Shown here one piece after another: positions 1 to 64,000 of a stretch of 64,000 nucleotides of DNA. The stretch's first letter is position 1. Each line of letters begins with the position of its first letter. The stretch lies in contig JAMWFC010000102.1 in the NCBI GenBank assembly GCA_027475525.1, positions 124,001-188,000 on the forward strand, read 5' to 3'. Position numbers and translations under genes: made by a program. This DNA is from Macrolepiota albuminosa. Lineage: Eukaryota; Basidiomycota; Agaricomycetes; Agaricales; Agaricaceae. Below the pieces are notes generated by a model. The model was not told the origin of the DNA. It saw nothing but the letters and a program-made list of their open reading frames with translations, and did not search any database.

Positions 1-694
1 TTGGTCCAAGGTACATAAGGTATTGTCGGTATAACCACTGGTGGAAAGAAGTCAGTCCTAAGTTTACCGCGTTCTGAATCTTCCCAAGCAAATGCTTCAT
101 TTTGTTTTTGCATAATGTCGATTAATACGTCTAGTTCCGCCATTGATAGAAAGCCGATATCATGGGCGCTAAGGAATAGCACCCGTTGTTCTTCCATAAA
201 TCGTCCGGTAGGCTCGAAGGGTGGCGGATTTGGATTAAGCTCAGGAAGGGTTGCTAACGGGTCGCCAATGATCTTTCTCTTGATGCGAAATTCTTCGGGT
301 ATGATGCTCGCTACCAGTTTTGTTTTAAGCGCTACTGGCTTATACTTCTTTTTAACCTGAACCCCTTTGCGCTTAGAGGTACTGTTGTTAGTAAATGTAT
401 TATAAATGGAACTTTGGTTTCTAGCGAAACCGGATATCAAAGGTTTTTTAAAATCAGGAGTAGAAACGAAATAAGTGTCTGTCAAAAGATTTTCAGTAAT
501 ATCGGATGCAGTGAGGTATAAGTAGGATAAAGCTTTGCTGGTAAGCGACGTAGAAGTGTTCAAGATTTCAGGGGCTAAAGAGGTATGTGATATAAAGGTT
601 ACTTGCCCAGTCCAATGATTATAGTCCAAGATAAGCGCTTCATCTCCATAATCCTCATCACTCATCTCCTTGATGGCGCTGGAAAACACTCGCA
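1..694 (-). pseudogene. Element A pol, region between protease and RT (partial)
   Basis: The minus strand is open from about 694 to the window edge. It encodes the segment that precedes the reverse transcriptase in this Gypsy family. Recognisable stretches are a KKKYKPVALKTKL block, an ELNPNPPPF block and the run FFPPVVIPTIPYVPW at the edge, which normally leads into the RT fingers. The same segment is found in elements B (6900-7640) and G (51800-52370). A one-base frame change near 690-700 and the TGA at 749-751 separate it from the protease. The RT catalytic motifs are outside the window. Confidence 0.75.
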
Positions 695-748
695 AGGTTC
701 GTCACTAACATAAGGTCGCTTTCTCGGTCCAGGCTTCTGGAACCTTCC

Positions 749-1440
749 TCAGGGAAATGTTGGTACCATTCTCCTAACTCCTAAATTAGGGTTGCTAATA
801 GTTAGCGTTGTTTCGTCTTCGGACGTTGTCTTGACTACAGATCGCGCTAGCACATTGAAGGGCCTTCCCAATAGTAAATCGTATGCTGGCGACCTAAGTA
901 TGTGAATTTGCAGATAAAATGTAAGATTGCCAATAGCACATGGCACATTCTGGGCCATCTCCAAGGATCGATCAATCGTGCCGTTAGCGCTCTGCATGTT
1001 AAGAATGATCGTTGGGTCGTAAATGATGCCCAGGTCATTAGTGATGTCGGCAGCCATTGAAATAATTTGTGATCCACTGTCCACGATAGACTCTATTTCG
1101 CTTTTCCCATCAACTGTCAGCATAATTGAGCGAATCGCATGAGAGTTTTGGGCTACAGTTAAAATGGCAGGATCATTGCTAGATCTTAGCGATTTGAGGT
1201 AGGTTTTGACCAAGTCAACGGACGTAGCTTCTTTGGGTGGTGCAGCCTCTTCCTTGATTTCTGGGGCTACCGTCTTGGTTATGTATGTGAATCCAGGCAG
1301 CACGTCGTCACATTCGTCCACCGTCGTTATATTGTTAGCTACATTCTGTTGAGGGGTGACCGCGGTGTGCATCTGGTTCCTGACATCTGGCGCCACACTG
1401 CATAACTCTCCTACCGATAGCGTAACCTGGCTTTGCATGA
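749..1440 (-). pseudogene. Element A aspartic protease (retropepsin) domain
   Basis: The protease cleaves the Gag-Pol polyprotein. The active-site loop reads IVDSGSQIIS (about 1060-1090), and the C-terminal signature LLLGRPFNVLA follows about 60 residues later (about 845-880), as in retropepsins. Upstream is a motif (FDRIMQSQVTLSVGEL) also seen at the gag/protease boundary of B and G. A short deletion near 1455 shifts the frame relative to gag, and a TGA at 749-751 ends the open stretch where relatives continue into pol. Both D-S-G residues are intact. Confidence 0.8.
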
Positions 1441-1445
1441 TGCGA

Positions 1446-3270
1446 TCAAAAACTACCTTCCAGATCGTATATAGGCGCTGTGGATCGATATCCCCCCATA
1501 GGTTTATCTGGCGCTCCGAAGTTGTGGTTAAGAGGTGGGGCATAGTTGCCTCCGAGTCCAGCGTAGAGATGCAGCAGCGGCTCTGTAATGGCCGGTGCTT
1601 TGGTTGCTTTGGATGCTTTGTCGCTAACACTAGAAGTTGAGGCTTTTTCTGGGGTGGGGCCTGTCGTTGCGCCTGACGGTCTATAATCCTTTAAAGGCTG
1701 CTTGCCCTTTTTGATCTCCACCCCATCGAAGACCTGATTCTTTAGCGACTTAAGCTCCTTCTCTAGCGTCTCGATTCTCTCTTTGCGAGACAGCGTAGGT
1801 CAGTCGCTGATAGCGTTTAGCTGAAGTACTTCGTGAATTAGCGCTTGTTGAGGTGTTGCTTCCGCTTCTGTTGTCGCCATGCTATTCAGGTTGCCTGTCG
1901 CTAAGTTCCCAGGGTTCCGACAGTGCCACTTGTCAATGCGTCCCTGGAACGTCTTATGTTCAGAATAAAGGGGAATGCTAGCACCCAAAAGTAAAACTAG
2001 TTTCCCGTCCATTCCATGGCACGCCTTCCCTTGTCGCAAATACTGTTCAAGGATAGCGCATCTACCCCTGGTCATGGTATGTCCTGCCTCGCCACAAAAA
2101 TAGCAAAGTCCCGTCTGTACGTTGTTTCTAGGCGCTGCAAGACTAGTCGAGATCAAGGTCTCCAGTTTATTCATGACATTAGCGACTGCATTGTTAACAG
2201 CATTTTCCAAATCCTCCTTCTTGACGTACCTGTTACAGTCATTGGCGGCGCTAGGTGCTGGCAACTCTAGCTTAGGGGCCATTCCTCCATGGTCTGCGCC
2301 AGGTTGCTGTAATGGTATACCCGTATCCGTGCCCTTTAATACCCATTTTCCTGCCTCAAAAACCTTTTCTATGTCGTAGGGTTCCTCAGGGTGATGGTCA
2401 TGCATAATGATCTCCAAGCGTCGCGCAATCTTAGTCCATAATGAAGTCGGGAATTCTTGTTGAAACAAACGGCGCTCCTCGTTCCCATATAACTTCTCAT
2501 TTTGGACCAGCCATCTCACTATCCGCTGGAAATCAGAATAATAAGTTGATAGTGCTCCTAAAGTATAGATCCCTGCTGCAAAGGTGTTCTGTACTAGCTT
2601 CTGGATTTCCATTACTGTATAACGCATAGCTTCTTCAGCGCCAGGATATAAATGAATGATAGCCTTTTTCCATTCATCATAGGTAAAAGGCCTTGGTACT
2701 GCGTCACTGGTAAGTCCTTGGAACTCCCTCAACCCTGTCCATGATTCGGCTGTATCGTATGAGACATATCTGGCGGCGTATTCCTTCATCTGTGTATTGT
2801 TGGTCACATGGCAGTCTTGTAGCAAATACTCCAACTCTTTGAAATACTGCGTTAGTTCATGGGGCTTTGTTTCGTCCCATTTTGGCGACAAGAAATGGTT
2901 TCTGAGTGGCATGCGCTGGTTGTTCAGCTGATCCATACCAATAGGTGTGTTTGTCGAGGTAGGAAGGGTGGTGGTGCTTGTGTTACTTAGCGTCAATGTC
3001 GTAGGTACCGGCTCAGTTGGCTTCGAGTCGCTAGGTTCTGGCGATAATAACCTAGATAACTCTTCTAGAGGAGTAAGCGGCGTATGGTTTTTGCCTGCTA
3101 AGTATTCAAACGGTCAGGAAAAAGGGAAAAAGCTTTCAGCTAGACTGTCAGAGGCGGCCTCAAGCTCCTGATCCAAAGTCTGTCTTGGTAGCGTGCCTGG
3201 TAAGTGTGGTGAGTCGGTAGTGTTTGGTTCAAACGCGCTCTCCAATAGGAGGCGGCGCTGTCGCTGGGCT
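1446..3270 (-). pseudogene. Element A gag (capsid plus CCHC knuckle)
   Basis: The structural protein would form the virus-like particle and bind RNA. The longest open part (1800-2996) has the capsid-like region WDETKPHELTQYFKELEYLL and a zinc knuckle CYFCGEAGHTMTRGRC (CX2CX4HX6C). The knuckle is followed by a conserved basidiomycete-Gypsy tail with IDKWHCRNPG. The frame stays open upstream to about 3270 except for a TGA at 3114-3116. A TGA at 1800-1802 stands where element B has an Arg codon (CGT) and G has CAA. Removing that stop would join gag to the 1446-1797 segment. Open frames read through a TTG at 2996, so the true start is not identified. Confidence 0.8.
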
Positions 3271-3305
3271 CAAGTTTCCGGCAGAATTCTGTCTCAGAAG
3301 AACCT

Positions 3306-3321
3306 CTCGTGGTGGGCTCCA
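3306..3321 (-). promoter_or_regulatory. Primer-binding site of element A
   Basis: On the minus strand TGGAGCCCACCACGAG starts 3 nt after the LTR end (...GTCATCA). It begins with TGG, the complement of a tRNA CCA end, so a host tRNA primer is expected. Element B has a mutated version at 21511-21522. I cannot assign the tRNA species. Confidence 0.6.
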
Positions 3322-3324
3322 AAA

Positions 3325-4390
3325 TGATGACGCCAACTGTGGTTGGGTGCGCTGGACATATACGCAGTACAACGCCGTCTCCAGTGCCTGGCATGCGTAG
3401 TTGTGAGGAGTCCTGACAGGGTCCCAGTGTGCTCGAGTGGAGGTGATACAACGATGCGCTAGATTATAGCGCTTCGGGGGCTACCTGGCAGACGGTAAGC
3501 GTCGTAGTTTAAGCAAAGATATTAAAGAAAAGACGAGTAGCGCAGCGTATTGTGCCTATAGGTGGCACCATAAACGACGAAGACAAGATAGATGAGGCTA
3601 GCGCCCGATGCAGCAACAAAGTCAAAGGAAGCTAGTGCAATTTGAATGCTAAGTGTAACTTGTCTGCTCAAGGGGTTACGATTCATTGTTATATATATGT
3701 AAAGTAGCTATTTTATATATTATGCGCTACCGTGTTTGCCAAGATACTAGTCCATCTGCGGTGCTAGCGCCTCTCCTTGTGGTTTCCTCTAACGGCGACC
3801 TGTCAACGGCGACCTTTTGCACATGGATGATGGCGACCCAACGGCGTTATGACCCATGGCGACTAGCGGCAACTCTATATTGGCTTAGAATTGCATGAGT
3901 CTCCTCACTTTTATTATAACTTCAATTGGCCAGGCTGTTCCAGAGTATGGTCAGAAAATCCTCAACAGACGCTGTGAGCACTAATGTCAGTGCTACTCAT
4001 TGTATCAGTTCCTGACAGGTCCAGATGTCAGATTTAGGTATATCCAGTGCCGCCGTCATTGATCCTTTTAGACTTCTAATTGAAGTGCCTCGTCAAATGG
4101 CAGCGCTTGCTGCTGGCTCCTTCTGGAAGTGATCAGGGTTTAGTTAGAGTCCTCTTCTGCCATCGTGTTAGCACTATACGTTATGAGCTTCCTTTGCCCT
4201 TGAGATAGATGAATGGAGTGTGCTGAAGGCCTGGTAGCTAGTGGTTAGGGTAAATGGCTAAGTCCTATAGTAGGTTGCCAGAGCTAGAGCTGCTCTATAT
4301 TCCCAACTGGTCGCTAGAGTCCTTAGTACGTCAAGTGTTGGTTGGCCTATAATGTCCCTTGATGCGCTCAGTCTGAGTAGAAGCCTATCA
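3325..4390 (-). repeat. 5' LTR of element A (1066 bp)
   Basis: It begins on the minus strand with TGATAGGCTTC and ends with GGCGTCATCA, giving TG...CA ends. Family members, whole or truncated, lie at 34633-35016, 35360-36207, 55131-56199, 56200-56937 and 62710-63343. The right edge falls inside the integrase codons of element B. The partner LTR and left target duplication are outside the window. Confidence 0.85.
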
Positions 4391-5299
4391 CCGTGTTTTC
4401 TCTTTGAAGCATTTGAAATTCAGGCCAGTGGATTAGTGAACAATGACCTTGAATAATGTACTTGTAGCGACCGGATTTGGGCATGTGCATGGTATCAACG
4501 TAGATTTTGCTGAAGAGGAGAGCTGGCGTTGCAACAGTTGGTGGGATAAGCACTTGGTGTGTTTGTTGAATTTGGCAGAGGTGGCAAGTTCTAATGTACC
4601 AAGCAATGTTGGCACTAGCATGTGGCCACCAGAATCATTCTAAAAAAGAGGCTCGGGTAGCATACAGACCTCTATGTCCTAGCTCGTCATGCATGGCGTG
4701 CAGGACACGTAAACGACTTTCTGGCTTGATGATTAGTTTGTGAGTGCCATCTCGATTTCATCGCCAAAGACGGTTGGCGGTAAAGAAGAAGTGGGTAGCG
4801 TATCGGATAAAGGTCACATATTGTTTGTTGGTAAGGCCTGCTGGTCGCTTGAGGTCTTGTATCCATTGTTCAACCATTAACAGGCGACTGTCTTCTGTCT
4901 TTGCCTTAGCAGATTGGGGGATGGCATCGTACGTCAAGTTTCTGCTGTCTTCTCTTAGCGGGTGAGGTTCTTGTACAACCTTTACTGGAGGCAAGTCTTG
5001 GCCAAGGATGCTTGCGATGTAGAATGTGAGAGGTGCGCTAAAGATCTTGGGTTGGTATGGGACAAGGGGATATAAAAGAATGCTGGTAGGTTGTTGCTGA
5101 CATAGCAAGGGAATTGGTTGTTGTATAAGGTGTACAAAACTATGTAATCAGTTGATCCAGTCCTCAAAATTGCTATCAGCCTGTGGATCTACTGCTGGGT
5201 CACCAGGTTGCCATGGTCACCTAGAGAGTCCATCTGGTCCGTGGAAAGAGCTCTTGACATGTATCAACTTAAAGTGAAACATAAGAATAGCGACTACCC
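4391..5299 (-). pseudogene. Element B integrase, N-terminal half (truncated by A)
   Basis: Integrase joins cDNA to the chromosome. The minus strand encodes a zinc-binding HHCC domain (LHAMHDELGHRG, then CHLC; about 4575-4720). The start of the catalytic core, KIYVDTMHMPKSGRYKYI (about 4455-4515), contains the first catalytic Asp. An in-frame TGA lies between the His and Cys pairs at the site of a probable Arg. The core stops after MLQREN, where the LTR of element A begins, so the second Asp and the Glu are lost from this copy in the window. Element G preserves the equivalent region at 41922-42302. Confidence 0.8.
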
Positions 5300-5663
5300 T
5301 GTTGAAATTGCCTGTTGCATGCATTCCATTATGATCATCATTCTATCCCAAGTTCATTCTATCACATGTATTCCCCATGTGATTATATTCTATCACATGT
5401 ATCCACATGTGATTATACTTTATCACATGTATCCTCCATGTGATTATATTCTATCACATGTATCCACATGTGATTATTCTTTATTCACATGTATATAGTT
5501 TTCCAGTAGTATATAAACTGTAGATAGATCATCTGAAGTCCTCACTCTTTCTGACTTTGGACTTCAGGTTAGTAATACTTTACTTGCTCAATACACTCTT
5601 TCTGACTTTGGACTTCAGCTTTAGTGACAGTTTCTGTCCCCTGTGCTTTGCCTGTCTTTAACA
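5300..5663 (+). repeat. Solo LTR 1 of a small Copia-like family (364 bp)
   Basis: Ends are TGTTGAAATTGCC...TGTCTTTAACA, flanked by a perfect 5-bp duplication TACCC (5295-5299 and 5664-5668). A TATA-like TATATAAAC lies near 5512. Upstream are four 30-31 bp units each containing an ATCACATGT...CATGTGAT palindrome, and downstream is a duplicated ~28-bp segment containing CTTTCTGACTTTGGACTTCAG. No internal region is present. Copies at 8605 and 37476 carry three and two palindromic units. Copia affiliation is an inference from size and layout. Confidence 0.9.
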
Positions 5664-7153
5664 TACCCAACAGTTCATACTAGCAGATGGCTGGATATTA
5701 GGATTTTGCAGCATGCCTTTGATGTACCTAGCGTCAACTTCTACAATAAGGTTCTGCACGCCAATCAAGTACATCTTTAGTGACTGGAAGGCTTTGAAAA
5801 GTCCATAGAGTTCTAGTTTAGGCTGATTGTAGCGAGATTCTCAGTTATTTAGCATGATAGACCCAAAGCGGTTGTAGCATTGCTGTTTCCAATTATTGCT
5901 AAGGCACTGGCACAGGAAGTAGCCAATGGCAATGTACGAAGTATCCACTGCCAAGATAACAGAGTCAGCAGAGGCATAGTCAATGGGAACCAAGGGCTTG
6001 GCATCTTGTAGAGCTTTTACTAAGTCTCGTTATGCAATGACCTGGTCTGGCCCAAATTCAAAGAGCTCGTTGGTGTGGGTGAGTTGGTTAAGGGCATGTG
6101 CGTGATAGGCAAAATTCTTGACAAATATCCTGAGAACGCCAACAGTACCAAGGAAGGCATGGACTTCAGATAGGTCACAGCAAGGGCCCAATTGCTCCAG
6201 AAGTGCTAAGTGAGACTCATCAGGAACGCAGCCATTGGGAGTGCAGATGTGGCCAGGTATTTTGAACTTTGGTGCACAAAGAAGGAGCTTATAGCCACTA
6301 AAGGTTCCACCACTATACTTTATATGTTGGAGAACTCAGTTGAGCAGCTGGAAAAACTTCCATAGCGCTAAGCAAATGTTGGAGTTTTTGGGATGAGTCG
6401 CCAGTAAGCCGTTTATGAATTGCCAGTCTTTGGGGCCTTTGATGCCAACGTCATCAATGAAGCTAAGAACATTATGTGGTATTTTGGGTTGAAGAATGAA
6501 AGTGATGTCATCATGGAATATAGGGACTGAGTTTGTCCAGCCCATTGGTAAAGTGACTAGGCACAATGCACCAAACAGAGTTTGGAAAGTGGTGAGGTCC
6601 CAGGAAGAAGGGTGTATCAGGTGCTTGTCATAACCAATATAGAGGTCAAGGGTGGCACCAAAATATGCCCAGCAAAGGACTCAGCAATGTGGTCAGGAAA
6701 AGGCAGTATGCCAGAGTGTCGTATGGTAACCCTATTTAGTGGTTCGAGGCTGTGAACTATGTGTAGGTTACTGTTTTTTTTGAGGACACAAACCCACTGG
6801 GAGCGGTAAAAGCTGTTGGAGGGTTTGTAGATGCCAGCCTTAATCTTAGTCCTAATAATTTGGCAGACCTCAGCTTTGATTCCAGGCAGTAATGGTCTAT
6901 TGTGTTCTGCCCACAGCATGTGAGGAATGGTCGGGATTATGACAGGCAGGAAGAAATTTGTACGGAGGCTGCCATGTTCTGGATCCTTCCAAGCAAAGGC
7001 TTTATTTTGCTTAGCAATGAGATCGGTAAGAACATCCAACTCAACTTTGGTCAAGAACCCTGTGTCATGCTCCTTAGCAAACTGTTGCTGGCGTTCTGTG
7101 GTAAAATGTCCTGTGGGCTGAAAGAGTGGTGGATTCGATAATAAGGTCGGCAT
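5664..7153 (-). pseudogene. Element B reverse transcriptase and RNase H
   Basis: The RT copies element RNA and RNase H degrades the RNA strand. The fingers begin near 6920 (VIIPTIPHMLW), followed by SQWVCVLKKN. The palm has FIDDVGIKGP (about 6440-6475), this family's equivalent of the YxDD box, with both aspartates kept. The RNase H segment (about 5664-6060) contains a recognisable DTSYIAIGY-like stretch and the HALNQLTHTNELFEFG end. Frames change several times and stops interrupt the palm. Solo LTR 1 separates this block from the integrase. Confidence 0.75.
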
Positions 7154-7640
7154 GTTGGCAAGAGGGTTGCCAATGATCTGGCGCTCAATTCTAAAGGTCT
7201 CGGGAGAGTGCGTAGCGACGGATTTTGTTTTGAGAGCAACTGGCTGATATTTCTTTTTGACTTGAACCCCTTTTCTTTTAGGAGTGTTAGCTTGGTTATA
7301 TACAGAGGTGGAAAGAGAAAATGTAGCCTGAGGAGTGGCAAGTCCAAGAATGGCAGGAGACGAGGCTCTGGGAAGAGTAGTGAGATAAGTATCGGTAGAT
7401 GCAATATTTTAAAATAATTTGGAAGCGGTAAGGTATAAGTATGCAAGAGAGGAGTCAGTAATATTTTGGTTTTTCTGGTAAGGCTCAGTGTCGGTAGCGG
7501 ATAAGGTAAATAAAACTTCTTCATCAAGAAAAGCAGTAGACACAACATTTACAAGACCAGTATGATGGTCATATTCAAGTGTTAGTGCCACATCTTTGTA
7601 ATTGTCACCAATCACCTCTTTGATAGTTTGTGAAAACACC
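6900..7640 (-). pseudogene. Element B pol, protease-RT linker
   Basis: This is the same linker as at 1-694. It includes a KKKYQPVALKTKSVAT-like block, an ERQIIGNPLANMPTL-like block and the stretch ELDVLTDLIAKQNKAFAWKDPEHG leading into RT. Frame changes break it into overlapping open frames on the minus strand (7051-7548, 7409-7639, 6617-7153). The role is structural linker only and I infer no separate enzyme. Confidence 0.6.
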
Positions 7641-7734
7641 TGTGGGGTTATTCGTTGGCATGTTGGTCAGTAAACTCTGGGGGCTTAGCATAGGTGCTTT
7701 TTTGTTGTCCCCTAGGGAACATTGGCACTGTTTG

Positions 7735-8305
7735 TCAGATTCCAGAATTTGGGTCACTAATTGTTAGGATTGTCTTGTTGTCAGTAATAGTCTTAATGAC
7801 TGATTGTGCCAACACATCAAAGGATCTGCTGAGAAGTAAATCATATGCCAGGAATTGTAAAATGTGTATCTGAAGGTAGAAAGTGATGTCACCAAGGGTA
7901 TAAGGAACATTCTTGGCAAGGCCTAGAGATCTGTCTACCATACCATTAGCGCTCTGCATGTTTAATATAATGGTAGGGTCATAAATGAGACCCAGATTGT
8001 TAGCAACTTCAGCTGCCATGGAAATAATTTGAGAACCGCTATCCATGATAGATAGCCTCTACCTCATGCTTATTGTCTACCGTTAGCATGACTAAGCAAA
8101 TAGCGTGTGATTCTTGAGTGACAGTAAGGATTGCTGGGTCTTCTCCATATTCAACCAACCTAAGATAGGTCTCTACTGGGTCCACAGAGGTGGCATTAGC
8201 AATGGTATCGGCAGGAGGTTCATCAGTGTTAGGAGAGTCAACAGTAACAGAAAAACTGGGAAGCACGTTGCCAAGTTTATTGACCTCAGCAACGGCTGTC
8301 GCCAA
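7735..8305 (-). pseudogene. Element B aspartic protease, frameshifted at the active site
   Basis: The minus strand encodes MDSGSQIISM (8011-8046) and the downstream fold, ending in LLLSRSFDVLA where relatives have LLLGRPF, so a conserved Gly has become Ser. Just before the Asp the DNA reads TATCTATC. The extra TATC shifts the frame so that the upstream part (8039-8305, ending EVEAIYHG) cannot reach the D-S-G. Removing one TATC would give a continuous Ala-Ile-Met-Asp-Ser-Gly, matching A and G in position. Confidence 0.8.
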
Positions 8306-8604
8306 GAGTTGTCAGGGAGTGACTGCTGTCTTGACTTGGTTGCGGACATCTGGAGCAATACTCAAAGTTCTTCCACTGATAAGGTGATGGCGGTTTTCAT
8401 GATGCGACTGAAGACATGGTTTGATTTTTCTATATCAAATATTGGCGCAGTAGGTCAGTAACCGCCTTCAGGACGCTTCTTGGGAGTGGCAAAATTTTGT
8501 TGTGTGGGAGCATGATATCGGTTGGGGATTCCTGAGTAGGGGTGGAGAGGCAGCAAAGGTGGTTCAGGAGTGGCAGAGGATGAGGATGGTTTTGAGGTTG
8601 TAGC

Positions 8605-8932
8605 TGTTAAAGACAGGCAAAGCACAGGGGACAGAAACTGTCACTAAAGCTGAAGTCCAAAGTCAGAAAGAGTGTATTGAGCAAGTAAAGTATTACTAAC
8701 CTGAAGTCCAAAGTCAGAAAGAGTGAGGACTTCAGATGATCTATCTACAGTTTATATACTACTGGAAAACTATATACATGTGAATAAAGAATAATCACAT
8801 GTGGATACATGTGATAGAATATAATCACATGGAGGATACATGTGATAAAGTATAATCACATGTGGATACATGTGATAGAATGAACTTGGGATAGAATGAT
8901 GAATGGAATGCATGCAACAGGCAATTTCAACA
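8605..8932 (-). repeat. Solo LTR 2 of the Copia-like family (328 bp)
   Basis: This is a reverse-oriented copy of the 5300 repeat, with ends TGTTAAAGACAGG...CAATTTCAACA on the plus strand. It is flanked by a perfect 5-bp duplication GTAGC (8600-8604 and 8933-8937). It has three palindromic 30-31 bp units instead of four. It interrupts the C-terminal part of element B gag, whose reading continues on both sides. Confidence 0.9.
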
Positions 8933-10390
8933 GTAGCTGGAGGTGCGGCAGGGAAAGGAGTCAGTAACTTGCTAGTGGGAGGCATTGGCTTATATCCTTT
9001 GAGAGATTGTTTAAGCTGCTTAACTTCAACCCCATCAAAAACCTGATTCTTAAGCAAATCCAATTCCTTCTGTAGCTTAGCGATACGTTCTTCCTGTGAG
9101 AAAGTAGGACGGTCGCCAATGCTGTCAAAGTGTAAGACCTCGTGAATCATTTGCTGTTGAGTTGCCTGCTTAGAGTTGGGGTTAGCATTGCCGGAAAGCG
9201 TGCCTGTAACAATTTGCCCTGGATTACGCCTATGCCATTCATCAACTCACTCCTGGAAAGACTTCTTGTCCAGGTAGTTGGGGATGGTGGCGCCAGTGGT
9301 TAGAACTATCTTGCCATTGATAGCCCTTTGAATTCTTCCTTGCTGAATATAATTTTCTAAAGTCGCATAGCGTCCTCTGGTCATTGTATGGCCAATTTTC
9401 CCACAGAAGTGGCAAGGGCCAGGCATGGGTACATTAGTAGTTCAGTTAGCAGTGAGGTTGGTTGTGGTCATAGTTTTAATGCGAGTCATGGTAGAAGCGA
9501 CAGCAGTGGTAACGGCAGCGTTGAGATCCTCTTTCTTTACAAAGTCAGCAATAGAAGGCAGGATAGGAATAATACCGTTGGTTTGCTCAGGGAGTGGGCT
9601 TGTCCTAGTGTGTTGTGTACCAACGCCAGTGTCCATTCCCTTGAGAACCCATTTGCTGGCTTTAAAGACGTTGGCAACGTTATATGGCTCCTCCAGATGA
9701 TGGGCCTGCTGGACAATTTCTAGGCAACAAGCAATGCAAGTCCAAAGTGAAGTCAGTATGCCCTGTTGGAATAGACAACATTCCTTGTCAATATAGAGCT
9801 TGCCATTTTGCAGAAGCCATCTAGCAATTTTCTGAAACTTGCGGTAATATGTAGAAAATGTGCCAAGCAAAGATGTGCCATTGTCAAAAGATTTCTGTAC
9901 TAGTTTCTGCAACTCATTTACCATGTATCGGGTAGCCTCCTCAGTGCTAGGGTACAACTGGATTACTGCTGTCTTCCAGCCTTTATATGAGGCGCCTTGG
10001 GCTGGAACTGGTGGTGTGGCAGGAACAAAGGCAGCAAACTCAGCAAGACCTGTCCACATTTCTGCCATGTCATATGACACGTATCTTGCCACGTATTCCT
10101 TCATTTGCATGTGGTTGGTAATTCCACAATCTCTGAATAAATACTCTAATTCTTTGAAATACTGAGAGAGCTCCCATGGCTTGGACTTGTCCCATTTTGG
10201 TGCCGAGAAGTAATTACGTGGCAGCATGCGCTGAACTGGTTGTTTAATGGCGACTGAGGTGCTGAGTTTGGTTAGCAGATATGGGGAAGGAGTTCTAGAT
10301 ATTGACAACGGGGTAAGAGAAATGACGAGTTGAGAAAGAGATATTAAAAGAGTAGTGGAGGTAACGGGTTGTGGTATGGCAAGTGGCGAC
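8933..10390 (-). pseudogene. Element B gag, main part
   Basis: This encodes capsid and nucleocapsid. The open stretch 9442-10308 holds the capsid-like region (WDKSKPWELSQYFKELEYLF). Next come a knuckle CHFCGKIGHTMTRGRY whose last Cys has become Tyr, the family tail WHRRNPGQ and the coiled segment SQEERIAKLQKELDLLKNQVF (8770-9150). An in-frame stop lies near 9246. The N-terminus is separated by element C: codons at 10390 join to 21279 (LALPLAIPQP across the junction) if one 5-bp target copy is removed. Confidence 0.8.
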
Positions 10391-11141
10391 TGTCAGGTTC
10401 CGCTAAGTCGGGGGCTTTCCGGGAAAGCAACGCCCTTACAATGCGGACTTGACCTACGAATACTTGGGTGTCTGGAACTCCGGGGCTAGGACTCCGGGGT
10501 TCAAGACGAGGACAGGGGTAATCCCGGGATAGGGGACTAGAGTCCAGGGGTTTTGGGTTGGAGGTAACTGAGGTTAGAGGGGGTCGAGTCATGAACCGGA
10601 GGTTCTAAGACAAGACCAAGTTAGTAAATCAAGAGTCGCGAAGTGCGTACCAAAACTTAGAGCACGCGAATACTTAGGCGTGCCAGTCGAAGCGTACCAA
10701 TCAAGGCGTACCAGTCAAGCAAAAGGGCATGCAATAACCAAAGTAAAGCAAGTAACAGTGTATGTAATATCAAGACTAGCGAATACAACAAGGAACTATG
10801 CTATAAGTACTACGGGACCCGGTCTCGGGGTTCCAGGGTGTCTGGGATGGGCTCCGGGGGTCATTGAGTAGTAGCAGGGGCTGTATACCGGGATCGCGCA
10901 TGTGGGGCGCACGATCAATTGGCGTGGAGGGAGCTGTGATGCGTGATGCGTGATAGCCGGAAATGGGCCACGTGATCCGGTCGTTAATCGGGGCTGGTGG
11001 TGGCTGATGGCAGTCCTTGATGCGCATGATAACGGTGTCGGCGGTCGTGATGGCGGGGCGTGTCCTGCGGGGTCGGCGGGAGGGTCCCAGATGGTGTTCC
11101 GGGGATGTCTCGGGAGGGTCCGGAGGGGAGGGGTCATGACA
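10391..11141 (-). repeat. 3' LTR of element C (751 bp)
   Basis: TGTCATGACC...ACCTGACA on the minus strand. Differences from the 5' LTR are transitions plus one single-base indel. They sit in the first ~90 bp and the last ~345 bp as read on the plus strand, with about 320 bp identical between. It contains a 14-bp motif repeated three times (GCGT[A/G]CCA[A/G]TC) near 10678-10720. Short open frames in it have copies in both LTRs and no recognisable product. Confidence 0.95.
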
Positions 11142-11154
11142 TCACCCCCCCTTC
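11142..11154 (-). promoter_or_regulatory. Poly-purine tract of element C
   Basis: On the minus strand GAAGGGGGGGTGA directly precedes the 3' LTR. This is the expected plus-strand DNA priming site. Element F has a nearly identical tract (GAGGGGGGGTGA) at the same place. Confidence 0.8.
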
Positions 11155-11269
11155 AGCGCCGAGACCCTCCGAGGCACGCGTAGCCGGTGGCTCGGACCAG
11201 GGTCCAACCGTGGGATCCTGCACCTGACGTGCCACGTATCGAAAAAAATTTTACCATCGAACTCAACTT

Positions 11270-13022
11270 ATGTCACGTACGCCGACGCATTCCCCGACGC
11301 CCCCGCCAACTAACAAAGTCACGCCCCTTATGGCCTGGGAGGCCCGGGATGCGTGGTACCGAGCCCGCCTCAACTGAGAGCGCATGGCGGAGCTCGTCCG
11401 GCAACGTGAGTGCTTCCCGCATCGTCCGCCTAACTCCCCTGACCTTCCCATTTCAGAACAACTCAGCCACCCTGTCCCGGAAGCGGGTCCCAGCCGGCAT
11501 CCGGAGGTTGCTCCCAATGCGGGCCCAAGCATTCTCCCGGAGTCCCGCCCCAGTCGTCCTGCGCCTACCTTTGCGCGGATGACTGTCCGCCCTCCCCGCC
11601 CTCAACCCCCTCCCCGTCCTAGGCTTCCTGCCCCCCGCTTTCGTCGCTCCGGAATGGCGATAGGGGCCATTTCAGAGGTCCCGGAGGGTCAACGCGTTGC
11701 GTGGGAGGGCGTTATGCAAGAGTTGTTTGAGGGGGCCCTTGAGAGGCTCCAGGGCTTACCTGCCCACGCCTGGTGCGTGAGCAACGGACCGGTGAGTGGG
11801 CTCTCCCCTCTTGGTCTATGTGCTGATTTCGGTGCAGTGCCTGCACTGCGCCCGGCGCGTGGTGCCTTGCCTGTTCGAAGTTCTGGGCCCCTCGTCCCGC
11901 CGCGATACATCCGTCTGCGAGGCCTGCCGTCATAACCATGAGCGGTGCTCCATGTCAGCGCTGTGGAGGGCGCGGTGTGTCTCCCAGGAGCAGGGGTGGC
12001 CGCTGGCTGGGGTTACTCGGAGGATGGAAGTGGAGGAGCGGGACTGGGTGGTGGAGCCGGTGGGGGAGGAGTCCGCAGCGCCCGCTGAGGCGCCCAGTGG
12101 GGGGTCGAAGGGTCAAGGGGTCGTTCGGGTGGGGGGCCAGAGGCGGCCCGTGGTCCTGATCACCTGTTGGGTGACCCGGGCCGGGACCAGCAGTCACGAG
12201 GGTCGCGGGGGGCGCCCCGACAAGGGGAAGAGGCGGGCGTCACCTAGTCCCTCCCCAGGGTCTTCTAAGAGGGTGCGCCTGCCTGCGGAAACCCCGCCCC
12301 CGACTCCCCCAGCGCGCCTCTCCCCGGCGACGTTCTCTTCCCTGTCTGGACGACCGCTGGATGTTGAAGTGAGGGCTCTGCAGGAGCGCCTCGAGCAGGC
12401 CAACCGGGAGCGGGAGGAGCACGAGGAGGGGGCGAGGGAAGAGGCGGCACTCTGGAGGAGGCTGGAGGAGGACCGCGAGATGGCCCTCCGGGAGCTGAAG
12501 GAGGCGAGGGTGGCCCGAGGGGAAGCTGAGGCTCAGCTGGATGCCATAAGGGCCAGGCTGGGGCAGGGGGTAGGGCTCCCAGAGCGAGGTTCCTCGAGCC
12601 CGGGGTTGGTCGAGGCCTTGCACCGGGACGTGGTCATTGGGCGCATGGCCTCCTTGAGTGAGTGTCTCCCCTTTCATGCCTAGGTCGTACTAATATTTCC
12701 AGGCTGGGCTCAGGAGCACTGTCTGCTCCTCGACGGGGCCGCCGCGGCACTTGCGTCTCTCCAAGAGGGGCTACAGTCGGAGGCGGGGAGCCCCGGGGTG
12801 GAGCGGGGTCTAGATTTGTTGAGGAGGCTGGTGGGTGCGCACCGCCGGAGAAACGTCCCGGCCCCAGGATCGTGGTTTGAGCGCATTTTGGACGAGGGCA
12901 AGCAGCTTCTGTCCTGGGAGCAGCTGGCCGAGGAGGTGTTGCGAGAGCACGGTCCAAAGGGGGTGGGGGAGGATTTCCGGGGTTGGCCGAGGGGGGGGAC
13001 TGGCGAGGGGAGTTCCGGTTAG
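11270..13022 (+). pseudogene. Antisense spliced gene in element C: Zn2Cys6-like, coiled-coil protein
   Basis: Four exons: 11270-11405, 11457-11791, 11838-12657 and 12703-13022. Introns of 51, 46 and 45 bp all start GTGAGT and end CAG. Branch-point-like CTAAC/CTGAC, CTGAT and TACTAAT precede the acceptors. The exons total 1611 nt and stay in frame for 536 residues, except for one TGA at 11375-11377 (codon 36); an ATG at 11384 would avoid it. Residues 158-194 read CX2CX6C-X15-CX2CX6C, two Zn2Cys6 half-sites with an unusually long linker, starting exactly at the second splice junction. Residues ~286-303 form a bipartite nuclear-signal-like basic segment, and ~333-399 a charged coiled coil. The N-terminal third is Pro-rich. 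I infer a nuclear DNA- or chromatin-binding protein; no homologue was checked. Confidence 0.75.
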
Positions 13023-13367
13023 GGGCGGTGTTTTGCGTTTGTTTCTTTTTTTCTTGTTGTTTTCATCCGTCTTGTTTTCTTGTCGTCGCCAACTGTAGAG
13101 TAATGTACCTATAGAAAATGTATATACTTGATTCGCCGGAGTAAGTAATTAAGGAGTCGTAAGGTGGCGAGAAGGTTGGAAGAGAGACCCTGCCCCGACT
13201 TCGGGGTGTTATGGTGAGAAAAGGTACTAACAAGGGAGTAAGATCTAGAAAGTGAAAGCAGAAAATATACATGGAAGTTGAATTCCTACTAGGCCCAGAG
13301 GCGGGAGTTACGCCCACTACTGCCGTCTGTGAGTCCTGCGCCCGGGAAGATTGTTTCCTGGGTGCCG
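13023..13367. other. Convergent intergenic region in element C
   Basis: This lies between the end of the plus-strand spliced gene and the end of minus-strand pol. It contains T-rich runs just after the TAG (13040-13080) and TGTACC...ATGTATATAC near 13104-13128, which could serve 3'-end formation of the plus-strand transcript. No further gene is seen. Confidence 0.4.
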
Positions 13368-14837
13368 TCATTGAAAGTCCCAGAGCTTGTCGAGGGCGTC
13401 TTCGAGGTTTCGACGTGGTTCCCAGGTGTCGTCTTCCGGGCCGTATCCCTTCCATCGTACGAGGAAGTGGGGTCGTCCACGAATATTCCGGGAGTCGAGG
13501 ATGTCTTCGACCTCGTAGTGGTACTCGTCCTCGACCTCGACCGGGGGAGGGGGCTCGGGGCGTCGTTCGGGGAAAGGATCCGGGGGGTGTTGTTCCAGGA
13601 GGCGGACGTGGAATACCGGGTGCAGACCTTTTAGTCTCGGGAGGAGCTCAATCTTGTAGGCGTGGGATGAGACCTTCTTCAATATTTTGAACGGGCCGAG
13701 GCGCTTGTGATCGAGTTTTGGGGAGGGCCGGCGGGTGCGGAGGTGGCGTCAATCTAACCATACCTTTGTCCCGGGGGTCCAGTCGGGGGTGTCTTCCCGT
13801 TTCCGGTTGGCGTGTTTCGCATAGGCCCGGTTTGCGGTATCGATCTTTTCCCGAAGAAACTCGTGAAGGGATTTGAGATCCTGGGCGACCTCGTGGGCGG
13901 CGTGCGACGGGATGTCCCGGAGCGAGAGCGTCAGTCGAGGGTGGTATCCCTTGTTGGCGAAGAAGGGCAATACCTCGGTGGCAGAGTGCGGCGTGTTGTT
14001 GTAAGTGAATTCGGCCAGGGGGAGCTCGGTGCGCCAGTCGTCCTGCAAGTAGTTGACGTACAGTCAGAGGTACTGCTCGAGAGACTGGTTGACCCTTTCG
14101 GTTTGGCCGTCGGTTTCGGGGTGGTAGGCGGTAGAGAGGTTAGTCTTTACTTCAAGTGCCTTACACAGGGAAGTCCAGAACTTGGACACAAAGAGAGGGC
14201 CACGGTCGGAGACGATGTCGTCCGGGAGTCCATGTTTGGCAAAGACGTGCTCGAGGAACAGCCGGGCGAAGTCCAGGGCGGTGTCTGTGGTGTGGCAGGG
14301 TAGGAAGATGCCCTGTTTGGTTAGCCTGCACACAACGACAAGAATGGCATCGAACCCTTCAGACTCCGGGAGTTCGACGATGTGGTCTAGGGATATGGAG
14401 GACCAGGGGCGTCGTCCGACTGGCAGGGGTTTTAGGAGTCCGTATGGTCGGTGTCGGGGGACCTTGGCCCGGAGGCAGGGTTCACATGATCGAATGTAGC
14501 GGGTCACGTCCTTCTTCAACCCTGGCCAAAAGTAAGTCCGGGAAATCAGCTGAAGAGTCTTACGTATCCCAGGGTGTCCCCAGAGCTTGTGATCGTGGTG
14601 TTGACGGAGGACATCGTAGCGGAGTCGGGCGTGATCCAGAACGTAGATGCAGCCGTCCCGGAGGAGTTTTTTGTCGGGGGACAAGGAAAAGGCGGGGTCC
14701 CGGTTGGTTTCGTCAGAAGAGTTTTGGGGGTCGTGATCGGTGAAGTACTTGTCTTGGGGAGCGTGGCGGATCTGGTTCAGGGTTCCTTCATTGTTTAAAA
14801 TCAGTACAGCATTCAGATGTTCGGGAGGGATCACCAC
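13368..14837 (-). pseudogene. Element C integrase with C-terminal chromodomain
   Basis: Integrase inserts the cDNA, and the chromodomain is thought to guide it to modified histones in chromoviruses. From 14837 leftwards the minus strand shows the HHCC domain (HDHKLWGHPG then CEPC). The DDE core is intact: SLDHIVELP, SDRGPLF and TDGQTERVNQ. Next are the linker with KVWLD and [10 protein letters not shown], and a chromodomain ([24 protein letters not shown]; 13380-13540) keeping its aromatic residues. TGA codons at 14064-14066 and 13749-13751 each sit where Arg is likely (CGA to TGA). Confidence 0.9.
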
Positions 14838-14927
14838 ACGATGATTGAACGCATTGCGTTCTGCCTCGAACGACTTCTTGGGATAGACATCCGGTCGACG
14901 GGTAAGGGCGTCGGGTTTAGCTCCGAG

Positions 14928-16757
14928 TCATCCCAGGCGGTACTGGATCGTGAAGTCGTATTCCGAGAGCACCTCGGACCATTGGGCCTGCCGTCGACTA
15001 AGCTGTTTGGTCGTGGTGAAGTACTGCAGGTTGTTGTGATCCGAGTAGACCTGAATCCGGTGCCGGGCTCTCTCGAGGTAGGCTCGCCATTGCTTGAAGG
15101 CTTCGACGATGGCGAGGAGTTCCTTGTCGTAGATGTCGTAGTTGAGCTCGGCGTCGATTATGGACCGGGTGTAGAAGGCAACTGGCCGGGGCTCCCCTCC
15201 GGCAGGTTCCATCTGCGAGAGAATCCCGGCGATGGCATAGTCGGAGGCGTCGCATTCCAGGATAATCGGGAGGGTCGGGTCGTAGTGCCGGAGTACAGGG
15301 GCGGTCGTGAAAGCCTCCTTGAGCAGGTTAAAGACACTCTGGCACTTACTGTCCCAGTTCCAGGCAACGTCCTTGCGCGTGAGCCGGTTGAGGGGTTTCG
15401 TGATACCGGAGTAGTTATCTATGAACCTCCGGTAGAAGTTAGCAAAACCCAAGAAAGACTGTACTTCCTTGACGTTCCGGGGCTGTGGCCAGTTGACGAT
15501 GGCCTCAACCTTGTGGGGGTCCATGCGAACGCCGTTCGGGGATACGATGACGCCAAGATACTCAACCTCTTCCGTATGGAATGAACACTTCTCGGGCTTG
15601 GCGTGGAGGTTGTGCTCCCGGAGGCGTTCGAGGACTTGCCGGACATGCTTCTGGTGATCCTCCGGCGAGTCGGAATAGATGAGGATGTCGTCCAGGTAGA
15701 CGATCACGAAGATGTCGCTCATGTCGTGGAAGATGTTGTTCATGAAGTATTGGAATGTGGCGGAGGAGTTAGTCATTCTGAAAGGCATCACAAGGTACTC
15801 AAACAAACCATACTGCGTGCAGAACGCAGTTTTCCACTTGTGTCCTGGGACGATGTGGACGTTGTTGTAACCGGAGCGGAGGTCGATCTTCGTGTAGACT
15901 TTGGCGCTGCGGAGTCGATCGACCAGGTCACCAATGAGCAGGAGCGGGTAGCGGTTCTTCTTGGTGATCTTATTGAGTCTCCGGTAGTCGACACAGAGTC
16001 GGAGCAAGCCGTCCTTCTTCTTGGCGAATAGAACCGGGGCTCCGGCGGCGGAGGCGGAGGGTCGGATGAATCCCTTACCGAGCATTTCGTTGAGGTAGTC
16101 CTTGAGAGCCCGGAGTTCGACCTCCGACATGTTGTAGACCTTGCCGAAAGGGGGGGTGGCTCCTTCCTCGAGGTCGATGGTGTGATCATAGGGGCGGTGA
16201 GGGGGGATCTCCTTGGCGTCTCCTTTGGAGAATACGTCAGCGAACTCGTGATACTCCGGGGGAACTACTTCTTGGAGGATTTGCTCCTCGGTTTTCTGTT
16301 CCGGGGGAATAGCGTCCCCTCGTAGGTGTTCTTCCAGGAGAGAAGGCGAGGTGTGCAGCTGAAACGTGGGAGTTCCATCCCTCATGAGGCAGGCGAAGGG
16401 GGCGGCCCCAATGATCCTAATGTCAAGGGCGCTCGGGTCGATCGGGGTCGTGGAAGCATCAGCTGAAGCGGATGTGACGCATGTCTGAGACCGGCAGGGG
16501 TAGTTCGGCCCTTTGTACTTGTTCCGAGGAATGTTTGGGGGTCGATCGGGGGCCTTGCGGTCTCGGACGGGCGTGGGTGGTGCATGCGTCGGGGGCGCGT
16601 CGGTCGTCCCGGGGGTGTCGGGCGTTGGGTCGTTCCCTAGGGCCCAGAGGTGCACGGCGGTCAAGGGGTGGTCTTCGGGTCCCAGGAAGGTCATGGTGAG
16701 CGTCTTCCAATCAATGTCAGGGTTCGTGTCACGCAGCCAGAGTAGTCCCAGCACCAT
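14928..16757 (-). pseudogene. Element C reverse transcriptase and RNase H
   Basis: This is an uninterrupted 609-codon stretch. RT motifs appear in order: LFAKKKDGLLRLCVDYRRLN, YTKIDLRSGYNN, FEYLVMPFRMTN and the catalytic VYLDDILIYS, all intact, followed by PEKCSFHTEEVEYLG. RNase H shows LECDASDYAIAGIL, YDKELLAIV and VYSDHNNLQYF. It ends at TGA 14928-14930 just before LGAKPDALTRR, again a likely CGA-to-TGA change. Upstream it continues from the second protease domain through TGA 16776-16778. The residues needed for both activities are present. Confidence 0.93.
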
Positions 16758-17640
16758 CGGGGTCGACTCGTGAAGTCACGTGACCAGGAAGTCGGAGGTG
16801 AACTCGTAGTTGTTGTCCAGGGTCACGCTCCCAAGTAGGACCTTTGGATGGGGCCGGAGGAGGAGGGGGTGCCGTCAAGGCGTTGCAGGCGGAGGGGCTG
16901 GTCGAGGGAGTCGTGGGGGAGGTCAAGGGCATCGCTGATGAAAACCCCGGTGGCTCCGCTGTCAATAGGAGGGGCTGGTCGAGGGAGTCGTGGGGGAGGT
17001 CAAGGGCATCGCTGATGAAAACCCCGGTGGCTCCGCTGTCAATAAGGGCCGATATCGGTCCTGGGGCGCCGTCCAGCCTGGCATTGATGACGAAGGATCG
17101 GGACGAACGAGACTGGAGTCCAGGGGGTAGTGGGGGCTCGTCCGGGGGGTCCTTCGGGGTTGGATTTGAGGAGTGGGAGATGTCGAAGGGGAGTTGCTGG
17201 TCGTTGGGGGTCGGGTCCTGGGTCAGGCGAAGGGTGAGGTGTTGCCAATCGATGCGGAGGTTAGTGTCTCGGAGCCACGGGAGCCCTAGAACCAGGGGTG
17301 CGGAAGGGTGAAGTTTGGTCACCAACATCCGGAGGGTGTGAGTCTGTCCGTTGGCGAAAGTGACGGGCATACGCACGAAGTGAGTGATGTCCCCTGCCGT
17401 AGAGGCGTCTCCGTCGAAGAGGCAGAGCCATACCGGGACCGGGAGTCGCTGGGCGGGTTCCGGGGCGAAGGTAGACCATGCTTCATCGATGAAGTTGTCG
17501 GTGGCGCCACTGTCGACGAGGGTGTTGAGGGGAGTTCCGGAGGGGGTGAGGCGGGTTTTGAGGAGGAGGGAGTGCGAAGAGTGGGAGGGTAGGTAAGCCG
17601 TGAGGGTGTCCTGTATGAGTGTTGTAGAGCGAAGATGTGA
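16735..17640 (-). pseudogene. Element C tandem aspartic-protease domains (PR1 and PR2)
   Basis: Two retropepsin-like domains follow one another. PR1 has LVDSGATDNF (about 17500-17530) and ends LGLPWLRDTN (about 17270-17300). PR2 has LIDSGATGVF (about 17020-17050) and ends LGLLWLRDTN (about 16728-16757). Both have the D-S-G site and the hydrophobic-hydrophobic-Gly signature, and the stretches LVTKLH and LVT-LH precede the second motif in each. A 77-bp tandem duplication (16891-17044) shifts the frame inside PR2, and a further one-base shift occurs near 16845. Ty3/Gypsy elements usually encode one such domain, acting as a homodimer. Here a two-domain chain is an inference. Confidence 0.8.
16891..17044. 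repeat. Perfect 77-bp tandem duplication in PR2
   Basis: 16891-16967 and 16968-17044 are identical (unit starts GGAGGGGCTGGTCGAGGG). As 77 is not a multiple of three it shifts frame. Without it the PR2 frame reads on as QPLRLQRLDGTPSSSGP. Two other 77-bp perfect duplications exist in the window, at 20097 and 50523. Confidence 0.97.
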
Positions 17641-17777
17641 GACCAGGGCGGAGAAGACGTCGGGGTCAATTCCGCAATTTAGGGCGTCTTCCGAGTCTAA
17701 ATCGCCGAGTCGTTTTCCGAATACTCATAGGTGGCGTCCTCCCCTTCGAAGGTCCAGGTGGCACGTCCCATGACCTG

Positions 17778-20496
17778 TCATTTGGGGCACTCAGAGATGA
17801 AATGGTCTTTCTCACCACAGAGTATGCAGACACCTTCCCTTCTCCGTCGTTCCTGCACATTTGTCGGGACTTCGATCCAAGGTCGTCCCTTCTTTTGAAG
17901 CTGGTTGGCCCGGAGGGCCTCCTCGTCCCATTCGTCGTCGAGGTCAAAGTCTTTGGGGTCTTCTGGGGGTTCCTTGGGGCTTGGCGCATCGCCCGAGTCA
18001 GGGGCGGCCACGGCGGTGTTGAGTTGGGCCTGAGGGCGGGCGCCGCTGCCGGGGTTAGCATTGGGCGGGCCGCGACTCACCGGGGGTCGGCCGCCAGGGA
18101 ATGCGGGGAGACCTGGGTTTCGACCTTGGGGGTTGGGGGCTTCGCCGGAGAGCCAAGGGGGTCCTCCTTTAGAGTTCCAAGGGGGTCGGGAATTTGAATA
18201 CTCACTGCGGTCTTCCCAGTAGCGTTGGTCGATCTGCATGACGAGGGCCTTGTATCCGTCGTAGGAGGGTTGTTTCGGGGCGAGTCGGAGGACGTTCTTG
18301 ATGCGTTGTGGCAGGGCGCGGCAGAGGGCGTACCGGAGGGCGCTGTAGTTCCAACCTGTTTTGTAAGCTTCCTTCTCAAAACGTACGATAAAGGTGGTGA
18401 AACGTTCTTCCGAGCGCATCCGGAGGTTGAAGAGGTTGTCCTCGGCCTCGGCCACGGTGTCGTAGATTCTGAACTTCCCGGAGAACTCATCAATGAAGGC
18501 CTGCCAGCGAGCGAGTGCCGGGTTGTTGGGGTCGAACTGGATGAGGGCCGTGTAGTAATCGAAGGCGATCCCCTGAAGGTACGATGCAGCAAAGGCCACC
18601 CGGGAGCTGTCAACCTGAAACGTGAGCGGCTTTGCCTGGAACGTGTTGAGACACTGAGTGAGGAAGGTACGCCATTTTTGGGGGTCCCAGCCCATGAAAG
18701 CGTCGGGCTTTTGAATGTCCAGTCGTCCTTCGCAGGCGAGGGCGTTGCGAGCGTCGTCCGGTCCGGCAGCGTTGTGGGGAGGGGGGCCAGCATTGTAGTA
18801 GTAGTAGTAGTGATTACCCCCCCCTCCTTGAAGAGGAAAAGCACCAAGGGCAGGACCCCACCCGCTGGGAGGTCCTCCTCCGGGTGGCTCACCTGGAGGT
18901 CCACGCCTGGGAGGCCCGTTGTCCCAAGGGGGTTCGTTCCTGCTAGGAGGGGGCCCGGGTCTCCACGCAGGGAGTGGCGGAGGTGGAGGGCCTGGGGGTC
19001 GTCCTTGAGGTTCGGCTGGGGGTGGCGGAGGTGGTCGGGGAGGGCTCAGCGGTGTCGGGTCGGGCGGAGGGGGGCCGGGTGCTGGGTCGGGTACTGGGTT
19101 GCGCGGAGGACGTTCAACCCGGGGGGGTCGTGCTTGTATTGGGGGTCGCGGGGGGTTTCGTAGGTCGAAGTGGGGTGGCAGATCGCGGCAGAAGTTGCGT
19201 TCTGGAGGGACCGGGGCTGACGTAGGGGGCGGTACCGGAATGGGTGCGGGTGCAGGACGTGGTTCGTTGTTGCCACACGTAAGCTCGTCGATGTAGCACA
19301 GCGTGTCGTCTGTGCTAGGGGTGTCCGCGCAGAGTCTGCCGGGGTTCGCCGGGGCCGGGGGTTGGGCGTTGTCTGTTCGCGGGAGGGGTTCCAGGGGTCT
19401 TTGAGGCTGTCTCCAGGTCTCGAAGGTACTAGGAACGGAGTTAGCCCTGCAGCAAGTTGACAAGCCTACCGTGCGGGCTGCGGGTTGATTGAAGAGGCCT
19501 CCAGCCGGGTTGAGGGACCGCAACATGGCTGAGGCGTTTTGTCGTTCTTCCCATTGTCGTTGCTCCGGAGTGGGGACCGTGGGGGCTGCCGGGGCTGCTG
19601 GGGCCGGTTCCGGGGGTTCCTGTTGAATGTGAATTGAGCAACCTGGGTCCGCGGGGTCGTTGAGGGGCTGAGGGGAGGGGGACGCGTGGACTTCGTCGAG
19701 CAGTTGCTGTAATTCTTCCCGGAGGATCGTATTGCGCCTATACTTTACCATGGTTTGCTCCAGGAGTTCTCCTTGCGTGAGGCAATCCCTGAATTCGACC
19801 AGGCAGTGAGCCCATTCCTCTAGAGTGCCTTCAAAGTCGTCGTGTTCAAATTCCACAAGCAGCGTCCTTGTCCATTGCGCAAAGTCCTCCGGTAAGATCC
19901 TGAGAGAGCGGAGTACCTCGTCCCGTTGCCATTCATACTTCTCGAGGCATCGTCGTCCCATTAGCGAGGGAGGGGTTCGAGCGGGTGGAGCGGTGGCCGG
20001 ATAATGACGAGGGGGGTAGTCAGGGTAGGGGGGTCCTCAGGGTTCTCGGGGTTGGGGGACGGGGCACTGATAACCGTAGTAGGGGGTAGGTGCAAAGGGG
20101 CCCTCGCTGGGGGGAATCGGGCGAGGTCCACTGGGTACAGGTGGGGTCTCCGGCAGGCCCCCGGGGATGCTCCGGGGCCCTCGCTGGGGGGAATCGGGCG
20201 AGGTCCACTGGGTACAGGTGGGGTCTCCGGCAGGCCCCCGGGGATGCTCCAGTACGAGAGGACCTCCACGGGTCGTGCCATGGCTAAGTTGGGCAGAGGG
20301 GCCCAGCTGGCTGAGGGCTCCAGGTCGTAGAGAGATGGGTCGGGGGCCCAGTGGCGGTGGAGATATTGAGGTTCGTACGGGAGAGGTGGATAGACGGGGC
20401 GGGGGTCTGCGCGGAGTAGTGATCGGGTACCGGGCGTCCGTAAGGGTCGGTCTGATACCCCGTGGGGTAGTAGGTGTGAGTATACGTAGCCATCAA
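17778..20496 (-). pseudogene. Element C gag
   Basis: The main open frame (17778-19961, 727 codons) begins MGRRCLEKYEW and has a helical N-terminal part and a very Pro-rich middle (about residues 225-370). Next comes a capsid domain (KPDAFMGWDPQKW, CLNTFQAKPLTF, YLQGIAFDYYTAL, EAEDNLFNLRM). It ends with a canonical knuckle CILCGEKDHFISEC (CX2CX4HX4C) directly before TGA 17778-17780. Coding continues upstream (MATYTHTYYPTGYQTDPYG..., ATG near 20491), broken by a TAG near 20284, a 77-bp duplication at 20097-20250 and a TGA near 20036. A frame change follows between 17700 and 17778 before PR1. It is longer than most Gypsy Gags because of the proline tract. Confidence 0.85.
20097..20250. repeat. 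Perfect 77-bp tandem duplication in gag leader
   Basis: 20097-20173 and 20174-20250 are identical (unit starts GGGGCCCTCGCTGGGGGG). It shifts frame in the N-terminal part of element C gag. Confidence 0.97.
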
Positions 20497-20513
20497 GAAC
20501 GGTGTAAGGAGGG

Positions 20514-20526
20514 AGTCTTGATATTA
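20514..20526 (-). promoter_or_regulatory. Self-complementary primer site of element C
   Basis: Directly next to the 5' LTR the sense (minus) strand reads TAATATCAAGACT. The sense LTR contains the exact complement AGTCTTGATATTA (20901-20913; 10765-10777 in the other LTR). A TTATAG element lies 29 nt upstream of that LTR segment, so it could be the RNA 5' end, as in Tf1 self-priming. No TGG-type tRNA site abuts the LTR. Confidence 0.7.
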
Positions 20527-21278
20527 TGTCAGGTTCCGCTGAGTCGGGGGCTTTCCAGGAAAGCAACACCCTTACAATGCGGACTTGACCTACGAATACT
20601 CGGGTGTCTGGAACTCTGGGGCTAGGACTCCGGGGTTCAAGACGAGGACAGGGGTAATCCCGGGATAGGGGACTAGAGTCCAGGGGTTTTGGGTTGGAGG
20701 TAACTGAGGTTAGAGGGGGTCGAGTCATGAACCGGAGGTTCTAAGACAAGACCAAGTTAGTAAATCAAGAGTCGCGAAGTGCGTACCAAAACTTAGAGCA
20801 CGCGAATACTTAGGCGTGCCAGTCGAAGCGTACCAATCAAGGCGTACCAGTCAAGCAAAAGGGCATGCAATAACCAAAGTAAAGCAAGTAACAGTGTATG
20901 TAATATCAAGACTAGCGAATACAACAAGGAACTACGCTATAAGTACTACGGGACCCGGTCTCGGGGTTCCAGGGTGTCTGGGATGGGCTCCGGGGGTCAT
21001 TGAGTAGCGGCAGGGGCTGTATACCGGGATCGCGCGTGTGGGGCGCGCGATCAATTGGCGCGGAGGGAGCTGTGATGCGTGATGCGTGATAGCTGGAAAT
21101 GGGCCGCGTGATCCGGTTGTTGATCAGGGCTGGTGGCGGCTAATGGTGGTCCTTGATGCGTGTGATGGCGGTGTCGGCGGTCGTGATGGCGGGGCGTGTC
21201 CTGCGGGGTCGGCGGGAGGGTCCCGGATGGTGTTCCGGGGGTGTCCCGGGGAGGGTCCAGAGGGGAGGGGTCGTGACA
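20527..21278 (-). repeat. 5' LTR of element C (752 bp)
   Basis: TGTCACGACC...ACCTGACA on the minus strand, partner of 10391-11141. The proposed RNA start (20913) divides it into about 365 bp U3 and 387 bp R-U5. Confidence 0.95.
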
Positions 21279-21524
21279 GCAATGCTAAGAGGTTGTCAGC
21301 GCTAAAATCAAGAGAACATGGGAAGAGATCAGGAAATTTGTCTACAGTGGCGTTCTGTAGTTTCTATGTGAAAGAGAGACCCGGTAAGGCCCCAGGTGGT
21401 TGTGGAGTTGATGGGTGGAAAGGGGCTATGCCTTTTGCCGACTGCTTTAGCAGATGGTGTCTATGCTGGAGACAGGTTTTTGGCGGAATTCTGCCCTAAA
21501 AATCCCTCACAGTAGGCTCCAATT
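21279..21524 (-). pseudogene. Element B gag N-terminus and leader
   Basis: Displaced from 10390 by element C. The minus strand encodes KLQNATVDKFPDLFP and FSADNLLA, which continue in frame at 10390. The leader next to the LTR (21511-21524) has TTGGAGCCTACTGTGAG, a mutated form of the primer site of element A. Confidence 0.65.
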
Positions 21525-22455
21525 TGATGACGCCTAAAGTTTGGTCAGTAACAAATGTAGAAAATAGTGTTACCATGCCAAAAGCTTGTGTTGGGCGTGC
21601 TAAAAGTGATGAGAGGAGTTCCAGGCAGGTCCCAGAGAACACGCCTATAAAAATAAAGTAAAGTCAGAAAGGGGTCAGCAAGTGTCAAGCGCTAAGGTAA
21701 AAGCACCTATGGAAGAAGCGGTAAGTAAACACAACAATGTAAGTGGCAAAAACACGGTAAGCTTAGCAAAGTCTAAGCATCGTTAATGCCTGCCGTAACT
21801 GCAAGGCATAAGTATGTCATGGGCTAGCAATAGTCTGTAACTACCAATGACTTCGACGTTGCCGACTGTAAATAAGATTTAGACCATAAGGGAGACTGGA
21901 GTAAGAGGAGCAGGAAACTCTGTTCTGATGATGCCTATGTACAAGTCAATAAGTACTTTTATACTACAACGAGTTCACTGTCACCAAGTGACTAATAACG
22001 CTAAAGTGCAGCGAACTAGAAAAATTTATAGAGGTAGCTCCAACGGTTTCAGATCCCTACCATCTATTCAAGACACTTAGTGACATCAGGCAGCAGATTG
22101 CAATGCTAAACCATCAATCCATCAATCTTCTGTCTGTCCAAAATACTAAGCGATGTCAAGCACCAAATTGAGGTGCTAAGCAATGTCAGATGCCAAGGTC
22201 AAATGCCAAGCTGTCCATCAGTTTTTGATAGATTATTAGTCTTCTCACTAAGCACTGTTATCAGTGACTGATGCCATCTGTCAGTTGTCATTTTGTCTGC
22301 CATTGGCACTATCATTGATTGGATCTGCTTCTTGCCATGTATGGCTATTGAATATCACCAAAATTGATTAATTAGCGTGCGCTAAGGTATTTCGAGCCAG
22401 TGCCATGTTGCCGTAGCCTGCCGTTGATGTGCTGATCCTGTATGGGGTTTTATCA
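21525..22455 (-). repeat. 5' LTR of element B (931 bp)
   Basis: TGATAAAACCCC...GGCGTCATCA on the minus strand. Related copies lie at 25645-27502, 26050-26954 and 36208-36951. Its last bases (GGCGTCATCA) equal those of the element A LTR, but the body differs, so A and B are sister families. Confidence 0.85.
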
Positions 22456-23093
22456 CCATAGTTGCAAGGTGCTAGAGAGAGAGAGATAAAAAACTAAAGC
22501 AGAGTCCCCTTTACTTGACATGGTCAACAAGAGGTAGTCTGTTGCATATGATGACTAAAATATTGGGATACGATTCCTACTGCCAAATTGATTTCTGTAC
22601 TATTAACAAAAAGTAAGTATTTATAGTAAAGAAAGTTAGCCAATGCTAAGAGAATAAGCACTGCTAGAGGGTGGTGAAATGATAAAAATGTAAGTAAATG
22701 CAGTGAATTGAATTGTATAGTAAAAAGGTCCATAATGATGCTATCACGGAAATACTTCATCATTCTATTCTGTGAGCACTGCCACTGGCTAAGAGCATTA
22801 TTCCGGATTGACTAATGCCAAGTGTCTGTGTAAACATATAGCCAGCCTTGGAGTGCAAGTGGCAAGGTGTGGCAAGGTGTCAATAGTGGTGCGAAGAATA
22901 AGTGGTGCCATAAAAAGTGGTCTGAGAGTAATTGGAGTCTGTAGCTGCGAGTTATTAGTGTAAAAATATGAGAAAAATAGTGCTGGAAGCGCTAGAGCGT
23001 GGCGCTTCTGGTGGTACTAGTGGGCCAATGTGAGGTGTGGGTATTGGTGCTATCTGTAGCCAGCCACGATGCAGGCTCATCAATGCTTAACAA
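22456..23093 (-). repeat. Partial LTR, B-related subfamily
   Basis: About 640 bp similar to 57168-57810 (for example AAAGTAAGTATTTATAGTAA and GATTGACTAATGCCAAGTGT). It aligns loosely with the second two thirds of the B LTR. It ends ...TGCTTAACA. No internal region is attached. Confidence 0.6.
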
Positions 23094-25644
23094 ATTAAAT
23101 AATATATTGTAATGAAAGAATACATATTATACTTATTGCAAGCATGGCATAGAAGTGCAGCAATCTGAATGTAAATAAATATGACTATATAAATTGACTT
23201 ATTATATATATAAAGGTATATCTACTATCAGAAGTCAATGTCTTTTTTAGCTCTTGGATGTGAATATATCAATTAAAATAAAAACCTTACCTTATCCTTT
23301 GTAGAATTCATCCCTTTTATAAATAGAAAATTTTCCACAAAGTTGTTACTTGACTTGGAAGACTTGAAACATGAGTGAAAGTTGGCAAAGAAACTGGGCC
23401 AATAGCTATATATGCAAAAATATAAGCAAAACCATGGTCCATAGATGCATCTGATCTCAGCATGGTCAAGACTGCTATTATCTAAATGTGCAGGCATCTC
23501 AACATACAGCTCTATATGATCTAATTCTATCAGCATAGATTCAGACAGTAGATAAGCAGAATAATTGATTATACATATGAGGAAATGCTGAGGCTGCCAC
23601 AGATACATGTGGAAATCCTGCAAGATATTAGCCAGTATATTCATGTATGCCATGAAGAAAAAATCAATGCACAAAATAGTAATGCATTGCAACAGAGTCT
23701 ATGCATATTGTAAGGAGAGTCAGAGAACAGAGTGGTATGAGTCTTTTGTGAAGGAGTGAGTTGTGGGAGTGGTCTATTCATGTAACTGAGATAGAAAGAG
23801 AGACCACAGAGATAACATTAAAGTTGGCTCTAACTCAATTTCTGAGTCGATGTGATTAATAGTGCAGTCATTACTGGTCATGTAAATATAGGCATCAAAA
23901 AAAGTCTTAAAATGCTAACAACAGTGCATGCACTTATTTTTGGCTTGCAAGAAGCTCAATGAAGCTGCTTGACTATGAAAAAAACTAGATCATCAAGAGG
24001 TACTCAATAGTAAAGTCATATTGTATTAATCAATATATATCTCAATATTTTTTTTCAAGTTGACTGTATAAAATACACTTGCCATGTTGTTTATAAAACC
24101 ACACAAAAAGTTTCACCTAGTATCAATGAGGAAGGCAAGTAAAACAATAGAAGCAGAGGTACTACTGCAAGTATTGGCAATGGGCATTGATACGACGCTG
24201 TACCAGCAGTCAGAGACACAATATGCACCAGAAGTCAAAATAAACATTTAATTATGGGCTGAAAACTGTAAGCCTTCTGGTAGCAGTCTCAACAAATTAT
24301 ATCTCCAAAAACACTCTAATAAATACACAGACAGTACAGAACAAAGGGCAGAGACCAGCTTAAACTATCAGCTCAACAATAGTCCAACTACTGTAATGAG
24401 GAGGGGAAGCATGGGAGCTGGCAGAAGTGATGAGATGGGATCAATTTGTGATGATTTAAATCAAGATCAGAGCTGACAATGCCCAATTTGACATGACTGA
24501 AAGGAGAAAGGAAAAGAAGCATGGAGGGATGTCAAAAGAAGCATGGAATGCAGGGAAGCACTAAAAGAGGAAAGAAGGATCTATGAATGGGATTGTGCTA
24601 AATAGAGCTGAAGCAAATGGGTAAGTGGCAATCAGAGACATCTGGAGGAATGGTAGAACTGGTGGCACCAAAACATGCCTCCCAAAAGGGAAATTGGACT
24701 ATCAAATATGTTCTGGAGGCTGAGGAGTTGACAACAAAGAGTCATGTGTAGATAGTGGTCTATGCACTAGAAAAACAGTATAAATAGCCCAAGTTTAGTA
24801 GAGAATGGACAGGCATTTGATAGGCAAAGGCTCAGTGGTTCCCAGAGAGTGAATCACCTAGGCTAGAGTTTATTGAACATTTTTTATTGGAAGTCTATTG
24901 GTAGACAAAGGCTCGGTAGTTCCCAGGAAGTGAACTACTTAGGCTGGAGTTTATTGAAAACCTTCTTCTGCCCATCAGGATATTTGATATTCTGTGAAGC
25001 ACCCACCCAATACATCAAGTTTTATCATCAAGCACCAGTGTGGATTAGATGTCACTTTCTAAGACTTCAAAAAAGCCCCAGAACTATCAGTACTACTTGC
25101 AATCAAGTACTACAGCATTTGCTAAAGTAGCGCATTCTATATTGATAGGAAATGGAATTTGGACATGGCCTTTATAGCAAAACTGCCTATTGCATTGTGA
25201 ATGTGCTTGTCTTAGATAAGAGACAAATAGTATTCATACACTGCTATAGATATCTGAGGCCAAAAAATCCTTTTTAAGACAGTAGACATGAACAAACCTT
25301 TAAGCTATAGCAAGCAAAGTGAGTAGGTGCAAAACATATATGAGACACAAAAACTGTAGATGTAACATAAGTAAAAAGATTGCATCATTTTGTTGGCTGT
25401 AAATAAGCAATTAATTATATAAAAAAAATTTAACAAAATTTTTTTACAAAATTGAGGTCTGCTAGCAAACATTAGCATATAAAATTACTTGAACTCAAAA
25501 ATCTAGTATAAAAACACTGTAGTTATCAGTACATACTATTTTTGAGGAAAAATTTTTTTGTAAAAAAGTAAAAGCAAAAAAAAAGTCAAAAAATAAGCCT
25601 AAAGCCTACCATCATTTACTTGTATTATACAAGCTTGAACACAG
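23094..25644. other. AT-rich unrecognised DNA
   Basis: No recognisable gene. The longest open frame is a 139-codon minus-strand stretch (23273-23692), rich in Phe, Ile, Leu and Tyr, with no motif I know and no Met-rich Kozak context. An imperfect direct repeat with an 81-bp period lies at 24819-24960 (AAAGGCTC[A/G]GT[G/A]GTTCCCAG). A short open frame 24873-25130 is probably chance. Confidence 0.5.
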
Positions 25645-27502
25645 TGATAATGCCCAAAAGTTGATCAGTAGCAGACATAGTTTACTGCTACTGATCAGAG
25701 AAAATGCATTGAACATGCTAAGTGTTGAGAAAGTTTCAGACAGATTTTAGGGAATAAGTTGAAAACAAGTTGAACAGCAAGATTTGATGAAGATTGATAG
25801 AGATAGTCAGTAATGTAAGAGCAGAAAATGGAGTGCGCTAATGACAATATGCACTTCAATGAAAAAAAGAGCAGATGAGTAAGATGCAGCAAGAAAACTA
25901 GATGCTTAGTGACATCTAAGCTATATAATGCCTGCTGTAAGTGCAAGACACATAAGTTGCATATATGTAAACTGCAGCAAGCAGGCTAGAAACATCCAGA
26001 CAATTGGTGACTATGAATTTTAATTAGTGCAAAAAAAAATCTGAACTGTTGATAGGACTCTATACAGGATTAGTACATCAATGGCAGGCCATGGCAGCAT
26101 GGCAGCATAGCACTGGCTCAAGATACCTTAGTGCATGCAATCTGACCTATTTTAGTGATATTTGACAGCTGCATAATACAGTAAGAAGCAGAACTGATTA
26201 ATGATAGCACTAGCAGCAGATAAAATGGCAACTAACAAATAGCATTAATTAGTAACAACAGCATATAGCAAAAGAACTGATGATCTATCAAAAATGATAG
26301 ACAGCTTGGCATTTGACAGTGCTTAGCATCTTGATTTAGTATCTGACATTGCTTAGTATATTGGGCAGATAGCAGGTTTAATAGACTAGCATCATGATAT
26401 GCCATTTGGCACTGCTTAGTGCATTGAATGAATGGCAGAGATCTGAAACTATTGGAGCTACTCTATAAATTTTCCAGTTCACTGCACTTTGTTGTTATTA
26501 GTTACTTGATGACAGTAAACTTTTTGTAGTATAAAAAGTACTTACCAACTTGTGCATAGCCAGCAAAATAAAGTTTCTTGCCCCCACTCACTCCAGTCTA
26601 CTCTACAGTGTAAATCTTGCTTACAGTCAGCAATGTCAAGCAATCAGCAGTTGTAGACCATCACTATTCAACAAAACTTTTGTGTCTTGCATTTATAGCA
26701 GGCATTAATATTGCTTAGAAATTGCTAAGCTCACTGTATTCTTGCCACACTCAACTTACTATTTGTTCCACAAACACCTTTACTTCTAGTGCTTGATACT
26801 TATCAACCCTCTTTTTGACTTTTTACTATTTTACTGACGTGATCTCTAGGGCTTGCCTAAGACTCTCTCAATACATTTAACATGCCCAACACAGACTTTT
26901 GGATTGGTAACAGTATTCTAATATTTGTTACTGACCAAACTTTGAGCATCATCACTGTAGAGTGAACTGAGATATAAACGAAATATTCTGTTCTGTTCTG
27001 TAGCTAGTAACAACAGTAAGTATTTATAGTAAATATGAGTTTACTATTGCTAAATGGCTAAGAGTCATCAAAGAGGAGTGAACTATAAATAAACACCATG
27101 CATTAAACTAAATAATAAAAAATAAATAAAAAAGCTGTCCATCTAACTAAAAGAGGAGCACCAAGAGATGTCAGATGCCAAAGTAAATGCCAAGCTGTCT
27201 GTCATAAGTAAATGGCATTATTCCTAATCTGTAAGCACTGTCATCAGCTAGTTATACTATATGTTTATTGATTGATGCCATCTGTCACTGCTTGCCAACA
27301 GCATAATTGTCAGCTGTCACCTGTTATTCTAGCTGCTGCCAATGCTATCATTGATTGATTCTGTTGCTTGTTATGTGTATCTATTGGGTAAGGCCTAAAA
27401 TAGATAAATTATGTGTGCCAGATTTGAAACAAGCATGGCAAAATGTCCAGAGCCAATGTCAAGCCTGTCGTTGATGCACCTAGCCTGTGTGGAGTCCTAT
27501 CA
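25645..27502 (-). repeat. B-type LTR split by a second B-type LTR
   Basis: The left part (25645-26049) starts TGATAATGCCC and the right part (26955-27502) ends GAGTCCTATCA. Without the insert it is about 950 bp, close to the 931 bp of the element B LTR. Flanking ACAG and ACAA suggest a 4-bp target duplication with one transition. No internal region, hence a solo LTR. Confidence 0.75.
26050..26954 (+). repeat. Solo B-type LTR inserted in another LTR (905 bp)
   Basis: TGATAGGACTC...GAGCATCATCA, plus orientation, flanked by CTGT (26046-26049 and 26955-26958; five bases ACTGT match if the terminal A is shared). Its insertion splits the minus-oriented LTR at 25645-27502. Confidence 0.85.
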
Positions 27503-27574
27503 ACAAATGAAATTTCAGATAGATTCACAACATCAAAGACAAAAAGCAATGTCATTGAAAAATTCAAAACCAAC

Positions 27575-28090
27575 CTAATCTAAATTAAAAACAAAGTCTA
27601 CTAACTGACTAAGATCTTTCAGTACTGTATTACCAACTTTGTCATTTGTACTGAAGTCCAAGTGATCATTATTATGCTTCATCATAGATACTAAAATATC
27701 TGCAGCTAAAGACTGAGATAAAGCCTTAGATACATCTAGTATAGAATCATCTGTAAATCCTAGCAGCTGATATACATTCCAGATTCTAGCTATAAGCCTC
27801 TTATTGATAGTGCACCATTGATTGATGAACTCATGAACCTTGATGTTTAAAAAATATGGATTTTCTACCATATTCTCTATAATGTTATTAAATTGGTGAT
27901 GCTTATCAATAGTCAATGTATGTAGCCATTGAATCTCAATATTACAACAAATGACATCCTCTTGTGCATGTTGAAGACACTGATACTTTCTCATTGTCTT
28001 GTAAATAATCAAATTAGTCCAGAGTTTTTCATTAATGCTATTATATAAGTACTGAAGCAGATAGAAGTTGTTAAGGAAAGCATAATGCAA
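27575..28090 (-). pseudogene. KDZ-transposase-type protein, C-terminal fragment
   Basis: A 171-codon minus-strand open frame. The pattern FLNNFYLLQYLYNSINEKLWTN, then a helical EIQWLHTLTID segment, then INKRLIARIWNVYQLLGFT resembles the C-terminal tail of the large KDZ (Kyakuja-Dileera-Zisupton) transposase proteins expanded in agaricomycetes. That tail carries similar 'LLR..R.D...KPW', 'RLHTSI.DE' and 'ARI.Q.Y.L.GFTG' blocks. No catalytic residues are in this fragment, and the upstream region is cut by the element F LTR at 28182. The assignment is from remembered pattern, so moderate. Confidence 0.45.
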
Positions 28091-28181
28091 TACTTTGATT
28101 CAGTCAAGCATAGGCTTTTCAAGAGGAACTGCAAAGTTGTTGTAATGAGTGATAGCAGCATAGATGGTCTTAGACCAAGTC

Positions 28182-28700
28182 TGTAAGGGCGACCTCTAGA
28201 GGCTGTGGCTCAGTCACACAGCTGGCAGAGGGAGATCCAAAGTGTATTAGAGTATGTACTGACAATATCATAATAACTACTCACCTGGCAGAGGGAGATC
28301 CAAAGAGAACAAGTCTAGGGATTCCCTATGCCAGGTTGGACACTTCTGGGGCTTCTGAAGCATGGGAAACAACTGTACAGTACAACAAAACCTTAAAAAC
28401 TCAAAAATTGACTAACCAAACAACTGTGCAAACAAGGCAGGAAAACTCCGGACTTTAAAAGTCAGAAAGGCAAACTCCGGCTTATATAAGCAGTCTGAAA
28501 GCGGTGCTGAAGGGCCCACACTTGTCTGAATGGTAGCTAAAGAACCAGAGCATCTCAAGGGCTGAGAGTAGTACTAACAGATAGTGTTGAAAAAATAGAA
28601 ACAGTAAAATGAAATAATGTCAGAAGAAATAAGAGAATGAATGAAGGGAGAGTGAAGAGATAAGGAGTGAGAAAAGAAAGAAATAAGGAGTCCTCTGACA
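28182..28700 (-). repeat. 3' LTR of element F (519 bp)
   Basis: TGTCAGAGGACTCC...CCCTTACA on the minus strand. It is matched by 34151-34632 and by the solo copy 60754-61251. It contains TATATAAG near 28480 and the segment 28306-28316 complementary to the primer site. Confidence 0.92.
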
Positions 28701-28714
28701 TCACCCCCCCTCTA
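28701..28714 (-). promoter_or_regulatory. Poly-purine tract of element F
   Basis: The minus strand reads GAGGGGGGGTGA immediately before the 3' LTR, the same as in element C. Confidence 0.75.
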
Positions 28715-28759
28715 GAGCGCAGTGTCTCAACCTGCTGGATAGAAGTAGTTCTGAATGGC

Positions 28760-30330
28760 CTAATCTACCTTGGAAAGAGAATAGAGGCCTTTGATTGCCT
28801 GGAGAGCATTGGGATGCTGTTGATAGAATTCCTGAACTAAGGCAGGGGCATGGACATTCTCTTGTGACTCCCAGGAGATGTCCTCGATTCCATAGCCCTT
28901 CCACTTGACCTTGAACTGAAGCTTGTTTCTAAAGAGTCGGCTGTCTAAAATCTGCTCCACTTCATACTCTTCTTGGTTGTCTACTAGAACTGGAGATGGA
29001 GGTGGCTGTGGGCATTGACCTGGGATTAGATCCTCTGGTGTGGAAGAGAGCTTCACCACATTGAAGACTGGATGAAGTCGACTCATTTTACTAGGCAGCT
29101 TGAGTTGATAGGCTAGTGGGCCTACTTGCCTTACTATAGAGAAGGGTTCTAGACGGCAATGAGAGAGCTTTTGAGAAGGTCAGGTAGTAGCAATATTAAA
29201 GACATCCAAATAGACTTGATTTTCAGGCTTGTACTTGGGGGCCAGAGTTTATCTACGATTATAGTAGTGGGCCATGTCATCCTTTGCCTTAGCTAAAGCA
29301 GCCTTGGCTTCCTCCTGAGCTGCCTTCATCCAATTTATAAACTTGTTGATAGCTTCATTCTCTGAAGGTCATCCACAAGGCTCAAATCCCATCCAAGGGT
29401 GTCAACCAGTATCTAAAAGGAAAGGAGACATCTGGGTGGCAGCATGTACACAGTTGTTGTATTGAAACTTTGCCTCTGATAATAGGTCATCCCAGTTATT
29501 CTGTTGTTCATTGCAGAAGAGCTGGAGATACTGTTCTAGCTTTTGGTTGACATACTTGGTCTGGCCAATCAGACTGGGAGTGGTAGGCTGTGGAAGTGTG
29601 GAGTTTGACATGGAGGAGGCGATACAGTTCTCTGGTAAATTCTGCCACAAACTGAGGTCCACGGTCAGATACGTAAGCATCTGACAACCCATGGAGTTTC
29701 CAGACATGCTTCTGGTACAGATTGGCGGTACCCATAGCTGAGCAAGTAGTGTGTGTTGGAATAAAATGAGCACGCTTGCCACAGAGATCCACTACCACCA
29801 TGATCATGTCATATCTATAAGAGTCTGGTAACTCAACAATGAAGTTTACTGAGGCCACACTCCAACGCTCAGCTGGAATAGGCAATGGATGGAGCTGTCT
29901 CATAAGAGGCTAATGACGAGGCTTAGTCCAAAGGCAAAGATCACAGGTGAAGGTGTAAGAGCCAATATACCATGACATTTGAGGCCACCAGTAATTCTGT
30001 GAGACCAGCTCCAGTGTCTTCCATCTGCCAGGATGTCCTGCAACTCGAGAGTCATGATGCTGCCCCACAATTCATCTTCAGATGTCTGGCAGGTTGGGAA
30101 CATAAATGCATCACTGGAAGGTGAGAAGACCATTCTCCAAAGACCACTTGTCAGTACAGACAGACTTCACTCCAGTTTTCTCTTGAGCATGCAAGGCCAT
30201 GGCAGCCTTAGCTACCAGATCTTCTTAAGCGCCCTCCCAGTTACCTCATTGGATGTCTTAAAGAATACTCACTTCTTCTCCCTGGCCAATCACACCTTCT
30301 AGAGCACAGATAGCAAATAGTTCTGGCTTC
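28760..30330 (-). pseudogene. Element F integrase with chromodomain
   Basis: The chromodomain (28760-29086) reads EYEVEQILDSR, FKVKWKGYG and ISWES, with its aromatic positions kept. The integrase core spans two overlapping frames (29402-29782, 29508-29903). The first catalytic Asp is Asn (SVNFIVELP), the second is kept (SDRGPQF), and the Glu is Lys (GQTKYVNQ where relatives have GQTERVNQ). A frameshift lies between the last two. A CDLC pair (about 29930) remains from the zinc domain. With two of the three DDE residues gone it is inactive. Confidence 0.85.
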
Positions 30331-31640
30331 AGGAGTACAATATTGTTATTGTCACTAGCTCCTGAACCGTGATCTGCTCACCTAGAAAACACATCTGGCT
30401 TGCCCATGCTCCATCCAGGTTTGTGATGCAGAGAGAAGTCAAAGTTGGCCAGATACAAGGACTATCAACCCTGTTGACGGTTAAGTTTCTTGGCCATCTA
30501 AAAGTACTCTAAGTTCTTGTGATCAGTCCACACCTCGAATTTATGCCTGGCATCCTCAAGGAAATGTCCCCACTCCTCAAATGACCAAATTATAGCCAGC
30601 ATCTTCTTGTCATGGATCTCATAATTTTGCTCCACAGCATTGAGACTCTTGGAGTAGAAGGCTACATATCATCCTCCCTTGACTGCTGAGAGAGAATGGC
30701 TCCAGTAGCAAAATCTGAGCTATCAGCTTTGACACGGAAGGGAGAGTTATCATCTGGGAATAGGAGGACAGGCTTTGAAGTGACTGCCTGTTTAAGGGCA
30801 TCAAAGGCTGTCTGCTATGCTGCATCCCAGTGCCAAGGAGTGTCCTTAGTGGTGAGATCAAAGAGGGGCTAGGCATGGTGTGAAAAATCCTGAATAAATC
30901 TCCGGTAAAAGTTAGTAAAACCCAGAAAAGCCTAAACCTCCTTCTTGTTCTTAGGCTCTGGCCACTCCACCACACCAGCCACCTTGACTAGGTCCATTTC
31001 AGCTATTCCATGAGAGATGATCAGTCTAAGATATTCAACCTTAGTCTGCTCGAACTCGCATTTCTCTGGCTTAAGATAAAGCTGGTGTTGGTGAAGACGT
31101 TCCAGTACAATGCATGTAATGCGGCGATGCTCCTCTAGAGTCTTGGTATAGATGAAAATATTGTCAAGGTATACACACACAACACCTTTTGCTATGAGGT
31201 CTCAGAAAATGTCGTTCATCATGGTCTGGAAGGTGGCAGGGCTATTAGTGAAGCCAAAGAACATTACCAGAGGTTCAAAAAGTCCACGATTTGTTCAAAA
31301 TGCTGCCTTCTACTCATCACCTTCTTTGATGCGCACGTTGTTGTAGCCCCAGCAGACATCCAATTTAGTAAAGTAGCGCGCACCTTGAAGGTTCTTGACA
31401 AGCTCTGAAATGAGTGGTAAAGGGTAGCAATTCTTCACAGTCATCGCATTCAAGACTTGATAGTCCTGAACCAGATATAGAGATCCATTCTTCTTCTTAA
31501 TGAAGAAGATGGAGAGGGCATTGGAGATTTTAAGGAGCAGATGTGACCAGAGTCTAAATTCTCTTGCAAAAAGGCATCAAGCTCATCCTGTTCTCTGGAA
31601 GAGAGAGGATAGACCTTGCAGCTAGAGGGCTCAGCATTGG
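30331..31640 (-). pseudogene. Element F reverse transcriptase and RNase H
   Basis: Fragments in three frames. The catalytic box reads VYLDNIFIYT (about 31146-31178), so the second Asp of YLDD is Asn. It is followed by LKPEKCEFEQTKVEYL, VEWPEPKNKKEV and FLGFANFYR-like blocks (30900-31000) and a degraded RNase H (30480-30850). The N-terminal fingers run into the protease-linker frame (31450-32397). Several stops are TAG/TAA that could derive from CAG or TGG by transitions. Confidence 0.85.
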
Positions 31641-32690
31641 GCATAAGCTCAATCACATGGTCCCACTGCTTACGCTTGGAGAGGGAGTCGAATGATGCTT
31701 TAGAGAAAACATCCTCAAAGTCTTGCAGGTGATGAGGAACTGCATCTCGGAACGACTTAGGAGCAGAGTTGGCAGCAAATGCCTGAGCTAGCCGCTGGAA
31801 AGTAGTTTGGCTAGCTCTAATCTCTGCTACCATTGGTGGAGGTCGTAAAGTAGTTGCATAAATCCTATCATCTGTCTCAATAGCCTTGTCTGGAGACTCT
31901 GGGTCAGGAGCACACCCAACTTCACCCTTGCATCCATCTTCCATCTGGGCTTCACTCACTACACCTTGAACGTCCTTATAGAGGGCCTCTCTATAAGGGA
32001 ACGCCAGAGGGGGAGGATCTAGTAGGTTGAGGTGTGCAAAGGGGAGGTGTCCAACTTGGCAGGCCCAGATAGCAGCACGCTCATGGACTGACTCTCTACA
32101 CTCCTCTTTAACTTCCTTGGCACATGTGGAACACCGTTGAGGGCAGTGGCTCATGCTTACCTTACTCTTGGCCCAGTCAATCTCAGGATTGTGATCACGC
32201 AGCCAGGAGAACCCAAGTATCATGTCCTGCTTCCCTAGGCTAGTGACTGCAAAGACAGCACACTCAGAATGAGTCTGATAATGAAGAACTAAATCCACCA
32301 CTGAGCGGATGGATCCAGCTTCATTGAGTGTACTGTCAATGTTATAGACTGGAATAGGGTGAGAGAGGGGTCGGGTAGTGAGCTGGTGTTGTTCCACATA
32401 ATGGGTGTCCAGGAAGAGTCCAGAATGCCACTGTCCAAGAGAGCTATGATGCTTTGAGTCTGCTGAGTGTCAGTTGTCTCAATTTCCACATTCAAACACA
32501 GAGAGTTGGGAGAGGGAGTGGAGGCAACAACATAGCAACAAGGAAGATGTCGTTCCCAAGCTGGGACATGTGGTCATCAGACAGGAGAAAGAGGAGAGAA
32601 GGTCTCAGCTGAGGCTTGGATCAAGGGGGTATTTTGTACATCGGAGAGGGTGCTTACAGTTTCAGTCAGAGAATCAGGAACAGGGAGCGA
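31641..32690 (-). pseudogene. Element F protease and linker
   Basis: The retropepsin D-S-G is seen as ALLDSG (about 32428-32445). The terminal signature ILGFSWLRDHNPEIDW (about 32175-32225) is in another frame, with one frame change between them. A linker of about 190 residues follows with a Cys cluster CPQRCSTC. Unlike element C only one protease domain is present. Confidence 0.8.
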
Positions 32691-32699
32691 TACATTAGA

Positions 32700-34040
32700 A
32701 GGTTCTACTGATAGATATGTAAACTAATTAGCACCAGGTGGTGGAGGTGTATAACTTATCCATTGCTCTATTAAAAACTCCTCCTCTGCAAGACCAAAGG
32801 ACTGCTCCAATGGTTTTGCTACAGCTTTCACAGGACTCAAGGACTCATTCAAAGGTTCTGTTTCAGTCTGTACATCTGGGGAGGAGTTTTCTCAAACGTC
32901 TTGGGCAGCAAGGAGCTGGAGAAGGAGCTCTTCCTGCTCTAAAGCTGAGAAATAGCACACCTCCAACTCCTGGGGACAATATCGAGCAAAGTGACCAGGC
33001 TTCCCATAGCGATAGCAGAGGAGAGGAATAGAGGAACGTTGACAAGAGGCATCAACGTCCATAGGTACCCCAAGAGGGAGGGGACGTGCCACAGGTACCT
33101 GAGCTGGGGGTGGAGCACAAAATGGAAGGAGAGCTGGATGAGATGACGAGCAGGAAAAGATGCCTGTGAGGTGGAGCGAAGGGCGGTTCCATGGTGGAGC
33201 TCACATCGTAACTCCATGAGCTGCTACTGATTCCATGCTACCTGATACCAGGTCTTAATACTCATGTTGTCAGGTCATCCCTCAGCTATGCTATTGATCT
33301 GATCCATGAGAGAGGGAAGGAGGCCATCTCAGAAGGGTGAGACAAAGCTGAAGACCATCTGGATAGCAAGCCTGTTCAGCAAGAGCTCTGAAGGAGTCGA
33401 TATACTCATCTAAGGTCTGCTTCTCCTGCCCATATTGATGAGGATCTTGGAGAGTGAGGGCTGCCACCTTAGCAGGGTCCAAGGGGAAGAACTCTGTCTG
33501 AAACTCCTTCTCAAACTGATCCCAACTTCCAAAACTCTCCACTCCTCCAGGGCATCAAAAAACTTGTAGCCCGTACGTTGAAGCTTGCCCAGACTTCATG
33601 TAAGAAAGAACCCAAGCGATCTTAAGAGTATCAGAGGGGAAAGCCTCACCACTGAGCTGAATATAGGTGATGCAAGACTACAGGAAGCACTCGCCTATCG
33701 CTTGGTCACCATTGAATATGTCTGGGAGTGCTGGGCAAGGAATATTGGCATGAACTGGGGGGGAGGCCCCAAAGCAAGGGACTGGGGGTGTGCCAGCCCT
33801 GACTGGAGGTGCCTGAAGAGGGGCAGGAGTGAGAGGGAGGCGCTCTAAGAGGGCCTGAAGAGAATGGGAGATGGTGTCTGTAGCCTGACATAATCCAGCA
33901 AGCTCAGTGGTGTGGAGGGTGAGGAAAGCTTGAGTAGTCTGCACCTGAGTCTCCAGAGCAAGCAAGCAACCCCAGACATATCATCCTGAGGGGCAGAAGC
34001 ATCCAGAGGAGTGTCTGAGAGGGCTGGTTGGGTCATAGAA
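32700..34040 (-). pseudogene. Element F gag
   Basis: An N-terminal helical segment (33678-33965, LALETQVQTTQAFLTLHT) is followed by the capsid part (33291-33542: WDQFEKEFQTEFFPLD, YIDSFRALAEQA). The knuckle reads CYRYGKPGHFARYC (about 33000-33045), in which the second Cys is Tyr. Frame changes separate the three parts. Confidence 0.8.
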
Positions 34041-34137
34041 GCAACAGAGGGGCAGGGAGTAATCCAGTGGGGGAGGGGCCTAAAGAGGCAAGAGAGGGCT
34101 CAAGCAGGCTGAAGAGGGCTCCCAGACCGAAATGTAG

Positions 34138-34148
34138 AGACTTGTTCT
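34138..34148 (-). promoter_or_regulatory. Self-complementary primer site of element F
   Basis: The sense strand reads AGAACAAGTCT two bases after the 5' LTR. The sense LTR contains the exact complement AGACTTGTTCT (34275-34285, and 28306-28316 in the 3' LTR). Eleven paired bases equals the length known for Tf1 self-priming. The LTR TATATAA is about 165 bp upstream of this segment, so the RNA 5' end would need mapping. Confidence 0.6.
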
Positions 34149-34150
34149 GC

Positions 34151-34632
34151 TGTAAGGGCAACCTCTAGAGGCTGTGGCTCAGTCACACAGCTGGCAGAGG
34201 GAGATCCAAAGTGTATTAGAGTATGTACTGACAATATCATAATAACTACTCACCTGGCAGAGGGAGATCCAAAGAGAACAAGTCTAGGAATTCCCTATGC
34301 CAGGTTGGACGCTTCTGGGGCTTCTGAAGCATGGGAAACAACTGTACAGTACAACAAAACCTTAAAAACTCAAAAATTGACTAACCAAACAACTGTGCAA
34401 ACAAGACAGGAAAACTCCAGACTTTAGAAGTCGGAAAGGCAAACTCCGGCTTATATAAGCAGTCTGGAAGCGGTGCTGAAGAGTCCACACTTGTCTGAAT
34501 AGTAGCTAAAGAACCAGAGCATCTCAAGGGCTGAGAGTAGTACTAACAGATAGTGTTGAAAGAATAGAAATAGTAAAATGAAATAATGTCAGAAGAAATA
34601 AGAGAATGAATGAAGGGAGAGTGAAGAGATAA
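34151..34632 (-). repeat. 5' LTR of element F (truncated)
   Basis: Matches 28182-28640 and stops at AGAGATAA (34632), where an A-type LTR fragment begins. About 60 bp of its U3 end are missing. Confidence 0.9.
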
Positions 34633-35016
34633 ATTACAATAGCATATAGTATAAAAAATAGCTACTGGATATGTAAATAGCAAGAAATTGAAACTTAGTT
34701 ATCCTTACTATTCAAATTTTACTAGCTTAACTTAGCATTGCTAGAGAGTTAAGTGCTAGCAGCATCTATATTGTCTTCATCATTTATAGTGCCAACAATA
34801 GGCACATTTGTATTGCACTATTTCATCTTTTTGATAAACCTTTGTTAGAATCATGGTGCTTACAGTTTGCTAAGTAGCATCAGGAGCACTAATTACTAGC
34901 ACCTAGTTACATTTTATTGTCTTAAGCACATGAGACTCTGCCAGAACTCTTTGCACTTTACATATGTTAGATGCTGGAGATAATATTTTACTACATATCA
35001 TTCAGCATTTCCAACC
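34633..35016 (+). repeat. A-type LTR, 3' fragment
   Basis: It starts within the LTR at the TATA region (AGTATAAAAAATAGCTACT) and ends CCACAGCTGGTATTATCA, matching the end of the A LTR. Confidence 0.7.
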
Positions 35017-35359
35017 ACAGCTGGTATTATCAGCACAATTTATGGACTACATGGCAGAGGTATTCTTACATTAATATTATATATTTGAATTTAATCTCTT
35101 CATACCTGATGATATATATGGTGTGCTTCTTGCACTGGGACCCCACTAATGTCATTGTCTCAGCTCAGTTCAACTATTACAAGAGTTTGGAGGAACTGTT
35201 CAATTTTGTTTGATGCTTCTCTTATCTAGACAGACAACAATATTGATGATGCCAAATTGAGCTAAGGTGCACTATCACTAGTACAGCTACTTAGTCAATA
35301 TTGCTTTGAGTATGCTAAGTATATGTGAGAGTCTTGGACAGATTTCAGAAAATGCACGG
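35017..35359. other. Unassigned AT-rich stretch
   Basis: No gene recognised. It may be the remains of an internal region between the LTR fragment ending at 35016 and the LTR starting at 35360. Confidence 0.4.
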
Positions 35360-36207
35360 TGATAGGCTTCTACTCAGGCTGAGCACATCAAAGGACACTA
35401 AAGGCTTACTAACATTTGGCATATTAGAAATTCTAGCAACTTTCTTGAGCAGAGAACATCTCTGGCTTTGGTGCTCTGTTACAGGCTTTACTTATCACTC
35501 TCAACCACCATTTATTAACTCTCCAGCACACACTATCTATTGACTTCAATGATTTAAAAGGCTCAGGACCTATAGCGCTAGCACAATGGCAAAAAAGTGA
35601 CTCTGACCAAACTCTGATCAATGCTAAAAGAGGTTAGCAGTAGGCACTGCTATTTGACAAAGCACCTTGATCAGAAGTCTAAAGAATCAATGACAGTGGC
35701 ACAGGATATACTCAAGCCTGACATTTTAACTTATTAAAAATTGATACAATGTTTAGCACCAACATTAGTGCTCATAGCATTTGTCAAGGATTTTCTGATC
35801 ATATTTTAGAGAAGCCTGGCCAATCGGACTTACATTAAAAGTGAGCAGACTTGTGCAATTTTAAGTCAGTTTAGAGTTGCCATGGCCAATGAATATAATG
35901 CCATTGGTCATTGTCATCTATATGCTGCTGGTCACCATTGATAGATTGCTGTTAGCTAAAATCACAATAAGAGGTGCTAATTGATAGTACTGCAGATAGA
36001 CTTATTCTGAAAATACAATAGCTTAAAGTATAAAAGATAGCTACTTCATATATACATAACAACAAATTATAACTCTTTGAGCACCTAGTTACACTCAGCA
36101 TTCAAATTGTGCTAGCTTGCTTTGACTTTGTCATTAAGTCAGGTGCTAGCTTTATCTTTATCATCTTTGTTATTTGCGGTGCCATCTACAGGCACATTGC
36201 ATTGTGC
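35360..36207 (+). repeat. A-type LTR, truncated at its 3' end
   Basis: It starts TGATAGGCTTCTACTCAGGC like the A LTR and includes GCCTGGCCAATC and TATAAAAGATAGCTACT. It stops at 36207, where a B-type LTR of opposite orientation starts. Confidence 0.8.
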
Positions 36208-36951
36208 TGATGACACCCAAAGTTTGGTCAGTAACAAATGTTAGAATACTGTTACCAATCTAAAAGTCTGCATCAGACATGCTAAATGTATTAAAAGAGT
36301 TCTAGGCAGGTCTCAGAGATCACATCTGTAAAGTGGTATAAAGTGGAAAGAGAAAGGTTTGCAATGGTAAAGTGCTAAAAGTCAAGATGTCTGTGGAAAA
36401 AGCAATAAGCTAAATGTGGTAAAATAAGCAGCAAGAACATGGTGAGCTTAGTAACTTCTAAGCAATATCAATGTCTGCCATAAATGTGAGGTGCAAAAGT
36501 TCCATTGACTAGCAATAATTAATAACTGCCGACTGCTCAATGTTGACAACTGTAAATAAGATCTGAACTATAGGGTAAACTAGAGTGAGTAGGGGCAAGA
36601 AATTCTGTTCTGCTGGCTATGCACAAGTTGATAAGTACTTTTTATACTATAAGGAGTTCACTATTGCCAAGTAACTAATAACACCAAAGTGCGGTAAACT
36701 GAAAAATCTATAGAGTGGCTCCAATGGTTTCAGATCTCTGCTGTCAATTCAACATGCTAAGCAATGCCAAGTGGCAGATTACAACATTAAATTATCAGTC
36801 CATCAAATTTATTATTTGCTCAATATTCTAAGCAATGTTAGGTGCTAAATTGAGGTGCTAAGCGCTGTCAGACACCAAGGTCAAATGCCAAGCTGTCCAT
36901 TATTTTTAATAGATCAGTCTTATCACTAAGCACTGTCATCAATAATTACTG
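36208..36951 (-). repeat. B-type LTR, truncated
   Basis: It starts TGATGACACCCAAAGTTTGGTCAG and follows the B LTR to about AAGCACTGTCATC (36943). The last ~200 bp are missing. Confidence 0.8.
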
Positions 36952-37475
36952 TGTTGTGACGAGATATGCAACTGAGCCCACTTGTGCAACTTCTTTTTCT
37001 CAGCTCCATCAGTGTACTTTTTGAGAACCATAAAAATCTCATACATGTATAGAGTCTATATAAAGATGTTGCTATAGATATTTCAAAGGATCTTTTGGTT
37101 GTTGAGCTTTAATAAATCTGATAGTGCTCAAAAAGTCTAATTTTGTGACCACCTCATCATCAGTGAAATGATTCTTGATAAACTATTGTACTTTTTACAT
37201 GATAACATTGCTTAATACATTCAATACAGCTCAAATCTAATTTTCCAAGGCTCTACGTACTCTGAAAAGGCCTTGATGAGAGGAATCTGTGTGGAAGCAT
37301 GACATTCTCAATGAAATTGAAGCTTCATGTGGCCTGGCAGCAATGTCTAATTTGGTAGTCTGCTTAAACATCAGTTTCCAAGTCCTCAACAAAATAACAC
37401 GTGCAGCAATCTACCGTAACTCTCTGAGCAATTCTACAGAGAAACTCATTCAAGAGGCTCTTAGAGACCTGAAAA
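36952..37475 (+). other. LTR-like segment and short unrecognised ORF
   Basis: 36952-37207 starts TGTTGTGACGAG and ends TACATGATAACA, with TATATAAAG near 37058 and AATAAAT near 37110. That layout resembles a small LTR, but no target duplication is visible. An open frame from 37289 (MWKHDILNEIEASC...) continues into the solo LTR at 37476, so its end is artificial. I do not recognise it. Confidence 0.35.
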
Positions 37476-37777
37476 TGTTAAAGACAGGCAAAGCACAGGG
37501 GACAGAAACTGTCACTAAAGCTGAAGTCCAAAGTCAGAAAGAGTGTATTGAGCAAGTAAAGTATTACTAACCTGAAGTCCAAAGTCAGAAAGAGTGAGGA
37601 CTTCAGATGATCTATCTACAGTTTATATACTACTGAAAACTATATACATGTGAATAAAGAATAATCACATGTGGATACATGTGATAGAATATAATCACAT
37701 GGGGAATACATGTGATAGAATGAACTTGAGATAGAATGATGATCATAATGGAATGCATGCAACAGGCAATTTCAACA
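37476..37777 (-). repeat. Solo LTR 3 of the Copia-like family (302 bp)
   Basis: Same ends as the copies at 5300 and 8605, with only two palindromic units. The flanks GAAAA and AAAAC do not form a clear target duplication, and the sequences on each side belong to different things. This suggests a rearranged junction. Confidence 0.88.
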
Positions 37778-38226
37778 AAAACATGGTCGTGGATGCACTT
37801 TCACGCTTCCCTGAGGTGGACGTTGAGGTCAGGACAGTATTAACCTTTGAAGCGGAGGCAGACATAGTCCTTGCGCTTAGGAAAGGATATGAGATTGATG
37901 AATACACCAAGAGAATTCTGCTGGATATGAGAAAAGGAATGCTGGCTCCAGGAATAGAGATGAGAAATGGGCTACTCTATGTGGGTGAATGGTTGATCGT
38001 GCCTAATTATCATGGGTTGCATGAGGAGTTATTCCAGATCACATATGATGAGCTTGGTTACTTCAGCGCAGACAAGATTTATGCGTCGTTGAGACACTCA
38101 TATTACTGGCCGAATATGAGACAAGACTTAATAAAGGGATACATACCCTCATATATGGACTGCCAAAGAAACAAGTCAAACACCGCGAAGCCAGTAGGGC
38201 CACTGCACCCCTTGTATTTTTGTTGA
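37778..38226 (+). pseudogene. Ty3/Gypsy RNase H end and integrase zinc domain, fragment
   Basis: The open frame starts NMVVDALSRFPEVD, the end of the RNase H/connection region, and continues into the integrase HHCC domain: HGLHEELFQI...YDELGYF, SYYWPNMRQDL, IPSYMDCQRNKS. The second His of HHCC is Tyr and the first Cys of the pair is Tyr, both explicable by transitions. It ends at a stop after GPLHPLYFC. It is on the plus strand, opposite to B, F and G, with no attached LTR pair, and belongs to a different Gypsy family. Confidence 0.8.
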
Positions 38227-41200
38227 GACTTCTACTAGGAGGCTTACAGTTTTCAGCTTATAATTAAATATTTATTTTGACTTCTGGTGCATGGTATGTC
38301 TCTGACTGCTGGTACAGCATCATATCATTTTGTCTACTGCTGAGCCATCTTCTGATGAAGGTGAGGATACCAAGAGGGATGTCAAAGGCAAAGATAACAA
38401 CAAAGTTCCCTCTGAATCTGCAGTTGCTAAAGTTGATGACTTGTTGGCGACAGTATGTGCTGTTCTTCTTTAAATTGCTCTACTGCTTGCCACTAATTCT
38501 TGTCAGAGTGGTCCCAGTAAAGAACTATATATTTTTAGTTCTGATTTGTCTTTTATTTTTATCCTTCTTCCTTTCCCATTATTGTGGAGATATCTTTTGC
38601 TGAAGATATATGCTTATGTCTGGTGAAGGTGCTAGCCCTACTTCTAATTCTGCTGCAGCTAGCAACTTGCCCAGTATTCTCCTCACTCTTTCTGCAACTC
38701 CTCTTCACAGTCCTACTACTCTCTCCAGCATTGGTGAGTGCTGGTGCTGCTGGAGTCCCCTTACAGAGTAAGTTTTTCTTCTATCAGAGCCATGTCTCCT
38801 GGTGACAAGCGCTATGAATAGATGCCCTGCACCTCTGTTACTGTCTACATGAGTTCACCTACTTTGCTTTCTTTCTCCCACTAGTTCTGATTAGTTTGAT
38901 CCTTTCTGGACCTCCATTCCAGTTATGCATATTACCAGCAGTGCCTTTCCTTGGCTTAGCAGCCAGTTTTTTTATCATGTAACTCTCCTTTGTCCTGCCA
39001 AAGACCTCTCTATTGCCAACTTCTCTGCATTGATGAAGCTACCAAGACCATTAGACATGACCTGGCCCTCTTGCACCTTTGCATTAATATTTTGTTGTGA
39101 GACCCTTTTGCTTGGTCTTCATGACAATATTACTGATGTGCTTAAGTGGCAAGCAAGTAACTGCATTCAGGACAGAGATTTGCTTCCTTTGGATGATCCT
39201 GCTCTTTTTATGTATGATGCGTAGTTGCCAGCCTATAGCGCTCTGAGGTTCTTGAACTTAAGTCAGTTGATACATAGTTTTGATGTTGCTTTGTACCAAA
39301 ATAAACACCCCCTTCTCCTTTGATATCAAAACATCAGTCTGTAAGTGATTAAAAGATAAATCAACTAAGGGAAAAAGGAGAAATACTCAGTAGATCATTA
39401 TAACGCAAAAACTCCTTTGCCAGCACAGTCCAATGGCCATTACCATGCCAGACTAAGTAGAAATAGGTGCTGTCTGTAAATAAATAAGCAGATCTATGTA
39501 AGAAGTGTAGCGTATAAAAAAATAAAAAACTAATAGTCACTTATATCTATTTGGTGATAGTGTGAATAAGCACTAAACATTAAATGTCAACTTCCTTTTT
39601 GGATGGTCTTAAGATGAGTCAAGTGCCTCTAATTGGTTAGCACTCCTGTTAGGGTCCAAGTCTCTTGAGAAAAGTTCTCCCATACTGTTGCTAGTTGAAA
39701 TGCTTCCTATGTTCTATAAATTACTTATGCATCAACTTGAAATGGCCATCCTGTCTGGTTGTATGTGGACTAAAAGCTGTGATTGCATCTATATTGCTAT
39801 GGATTCTCCTACCTTTTTGAATTGTGCCACTTTGTTTTTTTACCACTACCCTCCTGAGGATATTCCAAAGTTGGCTGACAAGATTGTCAAGCTAGGTCAT
39901 CATTGTAGGTTACTGCATGCTGCTTGTAAAATTTGGGAAGATGTGTCTCTATTAACGTGTTTCAGTACAGAAGCTGCTTGGAATCAAGCTTTTCAGATGC
40001 ATGTACTGCTATTCCTGGTGCATTGCAGTGCCCTTTTAATAGTCATCAAATCTAAGAAATCACCACCAAGGACACAGCAAATTACTTTCAACTTTTGATA
40101 GAGGAAAGCTATGACCTGGTTAGTCACTTGGTTAGTTACTGAGCCATCACCTCTCCTTTTTCCATGTTCAATAGCGCTCTGCTTCTAGTCTCCTTGCAAG
40201 TATACTGGCGCTCACTTTTTTTGTGGTCCTCTCGAGAGTCTAGCAGTTGTGAGCAAGCATATTTCTTAGTTTGGCCCCTCTTGTCCTGCTGTTTATCTGT
40301 CTTTGTCCCTCCATATTGCTTGAGTGAGGTGATTCCATCATCTTCATAGCACCACTGGGCTGAACAGATTCCCAGTTTTTTGCTTCTTTGTTATAGATTT
40401 ATAAAATACATTGTTGTTGTTGTGTCCTCATGATTGTTTTGCATAAGTTTTCTTTTTTAAGTCCCTTCAACCCTGTACAACATCGCTAAGTATATATCTG
40501 AGATTTTCTGTCCTAGTGTTTATGTCAGGGTTAGCACAATGTCTACTCCTTTCTTCCTCCTCAAAAGATATCACTCTCTTTTATTGTCCTGAAGTTTTAG
40601 ACCACCTTGAGATATTTTTTGCTTGTCTGCTACATGGTAATATTTGGCACTATAACAGCAATATTCTTGTCCTAATTAATCTGCCACTATTGTTTACTCT
40701 TGGCTATGGCCCAGGAGTGGCTTGTAAAGACTGAAGTGCCTTCAAATATGGTAAGTTTTTATAAGAGCACTGATTGAGTAAATTCATGAGTCCCTTAGCC
40801 TTCTGTTTCTGGCAGTCAGAGGTGTTTGGAGTTCCTACTTCTAGAAACTAATAGCATTGTCAGTTCTTTCCTATCTACTCCTCCTGGTTTGCTGACTTCT
40901 TACATCCACAGGCACTAAAATGGCTTCTCTTGCCAGACCTGATCACAGATAAAGTTTGAGCTGCCATGCTTGAGCATGTTTTTATTCCCTTTATACCTCT
41001 AGCTCTCTGCTTTGGAGCTGCAGTGCCACCTGCCCTCTTACACACTTCTCTTCTGCCTGGCTTCTCCACTTTCCTTCCTGAGACTGCTTCCTCCACCTCA
41101 TTGCCAATTGTACTGTCAGTGCTGCTGCCTTCTCCCATGATACCTTGCTATAGGCAGCAGCCTAGGCATTTTAATAAACATATTAGAGGTTTTTGCTGAA

Positions 41201-41259
41201 GGGCCTGATATAGCTAGTTGTAGAATATTGTTAGTCTCGTAGTTTGAATAATATGCTTA
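38227..41259. other. 3-kb region without a recognised gene
   Basis: The plus strand has scattered open frames (39688-40098 with PPEDIPKLADKIVKLGHHCRL; 40966-41199) and possible small introns (GTGAGTGCTGG...CCTTACAG near 38733-38770; ...CCCACTAG near 38884). It could be a decayed multi-exon gene or element body. No domain is recognisable and stops are frequent, so I assign nothing. Confidence 0.4.
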
Positions 41260-43480
41260 TTTATATTTGGCCATTCCTTGTATGTGTATGATGCAAAGTG
41301 CTAAAGTTTAGCGTCTTTTATAGTTGTCTTCTTTAACTGATTGTCTTTGATATCTGGAGTGACCTCATCATTGTCCACTAGCTTGGTTTCCTCAAGCTCT
41401 TGAAGCTTAGCAGTATCAATGTTTAGCGCTGACAAAGGTAAGAAAATGTGTTCATATGCTAAGTAGGAAATAAGCCAGAATACTGCTACTAGTCAATGTA
41501 AAACTGAGCCGTCCAATTCACAAAGTATATAGATGCCTCCCTTATTGTGAAAAACTACTATGAGTAGTCCTAGATACCAAGGTCACATCTTCTTGTTATG
41601 GGTAATCTCAATCTTTGAGTTTTGCATAAGGACCAATGCTCCTGTTGTAAAATTATAGTTTCTTATAATGGTGCTCTGCTTGCTTTTAAATCGTAGTGCC
41701 TTCTGTCAGTGTGCTTGAAATACTGTCTCATGTAAGCATTTGAGGTCCTCCATATGGTGCTGTAAATCTATAGCTTGTCTAGCAATCATGTCCATAGAAG
41801 CCAGTAATGAGTTTGATGGAGGTTGCAAATAAGTCACTTCTACTATGTCTGCTGGTAGCAAGGGATGAGTGTCGGTCACAGCATAGTAGGGAGAGCAGCC
41901 TATCCTCTTCTGTACAGTTACCTACTTGGACCAAAAGATCAAGTAGATCACCTTACTCCAGTGATTTTTGTCACCATTGACCACTTTGAATAATGTTTGT
42001 TGAACATTGAAATGTGGCTGTTCTATGATACCATTTGCATGTTTGTTGTATTCCAAGACTCTAATATGCTGTATATTATATTTCTTCACAAGATAAGTAA
42101 GCGTTTTTATTATAGGCACCCCATTGTCTGTAACAATCTCATGAAGGGCCCACCATTGGCAGATAATGATAACATCTTCAAAGAGCCATTTAGCTATTGC
42201 ATCTGTGTTTTCTTGTTGTAACATGTGAAACGCTGGCCAGTGTATCAAGGAACATCTTTCTTGAATAATGTACTTATAGTGTCCTGACTTTGGCATATGC
42301 ATAGTGTTGACGTATATTTTCCCAAATAATAGTGCTGGGGTTGCTACATTAGAAGGAATAAGAACTTGACATGTCTATTAAACTTGGCAAAGATGGCAAG
42401 TGCAAATATACCATGCAATATTAGCACTAACTTGAGGCCACCAGAAATGCTCCAGTAGATTAGACTTTGTTGCATAAAGCCCTTTGTATCTCAAATCGTT
42501 GTGCATAGTGTGTAGAATTCTAATATGGCTGTTTTGCTTAATTATTAACTTGTGTGCACTGACCTATTTTATTGCCAGAGTTGGTCTTTCACTAAGAAAA
42601 AGGTTGTTGCATATTAAATAAATATGGTGTATTCATCAGTAAGGTTTTGGGATTGCTAAAAATCTTGTAGCCACTTCCTAACTTGGTTCACTCATTGATC
42701 TTCTGCCTTTGCTTTAGCGCTTCATAGCACTGCCAAATATAGTAGGTTTTGACTGTCTTCTTGCAAGGGTCTGAGTTTCTTGACTATTTTTAGATTATTA
42801 GATAGCTTAGCGACATTATAGATACTGGCTGTATGAAAAGTTGATGGTGCTTCATATAGCTTAGGTTGGTACAGAATAATAGGATGTAGCCAAGTAAAGA
42901 TGAGTTGATCTTTGCAAAGCAAGAGAATAGGTAACTGAATGATATGGATAAATCCATATAGTTGGTCAATCCAGTTGTCAAATACTTTGTTGTTGCTTTC
43001 ATCTAGTGCCTTATCTTTTAGCTGTTGTGGGCATTGTGATAATCTGTCCAGTCTATGAAACGTGCTTTTTATATGTATTAACTTGAAGTGGAACATTAGT
43101 ATCACTACTATCCAGCAATTCATGCTAGCCAAGAGTTGAATGTCAGGATTCTGTAGTGTGCATCGACCTTGACAATCAAATTCTGAACTCCTATAAGGTA
43201 CATGTGTAGCATCTGAAACAATTGGAACAAGCTATATAACTCTAGCTTGGGCTGACTGTAGCGTGATTCTATGTCATTAAGAGTAATTGATCTGAAGCAA
43301 TTATAGCATTTAATTTTATAGTTTGTACTATCACACTAACATAGGAAGAAACTGACCATAATATATGACGTGTCGACAGCAAGTATAATGGGATTAGTGG
43401 TAGTATAGTTAATAGGTACTAATAGTTTTGCTTCTCAGATCCAAACTCAAAAAGTACTCTTAAGCGAGTTAAGTGATTGA
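41260..43480 (-). pseudogene. Element G integrase, RNase H end and pol C-terminus
   Basis: The integrase core open frame 41922-42302 has TMHMPKSGHYKYIIQERCS, VTDNGVPIIK (second Asp) and GIIEQPHF (Glu). The first Asp is Asn (KIYVNTMHMP), a G-to-A type change. Upstream (42722-43132) lies the connection region (CWIVVILMFHFKLIHIKS; YQPKLYEAPSTFHTASI), and RNase H remains lie at 43140-43480. Downstream to 41260 is the family's C-terminal region (DMIARQAIDLQHHMEDL; RYLGLL; GIYILCELDG). Confidence 0.75.
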
Positions 43481-43872
43481 GAGCATGTGCTCGGAGCCCC
43501 TTGACCACGAACCACCACCTGCATCACTGACCCTGATGCCGCTGCCGTGCCCAAGTGGGCCGGTATGCCCTTTTTTTCCTCCTTAGAGAGAAGCTGCCTG
43601 GGTAGCAGAGGTCGGCCCCCCCCTAGACTATCCCTCCAGAAGCCCTAGCGCGGAAGGAGAAGGGCTAAGGAGCCAAAGACCAGCAGAAGGCGAGCGACAA
43701 CCACCTCTCCACCACCCAGGAGAGAACGAACTTTCACACAAATGCCCAAATAAAGTAAGCGTGTAAAAATGACCGGAACATACACCCACTTACACAGCCT
43801 GGATCAAAATGAGATCCAGGGTGAATAAACGGCATCCAAAGAATCATCCAAGCGCTGACATAAATTTGGAAC

Positions 43873-45429
43873 ATGATAGACAAATGCGAGGAAAACCCCC
43901 CCCTACCTATGACCAAAAACAGCGACCTACGCAAGCGCGCACAATCAGCCAGCCCACAGAAACAACGCGGAGTCAGGAGCCACGATAAGAAGAGGAGGCA
44001 AATCACGAGTCCCCAGCCAGCCTCAGACATGGAAGAGTCGGATAACAATATAATGAGCCTTTCGCCTCCCAAAGCCTCACCACAACCGAGCTTAACGCAG
44101 GAGACGACGCTGAGCGAGAATGTACACGATATGGATCTGGACGGCGACGAAACTATGGTAAACAACTGCATACCAACCTCCCCATCCCCGGCCCCAAGCG
44201 TAAACAGGGAGTTGACCCCGCGACTAGCCGAGGCCCCAGCCCTTGGAAAGAAGGCAGACCCCGCCTGGATTGTACGACGTACGCGGAAACAACCCGCGAT
44301 TCCAGAATCGGCCAAAACGGCAGGGTCGACAGAGCTCCCCGAACCAACTAAACAGCCTCCTCAGCTCCCCGACGACCTGACCCACACTAAACCCCCAGTC
44401 GGGGGTTTTCCGACCATACATATATCCACCCCCCCATGGTATAACCTGTTGCCTGAGCAGAGGGATCACTTCGACTCTTACCCCGAACCTAAAGTATGGG
44501 TCCGAGAATGGCAGGCCAGCAACACGGCAGATCTGATGACGTCGAGCGAAAAGATCGAAGAGCTCATCCAGAAAATGACGGGCGAACGAGCCAGGCTCTC
44601 GACACCCCAGCAGGAAAAGGATATCAACTCGAAACGCAGAGGCAACGACAGGTTTAAACCGCCCTACCACTTCCTTGTGTCCGACATAACAGAAGAGGCA
44701 CACGAAATCTTAAAAGCCTACCCTATCATGTCGACACCAGATGCGTCCGCTTTCTTCCTCCCTTACAACCCACCCACCCCCCACTTCTTATGCACAATTG
44801 AGGGCTTCACCCTGAGCATCAGGAATCCCGACGCAATTCGAGACTCAGAGGAAGTCGCATCGGATATCGTGAGGAGGACCCTGGTGGGTGATGAGTCGAC
44901 CGTGATCCTTCTCAAGAGCAAGCTCGTAGGAGATGAAACGTCACAACACAACGTAGATCCCGCAATCGAAATCCTACAAAACCTGGAGGTCTACCTGGTG
45001 AAAGAGGAGGAAACGGTAGACCGCTCATCCATGTACAGACTCAGGAAGCCAACGTGGAACGTTTTTTTCCGGCAAATCCCCCCGATCACCTGGACAAGCT
45101 ATTTCGTCCTTATCCAACACATTAGGGAGACCAAATTTATCAACATGGACTGCGGTAGTGCGACTTTGGTGGATGAAAGGTTCTGACCCCACTGCTACAA
45201 TTGCAAGGGTGCAGACCACAACCCTACACAATGTGCGTACGTGTCGATGGCGGACTGGTTCGGAAATAAAGGAGCCGGTAAAATAGAAGAAACTGTCGAA
45301 TTCGCAACGTCAAACAAAGAGGGAAAAATTTACCAGGGCGACGGAAACAGACATGAACGTCGGGCTGAAAGCTGGAGAAACGGAGGCCGGAATGCAGAGT
45401 CCAGCAGAGGCAGACATGAGCGTAGATAA
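43873..45429 (+). pseudogene. LINE ORF1 (RNA-binding Gag-like protein)
   Basis: 518 codons with one internal TGA (45184-45186). It would bind element RNA in the ribonucleoprotein. The N-terminal half is Pro-rich and charged, with a basic stretch (KKRRQITSP) near residue 37. The middle part (44650-45180) is a folded domain with RFKPPYHFLVSDITEEAHEIL and PTWNVFFRQIPPITWTSY. Directly after the TGA comes a CCHC knuckle CYNCKGADHNPTQC (CX2CX4HX4C). The stop probably replaces an Arg codon (CGA). The tail is basic and Gly/Arg/Glu-rich. Confidence 0.85.
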
Positions 45430-45896
45430 CCCCCCCCCCCCGACAGTGAAATCTGTGAACAACAACTTGCAAATGATTATAAATGATTACGATTTTTTTC
45501 CGGCTGTTTTTCAGGGCTAAAGAAGTAAGGATGAATTTACTGGGTTTTTGAACGACAGGTAATCCGAACTTGGCCCCCTCGCTGGACTAGGAAAGTCCAG
45601 GCGGCAGTCGTATTCACGACGGGCAGTGCCGCGCAGCACTCCTGCTAAAGTGAAAGTCTAAACCACTTGAACATTGCCCAAAACCACTACCTGTCACAAA
45701 TAGAAATGAAACACAAATATGGGAGACAACTACAGGCAACGGTATACTCCCCGCTCAGGCAGGAGGGGACTACGGCCAAACCATCATCCATGACCCTGAG
45801 GACGGCCTGAGAGGGATCGGCGATGGATCGCGATATAACCAGCCCCCGGCAGAGGAATCTCTAACACAAACTCTCTCTGCAGAGGGGTCGGAAACA
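45430..45896 (+). other. LINE inter-ORF region
   Basis: Opens with a run of C after the ORF1 stop. No gene is seen. Any ORF2 start upstream of 45897 is not resolved. Confidence 0.6.
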
Positions 45897-48800
45897 ATGA
45901 CAGGAAGGATAAGCCCACCTTCCAGGACTCCGAGAAAGGGCAAGAGCAGTAGAGGAGCGCTAAGTTTCGCTTCGCTAAACATAAAAGGAGGGAGCTCCTC
46001 ATCTACCGCGGCAAAATGGCGTGAACTACGCCAACTGATGAGAGAAAGAAAAATCGACATTTTGGCTGTACAAGAAACCCATATCGACGAAAGTAAGAGG
46101 GAAGAAATTGAAGAGCTCTTCCAAAGGCAAATGAAAATACTAACGAGCTCTGACCCAACGCACCCAAACGCGATGGGAGTCGCCTTTATCCTGAATAAAC
46201 GAACTACGAGGTGGCAAGAGGTGAGGTCGCAAGAACTTATCCCCGGAAGGGCAATCACATTAGAAATCCCATGGTTCGAGGAAAAAACACTGAGTTGCCT
46301 GAATGTCTACGCCCCAAATGGACTAGGAGAAAACAAAAAGTTCTGGCGAAGGCTAAAAACGTTTTGGACCTCACGTCCCAGTATACCGAGACCAAACGTT
46401 ATGTTGGGTGATATGAACATGGTCGAAGAGGCAATAGACAGGTTACCCGCACACACTGACCCAGCAGGAACCACGAGAGCACTAACCGCGCTAAAAACAC
46501 ACCTGGATATAGCGGATGGATGGAGATGAGAGAACCCAACAACAATAGACTTCACGTACCAAATGATAAATAGACCAATACAATCTAGAATAGACCGAAT
46601 ATATCTAGAGGAATCCCTCCTCGCATACAGTTGGGATTGGAAAATAGATCATTCCGGCATAAACACGGATCACGCAATGATATCAATGACTCTACTAAAC
46701 CCCTGGCAACCATACATCGGTAAAGGAAGATATGCCATGCCGGTTCACCTGCTAAAGGACGACGAACTCATCGATAGAATCGAGAAACTTGGAATTGAAC
46801 ATCAGAAGAGACTGGATATGTGCAAAGAGAGCCGTACCGAATGGGAAAATCCGCAACGTCTACACAAGTCCTTTAAAGACAAGATAATAGAAATCATAAG
46901 ACAGCGGTCGAAAGAGACCAAGCCAAAAATCCTGCGTGATATAAACGCACTAAAAAGCAATAGGAAAGAAATTCTAAACAACACGCAGTTGGGTGAAGAC
47001 CTCAGGAGAGAAGAAGCGGCCATCCTTGATGAAAGAATCAAGAACCTAGAAATGCTACGTTTTGCAAGAGCGCGGGATACGGTGGCAACGAGTTTCTTCC
47101 TATATGGTGAGACAGTGACCAAGCCTTAGATAAACATGAATAAGGAACAGAAGACCAGAGACTGCATACCCGCACTACGTAAGCTCAGCCCAAACGAAAA
47201 TGAGCTAGAAAGAAAATCGGAAAAGATGGCTGAACTGGCAGAAGGACACCATAAAAAACTACAGGAGGAGGACGTGCCAGCAAACCGGAGTGACCACCGA
47301 AGAAAAATGAGAAAGGTCCTGTCAAAGATAAAGACAAAGATAAAAGCTGAACAGAAAGAAGTCTTGAGCGCGTTAATAACGAGAGATGAAGTGGAAACTG
47401 CTATAAGCAAGCTCCACTCTGGGAAAGCTGCAGGCCTCGATGGCATCGTGCACGAACTATGGAAAGAACTTACGTTACGGTATGAGGATGCCCAGAAAGA
47501 AGAGAAGCAAGGTTTTGACATAGCCGGAGCAATGACCAGAGTTTTCCAAGACATCCAATTACATGGGATGGAAAGCGGGACAAAATTTGCAGAAGGCTGG
47601 ATGTGCCCGTTATATAAGAAAGGGGACAAAACAAATATAGGGAACTACCGTCCTATAACAGTACTGAATACGGACTATAAAATCATGACTAAAGCTCTGA
47701 CCTTAAAGCTAGGAGAGATTGCTCCAGACATAATCCACCGCGACCAGGCTGGGTTTATGCATGGGCGAAGGATCGAGGACCAGACAGAACTAGCTAGAAC
47801 GGTTATAAACTGGTGTGAACTAACAGAGAGAAATGGTATGATCGTGTGTTTAGATCAAGAGAAAGCCTACGATAAAATCCTACACGTGTTCCTCTGGAGA
47901 GCGATGAAAAGATTTGGTATTCCGAAGGAATTCATTGATACGATAAAAGCACTATATAGCGATGCCTACACAAAAGTGATCTTAAATGGTGAGATAAGTA
48001 AAGGATACAAAGTGACCTGAGGAGTGCGCCAGGGGGACCCCCTCTCCTGCCTCCTCTTCAACATCGCGATCGAATCCCTAGCGCAAATGCTTCGGTCGTC
48101 AGAACTAAGAGGAATAATAACTGAGGAAGAAACCGAAAGGTTAATCGCAACACTTTTTGCTGACGACACTACCGTATACCTGGATGAAGAGGACAATTTC
48201 CAGGACCTGCAAAAGCTTCTTAAGGAATGGTGCACTGCATCGGAGGCGCGGTTTAATATCCCAAAAACCGTTATAGTTCCAGTAGGTGCAGAAGGGTACA
48301 GGAAAGAGTTGATAGCCAGCAGGAGGACGAAAAATGCAAGCCAAGAGATCCCGGAGAATGTTAAAATTGCGGGCGAAGGTGAAGCAACGCGTCTGCTGGG
48401 AGCTTTCGTGGGTAACAAGGTCGATAACGTTAGTGTATGGACTCCGACAATAGAAATAGTGTCGAGAGATTTGAAGAGATGGAATAAGGGGAGGCCTACA
48501 ATTGAAGGGCGCTGCCTAATAATAAATATGGTTGTGGGAGGACGTACCCAGTACAGGACCTTAGTACAGGGAATGCCAAAACAAATAGAAGAACAACTCA
48601 CTAGGAAGATAAATGAATTTATGTGGAACAGCGACTCCCGGCAAATGGTTGGTATGAAAACCCTCCGTCTACCCATAAAAGAAGGGGGCAGGAAAGTTCT
48701 CGACCTTAAGGCAAGGAACGAAGCTATAGAAATTATGAAGACCCAAAGGTACCTAAAGTTTGACAACGACCGCCCCAGATGGGCAGTACTGGCAGACAAA

Positions 48801-50624
48801 ATCATAAATAAGAAAATAGCCGAAGTACATGGAAACAACGAGAAAGCCTTGGCCAACCTGTTTCTGCAGACAACAACAGTGGATACAAGAGCCACAGAGG
48901 AAGGGCTGCCAACACCAATACAAAAGATGCTACAAGTGGCAAAAAAGTTTGACGTAAGTTTCCACCCACTCACCCTGAGAAACGATCTAAAAGGCCAAAT
49001 GCCGGCCTGGTTCCACCTGGGGTTAGCCCGTGAGAAATACCTCAGAACAAACACAGCCACAATGTTGTGCATGAGACGAAGCCACGAGATAAGAACAGTA
49101 GGAGAAATGGATGTGCTAGGTCGGGTCCTAGGCCCAGAAGCACCACAAACACATAAAGCTAGGAAGAATTGCATATGTATGGTGTGTAAGAACATGAGAC
49201 GAAAAGGGTGCGGAAACCCCCATAAGTGTAGTAAAACGGCCCGAGCTTACATAGCGAGGCTAGAAGAGAAGTGGAACCCAACCGCCCCTGAGATAGATAG
49301 GGGAGTAAAAATAGAGGAAGAAAACTTAATACACGACGAGAATAGAAGAATTTTTGACCCAGGCATAACAATGAAAGGATCCCTCAAGGAAGGTTTCAGG
49401 ATCTTCACGAAGACGGACACGCTGCACACGGGGCAAGACATTTACAGAAGGAACCCCCAACTTCCCCCGGACCTGATCACAATTTACACAGATGGCTCAT
49501 GCATAAAAGACGAGAAAGGAAAAGCAGCAGCGGGAGCTGGCGTATGGTTCGGACCAGATGACCCACGAAACAGGGCAATACGGCTCCCGGAAAGCATACC
49601 ACAGACGAATAATGCTGGTGAAACTGCGGCCGTGTTGATCGCGGCACAGTCAGCCCCACAGGATCAGGCAATCCTAATAAAGAGTGACTCCCAGATCATC
49701 ATTGACAACCTAACTAGGTACCTAGAGAAGAGGGAAAATGACGGCTGGATAGACACGGCCAACAGAGAGCTCCTAATACCGCTAGTAGCCACTCTAAGAA
49801 GAAGAGATGGCATAACTTTGCTCGAAAAAGTTAAGGGCCACGTCGGAATAAGAGGGAACGAAGAAGCAGACAGACTGGCAAACGCTGGTGCACGCAAGCC
49901 TACCCCTGACGAAATAGATACTACGGTACCGCCGGAATACTACCTCCCTGGGGCAAAACTGGCAGAAATTACCCAAGCAGTGGCATACAGAGGCATATTA
50001 GAAAGAACACCCGCCCCCCAGAGAAGAGGCACCGCCGTGCACCTCGACATGACACGGTGGGCGGCAAAAGAAAGACTAGGTTTTTTCCTGACTGACGACC
50101 AGATTTGGTTGTCCCTGAGAGACGTGGACCTGACTCGACAGGTTAGAAACTTCCTGTGGCGTGCAATGCACAATGCATACAAGGTCGGGAAGTATTGGGA
50201 AAACGTTAGGGACTGCGAAAACAGGGCGATGTGCCCGCTGTGCGAAACGACCGAGACACTGGAACATATATTTACAGAATGTAAGACGTCGGGACAACAA
50301 ACAGTATGGAATTATGTCGAGAAACTATACCAGAGTAGAGGAATAAATTTTAAGAAACCATCCTTCGGAGACCAGTTGGGGTGCGCACTCACAAAGAGAG
50401 TCAGGAAAGAAGATAAAGGGGAACGTAGATTCCGAAAGATAATAATCTCGGAAGCGATGTACTCAGTATGGAAACTAAGGTATGAATGGAGAATTGCAAG
50501 AGAATCAGACCCGGACAACACTTTCACGGAAAGAGAGATCATATTGAAGATTAGAGCCGCGATAACACTAAGGATGAAACTTGATTGCCTCGCAACAGAT
50601 TCACGGAAAGAGAGATCATATTGA
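45897..50624 (+). pseudogene. LINE ORF2: endonuclease, reverse transcriptase, RNase H
   Basis: One frame of 1575 codons with stops at codons 211 (TGA 46527), 411 (TAG 47127) and 708 (TGA 48018). The AP-type endonuclease (residues ~20-255) shows FASLNIKGG, VQETHID, LNVYAPN, LGDMNM and TDHAMISM. RT shows KAAGLDGIVHELWKE, NYRPITVLN, QAGFMHGR, CLDQEKAYDK, then the stop within V-T-stop-GVRQGDPLS, and catalytic FADD (residues 754-757). RNase H (residues ~1195-1335) shows IYTDGSC, NNAGETAA, SDSQIIID and GNEEADRLANAGA. A CPLCETTETLEHIFTEC zinc motif lies near residue 1445. A 77-bp duplication changes the last residues; without it the frame ends at LATDEKGLA. Confidence 0.92.
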
Positions 50625-50676
50625 AGATTAGAGCCGCGATAACACTAAGGATGAAACTTGATTGCCTCGCAACAGA
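50523..50676. repeat. Perfect 77-bp tandem duplication at the end of LINE ORF2
   Basis: 50523-50599 and 50600-50676 are identical (unit starts TTCACGGAAAGAGAGATC). It shifts the frame for the last codons of ORF2. Confidence 0.97.
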
Positions 50677-50982
50677 TGAGAAAGGTTTGGCATGAAGGCA
50701 AACAAGCCCGGGCTGGTACAGAAGACGTGGTCGAACCTCGTACCCGATGAAGTCGCTCCCCTCAGGCTGTGGAGAAAGTTAGCCGTGGTTTTAGTGGGTA
50801 TTGGTTAGCGAGCCCCACACCGTGTGCGTAAAAGCATTTCCATGGAGGTGGCCACAACCGAGGGTGGAGTATAGAAAGCAAGTTTTTAAAATAAAAATAT
50901 CCTAGTCTGTAAGAGGTTGACTTTGTGAATGGTCGGCAGACTGTAGCGATACCACCAAAAAAAAAAAAAAAAAAAAAAAAAA
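50677..50982 (+). other. LINE 3' UTR and poly-A tail
   Basis: About 280 bp after ORF2 ending GATACCACC followed by 26 A (50957-50982), then the target duplication. The poly-A shows that the element retrotransposed from a polyadenylated or A-tailed RNA. Confidence 0.9.
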
Positions 50983-50994
50983 GAGCATGTGCTC

Positions 50995-52500
50995 TATGTG
51001 CAAAATAATGAATGAACATGTGGAAGACACCTACTGTGCCTAGAAACGTGCGAACTTTGGAGAAATTATAGCAGACCCCCCTATTTCTTAAGAAGTGCTA
51101 ATCGGCTCTCCTCTGGGATACTGCCTTTTGGCATGCAGACATGGCTTAAAATTTTAAATTGCAGCATGCAAAGAACTAACTTGTAGTCTAAAAAAGTCCT
51201 GCCACAATATTTCATGTGCTGCAGTACTTGGTTGACTAATTGAAAGAAGTCCCATAGCACCATACAAATTTTAGGAGTTTTACAAATGGACTTCAGGCTT
51301 GCCATCTACTAAGCACCAATTCTTTGGTCTTTTAACACCTATATTGTTGATAAAACTAAGCACATGGTGAGGTATCTCAGACTATAGAATAAATGTAATG
51401 TCATTGTAAAATATAAGTACTGAGTTTATCTATTCCATGAGAAGCGTAATTAGTTGTAGCGCCAAATAGTGTTTGAAACATTGTTAGATCTTAAGAGGAA
51501 GGATGGATTAAGTGCTCATTGTAGCCAATGTATAAATCCAGGATAGTGCCACAAATGTGCTTTGTGAAGGACTCGGGAACTAGTGACGTGATCAGGAAAG
51601 GGTAGTACCCCTGAATGATAAATTATGACTTTGTTTAATAGCTCCAAACTGTAAACAATACATAGCTTTCCATTTTTCTTGAATATGCAAAACTATCTAG
51701 ATCGATAAGCTGAATTGGAAGGCTCATATATACTAGCTGCTATCTTGGAGCAAATAATCTGACAAACTTTGGCTTCTATCTCAGGAGGGATAGATCGATT
51801 ATGCTCAGTTCATAGTATGTGGAATATAGTTGATATAATCACTGGTGGAAAGAAGTCAGTTCTTAGTTTACTATACTCAGAGTCCTCCCAAGCAAACACC
51901 TCATTTTGTTTTTGCATAATATCAACTAATAAGTCCAGTTCTGCTGTTAATAGAAACCCAGTATTGTGGATGCTAAGGAATAGTGTCTTTTGTTCTGCTA
52001 AGAATTATCCTGTTGTTTCAAAAGGTGGTGGATTTGGATTGAGTTCAGAAAGTGTCACTAACAGGTCACTAATTATTTTTCTTTCGATGCAAAATTCCTT
52101 GGGAACGGTGCTTGCTACTAATTTTATTTTCAGTGCTACAGGCTTATACTTCTTTTTGACCTGAAACCCTTTGCACTTAGGGGTACTACTGTTAGTGAAC
52201 AAATTATAAGTAGAATTCAAGTTTCTAGCAAAACTGGATATCAAAGGATTTTCAGAATTGGGAGTAAAAACAAAATAAGTGTTTGTTGAAAAGTTTTCAG
52301 TAATATCTGAAGCTGTGAGGTATAAGTATGATAGAGCTTCACTAGTAAGCAATGAAAAGGAATTCAAAATTTTGTAGGCTAAAGAGATATGTGATATATA
52401 GGTTACTTGCTTAGTTCAATGATTATAGTCTAAAATAAGTGCTTCATCTCCTCAATGGCACTAAAAAATACTTGCAAGGATCATCTGTAATGTAAGGGCG
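50995..52500 (-). pseudogene. Element G reverse transcriptase and pol linker
   Basis: The 51081-51305 frame has ILSHVCMPKGSIPEESRLALL (RT thumb). Between 51305 and 51760 the palm is unreadable apart from traces. At 51800-52367 the linker is clear (KKYKPVALKIKLVASTVPKEF; ELNPNPPPFETT; LSYLYLTASDITEN), aligning with 1-694. Many stops. Confidence 0.75.
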
Positions 52501-52559
52501 TCATCTAGGCCTGGGCTTCTAGAATTTGCCTTAGAGAAATGTTGGTACCATCTTTCTAA

Positions 52560-53200
52560 CTCTGAAATTAGAGTTACAAATAGTTAGCATTGTTTCATTC
52601 TCAGACATTGTCTTGACTACTGATCTTGCTAACACATCAAAGGATCTTTCTAATAATAAATTATATGCAGGTAATCAGAGAATATGAATTTGCAGGTAGA
52701 AAGTAAGGTCGTCAATAATAGCACATGAAATATTTTGCACCATTTCTAAAGATCAATCAATAGTATCATTAATGCTCTGCATATTAAAAATGATCATAGA
52801 GTTATATATGATGTCAAGCTTTAGCAACATTAGCGGCTATAAAAATAATCTGTGATCTGCTATCTACAATAGACTCTATCTTACTTTTTCCATTTATTGT
52901 TAACATGATCGAACAAATAGCATGAGAGTCTTGTGCAACCATGAGAATGGTGGGATCATTGTCAGATCTTAGTGACTTTAAGTAGGTTTTGACTGAGTCT
53001 ACCAATATAGCTTCTTTAGATGGTTCTTTTATTTCTACTATTTTTGCTGTCTCTGGCACTATAGCTTCTGTAATATAAGTGAATCCTGCATCATCATATT
53101 TATCCATAGCCATTACATTATTAGCTACATTTTGTAAAGGAGTAACCACTGTATGCATCTGATTCCTAACATTGGGTGCCATGCTATATAATTCTCCAAC
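52560..53200 (-). pseudogene. Element G protease
   Basis: The 52814-53182 frame includes NVRNQMHTVVTPLQNVANN and ESIVDSRSQIIFIAANVAKA, where the D-S-G active site reads D-S-R (Gly lost). The C-terminal LLLERSFDVLARSVVKT-like region at 52600-52680 is in a different frame. Confidence 0.75.
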
Positions 53201-53278
53201 TAATAGTATGACCTAGCTCTTCATAATGCAATCAAAGACTTCCTTAGACTTTTCTAGATCATAAATAGGTGTGGTTAG

Positions 53279-55049
53279 TCAATAGCCCTCCATAGGTTTG
53301 TCTGGCACTCCAAAGTTGCAATTAATGAGTGGGCCATAGTTATCTCCAAGACCTGAGTAAGGATAAAGCAGAGATTTGGCTATGGTTGGCACTGAATTCA
53401 AAGGAGATGTGTTATCCTTAACACTAGAAGTCAAGGATTTTGCTGGTGTCACATCTGTTGTAGCTCTCAAGAGCCTATAATCCTTTAATGGCTGTTTACT
53501 TTTTTTGATTTCCACTCTGTCAAACACCTGGTTCTTAAGCAATTTTAACTCCCTTTCTAACATTTCAATTCTTTCCTCACATAACAATGTAGGTTGTTTG
53601 TTAACAGCATTAAGCTGGAGTACCTTGTGAATTAGCACACATTGAGGAGTTGTTTCTGCCTCTGTCGAGATTGTGCTGTTTAGATTTTCTGATGCTAAGT
53701 TTCCAGGGTTGCAGCGGTGCCATTTGTCAATGCACTCTTAGAATGTTTTGTGTTCAGGGTAATTGGGAATGTTAACATCTGAAGGCAGGACTATTTTACC
53801 ATCTGCACCACAATGCACTTTTTCTTAACAAAGATATTGCTCAAGAATAGCGCAGCATCCTCTAGTCATAGTATGTTCTGATTATCTACAGAAATGATAC
53901 AATCCTGTCTGCATGTTGTTTCTAGGTGCTATAAAACTTGTCAAGGTTAGGGTTTCTAGTTTATTAATAATGTTAATGACTATGGTATTAATAGTATTCT
54001 CCAAATCTTTCTTTTTGACAAATCAATTACTGCAGTTAGTAGTGCTAGGTGCTGGCAACTCTGCTGTAGGTACCATCTCTCCATTGTCTATGCTAATGGG
54101 CTACTGCAAAAACATATTTGTGTCTGTTTCTTTTAGCATCTACTTGCCTGTCTCAAAAACCTTATCTATATCATAGAGCTCCTTTGGATGGTATTTAAAC
54201 ATAAAGATCTCTAGTTGGAATGCTATTCTAGTCCATAGTAATGTCAGTATCTCTTGTTGGAATAGTTGTCACTCTTTATTTTGATATAACTTTCTATTTT
54301 GTACTAACCATCTTGCTATTTACTGAAAGTCGTGATAATAAGTAAATAGCATCTTCAGAGTATAGATTTTCAATGCCAAGATATTCTATACCAACTTCTG
54401 AATCTCTATTACTGTATGTATAGCACATAGCTTCTTTGGTGCCAAGGTATAAGTAAATGATTGCCTTTTTCCACTTCTTATAGGTGAATGATCTTGGCAC
54501 CAGCTCCTCTATTAATTCTTGAAACTTCTTTAAACCCATTTATAATTTGGCAGTGTCATAAAAGATGTATCTAGCAGCGTATTCTTTCATCTGCATGTTA
54601 TTTGTGACATAACAGTTGCATAGCAAGTATTTCAACTCTCTAAAATACTACTGCGTTAATTCACAAGATTTTGTTTCATCCTATTTTGGTGAAGAAAAAT
54701 GATTTCTGAGAGGCATGCACTGGATATTTGTCTGCTTTATAATAGCCAGGATGTCTGTCAAAGCGAGAATAGTAGTAGTAGTAGTGTCACTTAGCATCAA
54801 TATAGTAGGTACTGGCTTGAGTAATTCTGAGTTGCTAGGTTCTGGCAACAACAACCTAAATAACTCTTCTAGAGGTGTTAGTAGCATGTGGTTTTCACCT
54901 GCTAGGTATTTGAAAGGTTGGGAGAATGAAAAAAAGCTTTCAGCTGAGCTATCTGGTGCTGTCTCAAGCTTCTGGTCTAGGGTCTGCCTTAATAGTGCCC
55001 CTGGTAAATATGGTGAACTGGTAGTGTTTTGTTCAACTGCACTCTCCAA
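53279..55049 (-). pseudogene. Element G gag
   Basis: Pieces: N-terminus 54681-55049 (ESAVEQNTTSSPYLPG; PLEELFRLLLPEPSN; MPLRNHFSSPK), capsid 54294-54539, and C-terminal segment 53279-53638 (CEERIEMLERELKLLKNQVF; KSKQPLKDYRL). The knuckle (about 53870-53910) is degraded. At the site where A has a TGA (1800-1802), G has CAA and B has CGT. The N-terminal piece shows the probable ancestral Gln at the A stop 3114-3116. Confidence 0.75.
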
Positions 55050-55130
55050 CAGGAGGTGGCACTATCACTGGGCTCAAGTTTCTGGCGGAATTATGTTTTA
55101 ATAAAAAACCCCTCATGGTAGGCTCTAAAA

Positions 55131-56199
55131 TAATAATGCCAACTGTAGTTGGGTACACTAAACATTATGCAGTACAACATCATCTCCAGCACCTGGCATG
55201 CATGGTTGTGAGGAGTCCCAACAGAGTTCTGGTATGCTCAAGTAGATGTGATAAAACAACACACTAAATGATAGTGCTTCTTCTAATGCTATCTAGCAAA
55301 CTGTAAGCACCATAATCTAGATGTAGATATTGAAAAAAGAATAGCGCAACATAATATGCCCATAGGTGGTACCATGAATGACAATGATGATATAGACAAA
55401 GCTAGTGCTTAACTAAATGACAAAGTTAGCCTAAGCTAGTGTAATTTGAATGCTGAGTATAATTGGGTGCTCAGAAGGTTATGATTCATTGCTATGTACA
55501 TGCAGAGTAGCTAGCTATCTTTTATACTATGCGCTACTGTATTTTTGACATAAGTCTATTTATAGTGCTATCAATTAGCACCTCTCCTTGTAGTTACAGT
55601 TAACAGTGACCTGTCAATAGCAACCAGCACACATAGGGGATAGTGACCAATAGCATTATAGCCTATTGACTATGATGACTCTAAACTAACTTAAAATTGT
55701 ATGAGTCTGCTCACTTTTTAGTGTAATTCTAATTGGCCAGGCCTTTTCAGAGTATAGATGAAAAATCTTCAACAGACACCATGAGTTCTAATATCAGCGC
55801 TAAATATTGTATCAATTTTTGATGGGTAAAAATGTCAGGTTGGAATATGTTCTATTTCATCATTGTTGGTTCTTTAGACTTCTGATTGAGGTGCCTCATC
55901 AAATAGCTGCACCTAATGCTAACCCCTTTTTGAAACTGATCAGAGTTTAGTCAGAGTCACCTCCTCTGCCATTGCGCTAGCGCCCTGAGTCCTGGACCTC
56001 CTAATTTTTTGAAGTCAATGGATGTTGTATGCTGAAGAATTTAAGAATGATGATTAAGACTAATAAGCAGCATCTATAGCAGAGTGCTAAGTCCAAAGAT
56101 GTCATGTGTCCAAGAAGATTGCTAGAGTCTCCAGTATACTCAGTGTTGGTAGGCCTGTAATGCCACTTGATACACTCAGTCCAAGTAGAAGCCTGTTAA
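55131..56199 (-). repeat. LTR of element G (1069 bp, A family)
   Basis: Aligned end to end with the 1066-bp A LTR. The A terminal TGATGACGCC has become TAATAATGCC (plus strand), and the other end is AAGCCTGTTA. CpG is almost absent: five sites are seen, all in GCGC. Confidence 0.85.
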
Positions 56200-56937
56200 T
56201 GACAGTACAGGATATACTCAAACTCAATATTTTGACTTATCAGAAATTGATACAATGTTTAGTGCTGATATTAGCGCTCACAGCATCTGTTGAGAATTTT
56301 CTGACCATACTCTAAAGAAGCCTGGCCAATCAGAATTATACTAAAAAGTGAGCAGACTTGTACAATTTTAAGTCAGTTCAGAGTAGTCATAGTCAATGGG
56401 CTATAATGCTATTGGTTGTTGTCATCCATATGCTGCTGGTTGCCATTGACAGGTCACTATTGGCTGGGACCACAAGAAAAGGCACTAATTAGTAGTGCTG
56501 CAAATGGACTTATCTTGGAAGTTTAATAGTGTATAGTATAAAAGATAGCTACTATACATATATATAACAACAAATTGTAACCCTTTGAGCATCCAAGTTA
56601 CACTCAGCATTCAAATCATGCTAGCTTGTCTTAACTTTGTTACTAAGTTGGGCACTAGCTTTGTCTTTATTGTCTTTATTGTTTATAGTGCCACCTCCAG
56701 GCAAATTACATTGTGCTATTCTTTCTCTTCTCAATATTTTTGCCTGAACTTTGGCGCTTATAACTTGTTAGGTAGTGTCAGAGGCACTATCATCTAGCAT
56801 GTCAAATAGTTACATCTGCTCAAGTACACCAGGACTCTGTCAGGATTCCTCACAACTATGCATATCAGGTGCTAGAGATGGCATTGTACTGCATAATGTC
56901 CAGCGCATTCAACCACAATTGAGTTTGCATTATCAAA
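56200..56937 (+). repeat. A-type LTR, 5'-truncated
   Basis: It starts inside the LTR (AATGACAGTACAGGATATACTC, as at 35692) and ends GAGTTTGCATTATCA. It is head to head with the LTR of element G. Confidence 0.8.
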
Positions 56938-57810
56938 AGTAGGCAAAAGGTTGGTGGCAAGGAAAGTAAATGATTGGAGGCACTTATATAAAGCTCCAAA
57001 TATGGCAGAAAAGTGCTAAGAATTGCTAAAAAAAAAGTGCTAAGAGGTGTAAAGAGAGTCACTAAGAAAAAATGCTAAGAAACATAAAAAAGGGTCACTA
57101 AAAGATGCTAAGTGTTAGCATTTAAAATGGGATAATAAAAAGACAGGATTTTTTAGCTGATCTAAGCACAAATGCCAAGCTGTAGTTGCAAGGCATAAAG
57201 AGATTGTAAAGAGAGAGAAAAAAAAATTAAAGCAGAGTCCTCTTGCTAACATGGTCAACAAAAGATAGTCTGTTGCATAGAGTGACCAAAATATTGGGAT
57301 ATAATTCCTACTGTCAAATTAATACTGTGCTACTAACAAAAAGTAAGTATTTATAGTAAAAAAAGTTAGCTGTTGCTAAGAGGCTAAGTGTTGCTAAAGG
57401 GCAGTGAACTGGTAAGAATATAAGTAAATGCATGAATTAAACTATATGGTAAAGGATCCACAATCATGCTATCAACTATCTGTCATGAAAAAATACTTCA
57501 TTGTTCTATTCTATAAGTGCTGCTACTAGCTAAAAGCATTATTCCAGATTGACTAATGCCAAGTGTCTATGTCAAGGTATAGCCATAGAGTGCAAGTGAC
57601 AAGGTGCAGCAAGGTATCAAACAGTAGTGCTAAGAATTAATGATGCTATAAAAAGTAGTTCTAGAGTAATCGAAGGCTCCAGCTACAAATTATTAGTGTA
57701 AAAATATGTAAAAATTAGCTTCTGAAGCACTGATAGTACTTATATGCTAACATGAGATGCTTGTATTAGTACTATCTGTGGCTATTTATAATGGGAGCTT
57801 ATTAACATGG
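56938..57810 (-). repeat. LTR of the B-related subfamily
   Basis: The right 640 bp match 22456-23093. The left part contains a tandem AAAGTGCTAAGA-type motif (57005-57120). It ends GGGAGCTTATTAACA. Boundaries are approximate. Confidence 0.55.
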
Positions 57811-57819
57811 TCACAATCT

Positions 57820-58570
57820 AAATGTTTGTCCAGCTTGCAAAGCTGAAATTAAACTTGCTGAGGAGAAACTCTTGATGTAGAAGCCTAAAAAGAAGTGACA
57901 TGTTGTTGCTTTCACTGTATCTGGTAAAGATAAGAAGCTCCAAGAGTTTATTGCTTAGAAAATATTCATTATACCACATTGCATCACTAAATGATGCACC
58001 CATGCATATCTAGTATATGAGAAAGCTATTAACAAGTGTTACTTCCTTAAAGATCTTTGGCATGCATACAAATTCAAACTAGAGGCAAACATTCTCTGGA
58101 AGCTTACTGAAAAAAATGTTGGATGCATGCCTAGATTCATATGTGAAAAAGACATTAATGGCAAGATGACAGTCAGTGATATCTATGTTTTTGAAGTAGA
58201 GGCTTGGCCAATGAATGAAACCTCATCTTATTGTCTGGCTTCATGAATGATTGGCAGTAATTAATTGAGAATCATATGATAGATCTACTATTAAATTGTT
58301 GTTAATTTTATAGAAAAATCTCTCAGTATTTTAGAGAACTCAAAGCAATTTACACAAGTGATATCTGATGTATTTACCAGTGAATAAAACCTCTCTTCTT
58401 TCCTTTCACAAGTTATAAATCCATTTTATTTTAGATCATCAACAGGCATATGAAGAGTGTGGTTTTGTTTACCATAACATTGGCAGCAGAAATATACTCA
58501 TTGACAAGAATGGAATATAGTATTTTGATGGATTAGGACTTTGCAAAGTACAAAGATAAACTCAAACAGT
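57820..58570 (+). pseudogene. FunK1-type protein kinase, relic
   Basis: A host gene remnant. The plus strand gives LVYEKAINKCYFLKDLWHAY, KNVGCMPRFICEKDINGKMT and, after a region that may have been an intron, HQQAYEECGFVYHNIGSRNILIDKNG followed by a degraded YFDGLGLCK. These match in order the FunK1 blocks I know: a kinase N-lobe with FLKD.WR, a CHGD.PG-like stretch, the catalytic loop HRDIS.GNILI and VDWDLSK. The HRD is now Y-H-N and stops are frequent, so it is dead. FunK1 genes are multiplied in agaricomycetes. Confidence 0.65.
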
Positions 58571-59039
58571 TACAAAGATATTAAAGAACTGTACATTATC
58601 TAATTTAGATTATTTTTCATTAATTAACCATATTTTTACAGAGAAGTTGGCAATTTATATTGTATTTTCTTCTTAGTTGGCACTATTTCATTAACACTAT
58701 TTAAGATGATATGGAGTTTTTTTTATGTTATGCTCTATTTTGGCCTTCATTACCTGCAGCATAACTCTGACAAAGGTGTGCCTGTTCTCCAGATACATAC
58801 TTTTGATTTATAAAAAGATCAATAAAGAAGGTCTGATGCAGTATAGCTATAATAGGTTTATTATTTGTATATAGTAATACAATGCTGTTAACTGAAGATT
58901 GAAAGTAAAAAACTATTTGAACTTCAGAATATAACAGTGCTTAAATATACTTTAACTGATAAGACATAAATAGAGACTTTTAATTGTAAGACATGTATCA
59001 GTAAGCAAGACAATATAAAAGATTATAAATTGTATATAT
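58571..59039. other. AT-rich spacer
   Basis: Nothing recognised between the kinase relic and the Copia relic. It may include the 3' end or 3' LTR of the Copia element, but no ends are defined. Confidence 0.4.
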
Positions 59040-60250
59040 AGCACACACAATTACTGAGAAGCATATGACAAAAAGCTTTTCTATAGTCAGACATTGCTTC
59101 TATCAATACTTCTACTTGATGTGGATGGAGAAAGTATGATGCTAAGTTTTGTGTGGTATTTTTTAAATTTCTCTCAAGGTAATGCTTTGATAAAATTGTT
59201 GACTATCATGTCATGAGCTGAAACTTTCTCCAGTTTTATGTCTCTTTTTAAAATACCTTTATGTATGTAATGGTAGCATATATCAATATGTTTAGCTTGG
59301 AAATGGCAGACAGGATTTTTAAAAAGAGCAATGCTTCCTGCATTGTTCATATAGATAATAGTGGCACTTGCTTAATAAAAATCAAGATCTTTCAATAAGT
59401 TATGGAGCTACACTGCCTCTCAAGTAGCATTAGATGAGTCAAAGTAGCAATGACAACTCATTTCTTTGACAACTACAATACTATGCTTTTGTCAATATTG
59501 AAACACTACTTATTTACAGACCTTTGATCTTATTGATCTTGCATCCAGTTGGCATTGCTCCATCTAATTGACTTTACATCATTGTACTGCAGTCCTCTCA
59601 ATTGAAAGCAAAGTGTTTTAATGTCTCTGAAATAACATAAAATTTATTTACATGTAATGAAATGAATAGTTCCAAAGTTGTTTGAAAATTATGCAATCTG
59701 ACCCATTGCATATTGTATATCTGGTTACATCTGTGTTGTATAAAGCAATAATCTATTTGCATATTAATTATACATCTTATAGTCTGTCTAAAAAGTAAGA
59801 CACTGCAAATTTAACAGGTGCTGATTTGTAATAAGTAGAGTGGCTACTAGATAGCAATTAGACATGCCAAAATGCTTCAAAATAGAATCAATATAAGCAG
59901 TTTGATTTAAGTAAATGGTTTGATTGTTGTGATCTTATATAATTTGAAGTTCAAGAATATAATGAATTTGTTCAAGGTCAGTGGTGTCAAGGTTGCTATT
60001 GAAGTCTTTTTTAAATGAAATAATACACTTTAATTCTTTATCTGCTATTGCCATATCATCAGCATAGACAAAGACTATTAAAATAATTTTTCTGTTGGAT
60101 CAGAGGATATATAAACAGTCATCAGCATAAGATTGTTTGAAACTTAAAGATAGGAGAACATTGTGGAGTCTTTCTTTCTATTGTATCCAGCTTGCTTAAG
60201 CCTATATACAGTTGCAAATAATCAGACATGACAAATTTGATATTTCTAAA
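59040..60250 (-). pseudogene. Ty1/Copia reverse transcriptase and RNase H, relic
   Basis: The minus strand shows the RT catalytic box FVYADDMAIADKEL (about 60040-60075), the usual YVDD as YADD. Next comes a Copia RNase H: EMSCHCYFDSSNAT, LHNLLKDLDFY, IYMNNAGSIALFKNP, AKHIDICYHYI and DMIVNNFIKALP (59110-59470). Stops and frame changes are numerous. Confidence 0.8.
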
Positions 60251-60753
60251 ACCTGAATTTTTTGGGTCAAACTGATTTTAGATCTGAACTCAGCACATCA
60301 AAATATGCTCAAAAACACCTCTCCAAAGTTTTTTCTATGAGTAGTTTAGAACTGCCAAAATTTTGAGCAATTTCAGAGAAAATTTTAACTATCTAAAGTA
60401 CTTGTATTTAGTTCAAAACAGCCTCAATGGACATCATTGCTTGCTGAGAAACCTGGCAATGTTGTTTCTGCTTTTGTACTGCCTATGCTGCTACTTTGCT
60501 GATTAGCTCTATATAATAAACACTCATAAACTACTAAGTTTGATGTTATTTGTAAGACTAGCAGCATGAGAGACAGTCACAGAGTTTTGATTTTGAAGGC
60601 CTGAAATGCTGTGTTGTTGTTTCTGACATTGCCCTCCTCAGCTCATTAAATGAGGCAAAAGCAGTAGATAATATGGTACAACTTTATTTATTTTTTTCTG
60701 GTAGATCCACTTGTGAAATTTGCAATATTTTTACAGATTTATTTTCAGATAAT
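60251..60753. other. AT-rich insertion or remnant inside the Copia relic
   Basis: It breaks the RT-coding order. No coding similarity is recognised. Confidence 0.35.
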
Positions 60754-61251
60754 TGTAAGGGCGATCTCTAGAGGCTGTGGCTCAGTCACACAGCTGGCAA
60801 AGGGAGATCCAAAGTATATTAGAATATATACTGACAATATCATGATAACTACTTACCTAGCAGAGAAAAATCCCAAGAGAACAAGTCTAGGGATTCTCTA
60901 TGCCAGGTTGGATGCTTCTAAGGCCTCTGAAGCATGGGAAACAACTGTACAGTACAACAAAACCTTAAAAACTCAAAAATTGCCTATACAAACAATTGCA
61001 CAAATAAGGAGCAAACTCTGGCAAACTCTGGCTTATATAAGTGGTCTGGAAGCGGTGCTGAGGGGCCCACACTTGTCTGAATGGTAGCTAAAGAACTAGA
61101 GCACTTCAAGAGCTGAGAGTAGTACTAACAGATAGTGTTGAAAGAATAGAAACAGTAAAATGAAATAATGTCAGAAGAAATAAGAGAATGAATGAAGAGA
61201 GAGTGAAGAAATAAAGAGTGAGAAAAAGAAGAAATGAGGAGTCCCCTGACA
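60754..61251 (-). repeat. Solo LTR of the element F family (498 bp)
   Basis: TGTCAGGGGACTCC...CCCTTACA on the minus strand, flanked by a perfect 5-bp duplication ATAAT (60749-60753 and 61252-61256). It is similar to 28182-28700 along its length. Confidence 0.92.
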
Positions 61252-62709
61252 ATAATTAAAAGCTATTGATTTCACATTTTTTCTGATCTTTCCCTGTTTT
61301 TTTACAGAGACTGCCAAATTTTAGAGATCAAAATTATCTCTACCTATAAATTAAAGAAATTGGCTCATAGAATTCTATTTATAAAGTATATTTTCACAAC
61401 AAAATAAGAATTTCACAAATCACTCTATCTTTCAAAATTAGTTGTTTGTTTTTGTTATATTTGATTGTTTGCAACTATATATCTTTTAGAAGTTTCCAGA
61501 AACCTCCATTTCTGACACTTTTGGATGGCCTCATATATATTTCTTTATCAAGGTGACCCTCAAAGTAAGCACCTATTACATCAATCTGATGCATCTTATA
61601 ATCGAGCATTGCAGCTAAGGTTAAGAATATTCAAAGAAAAGTGAACTTGCTACTAATAAAAAAAAATTGGTATAGTTAATGTCAGAAATTTGCAAAAAGC
61701 CTTTGGCAATAATTTGTGCTTTAAATTTTGTACAATTACTGTATTTGTCAAGCTTTTTTTTCAATACCACTTTACTTCTGATTGCCTTTTTACCTGGAAG
61801 TAAGTTGTCAACTGTTTTGAATACACTTCATTTAACAAGTTGATTATATTTGGCATTGATAGCATCCTTCTATTATTTCGCATCAGGAGAAGTTAGGGCA
61901 GTTGTGATATCAGAGCCAGATATAGCAACAAAAGCTATATATTGAGTCTGTTCTTTGTCTTCATTTTTGTCATCTTGAATATATTTATTTTGAAGATTAT
62001 TGTTCATGAGTAGATAGTGCCTATCTTGGCAGGTTTTCTCATTTTTTCAACTTTCAAGGAGCTGGAGGGGTCTCTGCTACTTCTGAACTATGTGTGGGTA
62101 TCATCAGTTGTGATGAATACATCAATTCTTCAAGAGGTCTACCATCTTCAGATACACTAACATAGGTATTGTCTTCTTTAGTTAGTTGACTCGAATTCAA
62201 AGACTAGGCAGGTACAAAAATTCTTTGAGGCACATCATCTTCTAGATATGTTCTGTATTGATTAAGTCACTAACTTTTTCAGTGAGTTTTCATTTGTGGC
62301 AGTATCAACTTGAGCTAGTTCATTTGGAATATTGTTTTTGTAGAATTGTACATTTCAAGAGGTAATGAGCTTCTCATTTTTGAGATCTTCAAGTCAGTAA
62401 CCCTTGGTTTCATTAGCCTACCATCCCAACATGTGTACATGCACAGCTCAAGTTTTGAGTTTACTATGTCAGACTTCCTTTGGAATGTAAGCTTAGCCAA
62501 AGGATTCATATACTCAGAGATATGAAATGTCTGGTTTTTTGCCAGTCCTACTCTATTTTGTATATGGGATTTTTTCTTTCAGAGCCAAAGTGAGAGTAAT
62601 TGACTGTATGTAAACAGCATATATAAATGCTTTGCCCCAATAATGTAGATTCATTCTTGCAGCATGTAGCATATTGTGGGTCATTTCCATCAGTACAGCT
62701 ATAGCTTGT
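61252..62709 (-). pseudogene. Ty1/Copia integrase end and RT start, relic
   Basis: From right to left on the minus strand: AVLMEMTHNMLHAARMNLHYWGKAFIYAVYI (integrase C-terminal region; about 62600-62700), KGYRLEDLKNEKLITS (about 62340-62410), then RT N-terminal blocks (KAIRSK, KFKAQIIAKGFLQISDINYT; about 61680-61830) and the QIDVIGAYFEGHLDKEIYM equivalent (about 61540-61600). The region 61260-61500 reads poorly. It is cut at 62710 by an A-type LTR. It belongs with 59040-60250 as one element. Confidence 0.75.
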
Positions 62710-63343
62710 TGATAGGCTTCTGCTTGGACTGAGTGCATCAAGAGACATTACAGGCCTACCAGCACTTGTCAAGTCTGAAAACTCAAGCAACTTTCATTGA
62801 CTTAGGACATCTCTGGCTATCAATTCTTAATGCAGGCTTCACTTAGCAATCTCAACTACCATTTACTATTATCAATTTCAAGGACTCAGAAGACTTAGAA
62901 CTCATAAAAAGATAGCACTAGTGTGACTACAGGAAAGTGACTTTGACCAAACCATGATCAGTTCTAGAAGGGAATAGCATTAGGCAGAAGTATAAGAATT
63001 AATGTTGACAGGACAGAATATACTAAAGCCCAGCATTCTGGCCTATTAGAAGATGGAACAATGTTTAGTGCTGGAGATAGCACTTCTGAATTATAGCATC
63101 TGTCAAGGTTTTTCTGACCATAATTCAGAGTATCCTGGCCAATCAGATTTATATTAAAAAGTGAGCAGACTCATAATTTTAAGTAGTTTTAAAGTTGCCA
63201 CAGCCAATAGACTGTAACACCATTGATCACTATTAGCTATATGCTGCTAGGTTGCCATTAGCTGTAGCCACAAGGAGAGGTGCTAATTAGTAGTGCTGCA
63301 GATGGACTTATTTTTGAAATACAGTAGCATGTAGCATAAAAGA
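62710..63343 (+). repeat. A-type LTR, 3'-truncated
   Basis: It starts TGATAGGCTTCTGCTTGGAC, passes GCCTGGCCAATC and ends within the TATA region (GTAGCATAAAAGA), where unrelated sequence begins. Confidence 0.8.
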
Positions 63344-64000
63344 CCTGTTTGATAGCAAATTTATAGATGATGGCTCCATCAGAAGTTCAAAGAAGCAATC
63401 TTGGATATCCAAGGCTACAGGTTCTTATGGTGGTTTGAACTTGCAGAGAGATGATGAACATCCTGGACAAGAGGCTCTCACAGTGGTTCTAACTCACAAC
63501 AAACTAATGCATAATTGACAACGTCTAGACTGAGAAGTTTTAATGGTGGTTCAGACTCAAAGTATTACTACGTTACTATATTGATATTTACCTACGCTAT
63601 GAAATAGCTAAGGACACATTGCGTGAATGAGCCACGGTAGATCTAAAGAGCTATACTAATAAAGGGAAGTGGGGTAGCATCAAAACCCTTTTGGAGAAAG
63701 CTTGCCACCACTTCAGAGGAAATACACAGGATGTGCATGCACTATGACAAAATTAAGATACAGCGTCGTTAAAAACATACATCGGCCTCCTTCACCATGA
63801 TGCATTGAACTTGACCCCAAATCCGGCCAGCAAGGCAAATGGAGTGTAAATGCCAGGCTGATGCAAAGACCTGAGCCACCCAATTGAGTTTGACAGTGGA
63901 GGTATGATCAATAGGATTCGGATTAATCAGTGGAGTGACCTTGGGAACCCGACCTAAGTAAAAGGCCGAGCAGCACAGAGGCCAAACAGCAGGGTTATCA
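63344..64000. other. Unrecognised terminal region
   Basis: No gene recognised. GTGGTT-containing phrases recur at about 63435, 63482 and 63545. CpG content rises after 63575, so a different, younger segment may begin here. Confidence 0.4.

What the first reader, a model, noticed from the sequence alone, without database searches (positions are those of the whole stretch)
11270..13022. A spliced, Zn2Cys6-like gene carried in antisense inside an LTR retrotransposon
Seen: between the chromodomain and the 3' LTR of element C, the strand opposite to gag-pol has four exons. Its three introns (11406-11456, 11792-11837, 12658-12702) have GTGAGT donors, branch-point-like motifs and CAG acceptors, and they restore a single frame of 536 codons with one TGA. 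The product has CX2CX6C twice, a bipartite basic segment and a ~65-residue coiled coil. Known: antisense extra ORFs occur in some plant LTR elements, and an antisense gene can keep introns because they are not spliced from the genomic RNA. Inference: the element carries a regulatory, DNA-binding passenger that may act on its own or host chromatin.
Basis: partly seen in the sequence, partly recalled or inferred. Interest (0 to 1): 0.88.

Follow-up and report, generated by a model that had tools for sequence, protein, structure and literature searches.

The report
Backward spliced gene in fungal retrotransposons
A family of jumping genes in a fungus carries, written backwards near its end, an apparently real intron-containing gene for a zinc-cluster-like protein that selection preserves about as strongly as the element's own integrase, so the element may make its own regulator.

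Summary
Confirmed and extended. Window 11270-13022 (+) holds a four-exon gene, antisense to gag-pol, between the chromodomain and the 3' LTR of a Ty3/gypsy chromovirus. The window copy has one in-frame stop; 9 of 27 aligned rows (2 of 20 distinct copies) are open end to end. It is no one-off passenger: at least 295 places carry it, and of 150 scored integrase hits 118 have it just downstream, all 118 on the opposite strand. Splice signals persist while introns diverge and change length out of frame. dN/dS is 0.22-0.31 in the antisense frame, against 0.235 for the neighbouring integrase; the mirror frame gives 0.49 and the other four exceed 1. A predicted Termitomyces protein is homologous across an exon junction. 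The product has a Zn2Cys6-like cluster below Pfam's cut-off, a basic NLS-like segment and a coiled coil. Best reading: a self-encoded nuclear regulator acting on the element's LTR or chromatin, like HTLV-1 HBZ. Transcription, DNA binding and function are inferred. Antisense extra genes are known in plant elements and fungal Boty: a new variant of a known kind.

The parts
10391..11141 (-). 3' LTR of the element (TGTCAG...ATGACA), next to the start of the antisense gene; candidate source of the antisense promoter
   Evidence: matches 20527-21278 in 722 of 752 columns; all 29 mismatches are transitions, 1 gap. Promoter role is inference.
20527..21278 (-). 5' LTR
11142..11269 (+). Conserved 128-nt leader between 3' LTR and ATG; on the other strand it holds a polypurine-tract-like run next to the LTR (read by eye)
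   Evidence: mean pairwise identity 0.846 over 66 pairs of 12 copies, higher than the exons
11270..11405 (+). Exon 1 (ATG; carries the in-frame stop of this copy)
11406..11456 (+). Intron 1
   Evidence: GT in 16 of 20 and AG in 20 of 20 distinct copies; lengths 49-51
11457..11791 (+). Exon 2
   Evidence: its end aligns with residues 27-75 of the predicted Termitomyces protein P0001; dN/dS of exons 1+2 0.22, 15 pairs
11792..11837 (+). Intron 2, directly before the first Cys
   Evidence: GT 20/20, AG 19/20; lengths 44-49; P0001 runs across this junction without extra residues
11838..12657 (+). Exon 3: Cys cluster, basic segment, coiled coil
   Evidence: dN/dS 0.31 over 55 pairs of 11 open copies; other frames 0.49-1.36
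11838..11948 (+). Zn2Cys6-like cluster CX2CX6CX15CX2CX6C
   Evidence: six Cys kept in 20/20 copies and in all 13 rows of A4; Pfam Zn_clus below its cut-off
12222..12278 (+). Bipartite basic, NLS-like segment KGKRR...KRVR
   Evidence: KGKR invariant in all 13 rows of A4, including Termitomyces P0001 and L049; function inferred
12357..12569 (+). Coiled-coil segment
   Evidence: AF2 helix 176-245 of the L013 exon 3, blocks of pLDDT 79-97; helix 227-324 in P0001
12658..12702 (+). Intron 3
   Evidence: GT 20/20, AG 19/20; lengths 44-49
12703..13022 (+). Exon 4: conserved C-terminal domain (EHxLLLDGAAAAL...) and stop
   Evidence: all 150 scored places (of 776 candidates) at least 80% identical; dN/dS 0.23, 36 pairs
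13368..13370 (-). Stop codon of pol, 345 nt beyond the antisense stop; the two genes converge
13386..13517 (-). Chromodomain at the integrase C terminus
   Evidence: PF00385, 3.1e-14
14064..14837 (-). Integrase region
   Evidence: PF17921 above cut-off, rve just below
14928..16757 (-). Reverse transcriptase and RNase H
   Evidence: PF00078, PF17917
17778..19961 (-). gag
   Evidence: PF03732 8e-5 and zinc knuckle 3.5e-4, both below cut-off

Best explanation
The element is a fungal Ty3/gypsy chromovirus whose usual gene set includes a third gene, written antisense between pol and the 3' LTR and interrupted by three short introns. SHOWN: the gene model, its fixed antisense position at 118 of 150 integrase hits, preservation of splice signals and reading frame, and purifying selection about as strong as on the integrase. 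FOLLOWS from orientation: the introns survive retrotransposition because the packaged RNA is the other strand, where they are not introns. INFERRED: transcription starts in or beside the 3' LTR and runs inward; the RNA is spliced; the protein enters the nucleus through its basic segment, dimerises through its coiled coil, and binds DNA through a Zn2Cys6-like cluster; its main targets are the element's own LTRs or chromatin, where it adjusts sense transcription or silencing. It would work like HTLV-1 HBZ without being related to it.
For: Gene model and frame. Nine of 27 rows open end to end: L009 and the group L013-L020, whose exon 3 proteins are identical. L009 has intron lengths 49, 46 and 46 against 51, 46 and 45 in the window copy, so its open frame exists only if introns are removed. 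No intron is missing in any of 27 aligned rows. Intron cores are 0.46-0.62 identical against 0.73-0.80 for exons (66 pairs of 12 copies). dN/dS 0.31 in frame against 1.16-1.36 in four other frames and 0.49 in the mirror frame; exons 1+2 0.22, exon 4 0.23, integrase end 0.235. 118 of 150 integrase hits, 62 of 72 RT hits and 35 of 40 chromodomain hits have the gene downstream, all on the opposite strand; on the other side 1, 0 and 0. Predicted Termitomyces homologue 9e-14, 37% over 316 residues across the exon 2/3 junction. Six Cys and KGKR invariant across three lineages. Zn_clus hit below cut-off. AF2 of P0001 places short helices at both CX2C motifs (77-82 and 103-107) in blocks of pLDDT 75-86.
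Against: No RNA data, so splicing and transcription are not observed. 18 of 27 rows are not open end to end: stops or frame shifts, an altered end (L026, L035), or no end within the locus (L040). Zn_clus stays below its cut-off, is absent at E<=1 from the whole L013 protein and from 10 of 13 members. Exon 3 alone gave pLDDT mostly under 50 over the Cys region; in P0001 the loop between the halves is at 59 and pTM is 0.28. Foldseek gave no match at E<=0.001; PDB sequence searches gave no zinc-cluster relative. No target site is known; I recognised no promoter by eye and ran no promoter scan. 32 of 150 integrase hits had no gene found beside them (truncation, scoring cap or real absence). Exon 3 dS averages 1.8 times the integrase dS in the same six copies, though 3 of 15 pairs go the other way, so the two do not share one simple history, or the assembly is mosaic.
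Confidence: 0.5

Rival explanations
1. The antisense protein is a nuclear accessory factor for integration rather than transcription: it travels with the pre-integration complex or works with the chromodomain integrase to choose or open target chromatin.
For: It sits next to the chromodomain in the element and has a basic, coiled-coil, possibly DNA-binding composition. PMC7264820 section 7 raises accessory, pre-integration-complex roles for plant antisense ORFs.
Against: A separate antisense transcript is an awkward way to make a virion component. Nothing in the sequence points to integrase binding.
Confidence: 0.2
2. The protein is a counter-silencing factor that protects element copies from host methylation or heterochromatin.
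For: All 29 mismatches between the window element's LTRs are transitions, so the copy seems to have been under cytosine-directed mutation. A family-specific DNA-binding protein could oppose that.
Against: No direct evidence; decayed copies are common, so protection would be weak.
Confidence: 0.15
3. The antisense RNA, not the protein, is functional (dsRNA, siRNA or interference with sense RNA).
For: Antisense RNA regulation is discussed for plant and retroviral elements (PMC7264820, PMC10186651 passages). The two genes converge 345 nt apart.
Against: dN/dS of 0.22-0.31 and frame preservation point to selection on protein. It may act in addition.
Confidence: 0.06
4. A host gene or another mobile element inserted by accident into this one copy.
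For: A second lineage (L049-type, 82 places) shows a listed integrase or RT hit within 12 kb at only 6 of 82 places (those lists are capped), so the gene may have been acquired from another carrier long ago.
Against: At least 295 places of the window type; 118 of 150 integrase hits carry it in the same place and orientation.
Confidence: 0.02
5. The region codes for a sense-strand (pol-strand) protein and the antisense frame is only its shadow.
For: The mirror frame on the pol strand has dN/dS 0.49, and an ORF of 145 aa exists at 12240-12677.
Against: That frame contains 2-8 stops in every pair printed, and a value between is expected for a frame that shares the third position. The antisense frame gives 0.31 (its copies were chosen for being open). 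The aligned intron signals are on the antisense strand.
Confidence: 0.01

Closest known systems
Boty-like retrotransposons of Botrytis cinerea with antisense gene brtn (Zhao et al. 2011, seen only as a citation; mentioned in PMC7264820, PMC8365987, PMC4227169)
   Same: Fungal Ty3/gypsy element with a chromodomain and an additional antisense gene between pol and 3' LTR
   Different: brtn sequence was not in hand, so homology is untested. No zinc cluster or introns of brtn are mentioned in the passages I saw. Host is an ascomycete (recalled).
Plant antisense aORF-3R genes: Grande gene23, RIRE2, Retand ORF4/TRP28, PvRetro13 (PMC7264820, PMC11963269)
   Same: Position between pol and 3' LTR, antisense, kept in most copies; some products nuclear or predicted to bind DNA
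   Different: The domains named there (TRP28, SMC) are not among the Pfam hits here. The term 'intron' was counted 0 times in the main text of both papers. The hosts are plants.
HTLV-1 HBZ and related antisense proteins (PMC10186651 passages)
   Same: Antisense gene expressed from the 3' LTR, spliced form, nuclear regulator of transcription; the layout is the analogy
   Different: HBZ is a bZIP protein of a retrovirus; no sequence comparison was made. Expression here is not shown.
Fungal Zn2Cys6 transcription factors (PF00172)
   Same: CX2CX6C twice, basic segment and coiled coil in the same protein
   Different: Zn_clus below its curated cut-off; 15 residues between the halves; long linker; gene lives in a retrotransposon
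Hypothetical protein C0989_008493 of Termitomyces sp. Mn162 (P0001)
   Same: Homologue: six Cys, KGKRRASPSP...PSKRAR, coiled coil, exon 2/3 junction
   Different: Annotated as hypothetical, longest contig 1,998 bases, so its carrier is unknown; 37% identity

Membership tests
Ty3/gypsy chromovirus (Metaviridae) | gag, protease, RT, RNase H, integrase in gypsy order between LTRs | tested here: met
   RT, RNase H and integrase H2C2 above cut-offs; protease and gag below cut-offs but in order; LTRs
Ty3/gypsy chromovirus (Metaviridae) | Chromodomain at the integrase C terminus | tested here: met
   PF00385 53.1 bits, cut-off 25.1
[quoted passage not shown]
   118 of 150 integrase hits, all opposite strand (150 of 3105 candidates were scored)
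Antisense additional ORF between pol and 3' LTR (aORF-3R) | Conserved as a protein | tested here: met
   dN/dS 0.22-0.31
Antisense additional ORF between pol and 3' LTR (aORF-3R) | Transcribed in antisense | not testable with these tools
   no RNA data
Zn2Cys6 binuclear cluster (PF00172) | Six Cys as CX2CX6C twice | tested here: met
   20 of 20 copies at all six positions; all 13 rows of A4
Zn2Cys6 binuclear cluster (PF00172) | Score over Pfam's curated cut-off (21 bits) | tested here: not met
   13.7-18.5 bits; matched at E<=1 in 3 of 13 members
Zn2Cys6 binuclear cluster (PF00172) | 5-12 residues between the two halves (PROSITE-type spacing, recalled) | tested here: not met
   15 residues in window, P0001 and L049
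Zn2Cys6 binuclear cluster (PF00172) | Two short helices, one at each CX2C, around two zinc ions (recalled) | tested here: inconclusive
   helices 77-82 and 103-107 in P0001, blocks of pLDDT 75-86 with 59 between; low confidence in exon 3 alone; zinc not modelled
HBZ-like antisense regulator | Spliced antisense transcript from the 3' LTR | not testable with these tools
   splice signals only
HBZ-like antisense regulator | Sequence homology to HBZ | not tested
   no HBZ sequence was compared; resemblance is of layout only
Boty brtn | Homology to brtn protein | not tested
   sequence not held

The most novel reading that the evidence does not exclude
This chromovirus group encodes its own zinc-cluster transcription factor. 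It binds the family's LTRs and forms a feedback circuit with sense transcription, so a selfish element has evolved an HBZ-like regulator independently of retroviruses. The gene is a mobile module: a diverged second lineage sits in another repeated carrier in the same genome, and a third is in Termitomyces.
Probability: 0.35. Interest if true: 0.8.

Novelty: new variant of a known kind. Interest (0 to 1): 0.62.

Why it matters
The function of antisense extra genes in LTR retrotransposons is called unknown in the papers I saw (PMC7264820, PMC11963269, passages). Here the gene is under clear protein-level selection, has a recognisable zinc-cluster-like, coiled-coil layout, and keeps three introns, which gives a clean test: spliced antisense reads can come only from this strand. 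With hundreds of copies and two further lineages for comparison, DNA-binding specificity and co-evolution with LTRs can be tested directly. It also suggests that some hypothetical proteins in fungal gene sets, such as the Termitomyces one, belong to mobile elements.

Tried and rejected
Full-length protein search of 5.8 billion proteins: none of the 7,981 scored candidates passed. The Cys region alone: 8 candidates, none scored. Only the profile of exon 3 found P0001. Viral contigs (IMG/VR) and genome contigs (bacteria and archaea): no relative; fungi are not what these collections hold, so this says little. PDB by sequence: nothing for the Cys profile, two weak non-zinc-cluster matches for P0001. 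Foldseek in PDB and BFVD: no match at E<=0.001. NCBIfam: nothing relevant. A copia RT search did not explain the carrier of the L049-type gene; I compared places by eye only.

Rejected: one-copy passenger, sense-strand coding, chance ORF. Papers: ten searches were answered. Apart from papers on brtn, no listed title or start of abstract named an antisense gene in a fungal retrotransposon with a zinc cluster; I read passages or sections of seven papers only. The library holds open-licence papers only. Dating by LTR divergence was not attempted beyond the identity count, and no promoter scan was run.

Cautions on counts. Each genome search scored only its best candidates (40 to 150), so numbers of places are lower bounds and absence near an integrase hit is not proof of absence. 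The 324 places include 29 L049-type ones; without them 295 remain. Pieces on one strand less than 1.5 kb apart were merged; a copy split by a larger insertion may count twice. The places were copied by hand, leaving out places already listed. Distances allowed: 3.5 kb for integrase, 6.5 kb for RT, 4 kb for chromodomain. Of 39 loci fetched plus the window were aligned (27 rows); the other 13 are partial or split. Of 18 exon 3 copies without stops, 7 duplicates of L013 were dropped before dN/dS, so the absence of stops there is by choice. In one search exons 1+2 with up to one stop and integrase frames with up to two stops were admitted, the stops shown as X for alignment and skipped in the counts.

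Full report
What is there. On the + strand at 11270-13022, between the 3' LTR (10391-11141) and the chromodomain of a gag-pol element encoded on the - strand, four exons separated by introns of 51, 46 and 45 nt join into 536 codons with one internal stop. The surrounding element has RT, RNase H and integrase domains, a chromodomain, and two LTRs that match in 722 of 752 columns and begin and end TG...CA.

Is it a real gene? The region is repeated (54 matches from the 40 candidates scored of 657). I aligned 27 rows: the window plus 26 of the 39 loci fetched. Nine are open from ATG to a stop at codon 540: L009 and L013-L020. L013-L020 have identical exon 3 proteins, so this is 2 of 20 distinct copies. 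L040 is open as far as its locus reaches; L026 and L035 are open but end in a shifted frame; the rest, the window copy included, have stops or frame shifts. Splice donors and acceptors are kept while the intron interiors diverge: intron cores are 0.46-0.62 identical between copies against 0.73-0.80 for exons. In 20 distinct copies GT is kept in 16, 20 and 20 and AG in 20, 19 and 19. Intron lengths vary out of frame, yet L009, with lengths 49, 46 and 46, has a fully open spliced frame. No row lacks an intron.

Selection. For 11 distinct copies of exon 3 without stops (55 pairs), dN/dS is 0.31 in the antisense frame. Four other frames give 1.16-1.36; the mirror frame on the pol strand gives 0.49, with stops in every pair printed. 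Exons 1+2 give 0.22 (15 pairs of 6 copies), exon 4 0.23 (36 pairs of 9), and the integrase end 0.235 (15 pairs of 6). Protein function has therefore been maintained about as strongly as in an enzyme the element needs. The antisense gene diverges faster: mean dS is 0.40 against 0.22 in the six shared copies, though 3 of 15 pairs go the other way, and pairwise distances of gene and integrase correlate only moderately (rho 0.58 for 16 copies, none of 2000 permutations as high). Exchange between copies is one reading; a mosaic assembly is another.

Is it part of the element? Yes. Combining places, 118 of 150 integrase hits, 62 of 72 RT hits and 35 of 40 chromodomain hits have the gene downstream, always on the opposite strand; on the other side it occurs at 1, 0 and 0 (repeated without L049-type places). 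At least 295 places carry the window-type gene. Fifteen of the integrase hits were linked to gene copies that, among, only the distant Termitomyces query found, so the arrangement spans diverged subfamilies.

Relatives. An alignment of exon 3 found one public protein, 'hypothetical protein C0989_008493 [Termitomyces sp. Mn162]' (9e-14). It aligns over 316 residues at 37%, running across the exon 2/3 junction; as a separate gene prediction it supports intron 2. A second lineage, L049, 31% identical to P0001, is also repeated (112 pieces at 82 places) and has the same Cys spacing, KGKR segments, a coiled-coil-like stretch and, after a frame break where intron 3 would be, the C-terminal domain. 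Its carrier is unknown: a listed integrase or RT hit lay within 12 kb for 6 of 82 places (the lists are capped), and the one flank at hand shows, by eye, no chromodomain in the 938 nt beyond the gene's apparent stop. The fungus is not named. That it is an agaricomycete is an inference from the Termitomyces hit and the intron style.

The protein. Order: low-complexity N terminus, CX2CX6C-X15-CX2CX6C, linker with a bipartite basic segment, a coiled coil of about 70 residues, and a conserved C-terminal domain of unknown kind. Pfam Zn_clus appears for the isolated region at 13.7-17.6 bits and for P0001 at 18.5 bits, below the cut-off of 21; at E<=1 it matches 3 of 13 members and not the whole L013 protein. 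AF2 of P0001 gives short helices at both CX2C motifs with fair local confidence, 59 between them and pTM 0.28, as expected for a binuclear cluster (recalled), while exon 3 alone gave a poor model of that part. Fold searches gave no match at E<=0.001. So it is zinc-cluster-like by sequence; membership of the Zn2Cys6 family is not established.

How it probably works. The start codon lies 129 nt from the 3' LTR, so a promoter in the LTR or in the conserved leader would drive it inward. The packaged RNA is the other strand, so introns are kept at each round. The product would be nuclear, dimeric and DNA-binding, and the most economical target is the element's own LTR or chromatin. This mirrors HTLV-1 HBZ (PMC10186651, passages) and the suggestion made for plant antisense ORFs and Retand TRP28 (PMC7264820, sections 5 and 7; PMC11963269, passages). 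Transcription, splicing, DNA binding and sign of action are inferences.

What is known. [quoted passage not shown] PMC8365987 and PMC4227169 passages). In the main text held of 'LTR Retrotransposons in Fungi' the terms 'antisense' and 'zinc' were counted 0 times (PMC3248453), and in the Laccaria paper none of the terms asked occurs (PMC3411680). A search for fungal + gypsy + antisense ORF + retrotransposon found no paper. In the library searched I therefore saw no earlier report of a multi-intron, zinc-cluster-type antisense gene in a fungal chromovirus, but the library lacks most subscription journals.

Caution on the assembly. Of 71 near-exact tandem duplications listed (unit 25-300 nt; window and L009-L049), 68 have a unit of exactly 77 nt, at many unrelated places (one place is listed twice). 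This looks like joins of assembly-graph pieces overlapping by 77 nt rather than biology. A 77-nt duplication shifts a frame; two lie inside this element (16891, 20097), none within the antisense gene of the window, and L012, L024 and L025 carry one inside the gene. Counts of broken copies and of near-identical copies should be read with this in mind.

Noticed in passing
window 16891-17044, 20097-20250, 50523-50676; L009-L047: 68 of 71 listed near-exact tandem duplications with units of 25-300 nt have a unit of exactly 77 nt at unrelated sequences (one place listed twice). Probably an assembly artefact: graph pieces overlapping by 77 nt joined without trimming. It shifts frames and inflates the count of broken genes in this genome.
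   Followed up: partly
L049 (G000:C27:393640-395040) and 81 further places: Second, diverged lineage of the same Cys6, coiled-coil gene (112 pieces at 82 places), repeated together with 3' flank; a listed integrase or RT hit lies within 12 kb at 6 of 82; carrier unknown.
   Followed up: partly
L009 / G000:C110:4909069-4921174: A window-type element appears to be inserted inside an L049-type gene: the two parts of that gene lie about 10.9 kb apart, the length of the window element.
   Followed up: partly
window 10391-11141 versus 20527-21278: All 29 mismatches between the two LTRs are transitions, which suggests cytosine-directed mutation; the flanks GCGAC and GCAAT agree in only 3 of 5 bases.
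   Followed up: no
L040: Locus L040 holds two copies of the antisense gene in opposite orientations, one about 71% and one about 80% identical to the window's.
   Followed up: no
window 5387-5663 and 8605-8881: 277-nt perfect inverted repeats 2.9 kb apart, possibly the ends of a DNA transposon or foldback element.
   Followed up: no
window 47136-50624 (+): Reverse transcriptase, RNase H and zf-RVT domains of a LINE-like element, with a 77-nt tandem duplication near its end.
   Followed up: no
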